In this document: piece after piece, positions 1 through 64,000 of the stretch
Layout: each line of letters begins with the position of its first letter
Position numbering within the stretch: position 1 is the first letter of the stretch
Assembly (NCBI RefSeq): GCF_014840935.1
Contig: NZ_CP062005.1
Span: forward strand, 2,914,001-2,978,000
Direction: 5' to 3'
From: Halomonas sp. YLGW01
GTDB lineage: Bacteria; Pseudomonadota; Gammaproteobacteria; Pseudomonadales; Halomonadaceae
DNA length: 64,000 bases
The notes under the pieces: model-generated
Databases searched by the model: none
Seen by the model: only the letters and a program-made list of their open reading frames with translations
What the model was told of the DNA's origin: nothing
Position numbers and translations under genes: made by a program

Positions 1-1
1 T

Positions 2-97
2 CGCAGCCAGCAGCAGTTCTTCCAGCTCAGCGAGCGCGATGACGACGAGGAGCGCGACGACAGCCCGCAGTACGATCAAATCCCCCCGATCCTATGA
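2..97 (+). CDS. C-terminal end of an unknown protein (cut by window edge)
   Basis: An open frame runs in from the left edge and ends in TGA at 95-97, giving 31 residues that are rich in Gln, Asp and Glu and end in QIPPIL. Its stop overlaps the ATG of the next gene as ATGA, the usual sign of translational coupling, which is the main reason to believe it is real. The visible part is too short and too low in complexity to name a family. It is probably the upstream member of an operon with the diguanylate cyclase. Confidence 0.55.
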   Translation, partial: RSQQQFFQLSERDDDEERDDSPQYDQIPPIL

Positions 98-2061
98 CGC
101 CACGCCTGCTCACCCCCACCGCTCGGCTGCTATGCGGCCTGGCACTGCTCGCCCTGACCGTGGCCGGGCTGTCGGGAAGCGTCGAGCTCCGGGATCCCGG
201 CCTGTTGGCCACCACCGCCCTTCTCCTCGGCAAGCTGGCCTGGCTTGCTCGCCGGCCAAGGCTTGCCCGCGGCATCGCCGGGGTGACCCTTGCCGGCCTG
301 TCGCTCGGCCTCGCGAGCTATCTGCTGCCCGAATACTGGATGCCCACCGCGCACTGGCACGCGGCGGCCGACGCCCTGGTGTCGGGCACGAGCCTTATCG
401 ACTGGCGCCCACCGCTGCTGGCGACCCTGTGCCTGATCCTGCTCGGCGGCGCCCAGCTGACCGGCCGGCGGACCGCCTTGGGCAGCCCGATGCTGCTCTG
501 CCTGGCGCTACTGATATGGCTCGCGCAGTTGGGCCTCGGCGTCACGCCGACGACCCGCTGGGTGCTGGACTACGCGGCGGCCCCGGCCCCGCTGACGGCC
601 ATGGGCTGCCTGCTGATGGCGCATGCCTTGCCCCTCATCGGCCTGCCCGCCGAGGAGCGCCGTCTGCTGATTCGCCCGCTACTGCCTTCCCTGCTGCTCG
701 CCGGCATGGCCCTGGCGCTCTCTCAGCATCTCCAGCTCCACGAGGACCGCCGACTGCATCGTTTCTTCCTCGAGCACAACCAGCGACTGGCGGACCGGCT
801 CTCCGGCGAGGTCTCGGATCATCTCGCCGCCATGCGCCGCTTCGTCAACGGCTGGCGACTGATCGAAACACCGCCAGATGCCGCCACCTGGGCCCTGATG
901 GCCGAGCCGCTGTCGCGGGATTTCGGCTACTTCGTCAATATCGCCTTGATCGAGCCGGACACGCGCATCCGTTATGTGCACCCCATGAGCGAGGCCAATC
1001 GGGGCATACTCGGCATGAAACTGTCCGAACGCCAGCCAGCCGGCCGCCGCCTCCAGCGCCAAGCCCTGGTCGAGCATCGGGAGGCCGCCACCGATGTCAT
1101 CCCCTTGCTGCAGGGGGAGTACGGCATCATCTACTACCTGCCCACCCGCATCGCCGATGGCCGCTTCATCGGCGCCAGCGCCATGGTGCTCAGCCTGCAG
1201 GCCCTGATCGACACCCTCAGGGCGCCCATCGACGAACAGAAGACCCGGCTCGAGCTGCGCCAGGCCTCGACCCCGCTGGCCATCCTGGGAGCCAAGGATG
1301 GCAACCGCCACTGGGCACACACCGCCCAGATCGATATCGGCCGCCGGCCGCTAGAGCTGACCACTCAGCCCTCCCGGCAGCATCTGCTGGAGGCCCACGC
1401 CCGGCTGCCGGCGGTCACCCTGGCGACGGGCCTGGGGCTCGCCTACCTGCTGTTCCTAGTGCTGTACGCGCATCGCCATCTGGCCGTCCAGCACCGCCTG
1501 CTGCATGACTCACATGCCCGGCTACGCCGGGAGAGCGAGGCCCGAAGCCGGCTGCAGCAGGAGATCGAGTGGCTTGCGCGCCATGACGAGCTGACCAAGC
1601 TGCCCAATCGACGCCTGCTGATGGAAACCCTCAGGGCTCATCACGATACCCGGCCGCTGTGCGTGATGCTCTGCGACCTCGATCACTTCAAGCGCATCAA
1701 CGACACGATGGGGCACCTGGCCGGCGACGCCTGCCTGAACCGAATGGGCGAACTGGGCCAGACCGTGGCGGAGCGCGCCGGTGGCCTCTTCGCCCGCTAC
1801 GGCGGCGAAGAGTTCGTGCTGCTACTGCCAAATTGCGATACCGCGCGAGGGAGAGAGGTCGCCGAAGAACTGCGCCGCGAGCTCCAGGCCGCCAGGCTTC
1901 GCCATCACGATGGCAGCCTGTTGACCGTGAGTATCGGCCTGGCGGAGCACGCGCGAGGGCCACTCGCGATCGCCCCCCTGATGCAGGCCGCCGACGAGGC
2001 GCTCTATCGGGCCAAGGCGCAGGGACGCAACCGGGTCGTCAGCGCCCCGCTATCGGCCTAG
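94..2061 (+). CDS. Membrane-bound diguanylate cyclase (GGEEF)
   Basis: This 655-residue protein should make cyclic di-GMP from two GTP. Residues 1 to about 215 hold several hydrophobic segments, followed by an extracytoplasmic sensor-like region (about 225-430), a further membrane span near 437-455, a short coiled linker, and a C-terminal GGDEF domain (about 490-650). The active-site loop reads ARYGGEEF near residue 570, an active variant, and the metal-binding LCDLDHFKRIND stretch is intact. The product-inhibition site RxxD expected just before the loop is absent (AERAGG instead), so feedback inhibition may be missing. The start ATG overlaps the stop of the upstream frame. The ligand sensed cannot be told from sequence. 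Confidence 0.9.
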   Translation: MTPRLLTPTARLLCGLALLALTVAGLSGSVELRDPGLLATTALLLGKLAWLARRPRLARGIAGVTLAGLSLGLASYLLPEYWMPTAHWHAAADALVSGTSLIDWRPPLLATLCLILLGGAQLTGRRTALGSPMLLCLALLIWLAQLGLGVTPTTRWVLDYAAAPAPLTAMGCLLMAHALPLIGLPAEERRLLIRPLLPSLLLAGMALALSQHLQLHEDRRLHRFFLEHNQRLADRLSGEVSDHLAAMRRFVNGWRLIETPPDAATWALMAEPLSRDFGYFVNIALIEPDTRIRYVHPMSEANRGILGMKLSERQPAGRRLQRQALVEHREAATDVIPLLQGEYGIIYYLPTRIADGRFIGASAMVLSLQALIDTLRAPIDEQKTRLELRQASTPLAILGAKDGNRHWAHTAQIDIGRRPLELTTQPSRQHLLEAHARLPAVTLATGLGLAYLLFLVLYAHRHLAVQHRLLHDSHARLRRESEARSRLQQEIEWLARHDELTKLPNRRLLMETLRAHHDTRPLCVMLCDLDHFKRINDTMGHLAGDACLNRMGELGQTVAERAGGLFARYGGEEFVLLLPNCDTARGREVAEELRRELQAARLRHHDGSLLTVSIGLAEHARGPLAIAPLMQAADEALYRAKAQGRNRVVSAPLSA

Positions 2062-2106
2062 CCCCCGCTTCGACCATCCACTCGCCCTCGCTCATGCCCC
2101 TGTCCA

Positions 2107-2637
<531 letters not shown>

Positions 2638-2639
2638 TC

Positions 2640-3461
2640 ATGTCGGCACTGGACAATCTGGTGGCCCTGCTGGGGCTGGAAATGATCGAGGAAAATCTCT
2701 TCCGAGGCCATAGCCAGGACCTGGGCTTTCCCCAGCTATTCGGTGGCCAGGTGCTCGGCCAGGCGCTTTCCGCCGCCACCCGCACCGTGCCCAGTGAGCG
2801 CCGCGTGCACTCTCTGCACGGCTACTTCCTGCGCCCGGGCGATGCCCAGATGCCGGTGGTCTATCAGGTCGACCGGGTCCGCGACGGCGGCAGCTTCACC
2901 ACCCGCCGCATCACCGCCATCCAGAAGGGCAAGCCGATCTTCTTCTGCAGCGCCTCCTTCCAGGGCGACGAACCGGGCTTCCACCACCAGCTGGCCATGC
3001 CCGACGTCGACGACCCGGAGACCCTGATCGCGCGCGGCGCCAAGGTGCAGCGCTTCAACGGCCACCCCATCGAGTTCCTGCACTTGGACGACGAGGCGCC
3101 CGGCGAGAACGGCGCGCCGCGCAAGCGCCTGTGGTTCCGGCTGGCCGGCGCTCTCCCCGACGACCCGGCCCTGCACCGTTACCTGCTGGCCTACAGCTCG
3201 GATTTCCATCTGCTGACCACCTCGCTGGTCTCCCACGGCATCGCCTTCGGCGACCCGCAACTGCAGATCGCGAGCCTCGATCATGCGTTGTGGTTCCATC
3301 AGGACGTCACCGTCAACGACTGGCTGCGCTACGAGATGGACAGCCCCTGGGCCGGCGGCGCTCGCGGCTTCGCCCGCGGCAGCCTCTACGACCGCAAGGG
3401 CCGGCTGGTCGCCTCCTCCGCCCAGGAAGGCCTGACCCGGGTGCGCGATCTCGACGGCTAG
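2640..3461 (+). CDS. tesB: Acyl-CoA thioesterase II
   Basis: TesB hydrolyses medium- and long-chain acyl-CoA to free acid and CoA. The 273-residue product is a tandem hotdog-fold protein. FGGQVLGQALSAA occurs in the first half, and SLDHALWFH and SSAQEGLTR in the second carry the Asp and Gln of the catalytic set. An in-frame TTG lies upstream at 2592, but the ATG at 2640 is preceded by AGAGG at good spacing and gives the family length (E. coli 286 residues). It reads divergently from tadA and is followed closely by a tRNA gene. Confidence 0.93.
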   Translation: MSALDNLVALLGLEMIEENLFRGHSQDLGFPQLFGGQVLGQALSAATRTVPSERRVHSLHGYFLRPGDAQMPVVYQVDRVRDGGSFTTRRITAIQKGKPIFFCSASFQGDEPGFHHQLAMPDVDDPETLIARGAKVQRFNGHPIEFLHLDDEAPGENGAPRKRLWFRLAGALPDDPALHRYLLAYSSDFHLLTTSLVSHGIAFGDPQLQIASLDHALWFHQDVTVNDWLRYEMDSPWAGGARGFARGSLYDRKGRLVASSAQEGLTRVRDLDG

Positions 3462-3494
3462 GGGCCGGGGCACTATGCTCCACCTGTCCCTCAT

Positions 3495-3570
3495 GCCGGT
3501 GTAGCTCAGTTGGCAGAGCAGCGCATTCGTAATGCGCAGGTCGGTGGTTCGAATCCACTCATCGGCACCA
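3495..3570 (+). tRNA. tRNA-Thr (anticodon CGU)
   Basis: A complete 76-base cloverleaf: acceptor arms GCCGGTG and CATCGGC, D-arm GCTC/AGCA... , anticodon stem GCGCA/TGCGC enclosing TTCGTAA (anticodon CGT), T-arm with GGTTCGAATCC, and an encoded 3' CCA. It reads ACG codons. It stands alone between tesB and a stretch of about 185 bases in which I recognise nothing. Confidence 0.96.
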
Positions 3571-3755
3571 GAAAACCGCACCAAAGCCATCAACTGTGGC
3601 AGGCGACAGACACCAGCGCCTTATGCCTCCGCTCCCAGATGACATTCAGGTGGCCATGTACGAGCCCCCAAAGGCCAGCCTCCACTGGAAGAGCCCTGCT
3701 CCCGAAGGGGGTACTCTGAGTGGCTGCCAAAATGGCTGCTCTGGTATCGCCGCAT

Positions 3756-3780
3756 AAAAAAGCAGCCCCTCGGGGCTGCT
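3756..3780 (-). terminator. Rho-independent terminator of the barrel gene
   Basis: On the minus strand, AGCAGCCCC and GGGGCTGCT form a stem with a minimal loop, followed directly by a run of T. It lies about 30 bases after the stop of the outer-membrane protein gene that ends at 3810. Confidence 0.85.
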
Positions 3781-3809
3781 TAGTCTGGTCATCGAATCAC
3801 TTCTGATCC

Positions 3810-4355
3810 TCAGAAGTTGAGACCCATGCCGAAGGTATAGGCCCAGACACCATCGTCGAAGTTTTCCTCGGCACTGTCGCCGCTCTCGAACAGGAACTGG
3901 TACTCGGCTCTGGCCAGAAGGAAGGTAGTGGGCAGCAGATAGTACTTGAGGCCAGTTTCCAGGCCGGCGATGCCGGTGTCCTTCACGCCATCACCATAAA
4001 TAGCGCCTAGCGAGGCGCCTACGAAGGGACGAGCCGCGCCCTGGCCAAAGTGGTAATCGGCAAAGCCACGAGTGCTGCCATTCCAGAAATCGTCAGACAG
4101 CCCCTCGCCTTCCACGTCAGCAAAATTGACACTCTGACGAATACCCGCCAGGGTCCGGTCGGACAGGTACCAGCCGTAGTCGCCGGAAATACCAAAGCTG
4201 CTGTTGTCGAAGTCTTTGTTACTGCTACCGGTACCGGAGAGAGAGAACTCCTTATCGCCCACACTGGGACCTACCTCTTGAGCCATGACATAGGGGGCGG
4301 ACAGCAAGCAAGCACCTATCAGCACGGCCAGCGGAGCATTTCTGAGAATCTTCAT
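3810..4355 (-). CDS. Small outer-membrane beta-barrel protein
   Basis: The 181-residue product starts with a clear signal peptide (basic MKILRN, hydrophobic core, cleavage near VMAQ-E). The rest is alternating amphipathic strands rich in Gly, Tyr and Phe, ending in GMGLNF; a C-terminal Phe is the usual signal for outer-membrane insertion by the BAM complex. The pattern suggests an eight-stranded barrel of the OmpA/OmpW kind, but I cannot assign a named family. An in-frame ATG lies eight codons upstream; the start at 4355 was chosen because GAGGTG sits six bases before it. A strong terminator follows. Confidence 0.82.
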   Translation of the reverse strand: MKILRNAPLAVLIGACLLSAPYVMAQEVGPSVGDKEFSLSGTGSSNKDFDNSSFGISGDYGWYLSDRTLAGIRQSVNFADVEGEGLSDDFWNGSTRGFADYHFGQGAARPFVGASLGAIYGDGVKDTGIAGLETGLKYYLLPTTFLLARAEYQFLFESGDSAEENFDDGVWAYTFGMGLNF

Positions 4356-4562
4356 GATAACACCTCGGATTAACACCAACGTTTAATCAAGCACCTTCGC
4401 GCTCTGGCGAGCCCATGTGTTCAAACTCTTGGTCATCCGCACCGATCTGCCCATAACGACCACTGCTTTGATACTGTCAATCCACGTTTGCCGACCTCTG
4501 CCAGAGAGCCTTTCGGCCATTACTAAGTATAGAAGGCATTGCAGCTTTGCGACCTGCAGTAA

Positions 4563-5253
4563 GGGCAGCATCAATTTCCACATGCAACGCCATTGCAGAG
4601 TGCCCGGGCCATCGACGGATTTCTTGAGCACCTCGGCATAGAATTCCAGTGGCGTTCGCCAGCCCAGTGGCTCGCGATGCCGTGTTCATCGAGTCAGCGA
4701 GCTCGTCGCGTGCTTCTTGGCTGTAGACCTCGGGGGCCGTGCCCTGCGGCAGGTACTGCCGCAACAGCCCGCTGGTGATCTCGTTGGAACCCCGTTGCCA
4801 TGAGGGGGCAGTGAAGAGGGTCGCCGTCCCGGACCTCTGGCATTCGCGCAGGGATACTGACCAGCTCAGGAATCTGGTTGCGTCGATCCGACCCGCGATT
4901 GCATAGAGCGGCGCTTGCCGCTGCCCTGCTGCAGCCAGGCGAAGAGCTCTTTCTTTAGGCTGCCGCGGGGCATGACATCGAGCGCGTTGTTGATGGTCTC
5001 GTGCGCGACCTGACGACGTGAATCGGTGGGAAACATGCGCCTCAATGTGTAGGGGCTACCTGCTCAAGGAGCCAATACCTGGGAAGCAGGTAGATCACTT
5101 TTCGCAGCTCAAGTGAGCGGCAATATCACAGAGAGAATGAGAGGCCCCATCATCATGATGGCGGCTCGGTGTTCAGCAACAAGAGGTCTATACCACTTGG
5201 TCATGGCAACATCGCACCAGATAAGTCATGCGTTGCAGTGGCCGTTGAGACCC
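4563..5253 (-). mobile_element. Decayed IS30-family insertion element
   Basis: A broken IS30-type transposase (next entry) is flanked by two related ends pointing away from it. The right-hand end of the element (4563-4590, minus strand) begins GCGTTGCATGTGGAAATTGA. The left-hand end (5230-5253, plus strand) reads GCGTTGCAGTGG then TTGAGACCC. A third, better-kept copy of the same end sequence occurs at 47601-47627. At about 690 bases the element is shorter than a usual 1.0-1.2 kb IS30 member, in line with an internal deletion. I did not find a convincing target-site duplication. Confidence 0.72.
4590..5204 (-). pseudogene. IS30-family transposase, frameshifted and deleted
   Basis: Pieces in several frames match the order of an IS30 transposase. 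A start MTKWYRPLVAEHRAAIMMM is followed after a frameshift by the helix-turn-helix HSLCDIAAHLSCEK. Next come RRMFPTDSRRQVAHETI and MPRGSLKKELFAWLQQG, then after another shift RRNQIPELVSIPARMPEV. The sequence then jumps to the C-terminal WQRGSNE, LLRQYLPQGTAPEVYSQ, and after a last shift TPLEFYAEVLKK. The central part that should hold most of the DDE catalytic residues is missing, and the normal stop has become TGG. The gene cannot make a transposase. It is a relic rather than an active element. Confidence 0.8.
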
Positions 5254-5294
5254 AAACCGCAGGTGCTGCGTTTATTACTTGAACTCAGGCGCCA

Positions 5295-5570
5295 TCACCT
5301 CTTGGGAAAGAAGAAGATCCTTTCAAACAGGTTGCCACCTCGGACATCCGACAGCAGGAGCTTGATGCCTAATTGCCCCAGAGCCAGCACGGCAATGCCG
5401 GCATAGGTCGTCCACACATTCCAATCGTACTCAAAGCCGATCATACCGACTCCGAGGAGTAGAAGCAGCGTGGGAAGGCATACCACCATAGCGGTCAACA
5501 GGTACCCGAGGCTTCTAATTACCACCTGCACAGCCAGGGCCTTAAGAGAAGAAGACTTATTATGTCTCAT
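5295..5570 (-). CDS. Small two-helix membrane protein (paralogue A)
   Basis: The 91-residue product has two hydrophobic segments (about residues 18-45 and 55-72) joined by a loop containing MIGFEYDWNVWTTYAGI, then a short basic cytoplasmic-type tail ending FFFPKR. The loop matches IGFDLDWSTWKTYLGI in the next gene, so the two are tandem paralogues. They are three bases apart and probably co-transcribed. I do not recognise the family and no function can be given. Confidence 0.6.
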   Translation of the reverse strand: MRHNKSSSLKALAVQVVIRSLGYLLTAMVVCLPTLLLLLGVGMIGFEYDWNVWTTYAGIAVLALGQLGIKLLLSDVRGGNLFERIFFFPKR

Positions 5571-5573
5571 GGT

Positions 5574-5759
5574 TTACGTCATCAGCATTGCAACGGAGAT
5601 CAACATAATTCCCAGATAGGTCTTCCAGGTGCTCCAGTCGAGATCAAACCCGATTAAGGTAAAGGCGGCTGCCAACATACCAGGCATAATAAGCAGGGCC
5701 GAAACTCCCAGCATCAGGTAGAAGGCAGGGCTTGTCACCTTGACGAGCTTCGATATCAA
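5574..5759 (-). CDS. Small two-helix membrane protein (paralogue B)
   Basis: About 61 residues with two hydrophobic segments around the loop IGFDLDWSTWKTYLGI, which parallels the downstream neighbour. It lacks the 20-residue tail of that paralogue, ending VAMLMT. The open frame extends upstream to 5861, but that part is basic, low in hydrophobic residues and unlike the paralogue. A purine-rich GGGGGAG stands about eight bases before TTG at 5759 and only about two before GTG at 5765, so the start is uncertain. Function unknown. Confidence 0.5.
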   Translation of the reverse strand: MISKLVKVTSPAFYLMLGVSALLIMPGMLAAAFTLIGFDLDWSTWKTYLGIMLISVAMLMT

Positions 5760-5931
5760 TTTCACATCTCCCCCCCGGCACTTAAGGAATGTTGCCTGCC
5801 ACCGGCGAGCTGCAGCTTTTCTTGCTTGAACATGATGCTCCCTTCCCGGGGTGCTGACCATTAATCCAAGCCATGATCAGACCACTCACAGCTTGGAAGA
5901 CACGACAGATGATTATTTCAAGAACCCCGCA

Positions 5932-6702
5932 TCAAGCTTGCTTTCTGCGGAGGTAAGGTAAAAAAATCAACAATGCCATCGTGCTTATGATAAGTCCTGA
6001 GATCAGACGATAACCTTGCTCAGGAATAAGCGTCAATGCCATATAGTAGAAAAAATCAAGCAGCAAGTACACTGACAAGGCAGTCTTAACCCAGACCTTA
6101 TCCTTCCAGAGCGCGCCCAAAATAACCAACTGAAAGGGAACAAAGAAAAGCAACTTCCACGGCCAGCTGAAAACAATAAACTTCTCCAGGCTATCGGCAT
6201 CCATAATGGCCGAAAAAGCCATGCCATAATCCATAAAAAGACCAATGGAAAACATGCCATAATAAAAGAAACTTACTGTATAAAGCACATTAATCAACAT
6301 GTATGAAATAATGAGCTTTTTAGGCTTATGGTATTTAGATTCGGGCGACCCGGCCGAGTCTCGAACTGCCTGACGCGTGGCAAAAACCAATATCGAAATT
6401 ACATAGAAAATCTCTGATGCGATATATAGGCCTGCGCCGAACAGGCCCACACCAACCTGCCCCGTCAGCATTTGTCGCGCAGGGAACACATCACCCGAGT
6501 TAAGCCCCACCAGATACATTAGGCTGGTGATCATCACGCCTATGTCGTAGACCACCATATCTATCCACCGCATGGGATATATCAGGTAATCGGCAAGGTA
6601 AATTTGCGACAGCGCACCGATGGTTACCGCGGCAGCCATCAAGGCCATCATGCCGGCAGCAGGAGGGAGTTGACGAGCAAAGGTAAAGTGCATGGCGATC
6701 AT
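5932..6702 (-). CDS. Multi-pass inner-membrane protein, unknown function
   Basis: The 256-residue product has about seven hydrophobic segments, short charged loops such as RDSAGSPESKYHKPKK near the middle, and a basic end (LRRKQA). The number and spacing of helices, with acidic and aromatic residues in the helices (IYLADYLIYPMRWIDMVVYD), recall bacteriorhodopsin-like seven-helix proteins. However, I see no clear retinal-binding Lys context in the last helix and do not claim that. Base composition is more AT-rich than flanking genes. The ATG three codons further in (6693) is an alternative start; neither has a strong ribosome-binding site. Confidence 0.65.
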   Translation of the reverse strand: MIAMHFTFARQLPPAAGMMALMAAAVTIGALSQIYLADYLIYPMRWIDMVVYDIGVMITSLMYLVGLNSGDVFPARQMLTGQVGVGLFGAGLYIASEIFYVISILVFATRQAVRDSAGSPESKYHKPKKLIISYMLINVLYTVSFFYYGMFSIGLFMDYGMAFSAIMDADSLEKFIVFSWPWKLLFFVPFQLVILGALWKDKVWVKTALSVYLLLDFFYYMALTLIPEQGYRLISGLIISTMALLIFLPYLRRKQA

Positions 6703-6848
6703 TTGAGGAAAACGTCCCTGTGTTTTTTTCAGGACTATACCTTATCTCGCAGCGCAGGTCTCAACGCCCCCCCACGTCAATCTTCTTTTCCAGAGCGGTC
6801 ATCAGGGCAATGATTCTGCAGTCCTCATCATCATGATGCGGAGCCTGA

Positions 6849-6865
6849 ATCACGAGACTCGTGAT
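6849..6865. promoter_or_regulatory. Inverted repeat in the intergenic stretch 6703-7067
   Basis: ATCACGAG and CTCGTGAT form a perfect 8-base inverted repeat around one base. It lies between the divergent membrane-protein gene (start 6702) and diguanylate cyclase gene (start 7068), so it could be an operator for either. Otherwise this 365-base stretch holds no gene that I can see. Confidence 0.35.
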
Positions 6866-7067
6866 CAAGAGGCTCTGGATTAAGAGGACCTAGATGCATC
6901 GCTGCATGTGTTGCCGTCTCTTCTCCGCAAGACCGTCTTTTCCGACCGCTCCCCCGTTGAAGCGTTGATGCTTCGGAGGACGAGGCCACGGCGCCGACTC
7001 CGGCTAGCTCAGGGGTCGTGGTAAACTCCTGCCGTTTTCACTCCTTCACGGCACCAACAGAGACGGC

Positions 7068-9029
7068 ATGCCCAAGACCTTGCACCTTCGCCTGCTGCTT
7101 TGCATCAGCCTGGGCTGGATCGCCCTGCTGGCGATCACGCTGCTCACCGTCTATGACAGCGAGCAGGAGCTGATTGCCCAGACCAACCGGGCCCATCTGG
7201 AATACGAAGCCAACCTGATCGCCCGGCAGATCCAGGGCTCGATCCACCAGCGACAGCAGGCACTCGAGACACTGGCAGACCGCCTGACGGCCAACGTCCG
7301 CCGGGGCGCTGCCTTAAACGCTACCGCCCTGCTTGCCTCACGCGCGGATGCTCCCCCCCTGTTCACCCGCTTGGGAATCATCTCGCCGACGGGCAAGGTC
7401 ATCGCGCGACAACCCTACCAGGAGGGACTGCTGGGGCTCGATGTGGACCACAAGCTCTTCTTTCGTCAGGCCATGGACCTTAAGCGTCCCACGATCAGCG
7501 ATCCCTTCATCAGCGAGCTCAGCGGTGATCCGCTGGTGATCCTGACCCATCCCCTGACGACTCCCGACGGGCGCTCACTCGGCATCTTGATCGGCGCGGT
7601 CAACGTCAGCAGCAGCAGCTTCTTCGATCGCATCGAGAGCGTGCGCATCGGCAACGATGGCTTCGCATCTCTGATGACCGACGAGGGGGTGATGCTGTCG
7701 CACCCAGATCGGTCGCTGATCATGCGGGAGGCCGATGCGGTCGTGCCCGACAGCGATCTCGACCTGGCCCTGCTGGGCTGGGAAGGCAGTGGCCGGGGAC
7801 AGCAGCGTAATGGCGCCCCTGCCCTGCACGCCTATGCCCAGGTCAGGGTCGCCAACTGGATCGTGCGCGTCACGATGCCCCTGTCCCAGGCCGTCCTCCC
7901 CGCCCGACATCTCCAGCTCAAGCTGCTGCTGATCGGCCTGATCGCCACCCTGGCCATGCTGCCACTGCTGTGGTGGCTAATGCGTCTGGCGCTAAGGCCG
8001 CTGCACCTGCTCGAGGGCCAGATTGCCAGGATTCGCGACGGTCACGGTAGCTCCGTGACCCTTACGACCTCGATGGACGAGATGCAGCAACTCGCCGACA
8101 CCTTCAATGCCCTGGAACAGGACCGACGGCACACCGCCGAGGCGCTGACCGAGCGCAGCGCCTTCCTCGATGGCGTGCTCAAGTCTTCTCCCATCGGCAT
8201 CTTCATCACCGACCGCAGCGGCCGTCTGATCTATCGCAATACCGCCTTGGCACAGCTGACCGGCCGCCGCGCCGGCGCCCTGCGCGAGGAGGATGTGGCG
8301 AATCATCTCCACCCCGATGATCAGGCAGACTTCGCAGACCTCTGGCAGAGTGCCGTGGATACCGGCAGCGACTTCCGGCGCCAGGCCCGCTACCTTTCCG
8401 CGACGGGCGAGATTCACTGGGTCGAGGTACAGGCCCGGGGCATCTGGCACCAGGGAACCTTCCACGGCTACGCCGGCACCGTAAAGGACATCACCCAGCG
8501 GCTCGAGGAGGACGCCAAAAAACTCTGGCTGGCCGAGCATGACCCCTTGACCGAACTGCTCAACCGGCGCGGCTTCGAGCGCCGCCTGGATGAGCTGCTA
8601 GCCGACCGGCGTAAGACCCGGAAGCCTGCGGCACTGCTGCTGTTCGATCTCGATCACTTCAAGCCGGTCAACGATGACGGCGGGCATGACCTGGGCGATG
8701 CCATGCTCACCGAGGTGAGCATGGCCATGGAAGAGGTCTTCCGTCGGGGCGACTACCTGGCTCGACCAGGGGGAGATGAGTTTGCGGTATTGCTCCCCGG
8801 CTGCGCGATGTCGGATGCTCACCGCCTGGCCGAGCGCTTGCGCACCGCCGTGTCGGAGCGCCGCGTCATGGCCAGCGACAAGGCCTATGCCGTCACCATC
8901 AGCCTCGGCATGACCGAGATCCGGCCCGAAGATCATGACCGCGCCCAGGTCATCAAGCGTGCCGACGACGCCAGCTACCAGGCCAAGCGCGAGGGCCGTA
9001 ACCGGGTCGTATCGGCCACCCCGGTGTGA
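7068..9029 (+). CDS. Diguanylate cyclase with periplasmic Cache, HAMP and PAS domains
   Basis: This 653-residue membrane sensor should make cyclic di-GMP. An N-terminal membrane helix (about residues 8-30) is followed by a long periplasmic region of dCache type (about 35-280), a second helix (about 285-305), a HAMP linker (about 306-358), a PAS domain (about 365-475, ending GYAGTVKDITQRLEED) and a C-terminal GGDEF domain. The active loop is RPGGDEF near residue 568 and is intact. RRGD, five residues before it, fits the RxxD product-inhibition site, unlike the other cyclase in this window. The Cache domain suggests a small extracellular ligand, identity unknown. Confidence 0.93.
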   Translation: MPKTLHLRLLLCISLGWIALLAITLLTVYDSEQELIAQTNRAHLEYEANLIARQIQGSIHQRQQALETLADRLTANVRRGAALNATALLASRADAPPLFTRLGIISPTGKVIARQPYQEGLLGLDVDHKLFFRQAMDLKRPTISDPFISELSGDPLVILTHPLTTPDGRSLGILIGAVNVSSSSFFDRIESVRIGNDGFASLMTDEGVMLSHPDRSLIMREADAVVPDSDLDLALLGWEGSGRGQQRNGAPALHAYAQVRVANWIVRVTMPLSQAVLPARHLQLKLLLIGLIATLAMLPLLWWLMRLALRPLHLLEGQIARIRDGHGSSVTLTTSMDEMQQLADTFNALEQDRRHTAEALTERSAFLDGVLKSSPIGIFITDRSGRLIYRNTALAQLTGRRAGALREEDVANHLHPDDQADFADLWQSAVDTGSDFRRQARYLSATGEIHWVEVQARGIWHQGTFHGYAGTVKDITQRLEEDAKKLWLAEHDPLTELLNRRGFERRLDELLADRRKTRKPAALLLFDLDHFKPVNDDGGHDLGDAMLTEVSMAMEEVFRRGDYLARPGGDEFAVLLPGCAMSDAHRLAERLRTAVSERRVMASDKAYAVTISLGMTEIRPEDHDRAQVIKRADDASYQAKREGRNRVVSATPV

Positions 9030-9169
9030 TCTCTCGGCAGGCAGAGATTCGACAGGCCGCAAGAGTTCAGCTCTAAGGTTGGCGCCAGGGTTAGCCATGG
9101 CGCCGACCACCCCTCATCGGTTAGGCTTTCCTTATAAAAGGTGAAACCAACGCTACTAAGGGGCGTGGC

Positions 9170-9427
9170 GATTCGATGGATGGCACCCTCGCCGATGGCA
9201 ACGGGTTGCTGGTGGATCGCAGTAGCCGCGCCCCCAAGCCGGAAGGCGTGTTTCTGCTGCTGGTTCACGGCTAGCGGCGTATAAAGCGCGTGCTGCGTGT
9301 GGCTGGAGGGGTCTGGCTGCTGATCAGCGACAACCCGCGCTACGAGAAAGAACTCATCAGGCCCGAAGATATGAAGGACGTGAAGATCCTAAGGCGGTGT
9401 GAGATTCGGATTAGGCGAGTGTTATAA
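9170..9427 (+). pseudogene. S24 (LexA/CI-type) repressor C-terminal domain with internal stop
   Basis: The frame reads GDSMDGTLADGNGLLVD, then FLLLVHG, a TAG stop at 9272-9274, and continues in the same frame as RRIKRVLRVAGGVWLLISD, NPRYEKELI, ending in TAA. GDSM carries the Ser nucleophile and RIKRV the Lys of the S24 self-cleaving peptidase fold, in the usual order and spacing. The DNA-binding N-terminus is not present upstream. This is the relic of a prophage-type or SOS-type repressor. Confidence 0.72.
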
Positions 9428-9471
9428 AAATAAGGCTTTTATTGGATTTTTTATTTAACCACGAGGTTTCC

Positions 9472-9540
9472 ATGGAAGGTGTTTCTTTTATCTCGCGTGG
9501 CTGGACGGCTGCTTTTCAGGAAAAGGCCTATGAAGCCTAA
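9472..9540 (+). CDS. Possible 22-codon leader peptide
   Basis: An ATG with a good GAGG ribosome-binding site six bases upstream opens a 22-codon frame (begins MEGVSF, ends EKAYEA) whose stop lies just past the ATG (9530) of the next gene in another frame. The layout suits translational coupling or a leader peptide. It could also be the remains of a longer coding frame. I see no homology to name. Confidence 0.35.
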   Translation: MEGVSFISRGWTAAFQEKAYEA

Positions 9541-10087
9541 ATCATTTGGCAATGTTATCTGGTCGAGCCTTATGAGCTCTTCTAGTGGTTATGCTGTTTT
9601 CTTGTCTTTGATTATAGGTGTAGTGAGCTGGACTTCCACACCTGACTCTTACACCGTTGCTTTTAAGTTATTGTGCATTGCTATTATATTTTTTGCTTTT
9701 TTATTTTTGGTTGCTTTGGTAGCAGCATGGCAGTTGTATGTGAAGCTCGAAAATGACCCAAGATTGACGCCTCCAAAAGTAATTCATGCACGTAAACCTT
9801 CTAAAGCTCACCCAACGGGGTTTGCCTTGCTTCTTCTGAACCCCACCCCAATTTTTTCATATCAATCCTTGGCATCAATATACTATGTTGAGGATGGTGT
9901 TGAGCACTTTGCTGCATTGGGAAAGGTGGTTAATATCCAACAGGATGAAAAGATCCAGGTCCTTCTTATAAAGGATTGCGATATAGAAGACAGGTTACCT
10001 GATATATTAAAAAACTCCAAAGATGTTTTGAGCAAGTTGATTGTAAAGACTTCAGTTCCAGTTTTTCTTTTCGAGGGTGCGGAATGA
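9530..10087 (+). CDS. Membrane protein of an AT-rich two-gene islet
   Basis: From the ATG at 9530 (AGGAAAAGG just upstream) the product is 185 residues: two hydrophobic helices (about residues 15-35 and 45-70), then a soluble C-terminal region of about 110 residues beginning near KVIHARKPSKAHPTG and containing SIYYVEDGVEHFAALGKV. A GTG 17 codons upstream is an alternative start. The gene is much richer in A and T than the surrounding chromosome. Its stop overlaps the next start (ATGA), so the two are co-translated. I do not recognise the family. Confidence 0.7.
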   Translation: MKPKSFGNVIWSSLMSSSSGYAVFLSLIIGVVSWTSTPDSYTVAFKLLCIAIIFFAFLFLVALVAAWQLYVKLENDPRLTPPKVIHARKPSKAHPTGFALLLLNPTPIFSYQSLASIYYVEDGVEHFAALGKVVNIQQDEKIQVLLIKDCDIEDRLPDILKNSKDVLSKLIVKTSVPVFLFEGAE

Positions 10088-10494
10088 GTGACTTAGATAA
10101 AGGGAGAGAATTCCCGGCCACCGTTGCTAAAATCGTTGATGAGTTCACACTAGTAATCAATAGAGGGCGAGCTGACGGTGTCTCAAAAGGCGATTTGTTT
10201 TTAGTCTATTACACGGAAGATGATGATATTATTGATCCAGACACTGGTGAGAGCCTAGGAAATTTGGAGGTCGTTAGAGGCGTTGGAAAGGTTGTCCATC
10301 TGCAAGAAAAAATGAGCACTATTAAGTCTACTAGAAAAGCTGCAAGAGGGAAGACCATTAGAAAACTAGCCCCAAAAGGGTTGCTAGGAATGGCAATGGC
10401 TGGTGACTTTAAGGAGGAAATAATCGAAGAACCAGAGCAGGGCTTGTTAGAGTTTGATGATCCGAATATAAAAGATAAGGCAAAACCTGTTTGA
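10084..10494 (+). CDS. FlgT C-terminal-domain-like protein
   Basis: The 136-residue product starts with a compact beta-rich domain: ATVAKIVDEFTLVINRG, then DGVSKGDLFLVY, DPDTGESLG, LEVVRGVGKVVHLQEKMS. I associate this pattern with the small domain found at the end of the flagellar protein FlgT and in many stand-alone accessory proteins. There is no signal peptide, so it should be cytoplasmic here, acting with the membrane protein encoded just upstream. The C-terminal 50 residues are basic and then acidic. Function is unknown; no flagellar genes are nearby. Confidence 0.68.
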   Translation: MSDLDKGREFPATVAKIVDEFTLVINRGRADGVSKGDLFLVYYTEDDDIIDPDTGESLGNLEVVRGVGKVVHLQEKMSTIKSTRKAARGKTIRKLAPKGLLGMAMAGDFKEEIIEEPEQGLLEFDDPNIKDKAKPV

Positions 10495-10506
10495 ATACGA
10501 TAAAGA

Positions 10507-10872
10507 ATGTGCGGCCGCTTCGCTCTTTATAGCCCATACCCCAAGCTCGCCAAGGCTCTGCGCCTGCCGCTGGAGCCTCGGGAGCTGAAGCCACAATACA
10601 ACGTGGCGCCGGGCACCTGGATCAGCGTGGTGCGTCACCCAAGCGATGAAGTGCCGCTGGTGATGGACGAGGTGTGGTGGAGCTATCGGCCACACTGGGC
10701 GAAGGAGAAGGCGTCAGAGCCCATCAACGCCACCGTCGATAAGGTGGCTACCTCCCACTACTTCCGCGGGGCTTTCGCCCACCATCGGTGCCTGGTGCCA
10801 GCGGATGGCTGGTTCGAGTGGGTGCCGGTAGACGGCTAGAGGCAGCTGTACTTCCTGTGCCGGCGAGGTAGT
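10507..10872 (+). pseudogene. SRAP-family (YedK/HMCES-type) gene, truncated by a stop
   Basis: The frame opens with MCGRFALY, where Cys2 is the residue that crosslinks to abasic sites in DNA. It continues with YNVAPGTWI, INATVDKVATSHYFRGAF and RCLVPADGWFEW, all in SRAP order. A TAG at 10837-10839 ends it at 110 residues, about half the family length. RQLYFLCRRG follows in the same frame, as expected for the next family motif, and then homology is lost. The truncated product would lack the conserved His of the second half. It sits beside the lesion-bypass genes umuDC. Confidence 0.72.
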
Positions 10873-10932
10873 GCATCGACTTGCTCGGTACGGTTTGTGT
10901 GCGAATGGGCGCTATCCGCACATCACTCGCTG

Positions 10933-11118
10933 CTATGCCGCGTGGTCAGAAGATTGTCCGCAGGATCTACAGCTTATCCTGTAGCGATAATTATCCAGCC
11001 AGCGCAGGTCGAACAACGACCAGTATTTTTCATCCCGCTTATGAAGCTCTGAGATACCGCAGGCACATGCCATCACCCAGCCGCCATCGGGGTGGGGGTA
11101 CATATCGATCTTGTCCAT
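10933..11118 (-). CDS. Small Cys-rich protein, unknown function
   Basis: A 61-residue frame starting at an ATG with GGAGG eight bases upstream. It has two Cys pairs, CAC near residue 19 and CRSC near residue 52, spaced as in a small zinc ribbon. It also has an aromatic middle (KYWSLFDLRWLDNYRYR). No family is recognised. It lies between the broken SRAP gene and umuC on the same strand as umuC. Confidence 0.5.
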   Translation of the reverse strand: MDKIDMYPHPDGGWVMACACGISELHKRDEKYWSLFDLRWLDNYRYRISCRSCGQSSDHAA

Positions 11119-11219
11119 GATCAAAGCCTCCTTGTTATCGCCTTAATGTAGCCAAAAAGGAGGAAGCCCGGCTGTAGGAAATAGCCGCCAATCGGTGTGC
11201 TGTTGTGGCCTCGCCGCTC

Positions 11220-12509
11220 TCAGGCCTTGGCGCTGGGCAGCTCGCCCCATTGGGTCGTCCAGCGCGGGGTGCGGTGGGCACAGCGCAACTGCCAGGCGGC
11301 GTTCTGACGGGGCACGCCCAGGCGCACGGTGCCGCGGCCCATCTTCTGGTTCAGCTCGTCCAGGGTGCTCATCAGGCGTTCGCTGCGCTCGCGATCGGCG
11401 GCGTGGTCGGGGGTATCGAGCAGCGAGAGCTGTTCTCGGTTGGCGTCCACCAGATCGAGCAGCATCACGCCGGCCTTCATGAATCGATAGCCGGGGCGGT
11501 AGATGGCATCGAGTGCCTGCTGGGCGGCGGCGAGGATGGAGCGGCTGTCGTCGGTGGGCTCGGGCAGCTCGGTGACGATGCTGGGGGAATACTGGGCCAG
11601 GTCCTTCCGGTGGCGGTTGGTCTTCAGGAACACCAGCACGGCGCGGGCGTGACTCTGCTGGGCGCGCAGCTTCTCGGCGCCGCGCTGGGCGTGCTGGCGA
11701 ATGGCTTCCTGCAGCTCGCTCGGTTCGCCGGTCAGGCGACCGAAGGAGCGGGAGGTCATGATGCGCTGGCGGGGCTCGTCACTATCGTTCATCTCGATGC
11801 AGGGCGTGCCCTGCAGCTCCCGGGCGGTGCGCTCGAGCGTCACCGAGAAGCGTCGGCGGATCGCCTTGGGGTCGGCGCAGCGCAGCTCCCAGGCGGTCTC
11901 GATGCCTTGAATGGCCAGCCGCTCGACCAGTCGCCGCCCCACCCCCCACACATCGCCTAGCGTGGTCTGCTCGAGCAGGTGGCGCGTCTCGTCGTCATCG
12001 CCTGCCAGCACGCACACGCCGCCGTACTCAGGCCGCTTCTTGGCGGCGCGGTTGGCGAGCTTGGCAAGCGTGCGGGTGGGGGCCACGCCCACACAGACGG
12101 GGATGCCGGTGAACCGGCGCACGTTGCGGTACAGAGTGCGGGCCAGGGCGAGGGTGGTGGCGTCATCGAAGCCGTCGAAGCGCACGAACATCTCGTCGAT
12201 GGAGTACGGCTCGACGCCTGCCGAGTACTCTTCGAGCACCTCGCGCACCCGGGCGGACATGTCGCCGTAGAGCTCGTAGTTGGACGACAGCAGGCGAATG
12301 CGCCCCTGGCGGACCCATTGCTGCAGCTCGAAAGCCGGGGTGCCCATCTCCACGCCCAGCGCCTTGAGCTCGTTGGAGCGGGCGATCACGCAGCCATCGT
12401 TGTTGGACATCACCCCCACGGGCACGCCTGCCAGGCGCGGTTGAAACACTCGCTCGCAGCTCACGTAGAAGTTGTTGCAGTCCACCAGGCCGATCATCGG
12501 CTGGCTCAT
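11220..12509 (-). CDS. umuC: DNA polymerase V catalytic subunit UmuC
   Basis: UmuC is the Y-family polymerase that, with cleaved UmuD, copies past DNA lesions during the SOS response. The 429-residue product begins MIGLVDCNNFYVSCERVFQP, with the first catalytic Asp, and carries YSIDEMFV with the second acidic pair near residue 100. A helix-hairpin-helix region and the little-finger domain follow. The start overlaps the umuD stop as ATGA, so the pair is one operon. Length matches E. coli UmuC (422). It is near-complete with no sign of damage. Confidence 0.95.
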   Translation of the reverse strand: MSQPMIGLVDCNNFYVSCERVFQPRLAGVPVGVMSNNDGCVIARSNELKALGVEMGTPAFELQQWVRQGRIRLLSSNYELYGDMSARVREVLEEYSAGVEPYSIDEMFVRFDGFDDATTLALARTLYRNVRRFTGIPVCVGVAPTRTLAKLANRAAKKRPEYGGVCVLAGDDDETRHLLEQTTLGDVWGVGRRLVERLAIQGIETAWELRCADPKAIRRRFSVTLERTARELQGTPCIEMNDSDEPRQRIMTSRSFGRLTGEPSELQEAIRQHAQRGAEKLRAQQSHARAVLVFLKTNRHRKDLAQYSPSIVTELPEPTDDSRSILAAAQQALDAIYRPGYRFMKAGVMLLDLVDANREQLSLLDTPDHAADRERSERLMSTLDELNQKMGRGTVRLGVPRQNAAWQLRCAHRTPRWTTQWGELPSAKA

Positions 12510-12946
12510 ACCGGGTACTCGTGGATCACCGAGCGCACCACGCCCCACACCTGGCAGTCCAGATCCGAGACAGGGATCGGCGCATAGCGGTCGTTGCTCG
12601 AGCACAGGTAGGGCCGCTTGCCGAGGATCTCGTAGCGTTTGACGATCACCTCGCCATCCACCAGCGCCACCAGGATATGGCCCGGCTTGGCATCCACCGA
12701 GCGATCGACCACCAGGGTGTCGCCATCCTGAATGCCGAAGCCCTCCATGCTGTCGCCGGTCACGGTCATGAAGAAGGTCGCCGCGGGGCGCTTCACCAGC
12801 CGCTGGTTGAGATCCAGCGTGCGGCCCACGTAGTCCTCGGCCGGTGAGGGAAACCCGGAGATGCCCGCGCGGATGGTGGTCTGCGGGTGTGGCAGCCCCT
12901 GGGCGGGCGGCGCCGGGTGCGCCAGGAAGATCTCGGAAGCTCGCAT
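12506..12946 (-). CDS. umuD: SOS mutagenesis protein UmuD
   Basis: The 146-residue product is cleaved by itself when RecA is activated, giving UmuD' for polymerase V. GDSMEGFGI holds the Ser nucleophile (Ser66) and EVIVKRYE the Lys (Lys103). The cleavage stretch reads GISGFPSPAEDYV; the bond that is Cys-Gly in E. coli UmuD is Ser30-Gly31 here. AGAGG stands seven bases before the ATG. A LexA-type operator lies immediately upstream, so SOS control is expected. Confidence 0.95.
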   Translation of the reverse strand: MRASEIFLAHPAPPAQGLPHPQTTIRAGISGFPSPAEDYVGRTLDLNQRLVKRPAATFFMTVTGDSMEGFGIQDGDTLVVDRSVDAKPGHILVALVDGEVIVKRYEILGKRPYLCSSNDRYAPIPVSDLDCQVWGVVRSVIHEYPV

Positions 12947-12956
12947 GGCGGTGCCT

Positions 12957-12994
12957 CTTGCTGAATACTGTTTGTTTATACAGTATTCAGCAAG
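12957..12994 (-). promoter_or_regulatory. LexA-type SOS operator within a long palindrome
   Basis: The core at 12968-12983 is CTG-N10-CAG with ends CTGT and ACAG, the LexA box of gammaproteobacteria. The symmetry runs far beyond the core: arms CTTGCTGAATACTGT and its exact reverse complement (15 bases each) are separated by eight bases. It lies 11 bases upstream of the umuD start, where a bound repressor would block transcription. Confidence 0.9.
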
Positions 12995-13102
12995 AGGGCC
13001 GGCCTAGGCAAACACTAATATGTCGCCTCACATCCGGTAGGAGTGGCTAAAGCCCGTCACGGCGCGCCCGCGCCCTCTCGTATCGGCTCGCCGCAAGCAA
13101 CG

Positions 13103-13126
13103 ACGCCGACCGCGAACGGTCGGCGT
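13103..13126 (-). terminator. Hairpin after the ABC importer operon
   Basis: ACGCCGACCG and CGGTCGGCGT form a perfect 10-base stem with a four-base loop, 45 bases past the stop of the last permease gene. There is no clear T run on the minus strand, so it may be a processing or RNA-stabilising hairpin rather than a true terminator. Confidence 0.55.
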
Positions 13127-13171
13127 CAGAGCGTACGAGACGAGTTGGGCCTGGCCCGAGAACAGAAAGGA

Positions 13172-14023
13172 TCAGCTCGGGCTCATGCCACGCAGTCGCT
13201 CGTTACGACGGCGCAGGAGCTCCAGGGTCGCCAGCAGCAGCATCGACAGCAGCACCAGCATCGTCGCCACGGCAAGGATGGTCGGGCTGATCTGCTCGCG
13301 AATGCCCGACCACATCTGGATCGGCATGGTGCGCTGCTCGGGCCCGGCGATAAACAGCACCACCACCACCTCGTCGAAGGAGGTGATGAAGGCGAACAGC
13401 GCCCCCGATACCACCCCCGGCGTGACCAGCGGCAGCACCACCTTGAAGAAGGTGCGGGTCGGGTTGGCCCCCAGGCTGTGGGCGGCCCGGATCAGGGTGG
13501 TATCGAAGCTCGACAGGGTCGCCGTCACCGTGATCACCACGAAGGGAATCCCCAGCGCCGTGTGGGCGAGGATCACCCCCAGGTAGGTCTGGGCCAGCTG
13601 GATCTTCGAGAAGAAGAAGAACATCGCCGCCGCCGAGATGATCAACGGCACGATCATCGGCGAGATCAGCAGCGCCATGATCAGCCCACGGGCCGGCATG
13701 TGCCGGCTCGACAGGCCGAGCGCGGCGACGGTGCCGAGCACCGTGGCCAGCAGGGTCGAGGAGATCCCGACGATGAAGCTGTTCTTGATCGAATTGAGCC
13801 ACTCGCTCGAGGTGAAGAAGTCCTGGTACCAGCGCAGCGAGTAGCCCGCCGGGTCTAGACTCAGCATCGCCTCCGAGAAGGTGAAGTACGGCTCGGCATT
13901 GAACGACAGCGGGATGATCACCAAGAGCGGGCCGACCAGGAACAGGAAGATCAGCGCACACAGGCCGAGAAAGACGTAATGCCAGATGCGCTCGCCACGG
14001 GTGGCATAGGAAGGAATCGCCAT
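13172..14023 (-). CDS. Polyamine-type ABC importer, permease 2 (PotC-like)
   Basis: The 283-residue inner-membrane protein has six predicted helices and the EAA-type loop AAHSLGANPTRTFFKVVLPL, which docks on the ATPase. It pairs with the permease encoded immediately upstream, whose stop is four bases away, as PotC pairs with PotB. It is the last gene of a four-gene operon (ATPase, binding protein, permease 1, permease 2). The family takes up spermidine, putrescine or related cations; the exact substrate cannot be read from the permease. A GTG one codon upstream is an alternative start. Confidence 0.88.
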   Translation of the reverse strand: MAIPSYATRGERIWHYVFLGLCALIFLFLVGPLLVIIPLSFNAEPYFTFSEAMLSLDPAGYSLRWYQDFFTSSEWLNSIKNSFIVGISSTLLATVLGTVAALGLSSRHMPARGLIMALLISPMIVPLIISAAAMFFFFSKIQLAQTYLGVILAHTALGIPFVVITVTATLSSFDTTLIRAAHSLGANPTRTFFKVVLPLVTPGVVSGALFAFITSFDEVVVVLFIAGPEQRTMPIQMWSGIREQISPTILAVATMLVLLSMLLLATLELLRRRNERLRGMSPS

Positions 14024-14027
14024 CACA

Positions 14028-15281
14028 TTACCCCAGTTTGACTTTGTCGACGCCGATCAGGCGGTTGAAGACCATGTAGAACACGATGACCACGGCGAGC
14101 AGGATCGAGGCGATCGCCGCCGCCAGGCCCCAGTTCAGCGAGGTCTGCATGTGGTAGGCGATGTAGTTGGTGATGAAGCGCCCCGACTGGCCGCCCACCA
14201 GTGCCGGCGTGATGTAGTAGCCGATCGACAGGATGAACACCAGGATTCCGCCGGCGGCGATGCCCGGAATGGTCAGCGGGAAGTAGACACGCCGGAACGA
14301 CAGGAACGGCTTGCCGCCCAGCGAGCGCGCGGCCCGCATGTAGCTTGGGGGTATCGTCTTCATCACCGAGTACAGCGGCAGGATCATGAACGGCAGCAGG
14401 ATGTGGGTCATGGCGATGATAGTGCCGGTCTTGTTGTGGATCATCTGCCATCGCGCCTCGTCCGCGACCACCCCGAGCGCCACCATCATGTCGTTGAGCA
14501 CCCCCTGGGACTGCAGGATGGCGATCCAGGTGGTGGTGCGCACCAACAGCGAGGTCCAGAACGGCAGCAGCACCAGGATCATCAGCAGGTTGGCGCGCCG
14601 CGCCGGCAGGTTGGCGAGCAGGAAGGCGATCGGGTAGCCGAGCACCAGCGTCAGCAGGGTAATCAGCCCGCTCATCCAGAAGGTGCGCCAGAACAGCGCC
14701 AGATGGATCTGCAGGTAGTCCGGCACCTCGACGATCTCGCCGGCGGGGGTGTACTGGAGATCGACCGCCGCCAGGTAGTACGAGAGGGTATAGGGCGAGG
14801 ACTCACGCTCGATCAGCTGCCAGGTATCGAGCTCGCCCCAGGCATCGTTGGCATCGATCAGCGCCGCCTTGTAGGGCGGTTCGATGCGCGACAGGCGTCG
14901 GGCGGTGCCCATCATCGCCGAGCGCATGCCCGACTTCTCGTAGTTCAGGCGACTCGATACCAGGCCCAGGTTGCGCGCCTCCTGGCCAGTCTTCAGGTCT
15001 TGTGCCAAGGCGGCATAGACCGGCTCGTCGGGCAGCGAGGCGCCGTCCCAGTGCTCGAGGGCCGCCACGGTGCGCGGCAGGGCATTGGAGACCTCGGGGT
15101 TGTCGACGCTGCGCCAGAGCATGTCGAAGATCGGCATGACGAAGGCGATGATCAAAAAGGCCAGCAGCGGCGAGACCAGCAGCAGGGCCTTGAGCTTCAT
15201 CCGGCGCGAGGCGCGGCGCAGACTGACTTTCAGCGGCACGCCATCGGCGGTGGTCAGCGGAGCAGAAGGGGAATCGGACAC
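14028..15281 (-). CDS. Polyamine-type ABC importer, permease 1 (PotB-like)
   Basis: The 417-residue permease has a first helix near residues 30-50, an unusually long periplasmic insert of about 150 residues (roughly 60-205), then five more helices with the docking loop AARSLGGKPFLSFRRVYFPL. PotB-type permeases without the insert are about 275-300 residues, so the insert accounts for the extra length; I have seen this form in putative putrescine/spermidine systems. It starts with GTG preceded by GGAGAGG. It follows the binding-protein gene by 130 bases. Confidence 0.87.
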   Translation of the reverse strand: MSDSPSAPLTTADGVPLKVSLRRASRRMKLKALLLVSPLLAFLIIAFVMPIFDMLWRSVDNPEVSNALPRTVAALEHWDGASLPDEPVYAALAQDLKTGQEARNLGLVSSRLNYEKSGMRSAMMGTARRLSRIEPPYKAALIDANDAWGELDTWQLIERESSPYTLSYYLAAVDLQYTPAGEIVEVPDYLQIHLALFWRTFWMSGLITLLTLVLGYPIAFLLANLPARRANLLMILVLLPFWTSLLVRTTTWIAILQSQGVLNDMMVALGVVADEARWQMIHNKTGTIIAMTHILLPFMILPLYSVMKTIPPSYMRAARSLGGKPFLSFRRVYFPLTIPGIAAGGILVFILSIGYYITPALVGGQSGRFITNYIAYHMQTSLNWGLAAAIASILLAVVIVFYMVFNRLIGVDKVKLG

Positions 15282-15413
15282 GCGTGCCTCTCCATTCGGG
15301 TCACCGGTGAACGGCTCACCGGCTGGTCGCGCTCCCGCCTCGCGTCACGGCAGACGTGGCGCGCAGGCGAGGCACGGGGAAAGCGGTGCGCCGCCCGAAG
15401 GCGGCGCTGAGTC

Positions 15414-16541
15414 TTACATGGCGAGCCAGGCGTCGAAGCGGCGGCTCAGCTCGTCGTTGTTGTCGGCCCAGAACTCGTCATTCTTGGGAATGGCGGTGGC
15501 GAAGTTGGGCGGGAAGGTCGGCATGTGCGGGGTCATCTCGATGCCGGTCTCGGCGTGGGTCGAGACCATGTTCGAGGACGACTTGCGGGCCGGGCCGTAG
15601 GAAATGTAGCGGGCCTGGTCGGCGAGGCGCTGGGTGTCGGTGGCGAAGGTCAGGTAGTCCTTGACCTTGTCGAGCTTGCCGTACGGCACCACCCAGCCGT
15701 CGAGCTCGAAGACCTGGGCGTCCCAGATGATCTCGAAGGGCTGGCCCTCGCTGAGCATGGCGTTGAAGATCCGCCCGTTGTAGGCCGAGCCGAAGGCGAC
15801 CTCCTCGTCGGCCAAGAGCTGAGGCGGCTGGGCGCCTTCCTGCCACCAGATCACCTGGTCCTTGATGGTGTCGAGCTTGGCGAAGGCGCGCTGCACGCCT
15901 TCCTCGGTATCGAGCACGTCATAGACGTCTTCCGGCGCCACACCGTCGGCGACCAGCGCCCACTCGAGGTTGTTGATCGGCTTGCGCATCAGGGTGCGCT
16001 TGCCCGGGAAGTTCTCCAGATCGAAGACATCGGCGATGGTGCTCGGCTGCTTGTCTTCGGGGAACATCTCGGTGTTGAAGGCGACGATGTTGGAGTAGAC
16101 GATCGAGGGCACGAAGCACTCGCCCAGCGAGCCCGCGAGGAAGTCCTCGGTGGCCGGGGTGCCGTCCGGAGCTGCCGACAGCAGGGCGTCATGATCCAAG
16201 GGCTCGATCAGGCCCTCGGCGCAGGCGATCAGGGCATCGGAGGGCAGCATGTCGACCAGGTCCCAGGTCACGTTGCCGGCCTGAGTCTGGGCGCGCAGCC
16301 CGGCCAGGCCATTGGCGCTGCGGTCGATGTTGACGATCTCGTCGCCGGTCTTCTCCATCCAGGGCTCGTGATAGGCCTTCTGCTGGCTCTCGCTGTAGGC
16401 GCCGCCCCAGGAGACGATATTGAGGGTCTCGGCCTGGGCGCTGACGGCCGCAGCCAGGGCACTGAGGCCGACCAGGGTCAGCGAGGCGCGCTTGATGCCC
16501 ACCGAACGACGACCGGCCGCCTGCTTCATGACGTTGTACAT
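15414..16541 (-). CDS. Polyamine-type ABC importer, periplasmic binding protein (PotD/PotF-like)
   Basis: The 375-residue product has a signal peptide (basic start, hydrophobic LTLVGLSALAAAVSAQA) and a mature part opening TLNIVSWGGAYSESQQKAY. That opening is the lobe of the PotD/PotF class that captures polyamines. Aromatic residues in NIVSWGG and VIWWQEG are placed like the polyamine-binding Trp residues of PotD, though this is inference. Start chosen at 16541, five bases after GGAGAG; an in-frame ATG lies four codons earlier. Its order in the operon, between ATPase and permeases, is unusual compared with E. coli potABCD. Confidence 0.88.
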   Translation of the reverse strand: MYNVMKQAAGRRSVGIKRASLTLVGLSALAAAVSAQAETLNIVSWGGAYSESQQKAYHEPWMEKTGDEIVNIDRSANGLAGLRAQTQAGNVTWDLVDMLPSDALIACAEGLIEPLDHDALLSAAPDGTPATEDFLAGSLGECFVPSIVYSNIVAFNTEMFPEDKQPSTIADVFDLENFPGKRTLMRKPINNLEWALVADGVAPEDVYDVLDTEEGVQRAFAKLDTIKDQVIWWQEGAQPPQLLADEEVAFGSAYNGRIFNAMLSEGQPFEIIWDAQVFELDGWVVPYGKLDKVKDYLTFATDTQRLADQARYISYGPARKSSSNMVSTHAETGIEMTPHMPTFPPNFATAIPKNDEFWADNNDELSRRFDAWLAM

Positions 16542-16574
16542 GACACTCTCCATTTATTGTTGTGCTTAGTTTGT

Positions 16575-16640
16575 CGGTACTTGTTTTTCGGTACTTAGAT
16601 TTGCGGTACTTGTTTTCCGGTACTTAGTTTGTCGGTACTT
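16575..16640. repeat. Tandem repeats of CGGTACTT between ABC genes
   Basis: Five copies of CGGTACTT begin at 16575, 16589, 16604, 16618 and 16633, that is at spacings of 14, 15, 14 and 15 bases. This amounts to a 29-base unit repeated about two and a half times. The block lies just upstream of the binding-protein gene, inside the operon. It could affect mRNA stability or bind a regulator; neither is shown. Confidence 0.85.
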
Positions 16641-16732
16641 AGCGATTGAGACGTTGTGAATGATGCCGCGCTGCCACGCCTCGCGCGGCCCACGGCGCCC
16701 CTGCGGGGGGAGGCCCCTCCCCCGAACTCTGC

Positions 16733-17869
16733 CTAGGCATCCAGCGCACGGCAGTCGACGCTGCACCAGCCGATCTGGATGTCCTGACCCGGCCGCAGGC
16801 TGTCATGGCCGGCGGCATTGGGCGTCTTGAGAATGAATTCGTCGTTGCCGCACACCGACAGGCGGGTGCGCAGATGATCGCCCAGGTAGATCACCTCCTG
16901 GACCCGGGCGGTGAAGACGTTATCGAAGCGCTCGGCGTCACTCCCCTGGAGGATCGAGACCCGTTCCGGGCGCAGCGACAGCGTCGTGCGCGAGCCGGGG
17001 CCATCGACGGCCACCGACATGGCGGTCACCGTCTCGCCACTGTCCAGGCGGACCGTGCAGGTCTTGCCGTGCTGCTCGGCCACTTCGCCGACCAGGCGGT
17101 TGTTCTCGCCGATGAAGTAGGCCACGAAGGCGTTATCGGGCTCCTCGTAGAGGGTCTCCGGGCTCGCCAGCTGCTGCACCACGCCGTCGTTGAAGACCGC
17201 GATGCGGTCCGACATGGTCAGCGCCTCGGTCTGATCGTGGGTCACGTAGATCATGGTCACGCCCAGGTCGGCGTGAATGCGCTTGATCTCGTACTGCATC
17301 TCCTCGCGCAGGTTCTTGTCCAGCGCCCCCAGCGGTTCGTCCATCAGCACCAGCTCGGGTTCGAAGACCAGCGCCCGGGCCAGTGCCACGCGCTGCTGCT
17401 GGCCACCGGAGAGCTGGGCGGGGCGACGGTCGCCGAAGTCACCGAGGCGCACCATATCCAGCGCCCGCTTGACCTTCTGCTGGGTCTCGTCCTTGGACAG
17501 GCCCCGCACCTCGAGGGGAAAGGCCAGGTTCTCGGCCACGCTCATGTGCGGAAAGAGCGCGTAGTTCTGGAACACCATGCCGATGCCGCGCTTGTGGGGC
17601 GGCAGGCCGTTGATCGGCGTATCCTTGAGCAGGATCTCGCCGTGGGTAGGGGTCTCGAAACCAGCCATCATCATCAGGCAGGTGGTCTTGCCCGACCCGG
17701 ACGGCCCCAGCAGGGTCACGAACTCCCCCTGGCGGATATCGAGGTTGAAGCCCTTCACCACCAGATTGACGCCGTCATAGCTCTTCTGGACATCGATGAA
17801 ACGGGCGAATAGCGATTCGTTGTCGGACTCGGCCGGGGCACTGGGCTCTGCTGCGAGGGTCTGGGTCAT
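16733..17869 (-). CDS. Polyamine-type ABC importer, ATPase (PotA-like)
   Basis: The 378-residue cytoplasmic ATPase powers the importer. It carries Walker A GPSGSGKTT near residue 55, Q-loop QNYALFPHMSV, signature LSGGQQQRVALARAL, Walker B LVLMDEPLGALD and switch His in YVTHDQ. A C-terminal TOBE domain (about residues 290-378) is typical of the PotA/MalK group. It is the first gene of the operon, and the long region upstream must hold the promoter. Confidence 0.93.
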   Translation of the reverse strand: MTQTLAAEPSAPAESDNESLFARFIDVQKSYDGVNLVVKGFNLDIRQGEFVTLLGPSGSGKTTCLMMMAGFETPTHGEILLKDTPINGLPPHKRGIGMVFQNYALFPHMSVAENLAFPLEVRGLSKDETQQKVKRALDMVRLGDFGDRRPAQLSGGQQQRVALARALVFEPELVLMDEPLGALDKNLREEMQYEIKRIHADLGVTMIYVTHDQTEALTMSDRIAVFNDGVVQQLASPETLYEEPDNAFVAYFIGENNRLVGEVAEQHGKTCTVRLDSGETVTAMSVAVDGPGSRTTLSLRPERVSILQGSDAERFDNVFTARVQEVIYLGDHLRTRLSVCGNDEFILKTPNAAGHDSLRPGQDIQIGWCSVDCRALDA

Positions 17870-18179
17870 GCCGGGTTCCTGTGCGTCGCCGTGATTGTCA
17901 TTGTTGTGATTGTCGGTGCACGGCTGCGGAGTGCGGCGTCCAAGGAATGAAAGAACGCCTCATACTTTTCCGCGCCTCGCCTCGACACTAGAGCGGATAG
18001 CGCGCCCAAGACAAGGCAGCACCGGGACAACCAGCGTTGAAAAGCACCAGTGCCGATGCCGATGGTTTCTGATAACTGAATATCTAATAAACGATGGCTG
18101 GCATCGCATCGCCAGCGACGAAGCCGAACGCCTCGGGGCGAGTTGTGTGCCCCGAGCGGGGCGGCGAGGAGGGGCGTCC
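17870..18179. other. Divergent intergenic region
   Basis: This 310-base stretch lies between the start of the importer operon (minus) and the MgtC-type gene (plus), so it should hold both promoters. I see a small AT-rich patch near 18070-18095 but no convincing -35/-10 pair, operator or RNA gene. Confidence 0.5.
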
Positions 18180-19460
18180 ATGGACGAGGTCACCCGGCAA
18201 TTCCTGACCAGCCACCACCTGGCCATCCGGCTGGCCCTGGCGCTGCTGCTGGGTGCGCTGATCGGCCTGGAGCGGGGCTGGGAGGCTCGCGATGAGGCCG
18301 CCGGTCGGCGCATCGCCGGCATCCGCACCTTCGCCCTGGTGGGCCTGCTCGGCGGCGTCGCCGCCCTGCTCGCCGAGCGCATCACCGCCTGGGCCTTCCC
18401 GGCGATCTTTCTCGGCGTCGCGGTGACCAGCCTGATCGCCTACCAGGCGCGGGTCCGCGAGGTCCCCAACTACAGCATCACCGGCATGGTCGGCATGCTG
18501 CTGACCTTCTGCTACGGCGCTCTCGCGGTCGCCGTCGATCCCGCCCTGGCCGCGGCGGCGGCCGTGATCACCGCCCTGATCCTCGACAACAAGCACGAGA
18601 TCCATGGCCTGCTGAAGAAGCTGCAGCGCCACGAGCTGGATGCCGGCTTCAAGCTGTTGCTGATCACGGTGGTGATCCTGCCCCTGCTGCCCAACCAGAA
18701 CCTGGGCCCGGGCGGCGCCATCAACCCCACCACCATCTGGTGGCTGGTAGTGATGATCGCGGCGATCTCCTTCGTCGGCTATTTCGCCATGCGCCTGGGC
18801 GGCACCCGCCGAGGCATCCTCTTCACCAGCCTGTTCGCCGGGCTGAGTTCCTCCACCGCCCTGACCCTGCACTTCGCGCGCCTATCGCGGCGCTCCCCGG
18901 GGCTCGGCCCCCTGCTGGCCGCCGGCATCCTGATCGCCTGCGGCACCATGTTCCCGCGCATCCTGCTCTATTGCCTGGTGATCCACCCGGCCCTGCTGGC
19001 CCCCCTGATCGCACCGGTGACGGTGATGGCGGCGCTGCTGTTGTTGCCGGCCCTATGGCTGTGGCGCACCCACCGTGACGGCGCCACGCTGGAGGAGCCG
19101 ACGCACACCCAGAATCCTCTGGAGCTCACTCCGGCGCTCTTGTTCGGCGCCCTGCTGACGGTGGTGATGCTGCTCGGCGAGTGGCTGCGCGGCTGGCTTG
19201 GCGATACCGGCATCTACCTGCTGTCGGCGGTCTCGGGCATCGCCGACGTGGATGCCATCACCCTGTCGCTGACCCGGATGGCCGACCACGGCCTGGCGGT
19301 CCCCACCGCGGTGCTCGGCATCGTGCTGGCGGCCTCGGTCAACAATCTGGTCAAGGCGGGGCTGGCGGGTGCCATCGGCAGTGCCACACTGGGCTGGCGA
19401 GTGGCCGGGCCGATGGTCGCCTCGTTGGTAGGCGGGCTGGCGGTGGCCTGGCTCGGCTAG
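18180..19460 (+). CDS. MgtC/SapB and DUF4010 membrane protein
   Basis: The 426-residue inner-membrane protein has an N-terminal MgtC/SapB-like domain (about residues 12-130; ALLLGALIGLERGW and GGRRIAGIRTFALVG-like motifs). A longer C-terminal DUF4010 domain (about 180-420) follows, with LFAGLSSSTALTLHFA and SGIADVDAITLSL. About eleven helices are predicted. The role of this two-domain form is not established, though MgtC itself acts in magnesium and acid stress. The frame is open much further upstream, but GAGGAGGGG before ATG 18180 and the family length fix the start. Confidence 0.85.
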   Translation: MDEVTRQFLTSHHLAIRLALALLLGALIGLERGWEARDEAAGRRIAGIRTFALVGLLGGVAALLAERITAWAFPAIFLGVAVTSLIAYQARVREVPNYSITGMVGMLLTFCYGALAVAVDPALAAAAAVITALILDNKHEIHGLLKKLQRHELDAGFKLLLITVVILPLLPNQNLGPGGAINPTTIWWLVVMIAAISFVGYFAMRLGGTRRGILFTSLFAGLSSSTALTLHFARLSRRSPGLGPLLAAGILIACGTMFPRILLYCLVIHPALLAPLIAPVTVMAALLLLPALWLWRTHRDGATLEEPTHTQNPLELTPALLFGALLTVVMLLGEWLRGWLGDTGIYLLSAVSGIADVDAITLSLTRMADHGLAVPTAVLGIVLAASVNNLVKAGLAGAIGSATLGWRVAGPMVASLVGGLAVAWLG

Positions 19461-19549
19461 CGGGCTGAACGATCTTCCGGCGCCACCTTAGCGGGCCATC
19501 TGACTGAACTGCCTAACCGAACCACGCCATACGGGGCCAGAAGGCCTCG

Positions 19550-20005
19550 TTACAAGGCCACCTCGATGGGATTCACCAGCCTCGCGAATACTGCATAGGG
19601 CAGTTGCAGCACGTCGGTATGCGAGCCGGCATTGAAGGCGATCAGGTCGGCGGCGGTGAGATGAGGCGACACGAAGACCTCCATCTCGAAGAGGTTGCCG
19701 AAGGGCGGTACCGCCCCGGGCTCGCAACCCGGCAGGCGATCCTCGAACTCCTCCTCCCTTGCCAGCTCGACGGCGCTGGCGCCGACGGACTTGGTCAGGC
19801 GAGACAGATCGACCTGATCGCTGGCCGGCAGCACGACCATTGCCAGGCGGCCATCGATCTTCACCACCACGCTCTTGGCGTAGTGGCGGCCGGACACATG
19901 GATGGCCTCGGCGATCTCCTGCGCGGTAAAGGCGGGGGAATGCTGCATGATGACGTACTTGACGCCCTGATCATCGAGATAGTGTGTCACGCGCTCCATG
20001 GACAT
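19550..20005 (-). CDS. YbaK/ProX-type aminoacyl-tRNA deacylase
   Basis: The 151-residue product has the YbaK/EbsC fold: AFTAQEIAEAIHVSG early, a Lys in KSVVVKIDG placed like the catalytic Lys, and the family Gly-Pro-type loop GAVPPFG, ending in a YAVFARLVNP strand. The family hydrolyses mischarged tRNA, such as Ala-tRNA-Pro or Cys-tRNA-Pro; which substrate applies here is unknown. Start at 20005 follows GGGGTGATC; a further ATG two codons in is possible. Confidence 0.85.
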   Translation of the reverse strand: MSMERVTHYLDDQGVKYVIMQHSPAFTAQEIAEAIHVSGRHYAKSVVVKIDGRLAMVVLPASDQVDLSRLTKSVGASAVELAREEEFEDRLPGCEPGAVPPFGNLFEMEVFVSPHLTAADLIAFNAGSHTDVLQLPYAVFARLVNPIEVAL

Positions 20006-20135
20006 GGCGATCACCCCTGGAATGGCCATGCGTGGTGCATGGCGCTCCCTTCAGCATAGTCAGCGGTGACGATTCTGTTGAGCCTCCGACTCACATGTCC
20101 GCGGCGTGACGTGGCGACACCGGCGCCAGCCGGCA

Positions 20136-20990
20136 CTAGTCCTGCGACTCGTCCCAGGCACGCTCCCGGCGCTCATCCTCTTCCTCGATGACATCGTCGA
20201 TCACCGCCATCAGGTCGTCGACATCGACCCGGGTGGTGTCGTGCTGGAAGGTGCCGGTCAGAGGGCTGTCGGGGGTGAGCTCGCCGGCCTCGAAGCGGGC
20301 CCAGATCTCGTGGCCGTACTCGGTGTCCAGCAGCGATGGAGCGAAGCGGCCGAAATAGGCACGCATGCGATCCACGTCGCGGCGCAGCATCATCGCCGCG
20401 CTGTTGTTGCCGGCGGCATCCACCGCCTGGGGCAGGTCGATGATCACCGGCCCCGTGGGGTCGAGCAGGACGTTGAACTCCGAGAGGTCGCCGTGCACCA
20501 GGCCGGCACACAGCATGCGCACCACCTCGCGGATCACCTGATCGTGGTAGGCCAGCGCTTCGGCCTCGCTCAGCTCGCAGTCATCCAGACGCGGCGCCGC
20601 ACTGCCCTCGGCATCGGCGACCAGCTCCATCAGCAGCACGCCGTCGATGAAGCCATACGGCGTGGGTACGCGCACGCCTGCCGACGCCAGGCGGTAGAGA
20701 GCATCCACCTCGGCGTTTAGCCAGGCCGACTCCTGCTCCTGCTGACCGTAGCGGGTCTTCTTCGCCATCGCCCGGGCGCGGCGACTGTTGCGCACCTTGC
20801 GGCCCTCCTGATACTGCACCGCCTGCTTGAAGCTTCGCTTGCTGGCCTCCTTGAAGACCTTGGCGCAGCGCAGGGTATCGCCGCTGCGCACCACATAGAC
20901 GTTGGCTTCCTTGCCACTCATCAGCTGGCCGACCACGGCATCGATCATGCCGTCGTCGACGAGCGGTTGCAGTCTCTTGGGTATCTTCAT
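20136..20990 (-). CDS. RIO1-family serine protein kinase
   Basis: The 284-residue cytoplasmic protein shows the RIO kinase pattern. The ATP-binding stretch reads LMSGKEANVYVVRSG in place of a glycine-rich loop, with the Lys in CAKVFKE. The catalytic loop is HGDLSEFNVLL and the metal-binding loop IIDLPQAVD. Bacterial RIO1 kinases are common in gammaproteobacteria, but their targets are poorly known. The C-terminal 25 residues are highly acidic then basic. An upstream in-frame ATG exists; 20990 was chosen because MKIPKRLQPL is the usual type of start. Confidence 0.9.
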   Translation of the reverse strand: MKIPKRLQPLVDDGMIDAVVGQLMSGKEANVYVVRSGDTLRCAKVFKEASKRSFKQAVQYQEGRKVRNSRRARAMAKKTRYGQQEQESAWLNAEVDALYRLASAGVRVPTPYGFIDGVLLMELVADAEGSAAPRLDDCELSEAEALAYHDQVIREVVRMLCAGLVHGDLSEFNVLLDPTGPVIIDLPQAVDAAGNNSAAMMLRRDVDRMRAYFGRFAPSLLDTEYGHEIWARFEAGELTPDSPLTGTFQHDTTRVDVDDLMAVIDDVIEEEDERRERAWDESQD

Positions 20991-21044
20991 AACGCCTGGC
21001 CGGTGCTCCACGGTAAAGGGGCGACCGGCGCTCCGGACGACGGT

Positions 21045-21326
21045 CTATGGTTGGTCATCATACCCCAGGCTACGCATCGAACTCTCGAGTTCCAACATCA
21101 TGGTCTGGGTATCCTGATAGGGTTCGAGTGCCAGGCTGTCCTGCTGGCCATAGGCCCCGGGTGCCGGCTGGTTGTAGTCGACCGCCTGCTCGAGCATGGC
21201 GCCCTGGATCGCCTGGTGGTGATAGGCCGAGGACCCGGCGAAGTCGGGATAGGGCTCGTTGGCGCAACCGGTCAGGGCGCTCGCGCCCAGCGCCAACCCG
21301 GCCAGGGCAAGACGGAAAAATGACAT
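21045..21326 (-). CDS. Small lipoprotein, unknown function
   Basis: The 93-residue product begins MSFFRLALAGLALGASALTG-C, a lipoprotein signal with the lipidated Cys at residue 21 (lipobox LTGC). Position +2 is Ala, so outer-membrane sorting is expected. The mature part is short, polar and Tyr/Gln-rich with no recognised domain. It is encoded 54 bases upstream of the RIO kinase gene on the same strand. Confidence 0.75.
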   Translation of the reverse strand: MSFFRLALAGLALGASALTGCANEPYPDFAGSSAYHHQAIQGAMLEQAVDYNQPAPGAYGQQDSLALEPYQDTQTMMLELESSMRSLGYDDQP

Positions 21327-21499
21327 GAGAGATTCCTGAGCGAGGTGATGACCACAGGCTAGCGGATCTTCCGGCGCCGCCAGCCCGCGAACAGGCGCCG
21401 GGACGGGCAGCAATTCAATGGCAGGACATTGACGACAACGCCCGCCCTTCCAGGTGGAGGGGCGGGCGTCGTCGCTGGTGGCTATCTCACCTCATCGGC

Positions 21500-22567
21500 T
21501 CAGGCCGGCGGAGCATCCTTGAGGGTGGCCATGTCGATGACGAAGCGATACTTCACGTCACCCTTCTGCATGCGCTCATAGGCCTCATTGATGTTCTTGA
21601 TGTCGAGCATCTCGATGTCGCAGGTGATGTCGTGCTCGGCGCAGAAATCCAGCACTTCCTGGGTTTCCGCCATGCCGCCGATCAGCGAACCGGCCAGCAC
21701 GCGGCGCTTCATCACTAGGTTGCCGCCCATCAGCGCCGGGTCCACTTCCTGCATCAGGCCGACCAGGATGTGGGTCCCGTCGTACTTGAGGGTCGCCAGA
21801 TACGGGTTGAGGTCATGGGGCACCGGCACGGTGTCGAGCAGGAAGTCGAAGTGCTCGGCAGCGGCCGCCATCTGCTCATCATCGGTGGAGACGATGACGT
21901 GATCGGCGCCCTGCTTCTTGGCCTCGGCGACCTTGGCCTCGGAGCGGGTGAACAGCGTTACCTCGCAGCCCAGCGCCTTGGCGAACTTGACGCCCATGTG
22001 ACCGAGGCCACCCATGCCGATGATGCCGACCTTGTCACCGGCCTTGACGCCATAGTGGCGCAGCGGCGAATAGGTGGTGATGCCGGCACACAGGATCGGG
22101 GCCGCCACGGCTGGGTCGAGCTTGTCGGGAATCGAGACCACGAAGCGCTCGCTGACCACCACCGAATCGGAGTAACCGCCCTGCGTCAGGGAACCGTCGT
22201 GACGATCCGGGCTGCCGTAGGTCATGGTCATGCCTTCCAGGCAGTACTGCTCCAGGTCATCTTCGCAGGCACTGCAGTGGCGGCAGGAATCCACCATGCA
22301 GCCGACCCCGACCACGTCGCCGACCTTATATTTGGTGACATCGCTACCCACCGCGGTGACGCGGCCGACGATCTCGTGGCCCGGCACGATCGGGTACTGG
22401 GAGAAGCCCCAGTCATTGCGGGCGACGTGCAGGTCGGAGTGACAGACGCCGCAGTAATCGATCTCGATGGACACGTCGTCCGGGCGCGGGGTGCGACGCT
22501 CGAAGCTGAACGGGGCGAGGTCCGACTCGGCCGAATGGGCGGCATAAGCGTTGGCTTGATGGCTCAT
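21500..22567 (-). CDS. Zinc-dependent alcohol dehydrogenase (YahK-like)
   Basis: The 355-residue product belongs to the medium-chain, cinnamyl-alcohol-dehydrogenase group, which reduces aldehydes with NADPH. Catalytic zinc ligands appear in CGVCHSDLH and GHEIVG. The structural zinc Cys set is in CMVDSCRHCSACEDDLEQYC, and the nucleotide loop GMGGLGHMGVKFAKALG is followed by TLFTRS, a Ser/Arg pattern that favours NADP. The gene is divergent from an AraC-type regulator, which may control it in response to a toxic aldehyde. Confidence 0.9.
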   Translation of the reverse strand: MSHQANAYAAHSAESDLAPFSFERRTPRPDDVSIEIDYCGVCHSDLHVARNDWGFSQYPIVPGHEIVGRVTAVGSDVTKYKVGDVVGVGCMVDSCRHCSACEDDLEQYCLEGMTMTYGSPDRHDGSLTQGGYSDSVVVSERFVVSIPDKLDPAVAAPILCAGITTYSPLRHYGVKAGDKVGIIGMGGLGHMGVKFAKALGCEVTLFTRSEAKVAEAKKQGADHVIVSTDDEQMAAAAEHFDFLLDTVPVPHDLNPYLATLKYDGTHILVGLMQEVDPALMGGNLVMKRRVLAGSLIGGMAETQEVLDFCAEHDITCDIEMLDIKNINEAYERMQKGDVKYRFVIDMATLKDAPPA

Positions 22568-22829
22568 GGGTTGCGTGTCCTCCTGAGAGAAATGGGGTTC
22601 ATCACACGATAAGGTCGGTCATTGTGCGCTGCCCGCCGATGCACCGCGACAGACGTTCCTGCGCCATTTTTGCCTATTCCTCCAAATAATCATGGCAGAC
22701 AGCGCATTTTCTGGCCAAAAACGACATGATCCCATCTTCACAAGACAATAGAATGGTCGAACTAGCCGACCGCTTCAGACGCCCGCTCCGACTCGCCCTC
22801 TCCGATTCACCATCGACAGGACATCGCCC

Positions 22830-23726
22830 ATGTCGCTCTCTTCCCGCCTGATGGCGCTGATCACACCGCTGATCGACCGCGACGGCTTCACACCGGGCGC
22901 CGTCCCCGGGGTCTCGCTGATGGCCTGCCACCACCGGGTGCCGCGCACCCCGCTGATGTATGAACCGAGCCTGGTGATCGTCCTGCAAGGCCGCAAGGTG
23001 GGCTACCTCGGGGATCGCGAGATCCACTACGACCCCGGCCAGTACCTGGTCCAGAGCCTGCCGCTGCCCTTCGAGTGCGAGACCTTCGCCACGCCCGAGG
23101 CGCCGCTGCTCGGGCTTTCCGTGCGCATCGACCCGGCGATGCTCAGCGAGCTGGTGCTCGAGAGCGGCCTCGACGTCGCACCGGCCGAGGGCGAGCCACT
23201 GCCGATGGCCTCGGTGGCGATGACCGCCAGCATGCAGGAAGCGGTGGTGCGACTGCTGCGCGCCCTGGGCGACCCGCTGGATGCGCGGGTGATGGGAGAG
23301 ACGCGGGTGCGGGAGGTTATCTTCGAGGCGCTCAAGGGCGATCAGGGCCCGGCGCTGCGAGCCCTGGTGCATCATCAGGGCCACTACTCGCAGATCATCC
23401 GGGTGCTGGCGCAGATGCATGCCGATGTCACCCGGGAGGCCACGGTCGAGGCCCTGGCCCGGGAGGCCAACATGAGCGTCTCGTCGTTCCATCAGCACTT
23501 CAAGCAGGTCACCCGCGCCACGCCGCTGCAGTACCTGAAGCGGCTGCGACTGATCAAGGCGCGGCTGCTGCTGAGCCACGACGACCTCAACGTCGGCCAG
23601 ACCGCCGAGGCGGTGGGCTATCGCAGCACGGCCCAGTTCAGCCGCGACTACAAGCGCGCCTTCGGCGCCAGCCCCCTGAAGGACCGTCGCCAGGCTGACC
23701 TCCCATCCGTGGCCGCCGCCGGCTAA
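22830..23726 (+). CDS. AraC-family transcriptional regulator
   Basis: The 298-residue product has an N-terminal cupin-like sensor of the AraC_N type (about residues 20-170; YEPSLVIVLQGRK and YDPGQYLVQSLPLPFEC). A C-terminal pair of helix-turn-helix motifs follows (about 190-290; ALAREANMSVSSFHQHFKQV and GYRSTAQFSRDYKRAFG). It is divergent from the zinc alcohol dehydrogenase gene, and such pairs are usually regulator and target. The intergenic gap is 262 bases and should hold both promoters; I did not pick out an operator. Confidence 0.9.
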   Translation: MSLSSRLMALITPLIDRDGFTPGAVPGVSLMACHHRVPRTPLMYEPSLVIVLQGRKVGYLGDREIHYDPGQYLVQSLPLPFECETFATPEAPLLGLSVRIDPAMLSELVLESGLDVAPAEGEPLPMASVAMTASMQEAVVRLLRALGDPLDARVMGETRVREVIFEALKGDQGPALRALVHHQGHYSQIIRVLAQMHADVTREATVEALAREANMSVSSFHQHFKQVTRATPLQYLKRLRLIKARLLLSHDDLNVGQTAEAVGYRSTAQFSRDYKRAFGASPLKDRRQADLPSVAAAG

Positions 23727-23755
23727 TGCCGAGCGATGCCAGCGCGAAGGCGCCT

Positions 23756-23921
23756 CGCCTAGGCTTTTTCCGAAAAATCGGCGCGCGAAGCTCAAAGCAA
23801 GGCAAAAATCCGCGAAAAAGCGGAGTTTACGTGGTGAAAAAGAGCATTTTGACCGGGTTTGCACACAAGCTGATTTTTAACGCGGCATGATCGAGCGCAG
23901 GCAGTTTTCAGACATAGTCTA
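23756..23921. repeat. Probable dispersed extragenic repeat
   Basis: This non-coding, A-rich block contains the short hairpin TCCGC-GAAAAA-GCGGA (23809-23824) followed by GAGCATTTTGACC, TGATTTTTAACGC and GAGCGCAGGCAGTTTTCAGA. The phrasing resembles an intergenic sequence I associate with repeated copies in Halomonas genomes. No second copy occurs in this window, so the repeat status rests on memory. Confidence 0.4.
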
Positions 23922-24389
23922 GCGTTCGAGCCCCAGGCGCTGGTGCCAATCGGCGAGGCTCTCGTCCGGGTAGCCGTCGAAACAGCGATCGCGGGGGCCG
24001 GCATCGACCTCGACCCAGTCGGGCCTGGCCGCCAGCATCAGGTGAACATGCTCAGGCGGATGCGGCAGCGGTGTATCGATCGCCGAGGCGAAGGGGTGGA
24101 GCAGCGCCGGCCAGCGGGGATCATGCAGCCACAGACAGGAGGCGCAATGCTGGCAGAAGTGCCGCTCGGCGGGGCTGGTCGCCCCATCGATCACCGCATG
24201 GTAGACGCGGATATGCTCCTCGCCACAGACCACCAGAGAGTCGGCATCGGCGCCCAGGTTGACGGCATAGCCGCCGCCTCCGGCGGTCTTGCGACACACC
24301 GAGCAATAGCAGCGATTGAAGGGATAAGGGTGGCGCGCGTTCACCTTGAAGGTGACCGCGCCGCAGTGACAGGAGCCTTCCAACAGCAT
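23919..24389 (-). CDS. GFA-family zinc protein (glutathione-dependent formaldehyde-activating type)
   Basis: The 156-residue product has the GFA (Mss4-like) zinc fold. CHCGAVTF carries the first Cys pair, CYCSVCRKT the second and FCQHCASCLW the third. This family is named for glutathione-dependent formaldehyde-activating enzymes, but most members are uncharacterised. The start at 24389 puts MLLEGSCHCG at the front, as in the family; the frame is open upstream without good support. It converges on the AraC-type regulator gene. Confidence 0.85.
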   Translation of the reverse strand: MLLEGSCHCGAVTFKVNARHPYPFNRCYCSVCRKTAGGGGYAVNLGADADSLVVCGEEHIRVYHAVIDGATSPAERHFCQHCASCLWLHDPRWPALLHPFASAIDTPLPHPPEHVHLMLAARPDWVEVDAGPRDRCFDGYPDESLADWHQRLGLER

Positions 24390-24558
24390 GGGCAGCGCTC
24401 TTGTGGGAGAAAGAAAACGATTCCGAGTACCGGGCATCGGCCCTGGCGGCCAATCGCACTTGACTCCGATCACATTGATGTCAGCGCATCTAGCCTACCA
24501 TGAAGGCTGAGTCCCGCCATCGCCGGGTCCCCTTTTCCCATGCCCGGAGGAGATCGCC

Positions 24559-27249
24559 TTGTCGATCCGCAATCTGGATGCCCTGTTCACTCCCTCCTCC
24601 ATCGCCCTGATCGGCGCAAGCAACCGCCCTGGCTCGGTGGGCGCGGTGCTGGCCAAGAACCTCTTCGAGGGCGGCTTCGCCGGCCCGGTGATGACCGTAA
24701 ACCCGCATGAGACCGCGATCCGTTCGACCCTCAACTATCGCTCGGTGGCCGAGCTGCCGATCGCCCCGGAACTCGCCGTGATCTGTACGCCGCCGGACAC
24801 GGTGCCGGGGCTTGTCGAGGAGCTGGGCGCCCGGGGCTGTCGCGCCGCGGTGGTGATCACCGCCGGTTTCGGCGAGGGCAATCATGCCGAGGGCCAGGCG
24901 CTCAAGCAGGCGGTACTGGACGCCGCCAGACCCTACCTGATGCGCATCGTCGGCCCCAACTGTCTGGGCATCATGGCGCCCCATGCCGGCATCAATGCGA
25001 GCTTCGCCCATGTGGCGCCGATACCCGGCCACCTGGCCTTCGTCACCCAGTCCGGTGCGGTGGCCACCTCGATGCTCGACTGGGCGGTCAGCCGCGGCAT
25101 CGGCTTCTCGCACCTGGCCTCGCTGGGCGCGATGAGCGACGTCGATTTCGGCGACATGCTCTATTACCTGGCCCTGGACCCGCGGACTCACGCGATCCTG
25201 CTCTATGTCGAGGCGGTGAGCGAGGCGCGCAAGTTCCTGTCCGCGGCGCGCATGGCCTCCCGCAACAAGCCGGTCGTCGTGATCAAGGCCGGACGCAGCG
25301 ATGACGGTGCCCGGGCCGCGCTATCGCATACCGGCGCCATGGCCGGGGCCGATGCGGTCTATGATGCGGCCTTCCGCCGCGCCGGCATGTTGAGGGTCCA
25401 GACCCTCGACGAGCTGTTTCAGGCCGTCGGCACCCTGGCCTCCGGAGTGCGGGTCAAGGGCGACCGGCTGGCGGTGCTCACCAACGGCGGCGGCATCGGC
25501 GTGCTGGCGGTGGACGAACTCGCCGAGGGCAACGGCCAGCTGGCCACACTTTCCCCCGAGACCCTCGCGCACCTGAACACCCGGCTGCCGGCCACCTGGT
25601 CCCACGGCAACCCGGTGGACATCCTCGGCGATGCCCCCGGCGAGCGCTATGTGGTGGCGCTGGAGGCGCTGATCGAGGCCGATGACGCCGACGCCATCCT
25701 AATCATCAACTGCCCAACCGCCGTGGCCGACAGCTTCGAGGCCGCCCAGGCGGTGATCAATACCCTGGGCACCCGCCGCCTGCCGGTGCTCAGCTGCTGG
25801 CTGGGCGAGGCCGCCGGCACCCGCGCCAGACGGCTCTTCGCCGACCGCCACCTGCCCTTCTACGACACCCCCGAACAGGCGGTGCAGGCCTTCGGCCACC
25901 TGTGGCAATACCGCCGCAACCATGAGCTGCTGATGGAGACGCCCCCGGCGGTGACGGACCTGCCCGACGACGCCCCGGCCACGGCCAATGCGATCATCGA
26001 CACGGTGCTCGCCGAGGGCCGTGAGGTGCTCACCGAACCCGAGGCCAGCGCCCTGCTGGCCGCCTTCGAGCTGCCGGTGGTGCCTGCCCGCCAGGCGCGT
26101 GACGCCGAGGAGGCCGCCACCCTCGCCGCCGAGCTGGGCTTCCCGGCGGTGGTCAAGATCCTGTCGAAGGACATCAGTCACAAGTCCGATGTGGGCGGCG
26201 TGCAAATCGACCTGACCTCCGGTGAGGCCGTGCGCCGCGCCACCGAGGACATGCTGGCCCGAGTACGCGAATCGACCCCCGAGGCGCGTATCGAGGGCGT
26301 CAACGTGCAGCCGATGATCAGCCGTTCCGGCGCCTTCGAGCTGATCCTGGGCGTCGCCGAGGACCCGATCTTCGGCCCGGTGATCCTGTTCGGCCAGGGC
26401 GGCACGGCGGTGGAGGTGATCGGCGACCGGGTGATCGGCCTGCCGCCTCTGAACCCCCTGCTAGCCCGGGAGATGATCGAGCGCACCCGGGTGTCGCGGC
26501 TGCTCAAGGGCTACCGCGACCGCCCCGCCGTCGATATCGAGGCCATCGGGCTGGCCCTGGTCAAGCTCTCGCAGCTGGTCGTCAGCCTGCCAAGAGTGGT
26601 CTCGCTGGACATCAACCCCCTGCTGGCCGATGCCGGCGGAGTGATCGCCCTGGATGCCCGGGTGGTGGTGCGCGCCACCGCCAGGCCGCGTACACCGATG
26701 ACCATCCGCCCCTACCCGAGGGAGCTCGCCCGCGACATCGTCACCCAGGCCGGTCAGCACTACCGGCTGCGGCCGATTCGCCCCGAGGACGAGGATGCCC
26801 TGGTCGAGATGCTCAGGCGCTCCGATCGCCACGACATCCGACTGCGCTTCTTCGCCGCCATCCAGCGCTTCGACCATGCCTTCGCCGCGCGCCTGACCCA
26901 GCTCGACTACGAGCGCGAGATGGCCTTTGTCGCACAACCCCAAGGGGCCGAGAGCATCCTCGGCGCCGTGCATCTGATCGCCGATCCCGACCAGGAGCGG
27001 GCCGAGTTCGCGGTGATGGTGAGAAGCGACATGAAGCAGTCGGGGCTGGGCTACTGCTTGATGCAGGCGATGCTCGACCACGCTCGCCGTATGGGCATCA
27101 GCAGCGTAGAGGGCGAGGTACTGCTGGAGAATGGGGCCATGCGCCGCATGGCCAAGGAGCTCGGCTTCATCGAGCAACGCCGGGAGCAAGGCGGCGACTC
27201 GGTGGCCATCGTGCTGACACTGGAGCCTCTCCAGGTGCCGACCGCCTGA
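24559..27249 (+). CDS. PatZ/YfiQ-like protein acyltransferase with acyl-CoA synthetase domains
   Basis: The 896-residue product has the layout of E. coli PatZ (886). It has a CoA-binding domain (about 1-135; SIALIGASNRPGSVG), succinyl-CoA-ligase-like domains with GPNCLG and TQSGAVATS (about 140-450), an ATP-grasp domain (about 480-700; AVVKILSKDISHKSDVGGV) and a C-terminal GNAT domain (about 730-890; IRLRFF, SGLGYCLMQAMLDHARRMG). PatZ acetylates lysines, notably in acetyl-CoA synthetase. The start is TTG, seven bases after GGAGGAG; no good ATG is near. Confidence 0.9.
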   Translation: MSIRNLDALFTPSSIALIGASNRPGSVGAVLAKNLFEGGFAGPVMTVNPHETAIRSTLNYRSVAELPIAPELAVICTPPDTVPGLVEELGARGCRAAVVITAGFGEGNHAEGQALKQAVLDAARPYLMRIVGPNCLGIMAPHAGINASFAHVAPIPGHLAFVTQSGAVATSMLDWAVSRGIGFSHLASLGAMSDVDFGDMLYYLALDPRTHAILLYVEAVSEARKFLSAARMASRNKPVVVIKAGRSDDGARAALSHTGAMAGADAVYDAAFRRAGMLRVQTLDELFQAVGTLASGVRVKGDRLAVLTNGGGIGVLAVDELAEGNGQLATLSPETLAHLNTRLPATWSHGNPVDILGDAPGERYVVALEALIEADDADAILIINCPTAVADSFEAAQAVINTLGTRRLPVLSCWLGEAAGTRARRLFADRHLPFYDTPEQAVQAFGHLWQYRRNHELLMETPPAVTDLPDDAPATANAIIDTVLAEGREVLTEPEASALLAAFELPVVPARQARDAEEAATLAAELGFPAVVKILSKDISHKSDVGGVQIDLTSGEAVRRATEDMLARVRESTPEARIEGVNVQPMISRSGAFELILGVAEDPIFGPVILFGQGGTAVEVIGDRVIGLPPLNPLLAREMIERTRVSRLLKGYRDRPAVDIEAIGLALVKLSQLVVSLPRVVSLDINPLLADAGGVIALDARVVVRATARPRTPMTIRPYPRELARDIVTQAGQHYRLRPIRPEDEDALVEMLRRSDRHDIRLRFFAAIQRFDHAFAARLTQLDYEREMAFVAQPQGAESILGAVHLIADPDQERAEFAVMVRSDMKQSGLGYCLMQAMLDHARRMGISSVEGEVLLENGAMRRMAKELGFIEQRREQGGDSVAIVLTLEPLQVPTA

Positions 27250-27265
27250 ACGCCGCCGGTGAGCG

Positions 27266-27541
27266 TCAGTCGCCCCCATGGGGGTCGGGGAGGCGCTTGA
27301 GGTGCAGGTGGCGCGCCAGGCGAATCGCCGGGCGCACCAGGAACTGGGCACTGCCGATGATGAACAGCCACACGGCCAGATGCTCCTGGCTGGGATACAG
27401 GAACAGGATGCTGCCGGCCAGGAACCACAACGCGATCAGCACGTCGTTGAAGATGCTCAGCGCCTCATAGCGCCGGCGGATGATCAGCTCTTCATGCCCC
27501 AGGCGCAGGATGAGGGTGTTGTCGGTACCTTGCGATGCCAT
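27266..27541 (-). CDS. YrhK-like membrane protein
   Basis: The 91-residue product has a basic entry (LIIRRRYEALSIFNDVLIAL) and two hydrophobic helices (about residues 33-50 and 57-73), a pattern I associate with the YrhK domain. Function of the family is unknown. It converges on the PatZ-like gene with only 16 bases between stops. Confidence 0.7.
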   Translation of the reverse strand: MASQGTDNTLILRLGHEELIIRRRYEALSIFNDVLIALWFLAGSILFLYPSQEHLAVWLFIIGSAQFLVRPAIRLARHLHLKRLPDPHGGD

Positions 27542-27592
27542 CTGTGCTCCTGTCTCGAGATTCGTGCCCGGCCCCTCATCTCCCCCGGCGCG

Positions 27593-28984
27593 TCAGCGGC
27601 GCACCCGACGGGCGCGGAAGGAGCGGCCCTTGAGCTTGCCGTGGGCGAGCTGGTCGAGGGCCGCCTCGGCATGCTCCCGACGCACCGCGACGAAGGTGCT
27701 GCGATCCAGCACCTTGATCTTGCCCACCGCCTCGCCGGCGAGCCCGCCCTCGCCGGTCAGGGCGCCGAGGATATCGCCGGGGCGCACCTTCTGCTTGCGC
27801 CCGCCATCGATCTGCAGCGTCGCCATCGGCGGCGCGAAGGGCGTTTCATCGAGCCCGCGGCCAGACGGCAGCGGCTCGGGGGCGAAGGTCTCGCCCAGGC
27901 GCTCGCCGAGCTTCTCCAGCCGAAAGGCTTCCTTCGAGCCCACGAGGGTGCAGGCGATGCCGCTCTCCCCGGCCCGGCCGGTGCGACCGATGCGATGCAC
28001 GTGCACCTCGAGCTCGCGGGCGATGCCGTAGTTGAAGACCGCATCCAGGGCGTCGATATCCAGGCCGCGAGCGGCCACGTCGGTGGCGACCAGGATCGAG
28101 GCGCTCCGGTTGGCGAACAGCACCAGGGTACGATCCCGGTCACGCTGCTCCAGATCGCCGTGCAATGCCAGGGCACTGAAGCCGTGCTCGCACAGCGCCT
28201 CGGCGACTTCCCGGGTCTCGCGCTTGGTGTTGCAGAACACCACGCTGGTGCCGGGCCGATGCGTCAGCAGCAGCAGGCGCAGCGCCTCGAAGCGCTCGTC
28301 TTCGTCGGCCACCCGGTAGAAGTGCTGGCGAATGCTCGCGCTGTCGTGGGTCGATTCCACTTCCACGGTGACCGGCTCGCGCATCAGCGACTCGGCGATC
28401 GGGCGAATGGCATCGGTGTAGGTGGCGCTGAACAGCAGGGTCTGACGATCCCTGGGCGCGGCGCCGATGATCGCCTCCAGGGCGTCCTTGAAGCCCATGT
28501 CGAGCATGCGATCGGCCTCGTCGAGCACCAGGGTCGAGAGCGCCTCAAGCGACAGCGTGCCCTTGCGCAGATGCTCCTCGACGCGCCCAGGCGTGCCGAC
28601 GATCAGGTGAGCGCCGTGCTCCAGCGAGCCGCGCTGCGGGCCGAAGGGAGCGCCGCCACACAGGGTCAGCACCTTGACGTTGGGCAAGCCGCGCGCCAGG
28701 CGGCGCAGCTCGCCGGCCACCTGATCGGCCAGTTCCCGGGTCGGACACAGCACCAGCCCCTGGACGTCCAGGCGCGCGATCTCCAGCCGCGACAGCAGGC
28801 CCAGCCCGAAGGCCGCGGTCTTGCCCGAGCCGGTCTTGCCGCGCCCGATCACATCATGGCCGTCGAGGATCGGCGGCAGGCTGCGCGCCTGAATCGGCGT
28901 CATGGCGTGATAGCCCAGCGCGTCGAGATTGGTCAGCAGCGCGTCGGCCAGCGGCAGGCGCGCGAAGGAGGTGGCATCGGACAC
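27593..28984 (-). CDS. dbpA: DEAD-box ATP-dependent RNA helicase DbpA
   Basis: DbpA helps assemble the large ribosomal subunit and is activated by hairpin 92 of 23S rRNA. The 463-residue product has Q motif MTPIQARSLPPIL, Walker A GKTGSGKTAAFG, PTRELADQV, TPGR, DEAD in LVLDEADRMLDMGF, SAT, and HRIGRTGRAG. A C-terminal RNA-binding domain of DbpA type (about residues 385-463) ends in a basic tail. The GTG start at 28984 was chosen for family length (E. coli 457) and an AAGGA upstream. RhlE/SrmB-like helicases lack this C-terminal domain. Confidence 0.9.
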   Translation of the reverse strand: MSDATSFARLPLADALLTNLDALGYHAMTPIQARSLPPILDGHDVIGRGKTGSGKTAAFGLGLLSRLEIARLDVQGLVLCPTRELADQVAGELRRLARGLPNVKVLTLCGGAPFGPQRGSLEHGAHLIVGTPGRVEEHLRKGTLSLEALSTLVLDEADRMLDMGFKDALEAIIGAAPRDRQTLLFSATYTDAIRPIAESLMREPVTVEVESTHDSASIRQHFYRVADEDERFEALRLLLLTHRPGTSVVFCNTKRETREVAEALCEHGFSALALHGDLEQRDRDRTLVLFANRSASILVATDVAARGLDIDALDAVFNYGIARELEVHVHRIGRTGRAGESGIACTLVGSKEAFRLEKLGERLGETFAPEPLPSGRGLDETPFAPPMATLQIDGGRKQKVRPGDILGALTGEGGLAGEAVGKIKVLDRSTFVAVRREHAEAALDQLAHGKLKGRSFRARRVRR

Positions 28985-29151
28985 GGGGGACGATCCTTGG
29001 CAGCGGGAGAAACGAGGCCGGCAAGGATACCAGACCCTTGCCGTGATCGTCTGGAAACCGCGCGGCATCTTGCGGCCACAAATACCCCTGTTACCACTTT
29101 CGGTTGTTCAGTAAGATTTCTCCTTCGATCACGACGCAACAGGATGACACG

Positions 29152-29868
29152 ATGGGCAGGGCCTTCCAGAACCGCAAGGAATCCATGGCCAAGACGGCCG
29201 CCGCGAAAACCAAGGTCTACAGCAAGTACGGCCGCGAGCTGTACGTGGTCGCCAAGCAGGGGGGGACCGACCCCAGCAGCAACCTGACGCTGCGCGGCCT
29301 GATCGAGCGCGCCAAGAAGGATCAGGTGCCCTCGCACGTGATCGACAAGGCGCTGGACAAGGCCGCCGGCGCCGGCGGCGAGGACTTCTCGCCGGCCCGC
29401 TACGAGGGCTTCGGGCCGGCCAGCTGCATGATCATCGTCGAGTGCCTGACCGATAACCCCAACCGCACCTTCGGCGACGTGCGCAACGCCTTCAACAAGG
29501 GCAAGGGCAAGATCGGCACGCCGGGCAGCGTCAGCCACATGTTCGATCACTGCGCGATCCTGCGCTTCGCCGGCGAGGACGAGGAAGGGGTGCTGGAGTC
29601 GCTGATGGAGGCCGATGTCGATGTCACCGACATCGAGAACGAAGACGGCCAGATCACCGTCTTCGCCCCGCACACCGAGTACGCCAAGGCCAAGCAGGCG
29701 CTGATCGACGCCTTCGGCGAGCTGGACTTCGAGGTCGACGAGATCCAGTTCCTGCCCCAGACCCATACGCCGGTCGAAGGCGACGACGTGGCCTCCTTCG
29801 AGAAGCTCCTCGACATGCTCAACGAACTGGACGACGTACAGAACGTCTACCATAACGCCGAGCTCTGA
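29152..29868 (+). CDS. YebC/YeeN-family regulatory protein
   Basis: The 238-residue product starts [20 protein letters not shown], the YeeN form of the YebC/TACO1 family; its [18 protein letters not shown] differs from the YebC form. Family members bind DNA as regulators, and YebC-type proteins also help ribosomes through polyproline stretches. Three domains are expected with no cofactor. AGGA precedes the ATG. A strong terminator follows. Confidence 0.9.
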
Positions 29869-29874
29869 GCCGAC

Positions 29875-29906
29875 GAGCGCCGGGCCGAGGCCCGGCGCTC
29901 GCTTTT
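29875..29906 (+). terminator. Rho-independent terminator after the yeeN-type gene
   Basis: GAGCGCCGGG and CCCGGCGCTC pair around a six-base loop, followed by GCTTTT. It directly abuts the stop of the convergent LuxQ-like gene. Confidence 0.85.
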
Positions 29907-29907
29907 C

Positions 29908-31683
29908 TCACTCGCCCCTCTCCCGCCCTTCTCCACCTTCCCTTCCCGGTGCTGGCCTCGTGGGTTGGTCGATCTCGCGGAACAGGATCACATGGCGCTG
30001 CCGACCATCACGCCTGAGGGCATGGACGGTGACCGCCACCCGCTCCAGCCCGCCATCACGCCGCTCGAACTCGCAGGCCTGCTCCCAGTGTTCTTCTCGG
30101 GTCAGGCTCTCGAGCAGGCCCGGATGTGCCATCAGGAACAGTCGCATGGCCGAGCTCGCCTGCTCGTGAGGGAAGCCGCTCATCTCGACGAAGGCGCGAT
30201 TGGCGATCAGCACCCGCTGCTGCTCGTCGAGCACGATGGCCGCATCAGGGGTCGCCGCGAGCACTTCCCTGGCCAGCTCCAGCTCTTCCTCCGCCTGCTC
30301 CATGTCGGTGACATCGGTGGCGATACCACCGATCAGGTAGGGCACGCCGTCATCGTCGATGATCGGGAACTTGCTGAACAGGAAGCGCCGCTTTCCCGAG
30401 AGGGTGTCGAGCGCCAGCTTGTACCTGACCGGCTTACCGGTGCGTAGCACCTCACGGTCCATCGCCAGCGCCTTCTCCATGACGTCCTGATCGAGCACGT
30501 CCCACATGGGGCGCCCATCCAGCTGCTCCGCTGTCGTGTTCAGGACCTCGGCATAACGCCGATTGACCAAACGGTAGCTGTGATCCAGATCCTTGAGAAA
30601 GATCAGGTCCGGCGAGTGGTCGATGATGCCGGCCAGGTACTTGTCCCGCTCGTGAATGCGATGCAGCACCTGCTCGAAGGCCCGCCCGACCCGGGTGAAC
30701 TCCTCGAACTGGCTGCCCTGAAAGGGCCTGGGCATGCCGCCATCCGGCGCCTGCTCCGCATAGCGGGTCAGGTTCCCCAGTGCACTGGCGGTGATGCGAT
30801 TGATCACCAGCATCAACAGTGCGGCGACCATCGCCACCATCAGGGTGGCAAACCCCAGGTTGGCGATATAGGTATCGCGCAGGGCAAAGTGGCTGTCGCT
30901 GGGCAGCGCCGTATAGACCCGATAGGGCGCGCTGTCTCCCACCTTGAGGACATGCGAGCGCAGCACCCCCTGGGGCCCGACGCGCACCGGCGCCTCCGAG
31001 GCCTTCAACGCCTCGAGGCCTTCCCAGGGATGGGCGCCGCTTTGCAGCGAATCGAGGACGCTACCTTCGTGGCTCAGCGCGATCGCCCGCGCCCCGAACA
31101 GTGACTGCAACTCGTTCAGGATCCAGAAGTTGTCGTTGAGCAGCACGAAGGTGTGCAGCCGGCCGACCACTTCGCCGAGACCGGGCTCGACCACCGGCAG
31201 CGTCAGGCGCAGCAGGCTGTAGCGCTTGCCCCGCACCTCGGTATCGACCGTGACCCAGTCGCCCAGCCGCGACCGCGAGCCGCTGAGGGCTTCGAGGGGC
31301 AGCTCCAGGTTCAGCAGGCTGACATTGGGCGCCACATGAAACCGGCCATCGTGTTCGATCACCATGGCATCGATGTACTGGGAATAGCTGTCCCGCATCA
31401 CCCCCTGCATGGCGTCATCGAGCCGGGCGCCGTCCCCGCGGCTAAGGGCCCGTTGCACGGGCAGGGACTGGCTGATTTCCTCGCTGTACTGACGAATATT
31501 GCGAAAGTGGCTGTCGACGATGCTGTCGAGCATGCGCTGGTCGCGCTCATGGGCCAGCTCGATTTCCTGCTGCAGCGCCTTTTCCGCCCCCAGGTAGGCG
31601 GTGGTGAGCAGGGTCAGCGACACCCCCGCCAGCATCACCAGCACCAGCAACAGAAGGAGCCGCGAGAAGCGCCAGGTCGTCAT
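29908..31683 (-). CDS. LuxQ-like AI-2 co-receptor lacking the kinase: LuxQ periplasmic domain plus two PAS domains
   Basis: The 591-residue inner-membrane protein has a first helix (about 8-30), a periplasmic region (about 35-275) and a second helix (about 278-298). A HAMP-like linker and two PAS domains follow (about 355-460, opening GIIDHSPDLIFLKDLDHSYR, and about 470-570). The periplasmic part parallels Vibrio LuxQ: IVDSHFRNIR against IFDSHFAAIQ, and VEPGLGEVVG followed by VLLNDNFWILNEL against the LuxQ stretch around VVLDNNFALMEKL. Vibrio LuxQ continues into histidine kinase and receiver domains; here the protein stops after the second PAS, and no kinase frame lies downstream before the neighbour's terminator. 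Its start overlaps the luxP-like stop (ATGA), so the two are co-translated. How it signals is unknown. Confidence 0.8.
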   Translation of the reverse strand: MTTWRFSRLLLLLVLVMLAGVSLTLLTTAYLGAEKALQQEIELAHERDQRMLDSIVDSHFRNIRQYSEEISQSLPVQRALSRGDGARLDDAMQGVMRDSYSQYIDAMVIEHDGRFHVAPNVSLLNLELPLEALSGSRSRLGDWVTVDTEVRGKRYSLLRLTLPVVEPGLGEVVGRLHTFVLLNDNFWILNELQSLFGARAIALSHEGSVLDSLQSGAHPWEGLEALKASEAPVRVGPQGVLRSHVLKVGDSAPYRVYTALPSDSHFALRDTYIANLGFATLMVAMVAALLMLVINRITASALGNLTRYAEQAPDGGMPRPFQGSQFEEFTRVGRAFEQVLHRIHERDKYLAGIIDHSPDLIFLKDLDHSYRLVNRRYAEVLNTTAEQLDGRPMWDVLDQDVMEKALAMDREVLRTGKPVRYKLALDTLSGKRRFLFSKFPIIDDDGVPYLIGGIATDVTDMEQAEEELELAREVLAATPDAAIVLDEQQRVLIANRAFVEMSGFPHEQASSAMRLFLMAHPGLLESLTREEHWEQACEFERRDGGLERVAVTVHALRRDGRQRHVILFREIDQPTRPAPGREGGEGRERGE

Positions 31684-32861
31684 TCGGTGTCTCCTGGAGC
31701 GGCATCGCCACCGGGGTCGCTAAGCCGGAACGCTCGATGCTGGAGGCGTGCCAAGGCATCGGGCGAGACCCGATCATCGACCAGCACGATCTGGCCGGCG
31801 AAGATCTGCGGCACACGATTGGCTTTCTGCATCAGATCCAGCTTGATCGCCTCGGCCATGGCGATGCCGTTGTCGTCGTTCATGCGCATGACGGTCAGGT
31901 CGAGCTCTCCCTGTCGATACGCCGCCAGTTCGGCCTTGCCGCCGCCCCAGCCATTGATGAGCACATCCAGGCGCCCCGCCTCGCGCAGCGCGCGCAGGGC
32001 CCCTAGGGCGATATCGGTGGAACTGGCGAAGATCATCTCGAGATCGGGGTGATCCGCGAGGGTGTGGCGCGTGGCCCGGTAGGCCTTGAGGGCATCGCCA
32101 TCGGTGAAGAAGGCGCCGACCTGCTCGATCCCCGGATACTGGGCGGCGGCCGCTTCGAAGGTACCGCCACGCATCTCGCTGACGTAGCCCCGCGCGAAGT
32201 AGAGCATCAGATACTTGCCATGATAGTCGATCATTTCGAACATGCGTTCGGCGAGCAGTCGAGTCCCCTGGACGTGATCGAAGCCGACATACAGGAAGGG
32301 CGGCGCGTTCTGCCAGTGCTTGAGCGGGGTGGTGATGTTCTGCAGGATCAGGCGCGTTCGATGCTGCGCCAGGATACGCTCGATCATCCGGCCATGAGGC
32401 GCCACGTCCAGGGTGAAGGCCAGGTAGTCCGGCGCCCAGGCCAGGGCCTCGGCGAGCTGCTGCCCCTGCAGGCCGACCTCCACGCCGGGACGCGAGAAGA
32501 ACGTCTTGAGCTCGAAGGGAATCTCGAGCTGTTCCAGGCGACGCGCCAGGGCCAGGCCGCTGCGCCGCCAGTAGCCCGAGGCCTGATGCCCGGGGTAGAC
32601 CGTGGCGATGCGCACCGCTCGCTCGGGCGGATTCGGGATCGGCACCGGCGCGGCCTGCACCCGCTCGGCGAGCTGCGCCATCAGCTCACGCTGCCCGGGG
32701 TGATGGCGCAGGTAGTCATCGACCTGCAGGTAGTAGGAGGAGGCCTCGCCATGAGCGGGGCCATCGTGGGACGCTTCATGAGCCTCGACCATGAAAGGCT
32801 GCAGCCCCGTCAGCACCAGCAGGGCCGGCACTCTCCCCCGCCAGCGGCGCTTCCTCGCCAT
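31680..32861 (-). CDS. luxP: LuxP-like periplasmic autoinducer-2 binding protein
   Basis: The 393-residue product has a signal peptide (MARKRRWRGR, hydrophobic stretch, cleavage near VEA-HEA) and a two-lobed sugar-binding fold. Long stretches match Vibrio harveyi LuxP as I remember it: ILQNITTP, PFLYVGFDH, LINGWGGGKAEL, TVMRMNDDNGIAMAEAIK. All residues known to contact borated AI-2 seem kept: Gln, Ser and Trp in GHQASGYW, Asn in LQNIT, Arg in VSEMRGGTF, Ser in ASSTDIALG, Trp in NGWGGG, Arg in VMRMN. AAGGAGG stands at ideal spacing before the ATG. It leads the operon with the LuxQ-like gene. Confidence 0.88.
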   Translation of the reverse strand: MARKRRWRGRVPALLVLTGLQPFMVEAHEASHDGPAHGEASSYYLQVDDYLRHHPGQRELMAQLAERVQAAPVPIPNPPERAVRIATVYPGHQASGYWRRSGLALARRLEQLEIPFELKTFFSRPGVEVGLQGQQLAEALAWAPDYLAFTLDVAPHGRMIERILAQHRTRLILQNITTPLKHWQNAPPFLYVGFDHVQGTRLLAERMFEMIDYHGKYLMLYFARGYVSEMRGGTFEAAAAQYPGIEQVGAFFTDGDALKAYRATRHTLADHPDLEMIFASSTDIALGALRALREAGRLDVLINGWGGGKAELAAYRQGELDLTVMRMNDDNGIAMAEAIKLDLMQKANRVPQIFAGQIVLVDDRVSPDALARLQHRAFRLSDPGGDAAPGDTE

Positions 32862-32931
32862 GTCATGCCTCCTTGAGCCCTGACGCCCATCTGTCTCGCC
32901 GCCGACAACTCGACTACTAATATGAACAATT

Positions 32932-32959
32932 AGCATAAAAACCCACAAGATAGCGTCAA
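32932..32959 (-). promoter_or_regulatory. Putative sigma-70 promoter of the luxP-like operon
   Basis: On the minus strand TTGACG (32959-32954) and TATGCT (32937-32932) are separated by 16 bases in an AT-rich patch, about 70 bases upstream of the luxP-like start. The match is fair and unproven. Confidence 0.5.
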
Positions 32960-33206
32960 GATGCCGGGCAATTGCGTAAAGAAGCATATTACACGATGAC
33001 CGACGGCGACGGCAGAGGGCAGCACTCCCCACCCATCGCCCCGGAAGCGGAAAAGAGCCGAAATGGCGGCACATGAGCGGCCTTACTCGACGACTCCCGC
33101 CCGGACGGCTCCGCTATCATGGCCGCCCCGAGGGGCCGACACCGCATGCCGCGCCCCGGCGCCTCCTTCGAGGCACACCGTTTCATCCATCACGCAGGGA
33201 ACTATC

Positions 33207-33836
33207 GTGAGCCAACTTGCCCGAGCCGGCCTCCTGGGGGCCACACTGGTCGCCACCACCGTCACCGCCATCACCGCCCAGGCCGACGTACTGGGCCTGA
33301 CCGCCCGCGTCAACGCCTCACAGCAGAGCTGGGAGGACAACCACCAGGGCAGTTCCAGCGGTTTCCAGGGCGACCTGGCCCTGCGTCTGGAGCATCCGGT
33401 GCCGCTGATTCCCAACATCGCCGTGGGCGCCGAGCGCAAGAACCAGGACTTCCCGGGAGACGGCGAGAGCGTCAATGCCGAGCTCTACTACGAGCTCGTC
33501 GACTTGCTCGACGTTCAGTTCGATGCCGGCCTCGGCGCCGAGCGCTGGACACTCGATAACGACGGCATCGACGAGTCCGATAACGTCTACGCCATCGGTC
33601 GCGCCAGCATCGGCCTGCCGATCAGCTCGCTGGGCATCGAGGCGGAACTCAAGCGGGGCCTGGATAACGACAGCGTCGAGCACGACCGTCGCCGCGCCGG
33701 CCTGACATACGATCTGGTCGACCTGATCGCGGTATCCGCGACCGTGGCCATCGGCTACCAGAGCGAAGAAATGGAGCTCAATGGCACCGACTGGGAAAGC
33801 GACGGCGCCTACCTGGGGCTCGAAATCGACCTCTGA
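33207..33836 (+). CDS. YfaZ-like outer-membrane protein
   Basis: The 209-residue product has a signal peptide (VSQLARAGLLGATLVATTV, cleavage near AQA-D) and a mature part of repeated amphipathic strands. These are rich in Asp, Glu and Gly and end in LGLEIDL. The pattern resembles the YfaZ family, whose function is not settled. The start is GTG at 33207, eight bases after AGGG; the open frame upstream lacks a signal peptide. It is followed by a strong terminator. Confidence 0.75.
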   Translation: MSQLARAGLLGATLVATTVTAITAQADVLGLTARVNASQQSWEDNHQGSSSGFQGDLALRLEHPVPLIPNIAVGAERKNQDFPGDGESVNAELYYELVDLLDVQFDAGLGAERWTLDNDGIDESDNVYAIGRASIGLPISSLGIEAELKRGLDNDSVEHDRRRAGLTYDLVDLIAVSATVAIGYQSEEMELNGTDWESDGAYLGLEIDL

Positions 33837-33875
33837 GCCCGCCCCGAGCCGCCGTGCTCGAGCCAGGCATGACGA

Positions 33876-33907
33876 GGGCCCGCGCGGCAGCGCCGCGCGG
33901 GCCCTTT
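33876..33907 (+). terminator. Rho-independent terminator after the YfaZ-like gene
   Basis: GGGCCCGCGCGGC pairs perfectly with GCCGCGCGGGCCC around AGC, followed by TTT. It is 40 bases past the stop. Confidence 0.85.
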
Positions 33908-34062
33908 GCGCCTTGATGCCCAGTGCCAGCCGCATGGTCTCGGAGCGTGACTGCGGAGGCGTTGACGGCGTCGACGCCGCAGGCTGTTAGGCTGAGGACA
34001 TGACACCCTTCCTGGCGGCGTGGCCTGGCGGCCTCGCGCCTGTGGTCAAGGAGCTGCGCCCC

Positions 34063-35529
34063 ATGCCTTGCAAGACGCCCCGCCAGATGTGCCGCACCCG
34101 ACGTCGACGCGCACTCGTCCCGTCTCTCGCCACCCCATCTCGCGCCGTCCTGTCCCTCGCCGCCTTGTCCATCGTGGCCTCAATCGTGCTCGCGGGCTGT
34201 GGCGAGCCCTCGGCCCCACCGCCCGCGGAGACCGGCACCCTCAAGGTGGCCACCCGCAACGGTGCCACCACCTACTATTACGACCGCCACGAGACCCCCG
34301 CCGGCCCCGAGCATGACCTGGTCCGCCGCTTCGCCGATGCGCAGAACTGGACGGTCGAGTGGTCGCTCTTCGATTCCACCGCCGAGGTCATCAAAGCGCT
34401 CGAGGCCGGCGAGGTACACCTGGCCGCGGCCGGGCTGACCCACCTGACCGCTCGGGATCAACGTTTCACTCAAGGGCCCGCGCATACCGAGATCGTCGAG
34501 CAACTGGTCTGCCACCGGGAGCTACGCCCCCTGCCCCGCCGGATCGAGGACCTGACCGAGGTGGAGATCCGGGTCACCGCGGCCTCCAGCTACTCGCAGC
34601 AGCTCACTTCGCTGGTCAACGAGCACACCGGCATTCGCTTCGAAGAGGACCCGCGAAGCACCGAGGTGCTGCTGGAGGCGGTGGCCAACCGGAGCCTGGA
34701 CTGCACCGTGGCCGATTCCAACATCGTCAAGGTGGTGCGGCGCCATTTCCCTCACCTGGAGATCGCCATGAACCTGACCGCCGGCAGCCGCCTGGGCTGG
34801 TATCTGCCGGAGGGTCAGGAGGCGCTGGCCACCAAGGCCCGGGAGTGGATGGCAAGCGAGGCGGGGCAGGCCTCCATCGAGGCGATGGAGGCGCGCTATT
34901 ATTCCTATATCGGGGAGTTCGACTTCGTCGACCTGCGCGCCCTAAACCGACGCATCGACAACCGCCTGCCCAACTTCCTCGACTATTTCCTCGAGGCCGA
35001 ACGGGACACCGGCATGCCGGCCGACCTCTTGGCTGCCCTGTCCTATCAGGAGTCCCACTGGGACCCCGGCGCCGTCTCGCCCACCGGGGTACGCGGCATC
35101 ATGATGCTGACCCGCAACACCGCCGCGTCGCTTGGCGTGAGCAACCGCCTCGACCCGGCGCAGGCCATCGACGGCGGCGCCCGCTATCTGGCCGACCGCC
35201 ATGCCCGGTTGCCCGAAGAGATTCCCGAACCGGACCGCACCTACCTGGCGCTGGCCAGCTACAACATCGGCCGCGGCCACCTGCTGGACGCCCGCCAACT
35301 GGCTCGCCGGCTAGGCAAGGACCCGGACTCCTGGGAGGACATGAAGGAAGTGCTGCCGCTCAAGGCCGACAAACGCTATTACCCGCAGACACGCTACGGT
35401 TATGCCCGAGGCTATGAGCCGGTGCATTATGTGCGCCACATCCGCAACTACATGGACGTGATCTCCCCCACCATCGCGCCGCTCGAGGGCACCGAAGCCG
35501 CCGACCCACCGCCCGCCCGGAACGACTAG
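34063..35529 (+). CDS. mltF: Membrane-bound lytic murein transglycosylase F
   Basis: MltF cleaves peptidoglycan glycan strands with formation of anhydro-muropeptides. The 488-residue product has a lipoprotein signal ending VLAG-C, a regulatory domain of periplasmic-binding-protein type (about residues 55-290), and a C-terminal lysozyme-like domain. The catalytic Glu is in ALSYQESHWDPGAVSPTGVRG, and ALASYNIGRGHL follows further on. The start at 34063 follows AAGGAG; an in-frame ATG at 34000 would add 21 residues before the signal peptide. Confidence 0.92.
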   Translation: MPCKTPRQMCRTRRRRALVPSLATPSRAVLSLAALSIVASIVLAGCGEPSAPPPAETGTLKVATRNGATTYYYDRHETPAGPEHDLVRRFADAQNWTVEWSLFDSTAEVIKALEAGEVHLAAAGLTHLTARDQRFTQGPAHTEIVEQLVCHRELRPLPRRIEDLTEVEIRVTAASSYSQQLTSLVNEHTGIRFEEDPRSTEVLLEAVANRSLDCTVADSNIVKVVRRHFPHLEIAMNLTAGSRLGWYLPEGQEALATKAREWMASEAGQASIEAMEARYYSYIGEFDFVDLRALNRRIDNRLPNFLDYFLEAERDTGMPADLLAALSYQESHWDPGAVSPTGVRGIMMLTRNTAASLGVSNRLDPAQAIDGGARYLADRHARLPEEIPEPDRTYLALASYNIGRGHLLDARQLARRLGKDPDSWEDMKEVLPLKADKRYYPQTRYGYARGYEPVHYVRHIRNYMDVISPTIAPLEGTEAADPPPARND

Positions 35530-35566
35530 CTCAGAACGCCTAGCCCAGACAGAATGACTTACGAAG

Positions 35567-36547
35567 TTACGGCAGCAGGTGTGCCACCACGCTTCGCTCG
35601 TCGAGCAGCTCCTGCTCGGTGGCCTTGAGACGCTTGAGGGAGGCCTCGTTGATCTCGAGCCCCTGCACGATCTCATGGCGCCCCGCCGTGCAGCGACAGG
35701 GGAAGGAGTAGTAGATACCCTCGGCGATGCCATAACTGCCATCGGAAAGCACCGACATGCTCGCCCAGTCCTCGGGCGGTGTTCCCAGCACCCAATCATG
35801 CATATGGGAGACGATCGCCCGCGCCGCCGACCCGGCACTGGACTTGCCCCGGGCCTTGATCACCGCGCCGCCGCGCTGCTGCACCGCGGGCTCGAAGGTG
35901 GCCCGGCGCCAGTCCGCCGTCACCAGCTCGGTTGCCGCCCGGTCACCCACTTGAGCATGGTCGAGATCGGCATACAGGGTCGCGGAGTGGTTGCCCCAGA
36001 TGGTCAGGCGGCGAATCCTCGCCACCCCCTCGCCGGTCTGGCGCGCCAGCTGCGCCAGCGCACGGTTGTGATCGAGCCGCGTCATCGCCGAGAACTGGTG
36101 GGCCGCCAGGTGTGGCGCATTGCGTTGGGCGATCAGGGCATTGGTGTTGGCCGGGTTGCCGACCACCAGCACCCGCACGTCGCGGTCGGCGACCGCGTCG
36201 AGGGCCTGTCCCTGAGCAACGAAGATCGCCGCGTTGTCTTCCAGCAGATCCCCACGCTCCATGCCGGGGCCTCGGGGCTTGGCGCCGACCAGCAGCGCGT
36301 AGTGAACGCTGTCGAAGGCCGCCTCGGCGCTGTCATGGAGGGTGACGCCGGCGAGCAGCGGAAAGGCCGCGTCCTCGAGCTCCATGGCCACGCCCTCGAG
36401 CACCGGCAGGGCATCGGGGATATCGAGCAACTGCAGGATGACGGGCTGATCGCCCCCCAGCATGTCCCCGGCGGCAATGGAAAACACCAGGCTGTAACCG
36501 ACCTGTCCCGCCGCCCCCGTGACCGCCACACGAACCGGAGCCTTCAT
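35567..36547 (-). CDS. mdh: Malate dehydrogenase
   Basis: Malate dehydrogenase interconverts malate and oxaloacetate with NAD in the TCA cycle. The 326-residue product has the NAD loop [28 protein letters not shown] with substrate-binding Arg, [13 protein letters not shown], and the catalytic pair in [11 protein letters not shown] and [10 protein letters not shown]. It belongs to the cytosolic-type group (about 326-330 residues) rather than the E. coli 312-residue type. AGGAGGTG precedes the ATG. It converges on mltF. Confidence 0.93.
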
Positions 36548-36969
36548 GAAGCACCTCCTGATCTCTCTGATCTGATGAATCTGGCCTGCAAGCCCTGCTC
36601 TGCTTTCCCTGACCAGACCTTGGGCACATTCGGCGACCGGCGCCTTTCTCCTGCCCTGTCCGCAACATAGCAGACCTGCCGGGAGCCGCCCGCGGCACGA
36701 CGCGCCCCAGGCGCCGAAACCCGTGATCCATTCAACGCTCGGCGCCACTCGTCACGATAGAGGCCTCGCCGAACGCCTGGGAAGCGGAGCACAAGAGAGA
36801 GCACTCACTTACCGCCGAGCGCTTGCCATTCGGCACCCTTTTCCATCGGCACACGCTATCCCCCTGTATCGCCCACCAAAACCCTGTATGCTGATGGCGC
36901 AACATCGTCCTAGAAAGCGGAGTAAGCATCACGATCGATCATTCTTACCAAGCCAGCACGGAGGTTCGC
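36548..36969. other. Intergenic region upstream of mdh
   Basis: This stretch of 422 bases holds the mdh promoter on one side and that of the small gene at 36970 on the other. I see no RNA gene, repeat or convincing small frame in it. Confidence 0.45.
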
Positions 36970-37281
36970 ATGAAGGTATATCGACCTGAATGGCAGTGCA
37001 CGTTTAGCGTAAACGAAGGCGCGGAAGATACAGCCAGCCTGAAGGAGCGCATCGCCTGGAGCATCAGGGCGCTTGCCGACCGGTTGGATGGCGGTGGAAG
37101 AACGATCCAGATTGACTACGACGTGACCCCTCGGGTCAGCCAGGAAGAGGTTGATGTCTGCCTCGGCAAGGGCTTCGAAGTGACGCAGAGCCTGCTCACC
37201 CAGCTGGCGCATCAGGCCGCCTGCGAAGATGTTATGCGTGACGCCAAGGCGGAGCTCTTCGAAGAAAACACCCCCCACTGA
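36970..37281 (+). CDS. Small cytoplasmic protein, unknown function
   Basis: The 103-residue product starts with ATG preceded by CGGAGG at six bases. It is soluble, moderately acidic, and appears mixed alpha/beta (QCTFSVNEG, IQIDYDVTPRVSQEEVDVC). No family is recognised. Codon use is a little less GC-biased than in the neighbours. A terminator follows about 100 bases later, so it is a single-gene unit. Confidence 0.6.
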   Translation: MKVYRPEWQCTFSVNEGAEDTASLKERIAWSIRALADRLDGGGRTIQIDYDVTPRVSQEEVDVCLGKGFEVTQSLLTQLAHQAACEDVMRDAKAELFEENTPH

Positions 37282-37384
37282 GGGAAAGAGGTGGCGAGAG
37301 CAAACGCTGCCCCTTGGCTCCGTCGCCAAGGCAAGAACGCAGTAAGAGAGCAGAGATTGCAACGCTTCAAGATATATCGCCACG

Positions 37385-37418
37385 ACACCCCATCCGGCCT
37401 CGCTGGATGGGGTGTTTT
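37385..37418 (+). terminator. Rho-independent terminator
   Basis: ACACCCCATCC pairs perfectly with GGATGGGGTGT around a nine-base loop and is followed by TTT. It ends the transcript of the small gene at 36970. Confidence 0.85.
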
Positions 37419-37514
37419 CATTTCGTGGCCAGGTCGCGTGCCAGCGCATATGGTTACGTCAGTGAAAGGCCGTGTACCAGATGGGTATCGAGAGTGCTTC
37501 TGCGAGGTGAGACC

Positions 37515-38474
37515 ATGTCGTCCCCCGGGCCGCGCCGGCTGAGCCGGCTGTTGAACAGCACCCAGACGCTACTGATCCTTGCCGGCCTGGCGCTGGTGCT
37601 GGCGCTGCCCGGCTATCTGCTGGCCGGCAGCGGCGGCATCCTGGTCAGCCTGGCGATGGCGGCGTTGACCGCCTACCTGAGCCGCTGGATGCCGGCACGA
37701 CTGATCCTCGCCAATGCCGGGGCCGGGCTCTTGCATCGCCATCAGGCGCCCAGGCTCTATCGGGTGCTGGACGAGCTCTATCGGCGCGCCGGCCTGCAGA
37801 TGGCCCCGCAGCTCTACTATGCCCACTCGCCGGCTCTCAACGCCTTCGCCGTGGGCGACCGCCACGATGGGGCCATCGCCGTCACCGATGGACTGCTGAA
37901 CGCCCTCAGCCTGCGCCAATTGGCCGGAGTGCTGGCCCATGAAGTCACTCACCTGCAGCACGGCGACACCCGTGTGATGTCGATGGCCGCCGCCATGACC
38001 CGGCTCACCGTGTGGCTGGCCACCATCGCACAACTCACCCTGCTGCTGATGCTGCCGCTGATTCTGTCCGGCGAGGTCAGGCTGCCCTGGCTCCTGCTGC
38101 TGGGCGTCGCCATCTCTCCCTCTGCCAGCACCCTGCTGCAGCTGGCCCTGTCACGTAACAGGGAATATCAGGCGGACCTCGAGGCCGTCACCATCACCGG
38201 CGATCCCGAGGCGCTGGCCTCGGCCCTGACGGTGATCGAGCGTCAACAGGGCGCCTGGCTCAGCAGCCTGTTTGGCCGCCAACCGCCGACCTGGATGGGC
38301 TGGCTGAGCAGCCATCCGTCGCCCGAGGAACGCATCCGCCGCGTGATGGCCGCCGAATGCCCGCGACGAGTCCCGAGCGTGCCACATCAAGCGACCGAGC
38401 ACTCGCTGCTGCTGGAACGGCCACACCCGCGGCGCAAGCACCACTGGCTACTGCCCCGTCGTCGCGGCCGGTGA
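37515..38474 (+). CDS. M48-family zinc metalloprotease (HtpX-like)
   Basis: The 319-residue membrane protein has two N-terminal helices (about 20-60), the zinc motif HEVTHLQHGD near residue 140 with catalytic Glu, two further helices (about 160-205), and the third zinc-ligand stretch SRNREYQADLEAV, where Glu is expected to bind zinc. Near the end SSHPSPEERI is the M48 C-terminal signature. HtpX-type enzymes degrade damaged membrane proteins. GAGGTGAG precedes the ATG. Its 3' end overlaps that of the next, convergent gene by 27 bases. Confidence 0.88.
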   Translation: MSSPGPRRLSRLLNSTQTLLILAGLALVLALPGYLLAGSGGILVSLAMAALTAYLSRWMPARLILANAGAGLLHRHQAPRLYRVLDELYRRAGLQMAPQLYYAHSPALNAFAVGDRHDGAIAVTDGLLNALSLRQLAGVLAHEVTHLQHGDTRVMSMAAAMTRLTVWLATIAQLTLLLMLPLILSGEVRLPWLLLLGVAISPSASTLLQLALSRNREYQADLEAVTITGDPEALASALTVIERQQGAWLSSLFGRQPPTWMGWLSSHPSPEERIRRVMAAECPRRVPSVPHQATEHSLLLERPHPRRKHHWLLPRRRGR

Positions 38475-38816
38475 GCGGTCTCCCATGGGCTGGCGAATAC
38501 GACCGTCGACCCGCAGAGACCGCTCGCCATCTTCCAGGCGATAGATCACCGTCGAACGCTCATCCACGCGGCCATAGGGCGTACCGTTCAGGGTCAGTCG
38601 CCCGTCCGCGAGCTCGACATGGTCACCGTTGACCTCGATCACCGCGTTGCGCCCCGACACCGCCGCCTCCACCACGCTGCCCGCGCCCGACCGCAGGCTC
38701 GACACCACCGCGCTGCTGCCCTGGGACTGCACACTGGTAGCCGCGGGAACCGACTCGCTGCCCCCGGCCAGCAACAGTTGCAGCACCATCAGTGCCGCCA
38801 TGCTCCTGGGATTCAT
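38448..38816 (-). CDS. Small secreted protein, unknown function
   Basis: The 122-residue product has an N-terminal signal peptide (MNPRSMAALMVLQLLLAGGS, cleavage near VPA-A). The mature part ends with strands ERSTVIYRLEDGERSLRVDG. The stretch IEVNGDHVELADGRLTLNGT reads like a small beta-rich periplasmic domain. No family recognised. Its 3' end overlaps the M48 gene on the other strand, and it follows another secreted-protein gene (39454-38855) by 38 bases, so those two may form an operon. Confidence 0.65.
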   Translation of the reverse strand: MNPRSMAALMVLQLLLAGGSESVPAATSVQSQGSSAVVSSLRSGAGSVVEAAVSGRNAVIEVNGDHVELADGRLTLNGTPYGRVDERSTVIYRLEDGERSLRVDGRIRQPMGDRSPAATTGQ

Positions 38817-38854
38817 CGCACCCCTCCTCGCTCGATCCTTCTCGCCCGTGCCCG

Positions 38855-39454
38855 CTATCGCGCCCCGACCGGAATCATCAGGTGCTGATAGTCGGTGCCC
38901 TTCCACATCAGGTAAGGCCCGCCGTTATCGGGGTCGGTGGGGAAACTCTCGAGCAGCGCCGGCGGCCCGATCAGCATCAGGTGCGGTCCCTCCTTGATCC
39001 ACTCATTGTCCTCGCTGGGCCCCTCGGCATAGGGGTCGATGTTGCTGGCCCCTTCGTCTCCCGCCAGCATGTAGGCGATGCCCAGCGTCTCGGCGTTGTA
39101 GGGTTCCTTGGCCTGCCAGGCCTTGGCCCAGTCAAGCCAGGTCTCGTCCAGGCACATCGGCGCGTTGCCCGTCAGCATCGGTGGCGTCGGCATGCAGGTG
39201 AAGCCGTTGCTGCCCTCCTTGAGGACCTTGCCTTCCCAATCCACCACCGTGGCGCCCTCGACCATGCCCGGCCAGGTCGCGCTCAAGGCGTCCTCCAACG
39301 GGGCCGACTCCGCCTGGACCGGGCCCGCGGCGGCCAACGCCAGAAGCAGCAGGCCCCCGCCCGGCATCCACTGGCCGCCATCGCGCTCCCGCTTGTTCCA
39401 CTGGCTGACGACGCACCGCTCCTTGGCAAGGCGTCCGATTCTCGATGCTCTCAT
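38855..39454 (-). CDS. Secreted protein, unknown function
   Basis: From 39454 the product is 199 residues with a long basic lead before a hydrophobic stretch (MPGGGLLLLALAAAGPVQA) and a likely cleavage site before ESA. A second ATG at 39367 would start the protein right at that signal peptide; AGAGGG before 39454 is the better ribosome site, so both remain possible. The mature part is acidic with Trp- and Pro-rich patches (MPTPPMLTGNAPMCLDETW). I do not recognise the family. Confidence 0.65.
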   Translation of the reverse strand: MRASRIGRLAKERCVVSQWNKRERDGGQWMPGGGLLLLALAAAGPVQAESAPLEDALSATWPGMVEGATVVDWEGKVLKEGSNGFTCMPTPPMLTGNAPMCLDETWLDWAKAWQAKEPYNAETLGIAYMLAGDEGASNIDPYAEGPSEDNEWIKEGPHLMLIGPPALLESFPTDPDNGGPYLMWKGTDYQHLMIPVGAR

Positions 39455-39860
39455 CGCGCTGCCCTCTCTGATTGTGCTCACATCCGGCATGGCTTGCCGG
39501 GAGAGACGACTCACGAGGGCCAAGCCAACGCCACCTGACATGCCGTGGCGAGCCGTGCCCTACCCTTCCAGTCAAGCCGAGCACGTGATCGGGCTCCACC
39601 GCCAGACACCGATACAGGACCGGAGGCTGAGCAAAATCAGTCACGGGTAGGACGTCCAGCCAGCCAGATGGTCAACCCGCGCCTCGGCGCCATCACCATA
39701 GGCGACAGATCCCGCTCCTCCAGAAGGTTCGGTGAAGGTGCGGTAAATGCGCGCATGCAGGGCCCTGGCAGTTGATTCAGCGCAACCCGAGACGCAACAT
39801 TCCCGCCTCAAGGCCTCTTCTCGACATCACAGAGAGACAACGCACAAGGAGCCCAATGAC
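39455..39860. other. Intergenic region without recognisable gene
   Basis: About 400 bases between divergent genes. Open frames exist on both strands, as expected at this GC content, but none has a good ribosome site or recognisable motif. I see no RNA gene. Confidence 0.4.
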
Positions 39861-40559
39861 GTGCTTAGCATCCTGGTCTATTTCCTGATCTATGCCGGCG
39901 TTTCCATGGCGGTCTATCAGCTGTATGACATCTACCATCATCAGAACTTCGGCGACGAGGAACGGCGCAGCCGCGCCGGGAAAGACGCGATCGAGGACCT
40001 GGCACACCAGGCGAGGGCCTATGAGGCCACCGGCGACGCGACGGATTTCCTGCGGGGCGTGAAGGCCTTCTTCGGCGATGCCTTCGATCCTCGGGTGGCC
40101 CTGGCGGCCTTCTCCCGGAGCAGCGACTCCCTAAGCGATAACTCCCGAACCGACACTGCCAAGGATCAGGCCCTGCCCAACGTCGAGCCGCTGCTGCGCC
40201 GTAAGCACCGCATTCACTGCAACGCCGGGATCCGCATCCGTCACCCGTTGGGGGTGACCACCGCCCCGCCCACCAGGGATATTCGAGGCGCCCTGCTGTC
40301 GCTCATCATCATCAACTGCCTGCTGGCCCTCTTCCTGGGCGGCCTGAGCGTCTACTCCATCGGCTACGACGTTCCCGCCGTCTGGATGCAGGATGAATCG
40401 ATCCTGATGCTCGCGATCTACGGCCTGATCCTGATCACGCACCTGATCGCGAAACTCGATCTCTACCTGCACGACCTCCACCAGATCGGCCGCCTGACCC
40501 CGCACCTGCCCGCCGCATCGCTGGCCCCCGCGGCGGGGGCCAGCGAACAGCCAGCATGA
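39861..40559 (+). CDS. Membrane protein, unknown function
   Basis: The 232-residue product starts with GTG preceded by AAGGAG. A first helix spans about residues 1-20 (LSILVYFLIYAGVSMAVYQ), a charged cytoplasmic-type region follows to about 140, then two helices (about 150-180 and 185-205) and a His/Asp-bearing segment KLDLYLHDLHQIG. Family not recognised. It is 26 bases upstream of the small Trp-rich gene and probably co-transcribed. Confidence 0.6.
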   Translation: MLSILVYFLIYAGVSMAVYQLYDIYHHQNFGDEERRSRAGKDAIEDLAHQARAYEATGDATDFLRGVKAFFGDAFDPRVALAAFSRSSDSLSDNSRTDTAKDQALPNVEPLLRRKHRIHCNAGIRIRHPLGVTTAPPTRDIRGALLSLIIINCLLALFLGGLSVYSIGYDVPAVWMQDESILMLAIYGLILITHLIAKLDLYLHDLHQIGRLTPHLPAASLAPAAGASEQPA

Positions 40560-40585
40560 GGCCGCGCCCGGCCGAGGAGCCCCCG

Positions 40586-40801
40586 ATGCATGCCATCAAT
40601 CCCGAGAAGCTTCATCACAGCAAGTGGACCGCCGTGGCGCCCAAGCACAAGGAGAAGCATTTCCTGGCGATCAAGCTTGTGCGCGACGAGGAAGAGAAGG
40701 TCGTGCAGGTGGTGCTGGAGGCCGTGCTCACCCGCCGACAGTTCACCCTGCCCTGGCAGGCACTCAGGGATGACACCAGCTGGCGGATGGGCTGGCAGTA
40801 G
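40586..40801 (+). CDS. TIGR02450-type small Trp-rich protein
   Basis: The 71-residue product reads MHAINPEKLHHSKWTAVAP, KEKHFLAIKLV, LEAVLTRRQFTLPWQALRD, ending WRMGWQ. This is the pattern of a conserved small family in gammaproteobacteria, sometimes found with photolyase genes. Function unknown. GAGGAG precedes the ATG. Confidence 0.8.
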   Translation: MHAINPEKLHHSKWTAVAPKHKEKHFLAIKLVRDEEEKVVQVVLEAVLTRRQFTLPWQALRDDTSWRMGWQ

Positions 40802-40833
40802 CCCTGCCGTACAACGCCCCCATACCGGGCTTC

Positions 40834-42372
40834 TCAGCGACGGCGTGAGCCGCCGAGGATGCCCCCCAGCAGCCCGCGCAGGATCTGCCGCCCCAGCTGA
40901 CTGCCCACCGAGCGCGCCGCCGACTTGACCATGGCCTCGGCCATGCCCTGGCGACGGCCGCTTCCCCACAACAGCTCGCCGAGCCGTCCCTTGCTGGCGG
41001 GGGCGTCCGCTGCCCGGGTCGAGGCCTCGGTCGGGGTCGGCGCCTCGTCTGGAGGGGCCGCGGCCAGCTTCTCGGCGGCCCGCCGGGCGAGTATCTCGTG
41101 GGCCGACTCCCGGTTGATGGGGGTATCGTAACGCTCACCGATCGGGCTCCTGGCCCGCACCCTGGCGCGTTCCTCATCGCTGAGCGTCCCCATGCGACAG
41201 CGCGGTGGGCAGACGAGGGTGCGTTCCACCGGCATGGGCACGCCCCTGTCCTGCAGCGTGGAGACCAGCGCCTCCCCTACGCCCAGCGTCGAGATCGCCT
41301 GTTCCACATCGAGTCTCGGGTTGATCGCGAAGGTCTCCGCCGCAGCCTTCACCGCCTTCTGGTCGCGGGGGGTAAAGGCCCGTAGCGCATGCTGCACCCG
41401 GTTGGCAAGCTGGCCCAGTATTTCGCCGGGCACGTCATCGGGGAACTGCGAGCAGAAGTACACGCCCACACCCTTGGAGCGGATCAGTCGCACCACCTGC
41501 TCCACCCGCTGACGTAGCGCCGGCGGCGCATCGTCGAACAGCAGATGAGCCTCGTCGAAGAAGAACACCAGCCGCGGCGTATCGGCGTCGCCCACCTCGG
41601 GCAGGGTCTCGAATAGCTCGGACAACAGCCACAGCAGAAAGCCCGAATAGAGCCGCGGGGCGAGGATCAACCGGTCGGCGGCCAGGATATTGATGATGCC
41701 CCGACCGGTCATGTCGGTACGCATGAAATCAGCAAGCTCCAGCGCCGGCTCGCCGAATAGCTGCGCCCCGCCCTCGCGCTCGAAGCGCAGCAGGGCGCGC
41801 TGGATGGCGGCGATCGACGCCGTGCTCACCAGCCCGTAGCGTGCCGAGATCTCCGTGCGGTTCTCGGCCACGAACCCCAGCACCGCACGCAGGTCATCCA
41901 GATCGAGCAGCAACAGCCCCTCATCATCGGCCAGGGTGAAGGCGATCTCCAGCACCCCGGCCTGGGTGTCGTTGAGCTCCAGCACATGCACCAGCAGACT
42001 CGGCCCCATCTCGCTCACCGTGGTGCGCACCGGGTGACCCAGCTTGCCGAAGAGATCCCAGAACACCACCGGGTTGGCCTCATTGTCATAGCCCTCGAGG
42101 CCGATCTCGGCGGCCCGCTCACGGAGCCGGTCACTCGCCACGCCGGCCTCGGCGAGCCCCGCCACATCGCCCTTCACATCGGCCATGACGACCGGCACGC
42201 CCATGCGCGAGAAGCCCTCGGCCAGCACCAGCAACGAGACGGTCTTGCCGGTGCCGGTCGCGCCGGCAATCATGCCGTGCCGGTTGCCGTATCGCCCCAG
42301 CAGGCGCACGGGACGCTCTCCCTTGCCGATCAGAATGTCATTCACCCGCACGCTCCTCTCTTCTCTTTCCAT
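40834..42372 (-). CDS. YjgR/DUF853-type HerA-like ATPase
   Basis: The 512-residue product opens ILIGKGERPVRLLGRYGNRHG and has Walker A GATGTGKTVSLLVLAE, Walker B LVFFFDEAHLLF, and a sensor-type IRSKGVGVYFCSQFPDD. This is the DUF853 (YjgR) branch of HerA-like ATPases. The C-terminus is Ala/Gly-rich and basic with a low-complexity linker (APTPTEASTRAADAPA). The role of YjgR is not established. It is not next to a nuclease or SIR2 gene, so a defence role is not indicated by context. Confidence 0.85.
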   Translation of the reverse strand: MEREERSVRVNDILIGKGERPVRLLGRYGNRHGMIAGATGTGKTVSLLVLAEGFSRMGVPVVMADVKGDVAGLAEAGVASDRLRERAAEIGLEGYDNEANPVVFWDLFGKLGHPVRTTVSEMGPSLLVHVLELNDTQAGVLEIAFTLADDEGLLLLDLDDLRAVLGFVAENRTEISARYGLVSTASIAAIQRALLRFEREGGAQLFGEPALELADFMRTDMTGRGIINILAADRLILAPRLYSGFLLWLLSELFETLPEVGDADTPRLVFFFDEAHLLFDDAPPALRQRVEQVVRLIRSKGVGVYFCSQFPDDVPGEILGQLANRVQHALRAFTPRDQKAVKAAAETFAINPRLDVEQAISTLGVGEALVSTLQDRGVPMPVERTLVCPPRCRMGTLSDEERARVRARSPIGERYDTPINRESAHEILARRAAEKLAAAPPDEAPTPTEASTRAADAPASKGRLGELLWGSGRRQGMAEAMVKSAARSVGSQLGRQILRGLLGGILGGSRRR

Positions 42373-42499
42373 CACCCCAGCACCTCAGCGCTCCATCGCC
42401 TCGGCGATGCACGACCGGCCGATTCTCTCCCTGCCGTGCGCCTGCCCCTGCCGCCAGGGTCCCTTCACAGCGTAGTGGAAGCCGCCCGTTCCTCACCGC

Positions 42500-42530
42500 A
42501 AAAAAAACGGCCCCGCCAGGGCGGGGCCGT
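42500..42530 (-). terminator. Rho-independent terminator of the symporter gene
   Basis: On the minus strand CGGCCCCGCC and GGCGGGGCCG pair around a tiny loop, followed by eight T. It lies about 85 bases past the symporter stop. Confidence 0.9.
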
Positions 42531-42614
42531 GCATCGACGACAGGATCGCGCAAGAGGCGCCTCCGGCGCGTCGACGGTACGCGTGACCGTCCGCCCGCGC
42601 TGGGCAGGAATCGT

Positions 42615-43868
42615 TCAGGCCGCCGGGGCGGTGACCGTCTCGGGCCGGGCGGCCTCCTTTCCTTCCGTGCGGGAGATGATCGAGGTGCCGACCAGGTCGC
42701 CGGTGACGTTGAGCGCGGTACAGCCCATGCCGACCAGCGCGTCGATGGAGGCCAGCAGCGCCACCGTCTCGATCGGCAGCCCCACCTGAGCGAAGACCGT
42801 CGCGATCATCACGATGCCAGCGCCGGGCCCCCCGGCTGTGCCGATCGAGATCAGGGTGCCGATCAGCACGATCTCGATCATGCTGGCCAGGTCCAGCGGC
42901 GCCCCGATCACGTTGGCCGCGAAGACCGCGGAGATGGCGATGCGGATCGCCGCGCCATCCATGTTGATGGTCGCCCCCAGCGGCAGGCTGAAGCCGTACA
43001 GGCTGCGCGAGAGCCCCAGGCGGCGCGCCGCATTCAGCGTCAGCGGCAGCGTGCCCGAGCTGCTCTGGGTCGCGAAGGCCGTCGCCATCGGGGTCCGCGC
43101 CTCGCGGAAGAAGGCCCCCAACCGCACGCCGAACAGTTTCATCAGCAGCGCATAGACGATCACCTGGGCGGCCAGCGCGATATAGAGCACCGCGACCATG
43201 TCCCCCAGCGACAGCAGGGTCGCCATTCCCTGCTCGCCCACCGTCTTGGCGACGATCGCGAACACGCCGATCGGCACATAGTGCAGCACACCGGCCATGA
43301 CCTTGAGCGTCACCTCGTTAAGCGCCTCGATCACGCCGTATAACCGCTCGCCGAGCTCGCCATGGCTGTCGGAGCCCCTGAGCTTCAGCAGCGCGATCCC
43401 GAACACCACCGCCGTGAAGATGATCCCCAGCAGGTTACCCTCGACGAACGCCGCGACGATATTGTCCGGCACGATATTCAGGAGCACGCTGGCGATGCCC
43501 GGGTTGTCGGGCACACTGATCTCGGCGTTGTTATCCAGCGTCATGCCGCTGCCCGGCGCGAAGACGGTCGCCACCGCGAGGCCGACCACGATCGCCAGCG
43601 CCGAGGTCAGCGCATAGTAGCCCAGCAGCTTGCCCCCCATGCGCCCGGTGCGGCCCAGCGGTGCCTGATTGATGCCGACCATCAGGGTAAATAGCACGAT
43701 CGGCACGATCAGGAACTTCAGCAGCCGCAGCAGTAGCTCACCAATGGGGGCCAGCCAGTTCGCGGCCTGCTGTCCGCCCAGCAGGCCCACGACCACGCCC
43801 AGCACCAGCGCGATGCTGACGCGCAGAATCAGCGGCGCTTCCAGGTAGCGGCGCAGTAGCGATTTCAT
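42615..43868 (-). CDS. Dicarboxylate/amino acid:cation symporter
   Basis: The 417-residue transporter is of the GltP/DctA (DAACS) class, which takes up acidic amino acids or C4-dicarboxylates with sodium or protons. It has about eight helices and two re-entrant loops. The tell-tale motifs are FATQSSSGTLPLTL (hairpin 1), GATINMDGAAI (unwound helix 7) and the final-helix stretch LNVTGDLVGTSIISR. The substrate cannot be set from these alone. It is a single-gene unit with its own terminator. Confidence 0.9.
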   Translation of the reverse strand: MKSLLRRYLEAPLILRVSIALVLGVVVGLLGGQQAANWLAPIGELLLRLLKFLIVPIVLFTLMVGINQAPLGRTGRMGGKLLGYYALTSALAIVVGLAVATVFAPGSGMTLDNNAEISVPDNPGIASVLLNIVPDNIVAAFVEGNLLGIIFTAVVFGIALLKLRGSDSHGELGERLYGVIEALNEVTLKVMAGVLHYVPIGVFAIVAKTVGEQGMATLLSLGDMVAVLYIALAAQVIVYALLMKLFGVRLGAFFREARTPMATAFATQSSSGTLPLTLNAARRLGLSRSLYGFSLPLGATINMDGAAIRIAISAVFAANVIGAPLDLASMIEIVLIGTLISIGTAGGPGAGIVMIATVFAQVGLPIETVALLASIDALVGMGCTALNVTGDLVGTSIISRTEGKEAARPETVTAPAA

Positions 43869-44068
43869 GGTGTTGCTCCCTTCATGATGTTTCTCCCTTG
43901 ATGGTGTTCTTCTTCATGGCGCGACGTGCATGATGCGCATGGCCGCCGGGCGGCCATGCCACCCGATCACGGGTGGTGATTGACAGAGATGGTCGCGGTG
44001 GTCGGCTCCCCTGCCCAGACGACGGAGAGCTACGAAAGCGCGACGGGAAGCCAGGCCCCCCACACGAC

Positions 44069-44098
44069 AGCGCCCACGAGAGAGTCCTCATGGGCGCT
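44069..44098 (-). terminator. Hairpin downstream of yghU
   Basis: AGCGCCCA and TGGGCGCT pair, and GAGAG and CTC inside may extend the structure. It lies about 60 bases past the yghU stop in an otherwise empty 290-base gap. No T run follows, so termination is only a guess. Confidence 0.4.
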
Positions 44099-44159
44099 GG
44101 GTAGTGACAACACGATCGTGACGCCGGCGTGCTCATCGCCGCCGACGACAACGGGATCG

Positions 44160-45035
44160 TCAGCCCTGGGGTTCGAGCTTGTCCTGCGTCTTCAGCTCGA
44201 AGTCGCTGGCGTCGTGGCGCTCGAGCAGCTGCATCTCGGGCTCACCGAAGGTGCGGTTGACCATCCGCCCGCGAGTGACCGCCGGGCGCGCGTCGATCTG
44301 CTTCGCCCAGCGCAGCACATGGGTGTACTCCTGCACCTGCAGGAAGTCGGCGGCGTCATACAGCCGGCCCAGCACCAGCTGGCCGTACCAGGCCCAGTTG
44401 GCGATATCGGCGATGGTGTAGGTATCTCCCGCCAGATACTCGGACTCCGCCAGACGACGGTCCAGCACGTCGAGCTGGCGCTTGGTTTCCATGGCGTAGC
44501 GGTCGATCGGGTACTCGAGCTTCTCCGGCGCATAGGCATAGAAGTGACCGAAGCCGCCGCCCAGGAAGGGCGCGCTGCCCATCTGCCAGAACAGCCAGTT
44601 CAGGGTCTCGGTGCGACCAGCCAGGCTGCCCGGCAGGAATTCGCCGAAGCGCTCGGCGAGATACAAAAGAATGGCGCCGGACTCGAAGACCCGGGTCGCG
44701 GGGGTGGTGCTGTGATCCAGCAGCGCCGGGATCTTGGAGTTCGGGTTCGCCTCCACGAAGCCGCTGCCGAACTGATCGCCCTCGCCGATACGGATCAGCC
44801 AGGCATCGTACTCGGCATCCTTGTAGCCAAGCTCAAGCAGCTCCTCGAACATCACCGTGACCTTCACGCCGTTGGGTGTGCCCATCGAATAGAGCTGGAA
44901 GGGGTGCTTGCCGACCGGCAGCGCCTTGTCATGGGTCGGCCCGGCAATCGGGCGGTTGACGCTGGCGAACTTGCCGCCGCTGGCCTTTTCCCAGGTCCAG
45001 ACCTTCGGGGGGACGTACGCGTTGCCTTGGCTCAT
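44160..45035 (-). CDS. yghU: YghU-type glutathione S-transferase
   Basis: The 291-residue product is a two-domain GST of the Nu class, with a thioredoxin-like N-terminal half and an all-helical C-terminal half. QLYSMGTPNGVKVTVMFEEL, NPNSKIPALLD and RVFESGAILLYLAE form the glutathione site. The lead MSQGNAYVPPKVWTWEKASG is typical of YghU. Enzymes of this class reduce organic peroxides and disulfides with glutathione. GGAGAG precedes the ATG. Confidence 0.92.
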   Translation of the reverse strand: MSQGNAYVPPKVWTWEKASGGKFASVNRPIAGPTHDKALPVGKHPFQLYSMGTPNGVKVTVMFEELLELGYKDAEYDAWLIRIGEGDQFGSGFVEANPNSKIPALLDHSTTPATRVFESGAILLYLAERFGEFLPGSLAGRTETLNWLFWQMGSAPFLGGGFGHFYAYAPEKLEYPIDRYAMETKRQLDVLDRRLAESEYLAGDTYTIADIANWAWYGQLVLGRLYDAADFLQVQEYTHVLRWAKQIDARPAVTRGRMVNRTFGEPEMQLLERHDASDFELKTQDKLEPQG

Positions 45036-45199
45036 CACGCTCTCCTGATCGCGGGTGACAGATTATGCTGCCACCCTATGTGGGGGCACTTAGCCTGCTA
45101 TCAAGCTGTGACACAGGATCGCGTGCAAAAGTTGCATGTCGGGGGTTACCTCAGCTCTCGCCAACGCCCTCGCCCATGCCCTCGCCAATGCGCACCAGC

Positions 45200-45247
45200 C
45201 GTGTCAGCCGCACGTCCACGGTGAGGGCGAGCGAGGTCAGCGCCGCC
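45200..45247. repeat. Direct repeat copy 1 (fragment of an rlmA-like 3' end)
   Basis: This 48-base stretch matches 46278-46325 inside rlmA at most positions. On the minus strand both encode SL-(A/T)-(L/V)-TVDVRLTRL. Copy 1 lies in non-coding DNA beside the gene at 45399 and is followed by GEGMGEGVGES before a stop, so it looks like the end of a lost or duplicated methyltransferase gene. Confidence 0.7.
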
Positions 45248-45398
45248 CCCGCGACCTCACATCCCGCCATGGCGTAGAGGGGCCCCAGGGGCGCCCTGCC
45301 CCCGCCGGGGCACGGCGGTCTCAAGCTCAAAGCGCAGCGGAAGCCGGTCAGGCCGCTAGCCCCTTCGATAAGCGCGCCAGCGTTGCCTTGACTGACGC

Positions 45399-45974
45399 TC
45401 ATTCCCTCGCGTCTTGGTCAGTGCGTCGAAACCTGGCGAGCCAGTCCGACAGGATCCTTCTCTTGAAGATCCAGCCCATGGTGGTTTCCGAATGCCCCTG
45501 CGCCAGGAGATCCCCATTCGACTCGACCCACAGCAGGATCCACTCGCGTTGCTCGGATAGCGTGTTCTCCCCTCCGCCCGACGCGACGCGCTCCCTGACC
45601 CATTCGGCGCCGTTGCAGATCATCGGCAGGCTCACGGGCAGTAAAGGCCCAGAGATCTCTCCGCGCGGTCGCACCGCATCACCGATGACATCGAGCTCCA
45701 CGTCACCGGTTGCGAGGTCGTGCCGCAACACGGCAATACGAGGATTCACGACATCCCGTGCAAAAATGGCGAACGCAGACCTGTCCAGCCGCGGCTCAGG
45801 ATGGGCGGCGATATAGGCGGCTATGGATTCGGACTGGCCTCCCTCGAAGCTCTGCTGTTCCCAGGTACCGAAGAAGCCATAGTCTCCCGAAAGATCGGGG
45901 CAGCCATTCTCGGCGCCAGACGCGGGGCTCAGGGTCATCACCAGCATCGATACCGCCACACAGGGTCGTATCAT
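45399..45974 (-). CDS. Secreted protein, unknown function
   Basis: The 191-residue product has a signal peptide (MIRPCVAVSMLVMTLSPASG, cleavage near SGA-E). The mature part begins NGCPDLSGDYGFFGTWEQQ, a start seen in small lipocalin-like or DUF families of the envelope, with strands through the middle and WVRERVASGG further on. No family assigned. It lies between rlmA and the stray copy of the rlmA end. Confidence 0.65.
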   Translation of the reverse strand: MIRPCVAVSMLVMTLSPASGAENGCPDLSGDYGFFGTWEQQSFEGGQSESIAAYIAAHPEPRLDRSAFAIFARDVVNPRIAVLRHDLATGDVELDVIGDAVRPRGEISGPLLPVSLPMICNGAEWVRERVASGGGENTLSEQREWILLWVESNGDLLAQGHSETTMGWIFKRRILSDWLARFRRTDQDARE

Positions 45975-46216
45975 GGGAGGTTCTCATGTCGAGCAGCGGG
46001 GCGCCGCGATCGCAGGGGCCAGCAGCCACAGGCCCCGACGCACCTTGCCAACCGGCGCCAGTCACTCGGCCGGCCTTGTTCACCGAGGACGTTGCTGAAG
46101 CTTAGTCAGGTCGGCATGAACCTGCCCATGGCCTGGCGAGCCATGACCTGGAGACCATTGCGTGTGAGGCTTCCTGCCACGTGCGGGTCTCACCAGTTGG
46201 AGGAAGGCCTCGCCGT

Positions 46217-47152
46217 TCAAGCGGGAGCGGTCTTCCCGCTCATCGCTTCTAGCCACCCCGCCCCATCGCATGCAAGGCGCGTCAGCCGCACGTCCACGGT
46301 AACGGTCAGCGATTCCAGCGCCGCCGCCTTCTCCCGGCCCTCGGCGCTGGCGCGGTACAAGTGTGGAGTCATGGCCAGGAGGTCGGCGATGGGCTCGGCG
46401 CCCTCAAGCTCCAGCGAGTAGCGAAGGGTGTCGGTGCTCAGGGGCTTGAACCCCTCGGGCGCTTGGGGCTCCGCCGTGCGCTCGGGCTTGAGGCTGGGAT
46501 AGATGATCTCGCGCAGTTCCCGCAGATGATCCTGCCCCGCCTCGACCATCAGCAGCACGCCGCCGGGCTTCAGCACCCTGGCGAACTCGGGGTAGACGGG
46601 AAAACCGAACATACACAGCACTAAGTCCAGCGTGCTCGGCTGCACGGGCAGGTTGGCGTTGCTGCCCACCACCCAGCTGGCCGGCTGCCCTGCCTGCTTG
46701 CCCTGCCTGGCGGCGGCGAGCACCGCCCACTTGGAGATATCCACACCCAGTAGCGAAAGCGCTTGCTCCTCGCCTGCCGTCTCACCCCAGGCCTTGGCCA
46801 GCTCGCGCAGGTAGTAGCCTTCCCCGCAGCCGGCATCCAGGCAGCTGAGTGTGGTGTCGGCACGCGCATCGCCTGGCACATCTCTTGCCACGTGACTCAG
46901 CGCGGCCTGGCTCACGGCCTCGGCGATCGGCCGGTAGTGGCCAGCATTCAGGAAGCGCTGGCGCGCCGCCACCATCTCCTTGCTGTCGCCCGGATCCTGG
47001 GAGCGCTTGTTCTGCACCGGCAGCAGGTGCACATAGCCCTGGCGTGCGATGTCGAAGCTGTGGCCGGCGCCGCAGCGCCAGGTGTTGCCGCTCCTGTGCA
47101 GCACGTCGCCGTCCAGCGGGCAGGCCAGTGCCTGAAAGGGGGTGTTGCTCAT
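46217..47152 (-). CDS. rlmA: 23S rRNA (guanine-745-N1)-methyltransferase
   Basis: RlmA methylates G745 in 23S rRNA using S-adenosylmethionine. The 311-residue product has the N-terminal zinc region ACPLDGDVLHRSG, TWRCGAGHSFDIA, followed by GYVHLLPVQNKRSQDPGDS, which is nearly invariant in the family. The cofactor site is LDAGCGEGYYL. The zinc motif that reads CPLC in E. coli is CPLD here, so one zinc Cys seems replaced by Asp. Start at 47152 was chosen for the family N-terminus. It is longer than E. coli RlmA (269) mainly at the C-terminus. Confidence 0.9.
   Translation of the reverse strand: MSNTPFQALACPLDGDVLHRSGNTWRCGAGHSFDIARQGYVHLLPVQNKRSQDPGDSKEMVAARQRFLNAGHYRPIAEAVSQAALSHVARDVPGDARADTTLSCLDAGCGEGYYLRELAKAWGETAGEEQALSLLGVDISKWAVLAAARQGKQAGQPASWVVGSNANLPVQPSTLDLVLCMFGFPVYPEFARVLKPGGVLLMVEAGQDHLRELREIIYPSLKPERTAEPQAPEGFKPLSTDTLRYSLELEGAEPIADLLAMTPHLYRASAEGREKAAALESLTVTVDVRLTRLACDGAGWLEAMSGKTAPA
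46278..46325. repeat. Direct repeat copy 2 (inside rlmA)
   Basis: Partner of the copy at 45200-45247; it encodes the SLTVTVDVRLTRL stretch near the end of RlmA. Confidence 0.7.
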
Positions 47153-47267
47153 GTGTCGTCGCCTGATGATGAATGCCGTGTCCAAACAAGCCGCCGCGCG
47201 AGCGGCGTCTCGTTGGCCAGTGGCGAATGATGGCACATGAGCGTCATTCGATAGCAGAGAAACATAA

Positions 47268-47515
47268 AAAAGCCTGTGTCGTGATTCACCGGATGGCCGG
47301 CGATCGTCAACGAATGGCAGCGGGTCTCGGTAGCGTCCGAGAGGGTGCAGTCCACGATACTGGCGTCGACAACGGCGCCATCCATGAACAATGACGGATC
47401 CAGCCCCGCCAGATGATCGACCCCATGATCCTGGTCATGGGCCACGGCAAGGGTAGGCGCTAGTGTCAGGGCGAGCGTGCCCGCCAGCAGCAGCAAGGGC
47501 CCCTGATAGTAACCT
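47268..47515 (-). pseudogene. YHYH-domain protein gene, N-terminal fragment
   Basis: The frame encodes a signal-peptide core (LLLLAGTLALTLAP, LAVAHDQDHG), then FMDGAVVDASIVDCTLSD, RCHSLTIAGHPVNHDTG, the pattern of the start of secreted YHYH-domain proteins. The first codons are missing where an IS30 remnant begins, and the rest of the family (its YHYH motifs) is missing on the other side. The frame then runs on without sense to 47149, across the rlmA start. Confidence 0.55.
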
Positions 47516-47516
47516 C

Positions 47517-47627
47517 GTCGGCACTGGAATGGCGCACGCCACTGGAAGTCTACGCCGAGGTGCCCAAGAAGTTCGTCGCCGGCCCGAGTACCCTTCAATA
47601 GCGTTGCGCTTGGAACTTGAGACCGCC
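47517..47627 (+). mobile_element. IS30-family remnant (3' end only)
   Basis: WRTPLEVYAEVPKKFVAGP followed by STLQ and a stop (47599-47601) is the C-terminus of an IS30-type transposase. The stop is joined at once by the element end GCGTTGCGCTTGGAACTTGA. Both parts match the decayed element at 4563-5253. Everything upstream of this end is gone. It lies exactly where the YHYH gene is broken, which suggests an insertion followed by deletion. Confidence 0.75.
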
Positions 47628-47750
47628 GTCCCAGTACCACGGCGAATATATGAGCACCTGCCCTCGGGCACCGGCCTGCTCGCCGGACTCGAACAGGATC
47701 GTCTCGAACCCCGCTGCCAGCAGAGTGGCCGCATCACTCAGCTCTATCAT
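47628..47750 (-). other. Possible gene fragment next to the IS30 remnant
   Basis: An ATG at 47750 opens a frame (begins MIELSDAATLLAAGFETILF) that reads sensibly for about 40 residues, to QVLIYSPWYWDGG, and then runs into the IS30 end. It may be the first part of a gene cut off by the insertion. No family recognised. Confidence 0.3.
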
Positions 47751-47851
47751 GCCTAGCCCGACACGAATACCTCTCTCGGTTACACTAGCGCGACCGCCTA
47801 GAGGGTGAGGTTTTCTCACCTCTTTTTCACCCAGCCCCTTCCCGACCTGCG

Positions 47852-48751
47852 ATGCATTCCATGTCCATTTCCGAACGCCCTTCGAAGCTGAGCCTGCCTC
47901 AGGTCAACCCCGGTGTGTCGACGGTGCTGGAGTACCTGCTGCTCAAGTTTCCGGCCATCGGTGAGGCGACATGGCGCGAGCGCATGGCCACCGGCAAGGT
48001 GCATCGCGATGACGGCTCATGGATTACGCCACAGTCGCCCTTCAAGCCACATCTACGCGTGTTCTATTACCGCGAAGTGGCAAGCGAGCCGAGCATTCCC
48101 TTCGCAGAGCAGACTGTCTATCGAGATGAGCACATTCTGGTGGCCTACAAACCGCACTTTCTGCCCGTCACGCCCGGCGGGCGCTACGTGAACGAGTGTC
48201 TGCAGCAGCGCCTGCGCAAAAGCACGGGCATCGAGGAGCTGCAGGCGGTGCATCGCCTGGATAGAGTCACGGCGGGACTGGTGCTGTGCTCCCTCAACCC
48301 CGAGACCCGCGCGCTGTATCATCAGCTGTTCAAGTCGCGACATATCCACAAGACCTATCAGGCCATCGCCGAGATAGACGGCGATAAGTCATTAGTGGGT
48401 CAGCAGTGGGACGTAAAGAATCGCATCGAGCCAAGCGAACAGCGCTTTCGCATGCGGGTCAGCGAGGGCGACGCCAACAGCCATTCGGTGATTCGCTGCG
48501 TGCAGCAAACCGACACGCAGGCGCTGTTCAAATTACACCCCGTCAGCGGGCGCCGCCACCAGCTGCGCGTGCACATGCAGTCACTCGGCTGGCAGATCCT
48601 GAATGACCGCTACTACCCGGTGCTGCAGCCGCTCTCGCCAGACGACTATTCCCGGCCCCTGCAACTGCTCTCCAAGGGCTTCGAATTCATCGACCCGATG
48701 ACGGGCGAACCGAGGCGCTTCGAATATGGTGGCGACCTGGAGCTTCACTAG
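47852..48751 (+). CDS. RluA-family pseudouridine synthase
   Basis: The 299-residue enzyme should convert specific uridines in RNA to pseudouridine. HRLDRVTAGLVLCS near residue 132 holds the catalytic Asp, the second motif is KTYQAIAEI, and SGRRHQLRVHMQSLGWQILND is the third. The N-terminal part (residues 1-80) has an S4-like look and follows the YqcB/TruC-like or RluA-type layout; which rRNA or tRNA site is modified cannot be told. An ATG three codons in (47861) is an alternative start. Confidence 0.85.
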   Translation: MHSMSISERPSKLSLPQVNPGVSTVLEYLLLKFPAIGEATWRERMATGKVHRDDGSWITPQSPFKPHLRVFYYREVASEPSIPFAEQTVYRDEHILVAYKPHFLPVTPGGRYVNECLQQRLRKSTGIEELQAVHRLDRVTAGLVLCSLNPETRALYHQLFKSRHIHKTYQAIAEIDGDKSLVGQQWDVKNRIEPSEQRFRMRVSEGDANSHSVIRCVQQTDTQALFKLHPVSGRRHQLRVHMQSLGWQILNDRYYPVLQPLSPDDYSRPLQLLSKGFEFIDPMTGEPRRFEYGGDLELH

Positions 48752-48938
48752 CGCAGCGCCCTCACTCCCTTTTCCTTTGCTCTCCGCAGCGCGTCTCGAG
48801 CCGGACCACCATGTTCATCTCGGCTATTGCATGCTGGCCGTCACCAATGGGAGCTGGCGACCCGCTTGCCGCCGGTGGCCCGCAGCCAGCCGAGGTTTCG
48901 CAAGCGACTCTCCAACATCTATGTCGACGGTGAAGTGC

Positions 48939-48964
48939 ATTAATTGGGATCTGTCCCGATTAAT
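48939..48964. repeat. Inverted repeat downstream of the ParA-SIR2 pair
   Basis: ATTAATTGGGA and TCCCGATTAAT form an 11-base inverted repeat with one mismatch around TCTG. Sequences of this kind (AATC/TGGGACAGATC) occur beside REP-associated and other small transposase genes in many proteobacteria; no such gene is seen here. Confidence 0.55.
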
Positions 48965-48972
48965 TTCCTGCC

Positions 48973-49020
48973 ACCATGTCTTTCGGTGTAGCCGCTGCGC
49001 TGGAAGCGCAGCGACATGGT
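48973..49020. repeat. Nested hairpin, REP-like
   Basis: An outer stem ACCATGT/ACATGGT encloses a perfect inner stem CGCTGCGCT-GGA-AGCGCAGCG. It lies in the 370-base gap between the pseudouridine synthase gene and the SIR2 gene and could end or protect the island transcript. No T run follows on the minus strand. Confidence 0.55.
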
Positions 49021-49122
49021 CAGGTCGCCGGAGAAGCTTGTCGTTTTTTAGCATTACGGCTAAGGAATAAGAGTCTGCCCCTCATTGCAGATACCAAAAA
49101 CTTGGCTATTAAAACAACCTCC

Positions 49123-50007
49123 TTACCAATTATTATTCTCCACCAAATTATTCCTAGCCTCTTCAACCTGAACCAAAAGATCCTCGAAAGCTTTAGCTAG
49201 CCCACTATGATCTGCATCCACTTTATCATAAGCCAATGTCTTCAAGTTCCTATTTCTTCTCAAAGACTTCTTCAAGTCCTCAGAAATTTCTGAAGAAGTA
49301 AGAAAGTAGTGGGGACTAATGGCTCCCGAAGTAGCGCTAAAAGCCTGATTCTCTAAGAGCAGATTAACATCTGGATCACCATAGCCACAGCCAATAAAAA
49401 GAAAACTATGAGTCATCAGAGAAGCATCAAAGGCTGTGTAGAACAAGCTATTCCTAACTCTAGCCTCAGAATAATCCTTTTGCGTGAATATAAGGGTCGC
49501 TGGTGACGAAAGGTTGCCATGAACCTTGACGATATATCTTGCATCTCCTCGTAAGAACTCACAAACATCAGGATCGTAATAGTTCTTCACAAACTGTGAC
49601 GTCTCATTTATTTCCCTGGATTTGTTTTCATATATCTCATCGAAATTCAAAGAAAAGACTATGCGAGTATCCAACCTTGCTATAAGATCATGGAGCCTTC
49701 CTGGCTTATATCTAGGATCAATAAACTTTGACCTAAGATAAGGAGTCCATTCATCATCAAACCTATCTTTTAGCCACTCACAAGCATGCAGCAAGTCCCC
49801 AGCATCAATAGCTTTGTAAATATGATCAACATCACCTCTGTAAGGGAGGTCTTTTACTGCATTGCGAAGAAATGTCGACCATACAGGCGGCTTGGTTGCT
49901 CCGTCTGCAGAAACGGCATGTCGTGAAACACCAGAACCAATTACAAATATGGCCCTTCTTCTTGCAATATCTTTAATTAAGTTTGGCGGCCACTCCTCTA
50001 AAAGCAT
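49123..50007 (-). CDS. SIR2-like domain protein (putative NAD-hydrolysing effector)
   Basis: The 294-residue product has the SIR2 fold. The NAD loop is GSGVSRHA (residues 24-31), the central SLNFDE carries Asn121 and Asp123, VHGNL carries the His163 expected in the active site, and GCGYGDPDVN (206-214) is the late NAD-site motif. Proteins of this SIR2-like class in defence systems destroy NAD on infection; that role is inferred. There is no membrane segment. It is strongly AT-rich and starts four bases after the ParA-like gene, so the two act together. A plain deacylase sirtuin is unlikely, as the zinc Cys tetrad is absent. Confidence 0.85.
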   Translation of the reverse strand: MLLEEWPPNLIKDIARRRAIFVIGSGVSRHAVSADGATKPPVWSTFLRNAVKDLPYRGDVDHIYKAIDAGDLLHACEWLKDRFDDEWTPYLRSKFIDPRYKPGRLHDLIARLDTRIVFSLNFDEIYENKSREINETSQFVKNYYDPDVCEFLRGDARYIVKVHGNLSSPATLIFTQKDYSEARVRNSLFYTAFDASLMTHSFLFIGCGYGDPDVNLLLENQAFSATSGAISPHYFLTSSEISEDLKKSLRRNRNLKTLAYDKVDADHSGLAKAFEDLLVQVEEARNNLVENNNW

Positions 50008-50011
50008 GGTA

Positions 50012-50989
50012 TCAAGAAACCCTTTCCAGTATGCTTGAAGAAACCTCAGAAAATATCTCTTTAGCCTCTCTCACTTTTGCAAAATGAGCACCGACAACTC
50101 CATCTCTGCCGGTCAGAGAAAATATTGGCTTCCTCCTAGATTGCGACATTGGGGCAAGACTATGCAAGTTTGGAATCTTGCCAATTTCAAATGGCTCTGG
50201 TGGCCTTAACCCCCCTGTAAAATGCTCTTCAATCTGCTGATCAATTTGTCTTATTATCTCATCATAAGACTTAACAGGCCTTCTTTCTCCACTTGAGTCT
50301 CTTTTAGCTATATACTGTTGGGAAACATACCCTACAAAACCAGCACCTTTAATGGTTCTCGCCCTAGAAACAGAGACGCTACTCGATTTCAGCTGTGGAC
50401 TATTGACAGCGTATTCCCAATCGTTTCTCCAACTAGACATCCATCGACTAATGTTCTCAAATGCTTTGAGGGAAAATATATCAATCGACATTGGGCTTAT
50501 AAAAAAGTCTGAAGACAAAATCACAGCTCTATTAATAGCGCCTAAAGAAGGACTAACATCGAAAAAAACAAAATCATAATCTGACAACTTCTTTAAAGCG
50601 TTATCAAAAACCAGCGTACTTGACAAACCACGAGGAGTATTTAGGCTAGCCCATTCTTTAGCAAGAAAATCCTCAGCCATCGATAGAGCAGGACTTCCAC
50701 ATATTACATCCACGCCAAACGCTGCGGACCTTGTTATAGGCATTCTCTGCGCATGCCCTTCTCCCTCCATAAGGTCGAAAAACAAACCATCAATATTTTT
50801 ATTTTGGTCCTCCAAAGCACCTTCTAAAAATTCATCGCTAAATATATACTGAGAAGCATTGCATTGCGGATCACAGTCAATGATGCATACTTTTTTCCCC
50901 ATCTCCTGAGAAAAATATGCAGCAACGTTACATAAAAGCGTTGTTTTTCCAACACCACCTTTATTATTAAAAAACACCAACGATTTCAT
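50012..50989 (-). CDS. ParA/Soj-like deviant-Walker ATPase
   Basis: The 325-residue product opens MKSLVFFNNKGGVGKTT, the deviant Walker A box with both Lys10 and Lys15. IIDCDPQCNAS (about 36-46) is the A' box and FVFFDVSPSLGAINRAV the Walker B. The C-terminal 130 residues are extended relative to chromosomal Soj and include TGGLRPPEPFEIGKIPN. ParA-type ATPases dimerise on DNA or membranes; no ParB gene or parS site is nearby. Paired with the SIR2-like gene, it may act as sensor or carrier for that effector. Base composition differs sharply from both flanks. Confidence 0.85.
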   Translation of the reverse strand: MKSLVFFNNKGGVGKTTLLCNVAAYFSQEMGKKVCIIDCDPQCNASQYIFSDEFLEGALEDQNKNIDGLFFDLMEGEGHAQRMPITRSAAFGVDVICGSPALSMAEDFLAKEWASLNTPRGLSSTLVFDNALKKLSDYDFVFFDVSPSLGAINRAVILSSDFFISPMSIDIFSLKAFENISRWMSSWRNDWEYAVNSPQLKSSSVSVSRARTIKGAGFVGYVSQQYIAKRDSSGERRPVKSYDEIIRQIDQQIEEHFTGGLRPPEPFEIGKIPNLHSLAPMSQSRRKPIFSLTGRDGVVGAHFAKVREAKEIFSEVSSSILERVS

Positions 50990-51005
50990 TTATCACCAGA
51001 ATAAA

Positions 51006-51034
51006 AAATTAAAAAATATTGCCATCAATATCAA
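51006..51034 (-). promoter_or_regulatory. Putative promoter and operator of the ParA-SIR2 operon
   Basis: On the minus strand TTGATA (51034-51029) and TAATTT (51011-51006) are 17 bases apart, about 20 bases upstream of the ParA-like start. A perfect inverted repeat ATATTG-N4-CAATAT (51016-51031) lies in the spacer and overlaps the -35 box, a good place for a repressor. A second one, CTATCA-CCA-TGATAG, lies further upstream (51059-51073). Confidence 0.5.
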
Positions 51035-51120
51035 AAAAAACAAAGCAAATCAAGCACCCTATCACCATGATAGTTAAAGCAACTACTGAAAACCTCAAGA
51101 AATCTTTAAAAACCACTACA

Positions 51121-51147
51121 AAAAAACCCGCCTGCCGGCGGGTTTTT
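51121..51147. terminator. Bidirectional terminator after guaA
   Basis: CCCGCC and GGCGGG pair around TGCC, with six A before and five T after, so it can work on both strands. It lies 23 bases past the guaA stop (minus) and isolates guaA from the AT-rich island. Confidence 0.85.
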
Positions 51148-51169
51148 GAATGCAGCTAAATGCTGAACC

Positions 51170-52747
51170 TCACTCCCATTCGATGGTCGCAGGCGGCTTG
51201 CTGCTCACGTCGTAGGTGACGCGGGAGACGCCTTCCAGCTCGTTGATGATGCGGTTGGAGACCTTCTCCAGAAGCTCGTAGGGCAGGTGGGCCCAGCGGG
51301 CAGTCATGAAGTCGATGGTCTCCACGGCGCGCAGTGCGATCACCCACTCGTAGCGGCGACCGTCGCCGACCACGCCGACGGACTTGACCGGCAGGAAGAC
51401 GGCGAAGGCCTGGCTGGTCTTGTGGTACCAGCCGGCGTTGTGCAGCTCTTCGATGAAGATGGCATCCGCCTCGCGCAGGATGTCGGCGTACTCCTTCTTC
51501 ACTTCGCCGAGGATGCGCACCCCGAGGCCCGGCCCCGGGAAGGGGTGACGGTAGACCATGTCGTAGGGCAGGCCGAGCTCGACGCCGAGCTTGCGCACTT
51601 CGTCCTTGAACAGCTCGCGCAGCGGCTCCACGAGCTTGAGCTTCATGGTCTCGGGCAGGCCACCGACGTTGTGGTGCGACTTGATGACGTGCGCCTTGCC
51701 GGTCTTGCTAGCGGCGGACTCGATCACATCCGGGTAGATGGTGCCCTGGGCCAGGAAGTCGACGCCCTCGATCTTGGCGGCCTCGGCATCGAAGACATCG
51801 ATGAAGGTGTTGCCGATGATCTTGCGCTTGGCTTCCGGGTCGTTGACGCCTTCGAGCTTGCCGAGGAACAGGTCTTCGGCATCGACGCGGATCACCTTGA
51901 CGCCCATGTGCTGGCCGAAGGTTTCCATCACCTGATCGCCTTCCGCCTTGCGCAGCAGGCCGTTGTCGACGAACACGCAGGTCAGCTGGTCGCCGATAGC
52001 CTTGTGCAGCAGGGCCGCGACCACGGAGGAATCGACGCCACCGGACAGGCCAAGCAGCACGTGACGGTCGCCGACCTGCTCACGCACGCGCTCGACCTGG
52101 TCTTCGATGATCTGGGCCGGGGTCCACAGCCGCTCGGACTGGCAGATATCCAGCACGAAGTGCTCGAGGATGCGCTGGCCCTGCAGGGTGTGGGTCACCT
52201 CGGGGTGGAACTGCACGCCGAAGAAGCGCTTCTCTTCCCAGCTCATGGCGGCGATCGGGCAGCTCGGGGTGGAGGCGGTCACGGTGAAGGTGTCCGGCAC
52301 CTCGGCGACCTTGTCACCGTGGCTCATCCACACGTCGAGCAGCGGCTTGCCGCTATCGTGGTCGATGTGATCCGAGATGTTCTTGAACAGCGCGGTCTCG
52401 GCGTCCAGGCGAATCTGGGCGTAGCCGAACTCGCGCTTGTTGGAGCCGGCCACCTTGCCGCCGAGCTGCTCGGCCATGGTCTGCATGCCGTAGCAAATGC
52501 CGAGCACCGGCAGGCCCATCTCGAACACGCACTGGGGCGCGCGGGGCGAGTCGAGCTCGGTGACGGACTCCGGCCCGCCGGCAAGGATGATGCCGTTGGG
52601 GTTGTACTCGCGAATCTCGTCTTCGCTGATGTCGAAGGCGCGTACCTCGGAGTACACGCCGATCTCGCGCACGCGGCGGGCGATCAGCTGGGTGTACTGG
52701 GAGCCGAAGTCGAGGATCAGGATCTTGTGGGCGTGAATATCGGTCAT
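51170..52747 (-). CDS. guaA: GMP synthase (glutamine-hydrolysing)
   Basis: GuaA aminates XMP to GMP with glutamine and ATP. The 525-residue product has the glutaminase domain (about 1-200) with [11 protein letters not shown] carrying the catalytic Cys, and [11 protein letters not shown] with His and Glu. The ATP-pyrophosphatase loop [17 protein letters not shown] follows, then the dimerisation domain ending PATIEWE. It follows guaB by 85 bases on the same strand, as in most gammaproteobacteria. Start placed at [15 protein letters not shown]. Confidence 0.97.
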
Positions 52748-52832
52748 GAAGAAAACATCTCTGTGAGGCCGCAAGCCAGTCCAAAAGCAAGCGGCGGGGA
52801 TGAGCCCCGCCGCCGTCTAGCGCATGCTGTGA

Positions 52833-54302
52833 TCAGCTGGCCCGATAGTTCGGGGCTTCCTTGGTGATCTGCACGTCGTGGACGTGCGACTCGTTGAAGC
52901 CAGCGCCAGTGATCTGCACGAATTCCGGCTTGGTGCGCATCTCGAGCACGGTGCGGCAGCCGGTGTAGCCCATGGAGGCGCGCAGGCCGCCCATCAGCTG
53001 GTGAACGATGGCGCTCATCATGCCCTTGTAGGGCACGCGGCCTTCGATGCCTTCCGGCACCAGCTTCTCGACGCCCTCGGACTTGTCCTGGAAGTAGCGG
53101 TCAGACGAGCCCTGAGTCTGGGACATGGCGCCCATGGAACCCATGCCGCGATAGGCCTTGTAGGTCCGACCCTGGTAGAGCTCGACCTCGCCCGGCGCTT
53201 CCTCGGTGCCGGCCAGGAGGCCACCGATCATCACGCAGCTGGCGCCGGCGGCGATGGCCTTGGCCAGGTCGCCGGAGTAGCGCACGCCGCCATCGGCGAT
53301 CAGCGGGATGTCGTAGGGCTTGAGCGCCTCGGCGACGTTGGCGACCGCGCTGATCTGCGGCACGCCGACACCGGCGACGATGCGGGTGGTGCAGATCGAG
53401 CCGGGGCCGATGCCGACCTTGACCGCGTCCGCGCCGGCCTCGGCCAGCGCCTTGGCCGCCTCGGCGGTGGCGATGTTGCCGCCGATCACCTGCACCTCGG
53501 GGAAGTGCTCCTTGACCCAGGCGACGCGATCGATCACGCCCTTGGAGTGGCCGTGGGCGGTATCGACGACGATGGCATCCACGCCGGCCTCGGCCAGGGC
53601 GGCGATGCGGTCCGGAGTCTCCGGGCCGGTGCCGACGGCGGCGCCGACCAGCAGGCGGCCATCGGCGTCCTTGGCGGCGTTCGGGTAGGTGCGTGCCTTC
53701 TCGATGTCACGCACGGTGACCAGGCCGCGCAGGTGGAACTCATCATCGACGACCAGAATCTTCTCGATGCGGTTTTCCTGCAGCTTGGTCTTGATCTGCT
53801 CGAGCGGGGTGCCGACCGGCACGGTGACCAGCTTCTCGCGAGGCGTCATGATCGCCTCGACGCTGTCGCTGTGATCCGGCTGGAAGCGCATGTCGCGACC
53901 GGTGACGATGCCGACCAGTGTCTCACCCTCGACCACCGGGAAGCCGGAGTAGCCGTACTCGTCGGCCATCGCCAGCAGGTCGGTGAGCTTGGCCTTGGGG
54001 CCGACGGTCACCGGGTCCTTGACGATCACGCTCTCGTGCTTCTTGACCTTGCGCACTTCCGCGGCCTGGCCGGCGATGGTCATGCTCTTGTGGATGATGC
54101 CGATGCCGCCTTCCTGAGCCATGGCGATCGCCAGACGGGCCTCGGTCACGGTATCCATGGCGGACGAGCAGAGCGGGATGTTCAGTTCGAGGTTGCGGGT
54201 CAGGCGGGACTTGAGGCTGACGTCCTTGGGGAGGACATCCGAGTAGCCGGGAACGAGTAATACGTCATCGAACGTAAGAGCTTCTTGCGCCATACGTAAC
54301 AT
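52833..54302 (-). CDS. guaB: Inosine-5'-monophosphate dehydrogenase
   Basis: GuaB oxidises IMP to XMP with NAD, the committed step to guanine nucleotides. The 489-residue product opens [19 protein letters not shown]. It has a pair of CBS domains (about 95-205; [23 protein letters not shown]), the catalytic loop [13 protein letters not shown] with the Cys that attacks IMP, and the flap [12 protein letters not shown] second ATG (54293) lies three codons in; the first matches E. coli GuaB. It forms an operon with guaA. Confidence 0.97.
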
Positions 54303-54628
54303 ATCGGCAACACCCAATGTTGAGGCAGATGGAGGATGTGGTGAGGGGAAGTTAATCGACCATTATAACGCCGAGCCCGACCTCCCTTCAATGCAACCGG
54401 TGGATGAAAACCAGTCACTCGGGTTGGTAGCAGGTGTCCCGCGCGGCCGCGCTCATCGACAGTCAAGCGCCGGTCACGGGCGCTCGAACTCGCGGCGCCA
54501 GCGCGCCAGGAAGGCATCACGACGTTGTGATGCCAAGGGCAGTCACGCGACAATGACGGGCAGGACTCGTCACCGCAACGGGCCTCGTGGATCACCGCGA
54601 GGCCCGATTGACAGGAGGTCATAGCCAC
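54303..54628. other. Divergent intergenic region upstream of guaB
   Basis: This 326-base gap should hold the guaB promoter and that of the AbrB-type gene. I see no clear operator, riboswitch or RNA gene in it. Confidence 0.45.
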
Positions 54629-55696
54629 TTGAACGACACCCTCACCACCCGCCTGACGGCCCTCGGCCGCTTCCTGCCGACCCTCGCGCTGGGACTGGCC
54701 GGCGGCGCCCTCGCCTTCTGGCTCCAGCTGCCGCTGCCCTGGCTGCTGGGAGCGATGATCGCCACCACTTTGGCAAGCCTAGGCGGGGTGCGGCTGCGCT
54801 CGCCGGGGCGCGGCCGCAAGGGGGTACTGGTGGTAATCGGGGTGATGCTCGGCTCGGCCTTCCACCCGGGCCTCAAGATCGATGTCGTCGCCTGGGGGGC
54901 AAGCATCGCCATCATGCTGCTGGCCACGGCGGTAATGATGGCCTTCTCGGTGTGGTTCTCGCGGCGAGTGGCCGGCCACTCGCTTGAGACCGCGCTCTAT
55001 GCTGGGGTGCCCGGCGGGGTGTCGACGGTGACCGTGATGGCGCTGAAGTCCGGCGCCGACCTGCGAGTGGTCGGCATGACGCATGCCGTGCGCATCCTGA
55101 TCCTACTGCTGGCCATCCCGCTGGCGCTGCCGCTGCTGGGCCATGTCGACCTGCCCCCCAGCAGCACCGACCTTAGCCACTGGCTGTGGCTGCCAGCCCC
55201 CGTGGATGCCGCATGGCTGGCCGCCGCGGGACTCGCGGGCGCCTGGCTAGGCAAGCGGCTGCGACTGCCCAATGCGCTGCTGTTCGGCCCGGCGCTGGCC
55301 TCCACGGCCCTGCACCTGACGGGACTGACCGAGGCCGCGCTGCCACCGAGCCTGATCGCCTTGGCTCAGGTCATCATCGGCGTCTCGGTGGGGGTACGCT
55401 TCAGCGGCACCTCGCTTGCCCGGGTCGGTCACCTGCTGGTGATGGGCACGCTGCAGGCGCTGGCCCTGCTGCTGATCGCCGGGCTGGCGGCCTGGGTCGC
55501 CTTTCGACTGACCGACACCTCGATGGCCGCGGCACTGCTGGCCTACATGCCGGGCGGCGCCCCCGAGCTGAGCCTGGTGGCGCTGTCGCTGGGCATCGAT
55601 CCGGCCTTCGTCACCGCCCATCATCTGCTGCGCATCACCCTGCTGATCCTGTGCCTGCCGCTGCTGCTGCGCGTTGGGCGCCGGCTCGGCGCCTGA
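54629..55696 (+). CDS. AbrB-family membrane transporter
   Basis: The 355-residue product has about ten helices arranged as two similar halves. Each half has a WLLGAM or NALLFGPALAS motif and a GGVSTVTVMALKSGAD or GGAPELSLVALSLGID signature. These are marks of the AbrB (formerly ammonia monooxygenase-like) family, whose substrates are not established. The start is TTG at 54629, preceded by AGGAGGT; the frame runs upstream but without membrane character. Confidence 0.82.
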   Translation: MNDTLTTRLTALGRFLPTLALGLAGGALAFWLQLPLPWLLGAMIATTLASLGGVRLRSPGRGRKGVLVVIGVMLGSAFHPGLKIDVVAWGASIAIMLLATAVMMAFSVWFSRRVAGHSLETALYAGVPGGVSTVTVMALKSGADLRVVGMTHAVRILILLLAIPLALPLLGHVDLPPSSTDLSHWLWLPAPVDAAWLAAAGLAGAWLGKRLRLPNALLFGPALASTALHLTGLTEAALPPSLIALAQVIIGVSVGVRFSGTSLARVGHLLVMGTLQALALLLIAGLAAWVAFRLTDTSMAAALLAYMPGGAPELSLVALSLGIDPAFVTAHHLLRITLLILCLPLLLRVGRRLGA

Positions 55697-55700
55697 GACA

Positions 55701-55750
55701 GCGAGCCCCAAGCCAGCCAAGCCCCAGTCCAGCGAAGCCCCAAGCCAGCC
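55701..55750. repeat. Short direct repeat between the AbrB-type gene and xseA
   Basis: GCGAGCCCCAAGCCAGCC (55701-55718) recurs with one added A at 55732-55750. The pair fills much of the gap before xseA. It may be replication slippage with no function. Confidence 0.7.
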
Positions 55751-55825
55751 GCCTCCAAGGCCAACGGAGTCCAGGCCCAGCGGCATGTTAGGCTGGGCGG
55801 CGTCTCGATCAAGGATGCCGCCGTC

Positions 55826-57199
55826 ATGTCTCAGGCCGATGCCCCGACCTTCTCCGTCAGCGAACTCAACCGCCGCGCCCGACTGACCCTCGAGCGCGAC
55901 TTCGGCGACTGCTGGGTCGAGGGCGAGCTCTCCAATGTGGCGCGACCGGCCTCGGGGCACCTCTACTTCACCCTGAAAGACGAGCGCGCCCAGCTGAAGT
56001 GCGCGCTGTTTCGTAACCGCGGGCGCTTCGTGGCGACCCCGCTCAACGATGGCGACCGGGTGCGGCTGCGTGGCAAGGTGTCGATCTTCGAGCCCCGCGG
56101 CGACTATCAGATGATCGTGGAAGCGGTGCAGCCGGCGGGCCAGGGCGAGCTGCTGGCGGCCTTCGAGCGTCTGAAGCACCGGCTCGGCGCCGAGGGCGTG
56201 TTCGCCAACGCCCGTCCGCTGCCCTGCCCGCCCCGCCACCTGCTGGTGCTGACCTCGCCCTCCGGCGCGGCGATCCGCGACGTGCTGGCGGTGCTTGCCG
56301 CGCGCTGGCCGTTGTCCCGCGTCAGCGTGCTGCCGGTGCCGGTGCAGGGCCAGGAGGCCGCGCCGGCCATGATCCGGGCCCTGGCGCTGGCCAACCGGGA
56401 TATCCGCTTCGCCCCGGACCGGGACGCCATCCTGGTGACCCGCGGCGGCGGCAGCCTCGAAGACCTGTGGGCCTTCAACGACGAGCACCTGGCCCGGGCG
56501 ATCTTCCACTCCCGGCTGCCGGTGCTCTCGGCGGTGGGCCACGAGACCGATGTGACCCTTGCCGACTTCGCCGCCGATGGCCGGGCACCGACGCCCTCGG
56601 CGGCGGCGGAGCGGCTGGTCCCGGACCAGGCGGCCCTGCGCCAGCGACTCGACAGCGCCCTTTCCCGCCTCGCCCGCGCCCAGCGCGGTCGGCTGAACGC
56701 CGAGGCCCAGCGCCTGGATCACCTGCGTGCCCGGCTGCGTCATCCCGGCGAGCGGCTCGCGCAACAGCGCCAGCATCTTGGTCAGCTCAGGGGGCGCCTC
56801 CATCGCGCCATGCAGGCGAGGCTTGCCGAGGCTCGCACCCGGGAGCGCCACGCCGGCGCCCGACTCAACGCCTTCGACCCGCGCCAGCAGCTTGACGGCG
56901 CCCGAGCCCGGCTCGCGCAGGCCGACCAGCGACTCAAGGCTACCCTGCCCCGCCGGCTCGCGGAACAGCGTCAACGGCTGTCGTCACTGGCCCGAGAGCT
57001 GCAGGCGGTCAGCCCGCTTGCGGTGCTGGGGCGCGGCTATGCCATTCTCGCGGATGAGGAAGGCCGGGTGATCCGGCGCAGTCAGGATACACAGCCGGGT
57101 CAGCAGCTGACCGCGCGACTCGGTGAAGGCAGGCTCAAGGTGGAGGTGAAGCGGCGCTTCAAGGCGGCGCCCCCGGCGACCGGACGCGAGGGCGACTAG
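55826..57199 (+). CDS. xseA: Exodeoxyribonuclease VII large subunit
   Basis: Exonuclease VII degrades single-stranded DNA to short fragments from both ends. The 457-residue product has an N-terminal OB fold (about 5-100; FSVSELNRRARLTLE, GELSN, GHLYFTLKD), a catalytic domain (GAAIRDVLAVLAAR, RGGGSLEDLWAFND, GHETDVTLADFAAD, APTPSAAAE) and a long coiled-coil segment (about 280-400). It ends in a basic tail. The small subunit XseB is not in the window. It converges on glrR with 21 bases between stops. Confidence 0.96.
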   Translation: MSQADAPTFSVSELNRRARLTLERDFGDCWVEGELSNVARPASGHLYFTLKDERAQLKCALFRNRGRFVATPLNDGDRVRLRGKVSIFEPRGDYQMIVEAVQPAGQGELLAAFERLKHRLGAEGVFANARPLPCPPRHLLVLTSPSGAAIRDVLAVLAARWPLSRVSVLPVPVQGQEAAPAMIRALALANRDIRFAPDRDAILVTRGGGSLEDLWAFNDEHLARAIFHSRLPVLSAVGHETDVTLADFAADGRAPTPSAAAERLVPDQAALRQRLDSALSRLARAQRGRLNAEAQRLDHLRARLRHPGERLAQQRQHLGQLRGRLHRAMQARLAEARTRERHAGARLNAFDPRQQLDGARARLAQADQRLKATLPRRLAEQRQRLSSLARELQAVSPLAVLGRGYAILADEEGRVIRRSQDTQPGQQLTARLGEGRLKVEVKRRFKAAPPATGREGD

Positions 57200-57220
57200 C
57201 CGGTTGGCCTGCCCGCCGAC

Positions 57221-58615
57221 TCAGTCGTCCTTCTTGGCCACGGCCTTGAAGCTGCTCGGCTCGAGGTCGTGACGCCCCAGCAGCTTGTAGAAGTCGGTGC
57301 GGTTGCGCCCGGCGATGCGGGCGGCCTGGGTGACGTTGCCCTCGGTGATCTTCAGCACCTTGATCAGATACCCCCGCTCGAAGCTCGCCCGGGCGTCGTT
57401 GAACGACGGCAGGGCGTTCTCCTCCGCCGCCAGCGCCTGAGCGACCAGGGCCTCGGGGATGATCGGTGCACTGGTCAGGGCCACGCACTGCTCGACCACG
57501 TTGACCAGCTGGCGCACGTTGCCGGGCCAGGCGCTTGCGGCCAGCAGGTTCAAGGCCTCGGTGGAGAACCCCTTGACGAAGGGCTTGTGGCGCGCCGCCG
57601 CCTTGGCGACCAGATGCTTGGCCAGAAGCGGCACGTCCTCGGCGCGCTCCTTGAGGGGCGGCAGGCGCAGGTTGACCACGTTGAGGCGATAGTAGAGATC
57701 TTCTCGAAAGTCGCCCTCGCGCATGGCCCGATCCAGGTCGCGATGGGTAGCCGAGATGATGCGCACGTCGATGGGGATCGAGGCGGTCGAGCCCAGCGGG
57801 CGGACCTGGCGCTCCTGCAGCACCCGCAGCAGCTTGACCTGCAGCGAGAGCGGCATGTCGCCGATCTCGTCGAGGAAAAGGCTGCCGCCGTCGGCGGCCT
57901 GGAACAGGCCCTCGTGCTGGCTGAAGGCGCCGGTGAAGGCGCCCTTGGCGTGGCCGAACAGCTCGCTCTCCAGCAACTGCTCGGGCAGGGCGCCGCAGTT
58001 GATGGCCACGAAGGGCTTGTCGGCGCGGGGGCTGGCATCGTGCAGGGCGCGAGCCAGCAGCTCCTTGCCCGAGCCCGAGGGGCCGCTGACCAGCACGCTG
58101 ACATCGGCGCCGGCGACCATCCGCGCCTGATCGAGGATCCGCTCCATCTGCGGGCTGCGGGTAATGATCGCCGAGCGCCAGGCATCGTCGCCGTCGGTCA
58201 CCGTCGGCGCCTGGGCCAGCGCCTCGTCGATCGCGGTGAACAGCTCCTCCCGGTCGATGGGCTTGGTCAGGAAGCTGAACACCCCCTGACGGGTGGCGCT
58301 CACCGCATCGGGGATCGAGCCATGGGCGGTGAGAATGATCACCGGCAGCCCCGGGGCCTGGCGCTGGATCTCCTGGAACAGCGCCAGGCCGTCCATCTCG
58401 TCCATGCGCAGGTCCGAGAGCACCAGGTCGGGGCGCTCGATGGCCAGGCGATCCAGTGCCATGCGGCCGCTGTCGGCGGTGGTGACGCGAAAGCCGCGGC
58501 TCTCCAGGCGCATGCCCAGCAGCCGCAACAGGCTGGCGTCGTCGTCGACCAGCAGGATATGCACGCCCGGCTTGCTCCCCTTCCGGGCACCGGTCAGTTG
58601 CACGGCGTCTTTCAC
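57221..58615 (-). CDS. glrR: Sigma-54-dependent response regulator GlrR (QseF)
   Basis: The 464-residue regulator has an N-terminal receiver (about 18-130; LVLSDLRMDEMDG carries the phosphorylated Asp, LTAH and FLTKP follow). A central AAA+ domain comes next (about 155-385; GPSGSGKELLARAL, GAFTGA for contact with sigma-54, GGSLFLDEIGDMPL). A C-terminal helix-turn-helix follows (GNVTQAARIAGRNRTDFYKLLGRH). In enterobacteria GlrR activates the GlmY small RNA from a sigma-54 promoter. GTG start preceded by GGGAAA. It is the third gene of the glrK-qseG-glrR operon. Confidence 0.94.
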   Translation of the reverse strand: MKDAVQLTGARKGSKPGVHILLVDDDASLLRLLGMRLESRGFRVTTADSGRMALDRLAIERPDLVLSDLRMDEMDGLALFQEIQRQAPGLPVIILTAHGSIPDAVSATRQGVFSFLTKPIDREELFTAIDEALAQAPTVTDGDDAWRSAIITRSPQMERILDQARMVAGADVSVLVSGPSGSGKELLARALHDASPRADKPFVAINCGALPEQLLESELFGHAKGAFTGAFSQHEGLFQAADGGSLFLDEIGDMPLSLQVKLLRVLQERQVRPLGSTASIPIDVRIISATHRDLDRAMREGDFREDLYYRLNVVNLRLPPLKERAEDVPLLAKHLVAKAAARHKPFVKGFSTEALNLLAASAWPGNVRQLVNVVEQCVALTSAPIIPEALVAQALAAEENALPSFNDARASFERGYLIKVLKITEGNVTQAARIAGRNRTDFYKLLGRHDLEPSSFKAVAKKDD

Positions 58616-58666
58616 GGTGATTTCCCCACTTGTCGTTCGGACGGGTCAGGCCCCGGCGCGGCGCGC

Positions 58667-59224
58667 TCAGGGCACCTGCTGTCGCAGGTTGATGCTTTGC
58701 TCGATGTCGCTCAGGGCCTCGAGCTTGTCGGTCAACTCCTCGAGCTTTTCGGCCTGGGCGGCGTTCTCGTCGGCCAGCGCCTGACGCGCCCGGCTCTGCT
58801 CCGCCAGCCGTCCGGCCTGGGCCCGGCGCCCCTCGAGCTCGTTGAGCCAGTAGCGCAGCAGGGGCTGCAGCTCGGCAGGGGCCTTGGCCAGGTCGGCCTT
58901 GTAGAGCTCCGAGGCCTGGTGCCATTCGCTCTCGGCACCCCAGGAGAGCACCACGGCGCGGGCCAGCCGGTCGCGGGTGTCGGTGGTCGCGAGGCGGGCC
59001 AGCTGGCGGTCGCGCCAGGCGCGGTCGCCGCGCTGGGAGGCGAGCCCCAGAGCCAGCCAGGCCTCGGTCTGGCAAGCGCTCACGGTGAGACTAGGCCCCT
59101 CGCCCTGGCAGTCGGCGGGCAGCTCGCTGAGCGTCGGCGGCGGTGAGGACGACTGAGCCGGCAGCCACTGGCAGCCCGCCAGCAGCGAGGCCGCCACCAG
59201 CCCCGTCAGGGTGCGGTACAACAT
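58667..59224 (-). CDS. qseG: QseG-type lipoprotein
   Basis: The 185-residue product begins MLYRTLTGLVAASLLAG-C, a lipoprotein signal. The mature part is helical with a C-terminal coiled coil (AQAEKLEELTDKLEALSDIE). In E. coli QseG binds the sensor GlrK and raises its activity. Its place between glrK (three bases upstream) and glrR supports the name more than the weakly conserved sequence does. Confidence 0.85.
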   Translation of the reverse strand: MLYRTLTGLVAASLLAGCQWLPAQSSSPPPTLSELPADCQGEGPSLTVSACQTEAWLALGLASQRGDRAWRDRQLARLATTDTRDRLARAVVLSWGAESEWHQASELYKADLAKAPAELQPLLRYWLNELEGRRAQAGRLAEQSRARQALADENAAQAEKLEELTDKLEALSDIEQSINLRQQVP

Positions 59225-59227
59225 GAG

Positions 59228-60733
59228 TCATGAGTTCCTTGCGTCTGCGCCCACCGCCCGGCGCTGCGGTGACGGCGTCGTTATCGTATTCGTGTCCTGT
59301 TGATTCAGGCCATGCCAGGGCAGGGTCAGGCGGAAGCACACCGCCAGGCGCGCATCGTCGACCAGCTCCAGGTGGCCCTGCTGGGCCTTGGCACAGTCGG
59401 CAGCCACCGACAGGCCGATCCCGGAGCCCTTGAGCGGCCCCTTGCGTCGGGCGCGCCCCTGATAGAAGGGATCGAAGAGCCGTTCCCGGTCCTCGGCGCC
59501 GATCGCCTCGCCGCTGTTGGCGACCTCCAGGCGCAATACATCGCCCCGCTGCTGGGCACGCAGCTCCAGCCGGCCACCATCCTCGCCGTAGGCGATGGCA
59601 TTGGACAACAGGTTGTCGAGAATGCGCCCGGTGGCGGTGCGATCGGCCTGCCAATCGAGGGGCCGGTCGCGCCATCTAAGCTGCATGCCCTTGGCATCGA
59701 GGGCCAGCCGATGCTTGGCCAGCAGCTCCTTGATCAGCGTCGTCACATCGAAACGACTGACGCTGACTTCGGCATGATGCTGGAGCAGGTTGTAGTCGAG
59801 CAGCTGTTCGATGAGGCGCTGAAGCTCCTCGCCGCTGGCCTCGATCAGCTCGAGAATCTCATGCTGACGGGGCGTCAGCTCGCCGGCCACGCCGTCGGAC
59901 AGCAGAGCCGTGCCCTCGCGCACGCTTGCCAGCGGCGTCTTCAGTTCGTGGGACATGTGGCGCAGGAACTGGCGTTTCTGCGCCTCCAGCTCATCGAGCC
60001 GCGCCGACAGCCAGTCGAGCCGCTCATCGAGCTGCACCAGCTCGGCCGGTCCCTGCAGGGTCTGAGCCGGGGCCGGCGCGCCGCTGCTGCCCAGGCTGAG
60101 GATACGCCGCTCGAGCTGGCGAATCGGGCGGATGATCAGCCAGGTGAACAACAGCATCAGCAAAAGGCTCGCCGAGACCAGCGCCGTGGTCTGCACCCAG
60201 AGGCGGGTCTGCACGCCGCCGGCCTGATCGCGGATGCGCTCGATGCGCTCGTCGATGTGCCGGTTGGTGGCCTGGCGAACGGCCTCGGTGCGCTCGGCAA
60301 AGGGCACGAAGTCATCGAGCCGCGCCTGGATCTGAGGCACGGGAGCCTCGAGCAGGGTCTTGAGGCCCTCGATGCGCTCGGCCAGCGCCCGGGCGTCGGG
60401 GTTGTCGGGTAACAGCAGGCGCTGCTGGGCCAGCAGCGCCTGGAATTCGCTGGCCCGCTGGGTGTAGATCTCGCGCAGGCCGGGTTCCTCGAGCACCGCA
60501 TACTGGCGGGCGCTGCGCTCCATCTCCACGGCCAGCGACGACAGCGCCCGCGCCCGGCGGGTCTCCTCGACCGCCTGACGCGCACTGACATCGGCCAGGC
60601 GGGTGAGCTCGGACAGCGCCTGGCCGGCCTGGTACATCAGGACGCCCAGCGGCAGCATCACGACCAGGAAGGCCAGCAGCACGAGCTGCAGCAGGGAGCG
60701 GGGACGCCAGCGGCGCGAGACCTGAGTGGTCAT
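59228..60733 (-). CDS. glrK: Sensor histidine kinase GlrK (QseE)
   Basis: The 501-residue inner-membrane kinase has a first helix (about 15-37), a helical periplasmic region (about 40-180), a second helix (about 185-205) and a HAMP linker. The kinase core follows: HMSHELKTPLASVREG with the phosphorylated His, NLLSNAIAYGEDGG, and GIGLSVAADCAKAQQG for ATP. Envelope stress is the likely signal, through QseG. The start at 60733 lacks a strong ribosome site; an ATG 13 codons upstream (60772) is an alternative. Confidence 0.93.
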   Translation of the reverse strand: MTTQVSRRWRPRSLLQLVLLAFLVVMLPLGVLMYQAGQALSELTRLADVSARQAVEETRRARALSSLAVEMERSARQYAVLEEPGLREIYTQRASEFQALLAQQRLLLPDNPDARALAERIEGLKTLLEAPVPQIQARLDDFVPFAERTEAVRQATNRHIDERIERIRDQAGGVQTRLWVQTTALVSASLLLMLLFTWLIIRPIRQLERRILSLGSSGAPAPAQTLQGPAELVQLDERLDWLSARLDELEAQKRQFLRHMSHELKTPLASVREGTALLSDGVAGELTPRQHEILELIEASGEELQRLIEQLLDYNLLQHHAEVSVSRFDVTTLIKELLAKHRLALDAKGMQLRWRDRPLDWQADRTATGRILDNLLSNAIAYGEDGGRLELRAQQRGDVLRLEVANSGEAIGAEDRERLFDPFYQGRARRKGPLKGSGIGLSVAADCAKAQQGHLELVDDARLAVCFRLTLPWHGLNQQDTNTITTPSPQRRAVGADARNS

Positions 60734-60886
60734 GACAAGGGTTCTTTGCAGAAGAAATTGGGACGTTGTCATTGGCTTACCACTGCAGGATACCAGAGAT
60801 GCCTGCGACGGCCGCGACCTTTCGTGGCCCGAGCCATAGCGAAGGACCGCGAGGGAGAAGCCCCTGGGCGGTGCCACACGATAGGC

Positions 60887-60914
60887 AAAAAAAGAGGGCC
60901 GGCAGAGCCGGCCC
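60887..60914 (-). terminator. Rho-independent terminator upstream of glrK
   Basis: On the minus strand GGGCCGGC and GCCGGCCC form a perfect stem around three bases, followed by CTC and then seven T. No protein gene ends just before it, so it implies an RNA transcribed from the region 60920-61340 towards glrK. Confidence 0.8.
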
Positions 60915-61333
60915 AATACGCAGGGAACTTAAGGGTGAAACAATGTCGGGGGCAGTCGCGTCTGGCCGCACTGATCGACATTCTTTCCGGGCCGAAGCCC
61001 CGAAGTCACACGACGGTGTCGTCACTCGCCAGAAGCTGGCCATCGTGCCGGGGACGCATCCCCACTTCGTTCAGGTGGCGGCGCCGCTTGCGCGTCGCTG
61101 CCGGATTCAGCCCCCGAGGGGGCGAGGCATCCTTGCCGGGAGCATCCTTGCCCGTAGCGGTACCCTTCCTTGCCTGTCGGCGGTACCCGTCTCATCGCTA
61201 CATCAGTCACACATCGCGTGGAGCAGACGCGGACCGACCCGATCGGGTGACATGCACAGGGTAGTAGATGCGCCCTGCCGGATCGGCCAGGAAGCGGTTC
61301 GAGCCGTGAAGAACCGCCTCCCTTGCTTGCTCG
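60887..61333 (-). ncRNA. Candidate small RNA upstream of glrK
   Basis: The stretch between a sigma-54-like promoter (61345-61359) and a strong terminator (60887-60914) has no convincing protein gene on either strand. It contains a long hairpin: AATGTCG (60942-60948) pairs with CGACATT (60976-60982), with inner pairing CAGT/ACTG. Three GGCAAGGA motifs lie at about 61125-61180 on the minus strand. In E. coli the GlrR-controlled RNA GlmY is encoded at this same place, upstream of glrK. The sequence itself does not resemble GlmY to my eye, and the predicted length of about 440 bases is greater. Confidence 0.4.
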
Positions 61334-61344
61334 CCAAACATATA

Positions 61345-61359
61345 GCGAGACGCGTGCCA
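61345..61359 (-). promoter_or_regulatory. Putative sigma-54 promoter
   Basis: On the minus strand TGGCACG (-24) is followed after four bases by TCGC at the -12 position; the consensus is TGGCACG-N4-TTGC. The -24 element is perfect and the -12 element has one mismatch. It points towards the candidate RNA and glrK. Confidence 0.55.
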
Positions 61360-61427
61360 ATAAATACCAAAATTCTTGTTTTTCAGTAGCTTAAAAAACA
61401 CTCTGCCATGCCAACCGAGCCTGTTCG

Positions 61428-61581
61428 TGTCACAACCGGGACAACGGCGAACAGATAACGCGGATTTCGTCTCCACTAAGAGACACTCTGACGGGGATAA
61501 CCAAAAATTCCTTAAATATCATGATCTTGCAATGTATCGATTTGGCGACAGAAGAACCGCCCAGTGTCGCCAACGGCGACA
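61428..61581 (-). promoter_or_regulatory. TGTC/GACA palindromes upstream of the sigma-54-like promoter
   Basis: TGTC-N8-GACA (61428-61443) and TGTC-N9-GACA inside TGTCGCC-AAC-GGCGACA (61565-61581) lie about 70 and 205 bases upstream of the -24 element. A further GTCTC-N6-GAGAC lies between them at 61469-61484. GlrR sites in enterobacteria are TGTC-N10-GACA, so the half-sites fit but the spacing does not fully. Confidence 0.4.
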
Positions 61582-61642
61582 CAGGCGACCGGGGCGGCGC
61601 CACAGGGGCGCACCGGCCGGGCGATGACCCAGCCGGCCGGCC

Positions 61643-62956
61643 TTAGCTCAGGGTCTTGAGCAGGATCTTCGACTTGCGGGCGTGATTGTAGGCGTCCCGC
61701 TTGAGCGGTGGCAGGGCGTCGATCTCGGCGAGCCCGAAGCCATGCTCGATGAACCAGTGGGCGGTGTGGGTGGTGAGCGCGAACATGGCGACGAGTCCCC
61801 GGCGCCGGGCCCGGCGCTCCACCTCGGCCAGCAGCCGCTCGCCGCGATGGCCGCCCCGGTAGTCGCCATGCACCGCCACGCAGGCCAGCTCCCCCATGCG
61901 GGCGTCCGGGAACTCGTGCAGGGCGGCGCAGCCGATGATCATGCCGTCGCGCTCGGTGACCAGATAGTCCTCGATCTCGTGCTCGAGGCGCTCCCGGGAA
62001 CGCGGCACCAGCATGCCGCGCCGCTCCAGGGGCTCGAGCAGCTCGAGCAGGCCGCCGACGTCGCCGAGCTCGGCGTCGCGCAGCTGTTCGTAGCGATGCT
62101 CGGTGATCATGGTGCCGACCCCGTCGCGGGTGAACAGCTCACCGAGCAGGGCGTCGTCGTCATGCCAAGACAGCAGGTGGGTACGGGCCACGCCGTGGCG
62201 CGCCGCGGCGCAGGCCGCCGCCAGGTGGCGGGAAAGTTCGCTACCCGGGCTCGCCGCCTGCAGCAGCGGCTCGGCCTCGGCCGGCGTCAGCTGGCGCTGC
62301 AGGGCGCCGCTCGCATCATGCAGGCCCTCGGCCTCGCCGAGCAGCACCAGCTTGTCGGCCCCGAGCGCCACCGCGGCCTGCTGGGCGACCTCGGCGGCGT
62401 CCAGATCGAACACCTCACCGGTACTCGAGAACCCGAGCGGCGGCAGCACCACCAGAGAGCCCTGGTCGAGCAGGGCATCGATCGCCTCGGCGCGCACCCG
62501 GCGCACCTCGCCGCTGCGCGCGAAGTCCAGCCCGTTGCGCACCCCCAGCGGCTTGGCCATCACCAGGTTGCCGGAGACCGCCGTCAGCTCGATGCCGTGC
62601 AGTGGCGTATTGGGCAGCCCCAGCGACAAGCGCGCCTCGAACCACAGCCGCTGCTCGGCGGCGACACGCTCGACCCGGGCCATGATGGCGTCATCCGCCA
62701 CCCAGCGACCCGCCTCGCGGCGCGGCGTGATGCCCTCCTCGGCCAGCGCCGCGTTGACCTGGGGACGTATGCCGAACACCAGCACCAGCCGCACCCCCAG
62801 GGTATGCAGCAGTGCCAGGTCCTGAATCAGCGACTCGCGGTGCCCCGCCGCCATCGCCTCGCCCTCGATCAGCACCACGAAGGTTCGCCCGCGGTGGGCG
62901 TTGATGTAGGGCGATGACTGACGAAACCACTCGACGAAGGGAAAACGCGTGTTCAA
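61643..62956 (-). CDS. argA: N-acetylglutamate synthase
   Basis: ArgA makes N-acetylglutamate from glutamate and acetyl-CoA, the first step to arginine, and is normally inhibited by arginine. The 437-residue product has an amino-acid-kinase-like N-terminal domain (about 20-285; VVLIEGEAM, LVLVFGIRPQVNAAL) and a C-terminal GNAT domain (about 295-437; CVAVHGDYRGGHRGERLLAEV). The start is TTG at 62956, preceded by GGAG, giving LNTRFPFVEWFRQSSPYINA as in the family. The last residues KSKILLKTLS are also typical. Confidence 0.95.
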   Translation of the reverse strand: MNTRFPFVEWFRQSSPYINAHRGRTFVVLIEGEAMAAGHRESLIQDLALLHTLGVRLVLVFGIRPQVNAALAEEGITPRREAGRWVADDAIMARVERVAAEQRLWFEARLSLGLPNTPLHGIELTAVSGNLVMAKPLGVRNGLDFARSGEVRRVRAEAIDALLDQGSLVVLPPLGFSSTGEVFDLDAAEVAQQAAVALGADKLVLLGEAEGLHDASGALQRQLTPAEAEPLLQAASPGSELSRHLAAACAAARHGVARTHLLSWHDDDALLGELFTRDGVGTMITEHRYEQLRDAELGDVGGLLELLEPLERRGMLVPRSRERLEHEIEDYLVTERDGMIIGCAALHEFPDARMGELACVAVHGDYRGGHRGERLLAEVERRARRRGLVAMFALTTHTAHWFIEHGFGLAEIDALPPLKRDAYNHARKSKILLKTLS

Positions 62957-63024
62957 GGGCCGCACTCCGGCAGCTGGAGGGTGAAAAGGGCCGTGGCCCA
63001 CCTGGATTGACTATATCAGAGGGC

Positions 63025-63058
63025 GAAAAAAGGCGGCACCGCCTGCGCGGTGCCGCCT
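63025..63058 (-). terminator. Rho-independent terminator of the phosphate transporter gene
   Basis: On the minus strand AGGCGGCACCG pairs with CGGTGCCGCCT around six bases, followed by six T. It lies 55 bases past the stop at 63113. Confidence 0.88.
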
Positions 63059-63112
63059 CTTCGGGATGCGCCTCGGCCACCTTCGGCCGCGAGGCGGATC
63101 AGTCAGCCCGGA

Positions 63113-64000
63113 CTAGCCGCCGAACATGCCCTTGAACATGAAGAAGAACATGATCGCCAGGAAGGCGCCGGCCGGCAGGGTGATCAGCCAGGACATGACG
63201 ATGGTGCCGATCACGCGCAGGTTGAGCGCCGCCATGCCGCGGGCCAGACCCACGCCGAGCACGGCGCCGACCAGGGTATGGGTGGTGGAGATCGGCAGAC
63301 CGGTGCCCGAGGCCAGCACCACGGTGGTGGCGGCGGCCAGGGTCGCAGCGAAGCCACGGCTCGGCGTCAGCTCGGTGATGCCGGTGCCGACGGTGGCGAT
63401 GACCTTGTGACCATAGGTGACCAGGCCGACCACGATGCCGCCGCCGCCCAGCACCAGCACCCACCAGGGCACCAGGGAGGCACCGTCGATGTCGCCGTGG
63501 CTGTAGACCACGCTGATCACCGCGGCCAGCGGGCCGACGGCGTTGGCGACGTCGTTGGAGCCGTGGGCGAAGGCCATGGCGCAGGCGGTGAACAGCATCA
63601 GCACCGCGAACACCCGCTCGACGCCGCCGAAGCCGAAGGCGTCATCGGCGCTGCGATTGCGGCTGACGCGACGCTCCAGGAAGCCCCCCAGCGCCATCAC
63701 GGCCACGCCGATCAGCACCGCGTAGAACAGGCTGGTGCCGAAGCCAAGGTCGAGGCCGACATGCTTGAGGCCCTTGGTCAGGGTCACCATGGCGACGATG
63801 AAGCCGACCAGGAACACATACATCGGCACGTAGCGCTTGGCGGCGGCGAAGGGGTCGCGATTCTCGAAGATCAAATGCTGCACAGACTTGAACAGCATGA
63901 AGGCGATGGAGCCCGACATCAGCGGTGAGACCACCCAGCTGGCGGCGATCTGGCCGACCTTGGCCCAGCCGACGGCCTCGAGGCCGAGACCGGCCATCGC
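63113..64000 (-). CDS. PiT-family inorganic phosphate transporter (5' end beyond window)
   Basis: The visible 296 residues are the C-terminal part of a PHO4/PiT transporter, which imports phosphate with a proton or sodium ion. FAHGSNDVANAVGPLAAV is the second copy of the family signature; GTGLPISTTHTLVGAVLGVG and about eight helices are present. The first signature should lie beyond the right edge, as members are about 420 or more residues. An ATG at 63997 is probably internal. The substrate could be another anion of this family, such as sulfate, but phosphate is most likely. Confidence 0.88.
   Translation of the reverse strand, partial: AMAGLGLEAVGWAKVGQIAASWVVSPLMSGSIAFMLFKSVQHLIFENRDPFAAAKRYVPMYVFLVGFIVAMVTLTKGLKHVGLDLGFGTSLFYAVLIGVAVMALGGFLERRVSRNRSADDAFGFGGVERVFAVLMLFTACAMAFAHGSNDVANAVGPLAAVISVVYSHGDIDGASLVPWWVLVLGGGGIVVGLVTYGHKVIATVGTGITELTPSRGFAATLAAATTVVLASGTGLPISTTHTLVGAVLGVGLARGMAALNLRVIGTIVMSWLITLPAGAFLAIMFFFMFKGMFGG

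Follow-up and report, generated by a model that had tools for sequence, protein, structure and literature searches.

A GlrR-type sigma-54 promoter upstream of glrK in Halomonadaceae precedes a putative CsrA-sequestering RNA

What kind of RNA, if any, is made between argA and glrK in this Halomonas genome? The window, a 64,000-nucleotide stretch (G000:C1:2914001-2978000) of a single-contig 3.45 Mb genome, carries on its minus strand, in this order, argA, an intergenic stretch (61642-60734), glrK, a qseG-like gene and glrR. A sequence-only reading of the intergenic stretch had pointed to a sigma-54-like promoter and a terminator-ended non-coding RNA and had asked whether this RNA is an analogue of GlmY or a new RNA controlled by GlrR. 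We confirmed the underlying observation, a sigma-54 promoter and a terminator-framed non-coding stretch beside glrK. The arrangement is that of E. coli glmY, where, according to PMC6075780, QseF (GlrR) occupies three TGTN12ACA sites ahead of a sigma-54 promoter with the aid of IHF. The genes of the locus are as follows.

61643..62959, minus strand: argA, upstream neighbor of the RNA; its start is possibly at 63001
59228..60733, minus strand: glrK, sensor histidine kinase with HisKA and HATPase_c domains, named from its position before glrR
58667..59224, minus strand: qseG-like lipoprotein gene, named from its position and an apparent lipobox (our own reading)
57221..58615, minus strand: glrR, sigma-54 activator (NCBIfam equivalog NF011695, 804 bits against a cut-off of 763)

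By the score of GlrR, which exceeds the NF011695 cut-off, a GlrK/GlrR orthologue is encoded beside the RNA. No NCBIfam model was above its cut-off among the 25 matches listed for the glrK product, and the product of the qseG-like gene had no family match in NCBIfam or in the domain search. RpoN is encoded in the same genome. The promoter and the sites upstream of it are listed below.

61344..61359, minus strand: sigma-54 promoter, TGGCACG-N4-TCGCT (-24/-12), recognized by conservation and one mismatch from the consensus
61533..61550, minus strand: GlrR-type upstream site, TGT-N12-ACA, about -190 from the promoter TGG
61468..61485, minus strand: GlrR-type upstream site TGTCTCTTAGTGGAGACG, about -126, one mismatch to TGTN12ACA
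61565..61581, minus strand: palindrome TGTCGCCGTTGGCGACA, spacing one base under the consensus, a possible third upstream site
61428..61443, minus strand: palindrome TGTCCCGGTTGTGACA, spacing two bases under the consensus, a weak candidate site

Both the TGGCACG -24 element with its near -12 box and the TGTC/GACA palindromes had been noticed in the sequence-only reading, at coordinates that proved correct. A scan of the window with the consensus TGGCACR-N4-TTGCW, allowing up to two mismatches, gave 18 matches against 18.5 expected, three of the 18 having one mismatch; a single -24/-12 match is therefore unexceptional here, and the reality of the promoter rests on its conservation. The argA-glrK locus was found by DNA search in 27 of 58 genomes, all of them Halomonadaceae and our own included, with a glrK match downstream of the RNA locus in all 27. 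Between argA and glrK the first pattern detected a sigma-54-type site in 26 of these loci; a wider pattern added the site TGGCACGACTTTGGCT of the 27th (G020), making 27 of 27. At one locus (L022) the first pattern caught a different site, and the aligned promoter is TGGCACGCCTTTGGCA.

Upstream sites were counted before 27 promoters (26 loci and the paralogue L031) and compared to mononucleotide shuffles, which kept single-base composition only. Exact TGTN12ACA occurred 20 times versus 2.0 in the shuffles, and 74 times versus 34.3 when one mismatch was allowed. With at most one mismatch, 23 of the 27 promoters have the site between -180 and -192 and 16 have it between -114 and -127. The spacing of the TGTCGCCGTTGGCGACA-type palindrome recurs in L002-L005; that of TGTCCCGGTTGTGACA, in its exact form, was seen only at the window's own locus among the 27 listed. 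With up to one mismatch allowed, IHF-like sequences occur in the 130 bases before 20 of the 27 promoters, mostly at -33/-34, a raw count without a shuffle baseline, and none precedes the window's own promoter within that distance.

Promoter and terminator together define the predicted RNA, whose start was placed 12 nt past the -12 GC and whose end is the T run at 60887.

60887..61333, minus strand: predicted non-coding RNA, 447 nt, extent set by promoter and terminator
60887..60914, minus strand: intrinsic terminator, hairpin 60914-60896 followed by TCTTTTTTT
61289..61322, minus strand: long 5' hairpin, from the predicted fold and covariation

The predicted length is 407 to 560 in 25 of 26 loci and 152 in L025. 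The strong T-tailed terminator and the long hairpin, both described earlier from the sequence, were found again; the hairpin covaries in 13 loci (alignment A4), which were selected by eye for having it, so that its covariation tells nothing about other loci. Folding of the whole RNA was only modestly better than that of shuffled sequences (z -2.0; 3 of 100 shuffles as good). No plasmid copies of the stretch were found.

The conserved part of the RNA is a core containing three ANGGA sites, for which we built a model (R1).

61125..61229, minus strand: conserved core, modeled as R1, including GCGATGAGAC at 61198-61189
61159..61187, minus strand: helix 1, GGUAC...GUACC around an inner GCC/GGC helix; its internal loop holds the first ANGGA site, AAGGA, in the 3' strand
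61140..61153, minus strand: CsrA-type hairpin GGGC-AAGGAU-GCUC, with an ANGGAN hexaloop
61126..61137, minus strand: CsrA-type hairpin GGC-AAGGAU-GCC, with an ANGGAN hexaloop

Thus two of the three sites in the window's RNA are ANGGAN hexaloops on C-G-closed stems. A high-affinity Csr/Rsm (CsrA/RsmE) site is described, in PMC4005645 and PMC7652899, as an ANGGAX hexaloop sitting directly on a stem, with N and X looped out and variable. Each glrK-locus RNA has 3 to 5 ANGGA motifs in 25 of 26 loci, and L025 has none. Over the 26 transcripts we counted 52 ANGGAN hairpins (at least 3 bp) versus 3.0 in dinucleotide shuffles and 96 ANGGA motifs versus 44.8. For the window's RNA alone, two hexaloop hairpins were equaled by 0.6% of 3000 shuffles.

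Covariation in relatives, proposed earlier as a check on the RNA, bears out the core. Alignment A1 took 23 of the 26 cores (L002, L004 and L007 were omitted for being near-copies; L025 and L026 contributed no core), and removal of L020 and L027 left the 21 sequences of alignment A2. From the 21-sequence core alignment, with no structure supplied, RNAalifold predicted 24 pairs, which include helix 1, its inner helix and a four-pair and a three-pair hairpin, the last two both closing ANGGAN hexaloops. In 15 core pairs, 99.7% of cells are paired and 5 of the 15 pairs have changed on both sides; neither value was matched by any of 500 shuffles. In a set of 59 distinct rows aligned by the model, both sides have changed in 13 of 15 pairs; this alignment leans towards the structure and includes seven weak matches. 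Among 52 distinct cores (from the 62 best of 69 model matches, searched in 84 loci), loop 2 and loop 3 are each ANGGAN in all 52 by alignment column and the helix-1 strand holds ANGGA in all 52, one row being shifted by a base; this invariance is partly selected, because R1 itself favors ANGGA. The N positions of the loops vary (AAGGAT, AAGGAC, ATGGAT, ACGGAC and others). The conserved anatomy suggests a CsrA-binding RNA, not GlmY.

Our preferred reading, to which we give a probability of about 0.75, is that the stretch encodes a member of a GlrR/sigma-54-controlled family of CsrA-sequestering RNAs of Halomonadaceae working like CsrB/RsmZ. CsrA was found in 38 of 38 genomes, with the CsrA sequence of our own genome among them. 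Transcription, GlrR binding, CsrA binding and sequestration as the outcome are here inferred from sequence. In the proposed mechanism GlrK, assisted by the lipoprotein, would phosphorylate GlrR; the first steps are modeled on QseE/QseG/QseF of E. coli as described in PMC6075780. GlrR on the TGTN12ACA sites, probably with help from IHF, would then activate sigma-54 RNA polymerase at the -24/-12 promoter, and transcription would continue for about 447 nt up to the intrinsic terminator. The RNA would offer a CsrA dimer two tandem ANGGAN hexaloops and a third ANGGA in helix 1; as it accumulated it would titrate CsrA and free CsrA-repressed mRNAs, an outcome predicted from the sequence only. E. coli CsrB has far more ANGGA motifs than the 3 to 5 counted here, so titration would demand an abundant RNA.

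The RNA resembles CsrB/CsrC and RsmX/Y/Z in carrying several ANGGA motifs within the loops of hairpins whose stems are closed by C-G, and in being intergenic, terminator-ended and often present in several copies per genome, traits of those RNAs described in PMC4005645 and PMC11882849. It differs in its few sites, its extra conserved linker and the 3' module that it shares with other RNAs. It differs also in control, since CsrB/CsrC and RsmX/Y/Z are driven by UvrY/GacA and the Halomonadaceae RNA is predicted to be driven from a sigma-54, GlrR-type promoter; PMC7652899 ties the known gammaproteobacterial CsrA-sequestering RNAs to UvrY/GacA. No Rfam Csr/Rsm family reached its gathering score in the window, and none matched the stretch at E up to 10 or nine loci at E up to 0.1; these nine, five of them off-locus, gave no Rfam match of any kind at that limit. 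What is new is a putative CsrA-binding RNA under an unusual activator, and it is a member of no described Rfam family. CrcZ of Pseudomonas is a sigma-54-driven protein-sponge RNA under a two-component system, and in these respects the Halomonadaceae RNA would be like it; CrcZ differs in acting on Hfq/Crc through A-rich motifs under the control of CbrB. In open-access literature on Halomonas and Chromohalobacter CsrA, small RNAs, GlmY and GlrR, searched by titles and abstract openings with most subscription journals outside its scope, no such RNA was described.

The 3' end of the RNA raises a second possibility.

60917..60929, minus strand: 3' module AGUUCCCUGCGUA, common to other sigma-54 RNAs of relatives

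The RNA might be a dual-function or mainly base-pairing small RNA in which the C/U-rich module CCCUUCAGUUCCCUGCGUACCUU, adjoining the terminator, serves as the seed; CsrA would then act on the RNA as a modulator instead of being sequestered by it. PMC7652899 proposes both CsrA binding and base pairing for McaS of E. coli, and the likeness to McaS lies in this possible combination, the sequence relation having been compared through Rfam only. No other part of the RNA is shared so widely. Exact copies of AGTTCCYTGCGTA occur in 93 of 121 family genomes, with two or more copies in some, although part of this number is perhaps due to chance, because a reversed-pattern control also matches. We examined 34 off-locus places from the AGTTCCYTGCGTA list, taken from genomes with more than one match or without a known argA-glrK match, each of them either not the genome's best core match or from a genome without one. 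A sigma-54 site and a terminator are present at 13 of the 34, where the module accompanies different RNA bodies. At least one hexaloop hairpin occurs at 11 of these 13 places versus none of the other 21, and exact TGTN12ACA within 620 bases at 8 of the 13 versus none of the 21. Promoter and 3' module occur with no hexaloop hairpin in two of the 13 off-locus RNAs (L114 and L126) and in the glrK-locus RNA of G027 (L025/L142), so the module may have a job of its own; its retention even in RNAs lacking CsrA hairpins leaves room for a second, base-pairing function. Against base pairing as the main role, the sole target tried, glmS, was unremarkable in the duplex test described below, the hexaloops are kept just as strictly within the glrK-locus class, and 21 of the 34 off-locus pattern matches are unlike such RNAs. 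We consider this explanation unlikely.

Could the RNA be of the GlmY/GlmZ type after all, a RapZ decoy controlling glmS? Its place upstream of glrK-qseG-glrR, its sigma-54 promoter and its TGTN12ACA sites are those of glmY, and RapZ, which might therefore still bind the RNA, is encoded in 37 of 38 genomes, our own (with both domains) included. The RNA itself is longer than GlmY (RF00128), has CsrA-type loops and matches no Rfam family. RF00128 was found in none of 38 genomes and GlmZ (RF00083) in none above cut-off, and neither matched the stretch at E up to 10; GlmY/GlmZ homology was accordingly rejected. Of the alternatives offered by the sequence-only reading, a new GlrR-type RNA is supported, with conserved promoter and terminator and enriched upstream sites, and GlmY at the RNA level is not supported. 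Pairing with glmS, which had also been suggested as a check, was assessed by crude duplex energies against mononucleotide shuffles, and none of 14 RNA/glmS pairs was beyond 2 standard deviations. Three of the 14 (L001, L014 and L027) were 1.2 to 1.9 standard deviations below the shuffles, but the 3' segment of the RNA was never more than 1 standard deviation better in any of the 14 pairs. The glmS gene itself was found in 29 of 29 genomes, in 28 above cut-off. A role as RapZ decoy thus appears very improbable. Here a position and promoter shared with glmY go with another RNA, which shows how these two features by themselves can mislead.

The one sub-threshold GlmZ match in the 38 genomes is in G020 (L032, G020:C1:3185641-3185773; 26.9 bits against 60), at a place that R1 does not report. 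In the stretch, seven weak Rfam matches (BASRCI337, mmgR, sbrA and isrL among them) were all under their gathering scores and were set aside. That to BASRCI337, a Brucella sRNA, lies at 60759-60919 of the window on the plus strand (E 0.0012; 24 bits against 229) and overlaps the terminator of the RNA, read on the opposite strand; it is probably due to chance.

Instead of encoding a separate RNA, the stretch might act on the glrK-qseG-glrR operon as its regulated leader or attenuator. Only 153 bases separate the end of the terminator from the start of glrK, so that read-through would yield autoregulation, and glmY-qseE-qseG-qseF form an operon in Proteus mirabilis, as reported in PMC8745638. 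The terminator is strong, though, and RNAs with a like promoter and 3' end sit also away from the genome's best core match, and we give an attenuator very little credence.

There remains a chance association of a promoter-like site with hairpins, or a small protein gene, which we dismiss: single -24/-12 matches are common in the window and frames of at least 20 codons are alike at the protein level in up to 16 of 26 loci, but promoter, stems and loops are conserved and the length of the frame from the core ATG is not, so that the protein-level similarity is best ascribed to nucleotide conservation. Read from the first GCG-ATG, this frame is 3 codons long at seven loci belonging to the window's genus, a single codon long in L017 and 6 to 111 codons long elsewhere; it is absent from three loci, and at a few loci a different ATG may have been taken as its start. 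With no conserved frame among the loci compared, the earlier impression that the stretch lacks a convincing gene holds.

The RNA is largely a property of the family. The 103-nt core model R1 matches 78 of 121 family genomes, leaving 43 without a core match. In a sample of 293 genomes of the order it matches six, five of them Halomonadaceae and the sixth only weakly; both searches used stricter filters, able to lose weak matches. The weak match (G351; 28.9 bits) diverges from the core and appears to be due to chance. An exact core pattern occurs in 67 contigs, about 58 of which are named Onishia, Chromohalobacter, Salinicola, Cobetia, Billgrantia, Modicisalibacter, Litchfieldella, Aidingimonas, Bisbaumannia, Halomonas or MAGs so named, genera listed under Halomonadaceae. 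Four contigs bear names of other groups and one is named only 'Gammaproteobacteria bacterium'; the four (L153, L165, L182 and L198) have no R1 match above 10.4 bits and were discounted as chance. Twelve family genomes without a core match were searched for GlrK. Seven have it, and at E 1e-40 it was absent from the other five (G010, G016, G029, G069 and G128). Three of the seven (G020, G027 and G036) carry at the locus a sigma-54 RNA with the 3' module; in G008, G021, G022 and G023 no convincing RNA was seen in the stretches scanned upstream of glrK.

Our own genome has one core match and one exact copy of the 3' module. Further RNA copies are L033, L034 and L035, L034 having a weaker promoter match (TGGCCCACTTATCGCA), and the paralogue L031 has the promoter CGGCATG-GTTT-TGGCA together with TGTC-N10-GACA. 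In G014 the first RNA and glrK are separated by a second sigma-54 RNA in tandem (L036, about 780-1040), which has the same 3' module. L126 (in G134) and L142 (in G027) are short sigma-54 RNAs with 3' module and terminator and without a CsrA-type hairpin. An off-locus sigma-54 RNA of G134 (L127) has seven ANGGA motifs and is the most CsrB-like of the set.

If CsrA sequestration is the correct reading, it would link envelope sensing to the global Csr switch through a sigma-54 activator. GlrR is such an activator in E. coli, where it serves cell-envelope homeostasis, and some Halomonadaceae are industrial production strains. UvrY/GacA (NF007018) was above cut-off in 21 of 38 genomes, ours among them. 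The GacA/UvrY box is TGTAAG-N-CTTACA; in a search for exact forms only, with spacing 6-7, none was found in our own genome. Of 25 family genomes searched, seven (G013, G015, G018, G020, G021, G022 and G023) have no UvrY/GacA match above 200 bits. The RNA core or a variant RNA with the 3' module is present in the first four of these, and since they have no such UvrY/GacA match, Csr may there be governed chiefly by GlrR. More tentatively, at odds that we put slightly below even, the GlrR/sigma-54 promoter before glrK would be an old cassette whose cargo was swapped by lineage, enterobacteria having GlmY, Halomonadaceae a CsrA sponge and another family of the order a small EF-hand protein. Multi-copy spread in Halomonadaceae would have put the Csr regulon under the envelope-sensing GlrK/GlrR, replacing GacA where it is missing.

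In G041, from another family of the order, a stretch upstream of the glrK orthologue (L107, about 878-1434), of which no plasmid copies were found, contains TGTCGCCAATCGGGAACA, TGGCACAAGCTCTGCA, a 90-codon frame and a terminator. In this one genome, Pfam EF-hand models match the 90-codon frame above cut-off.
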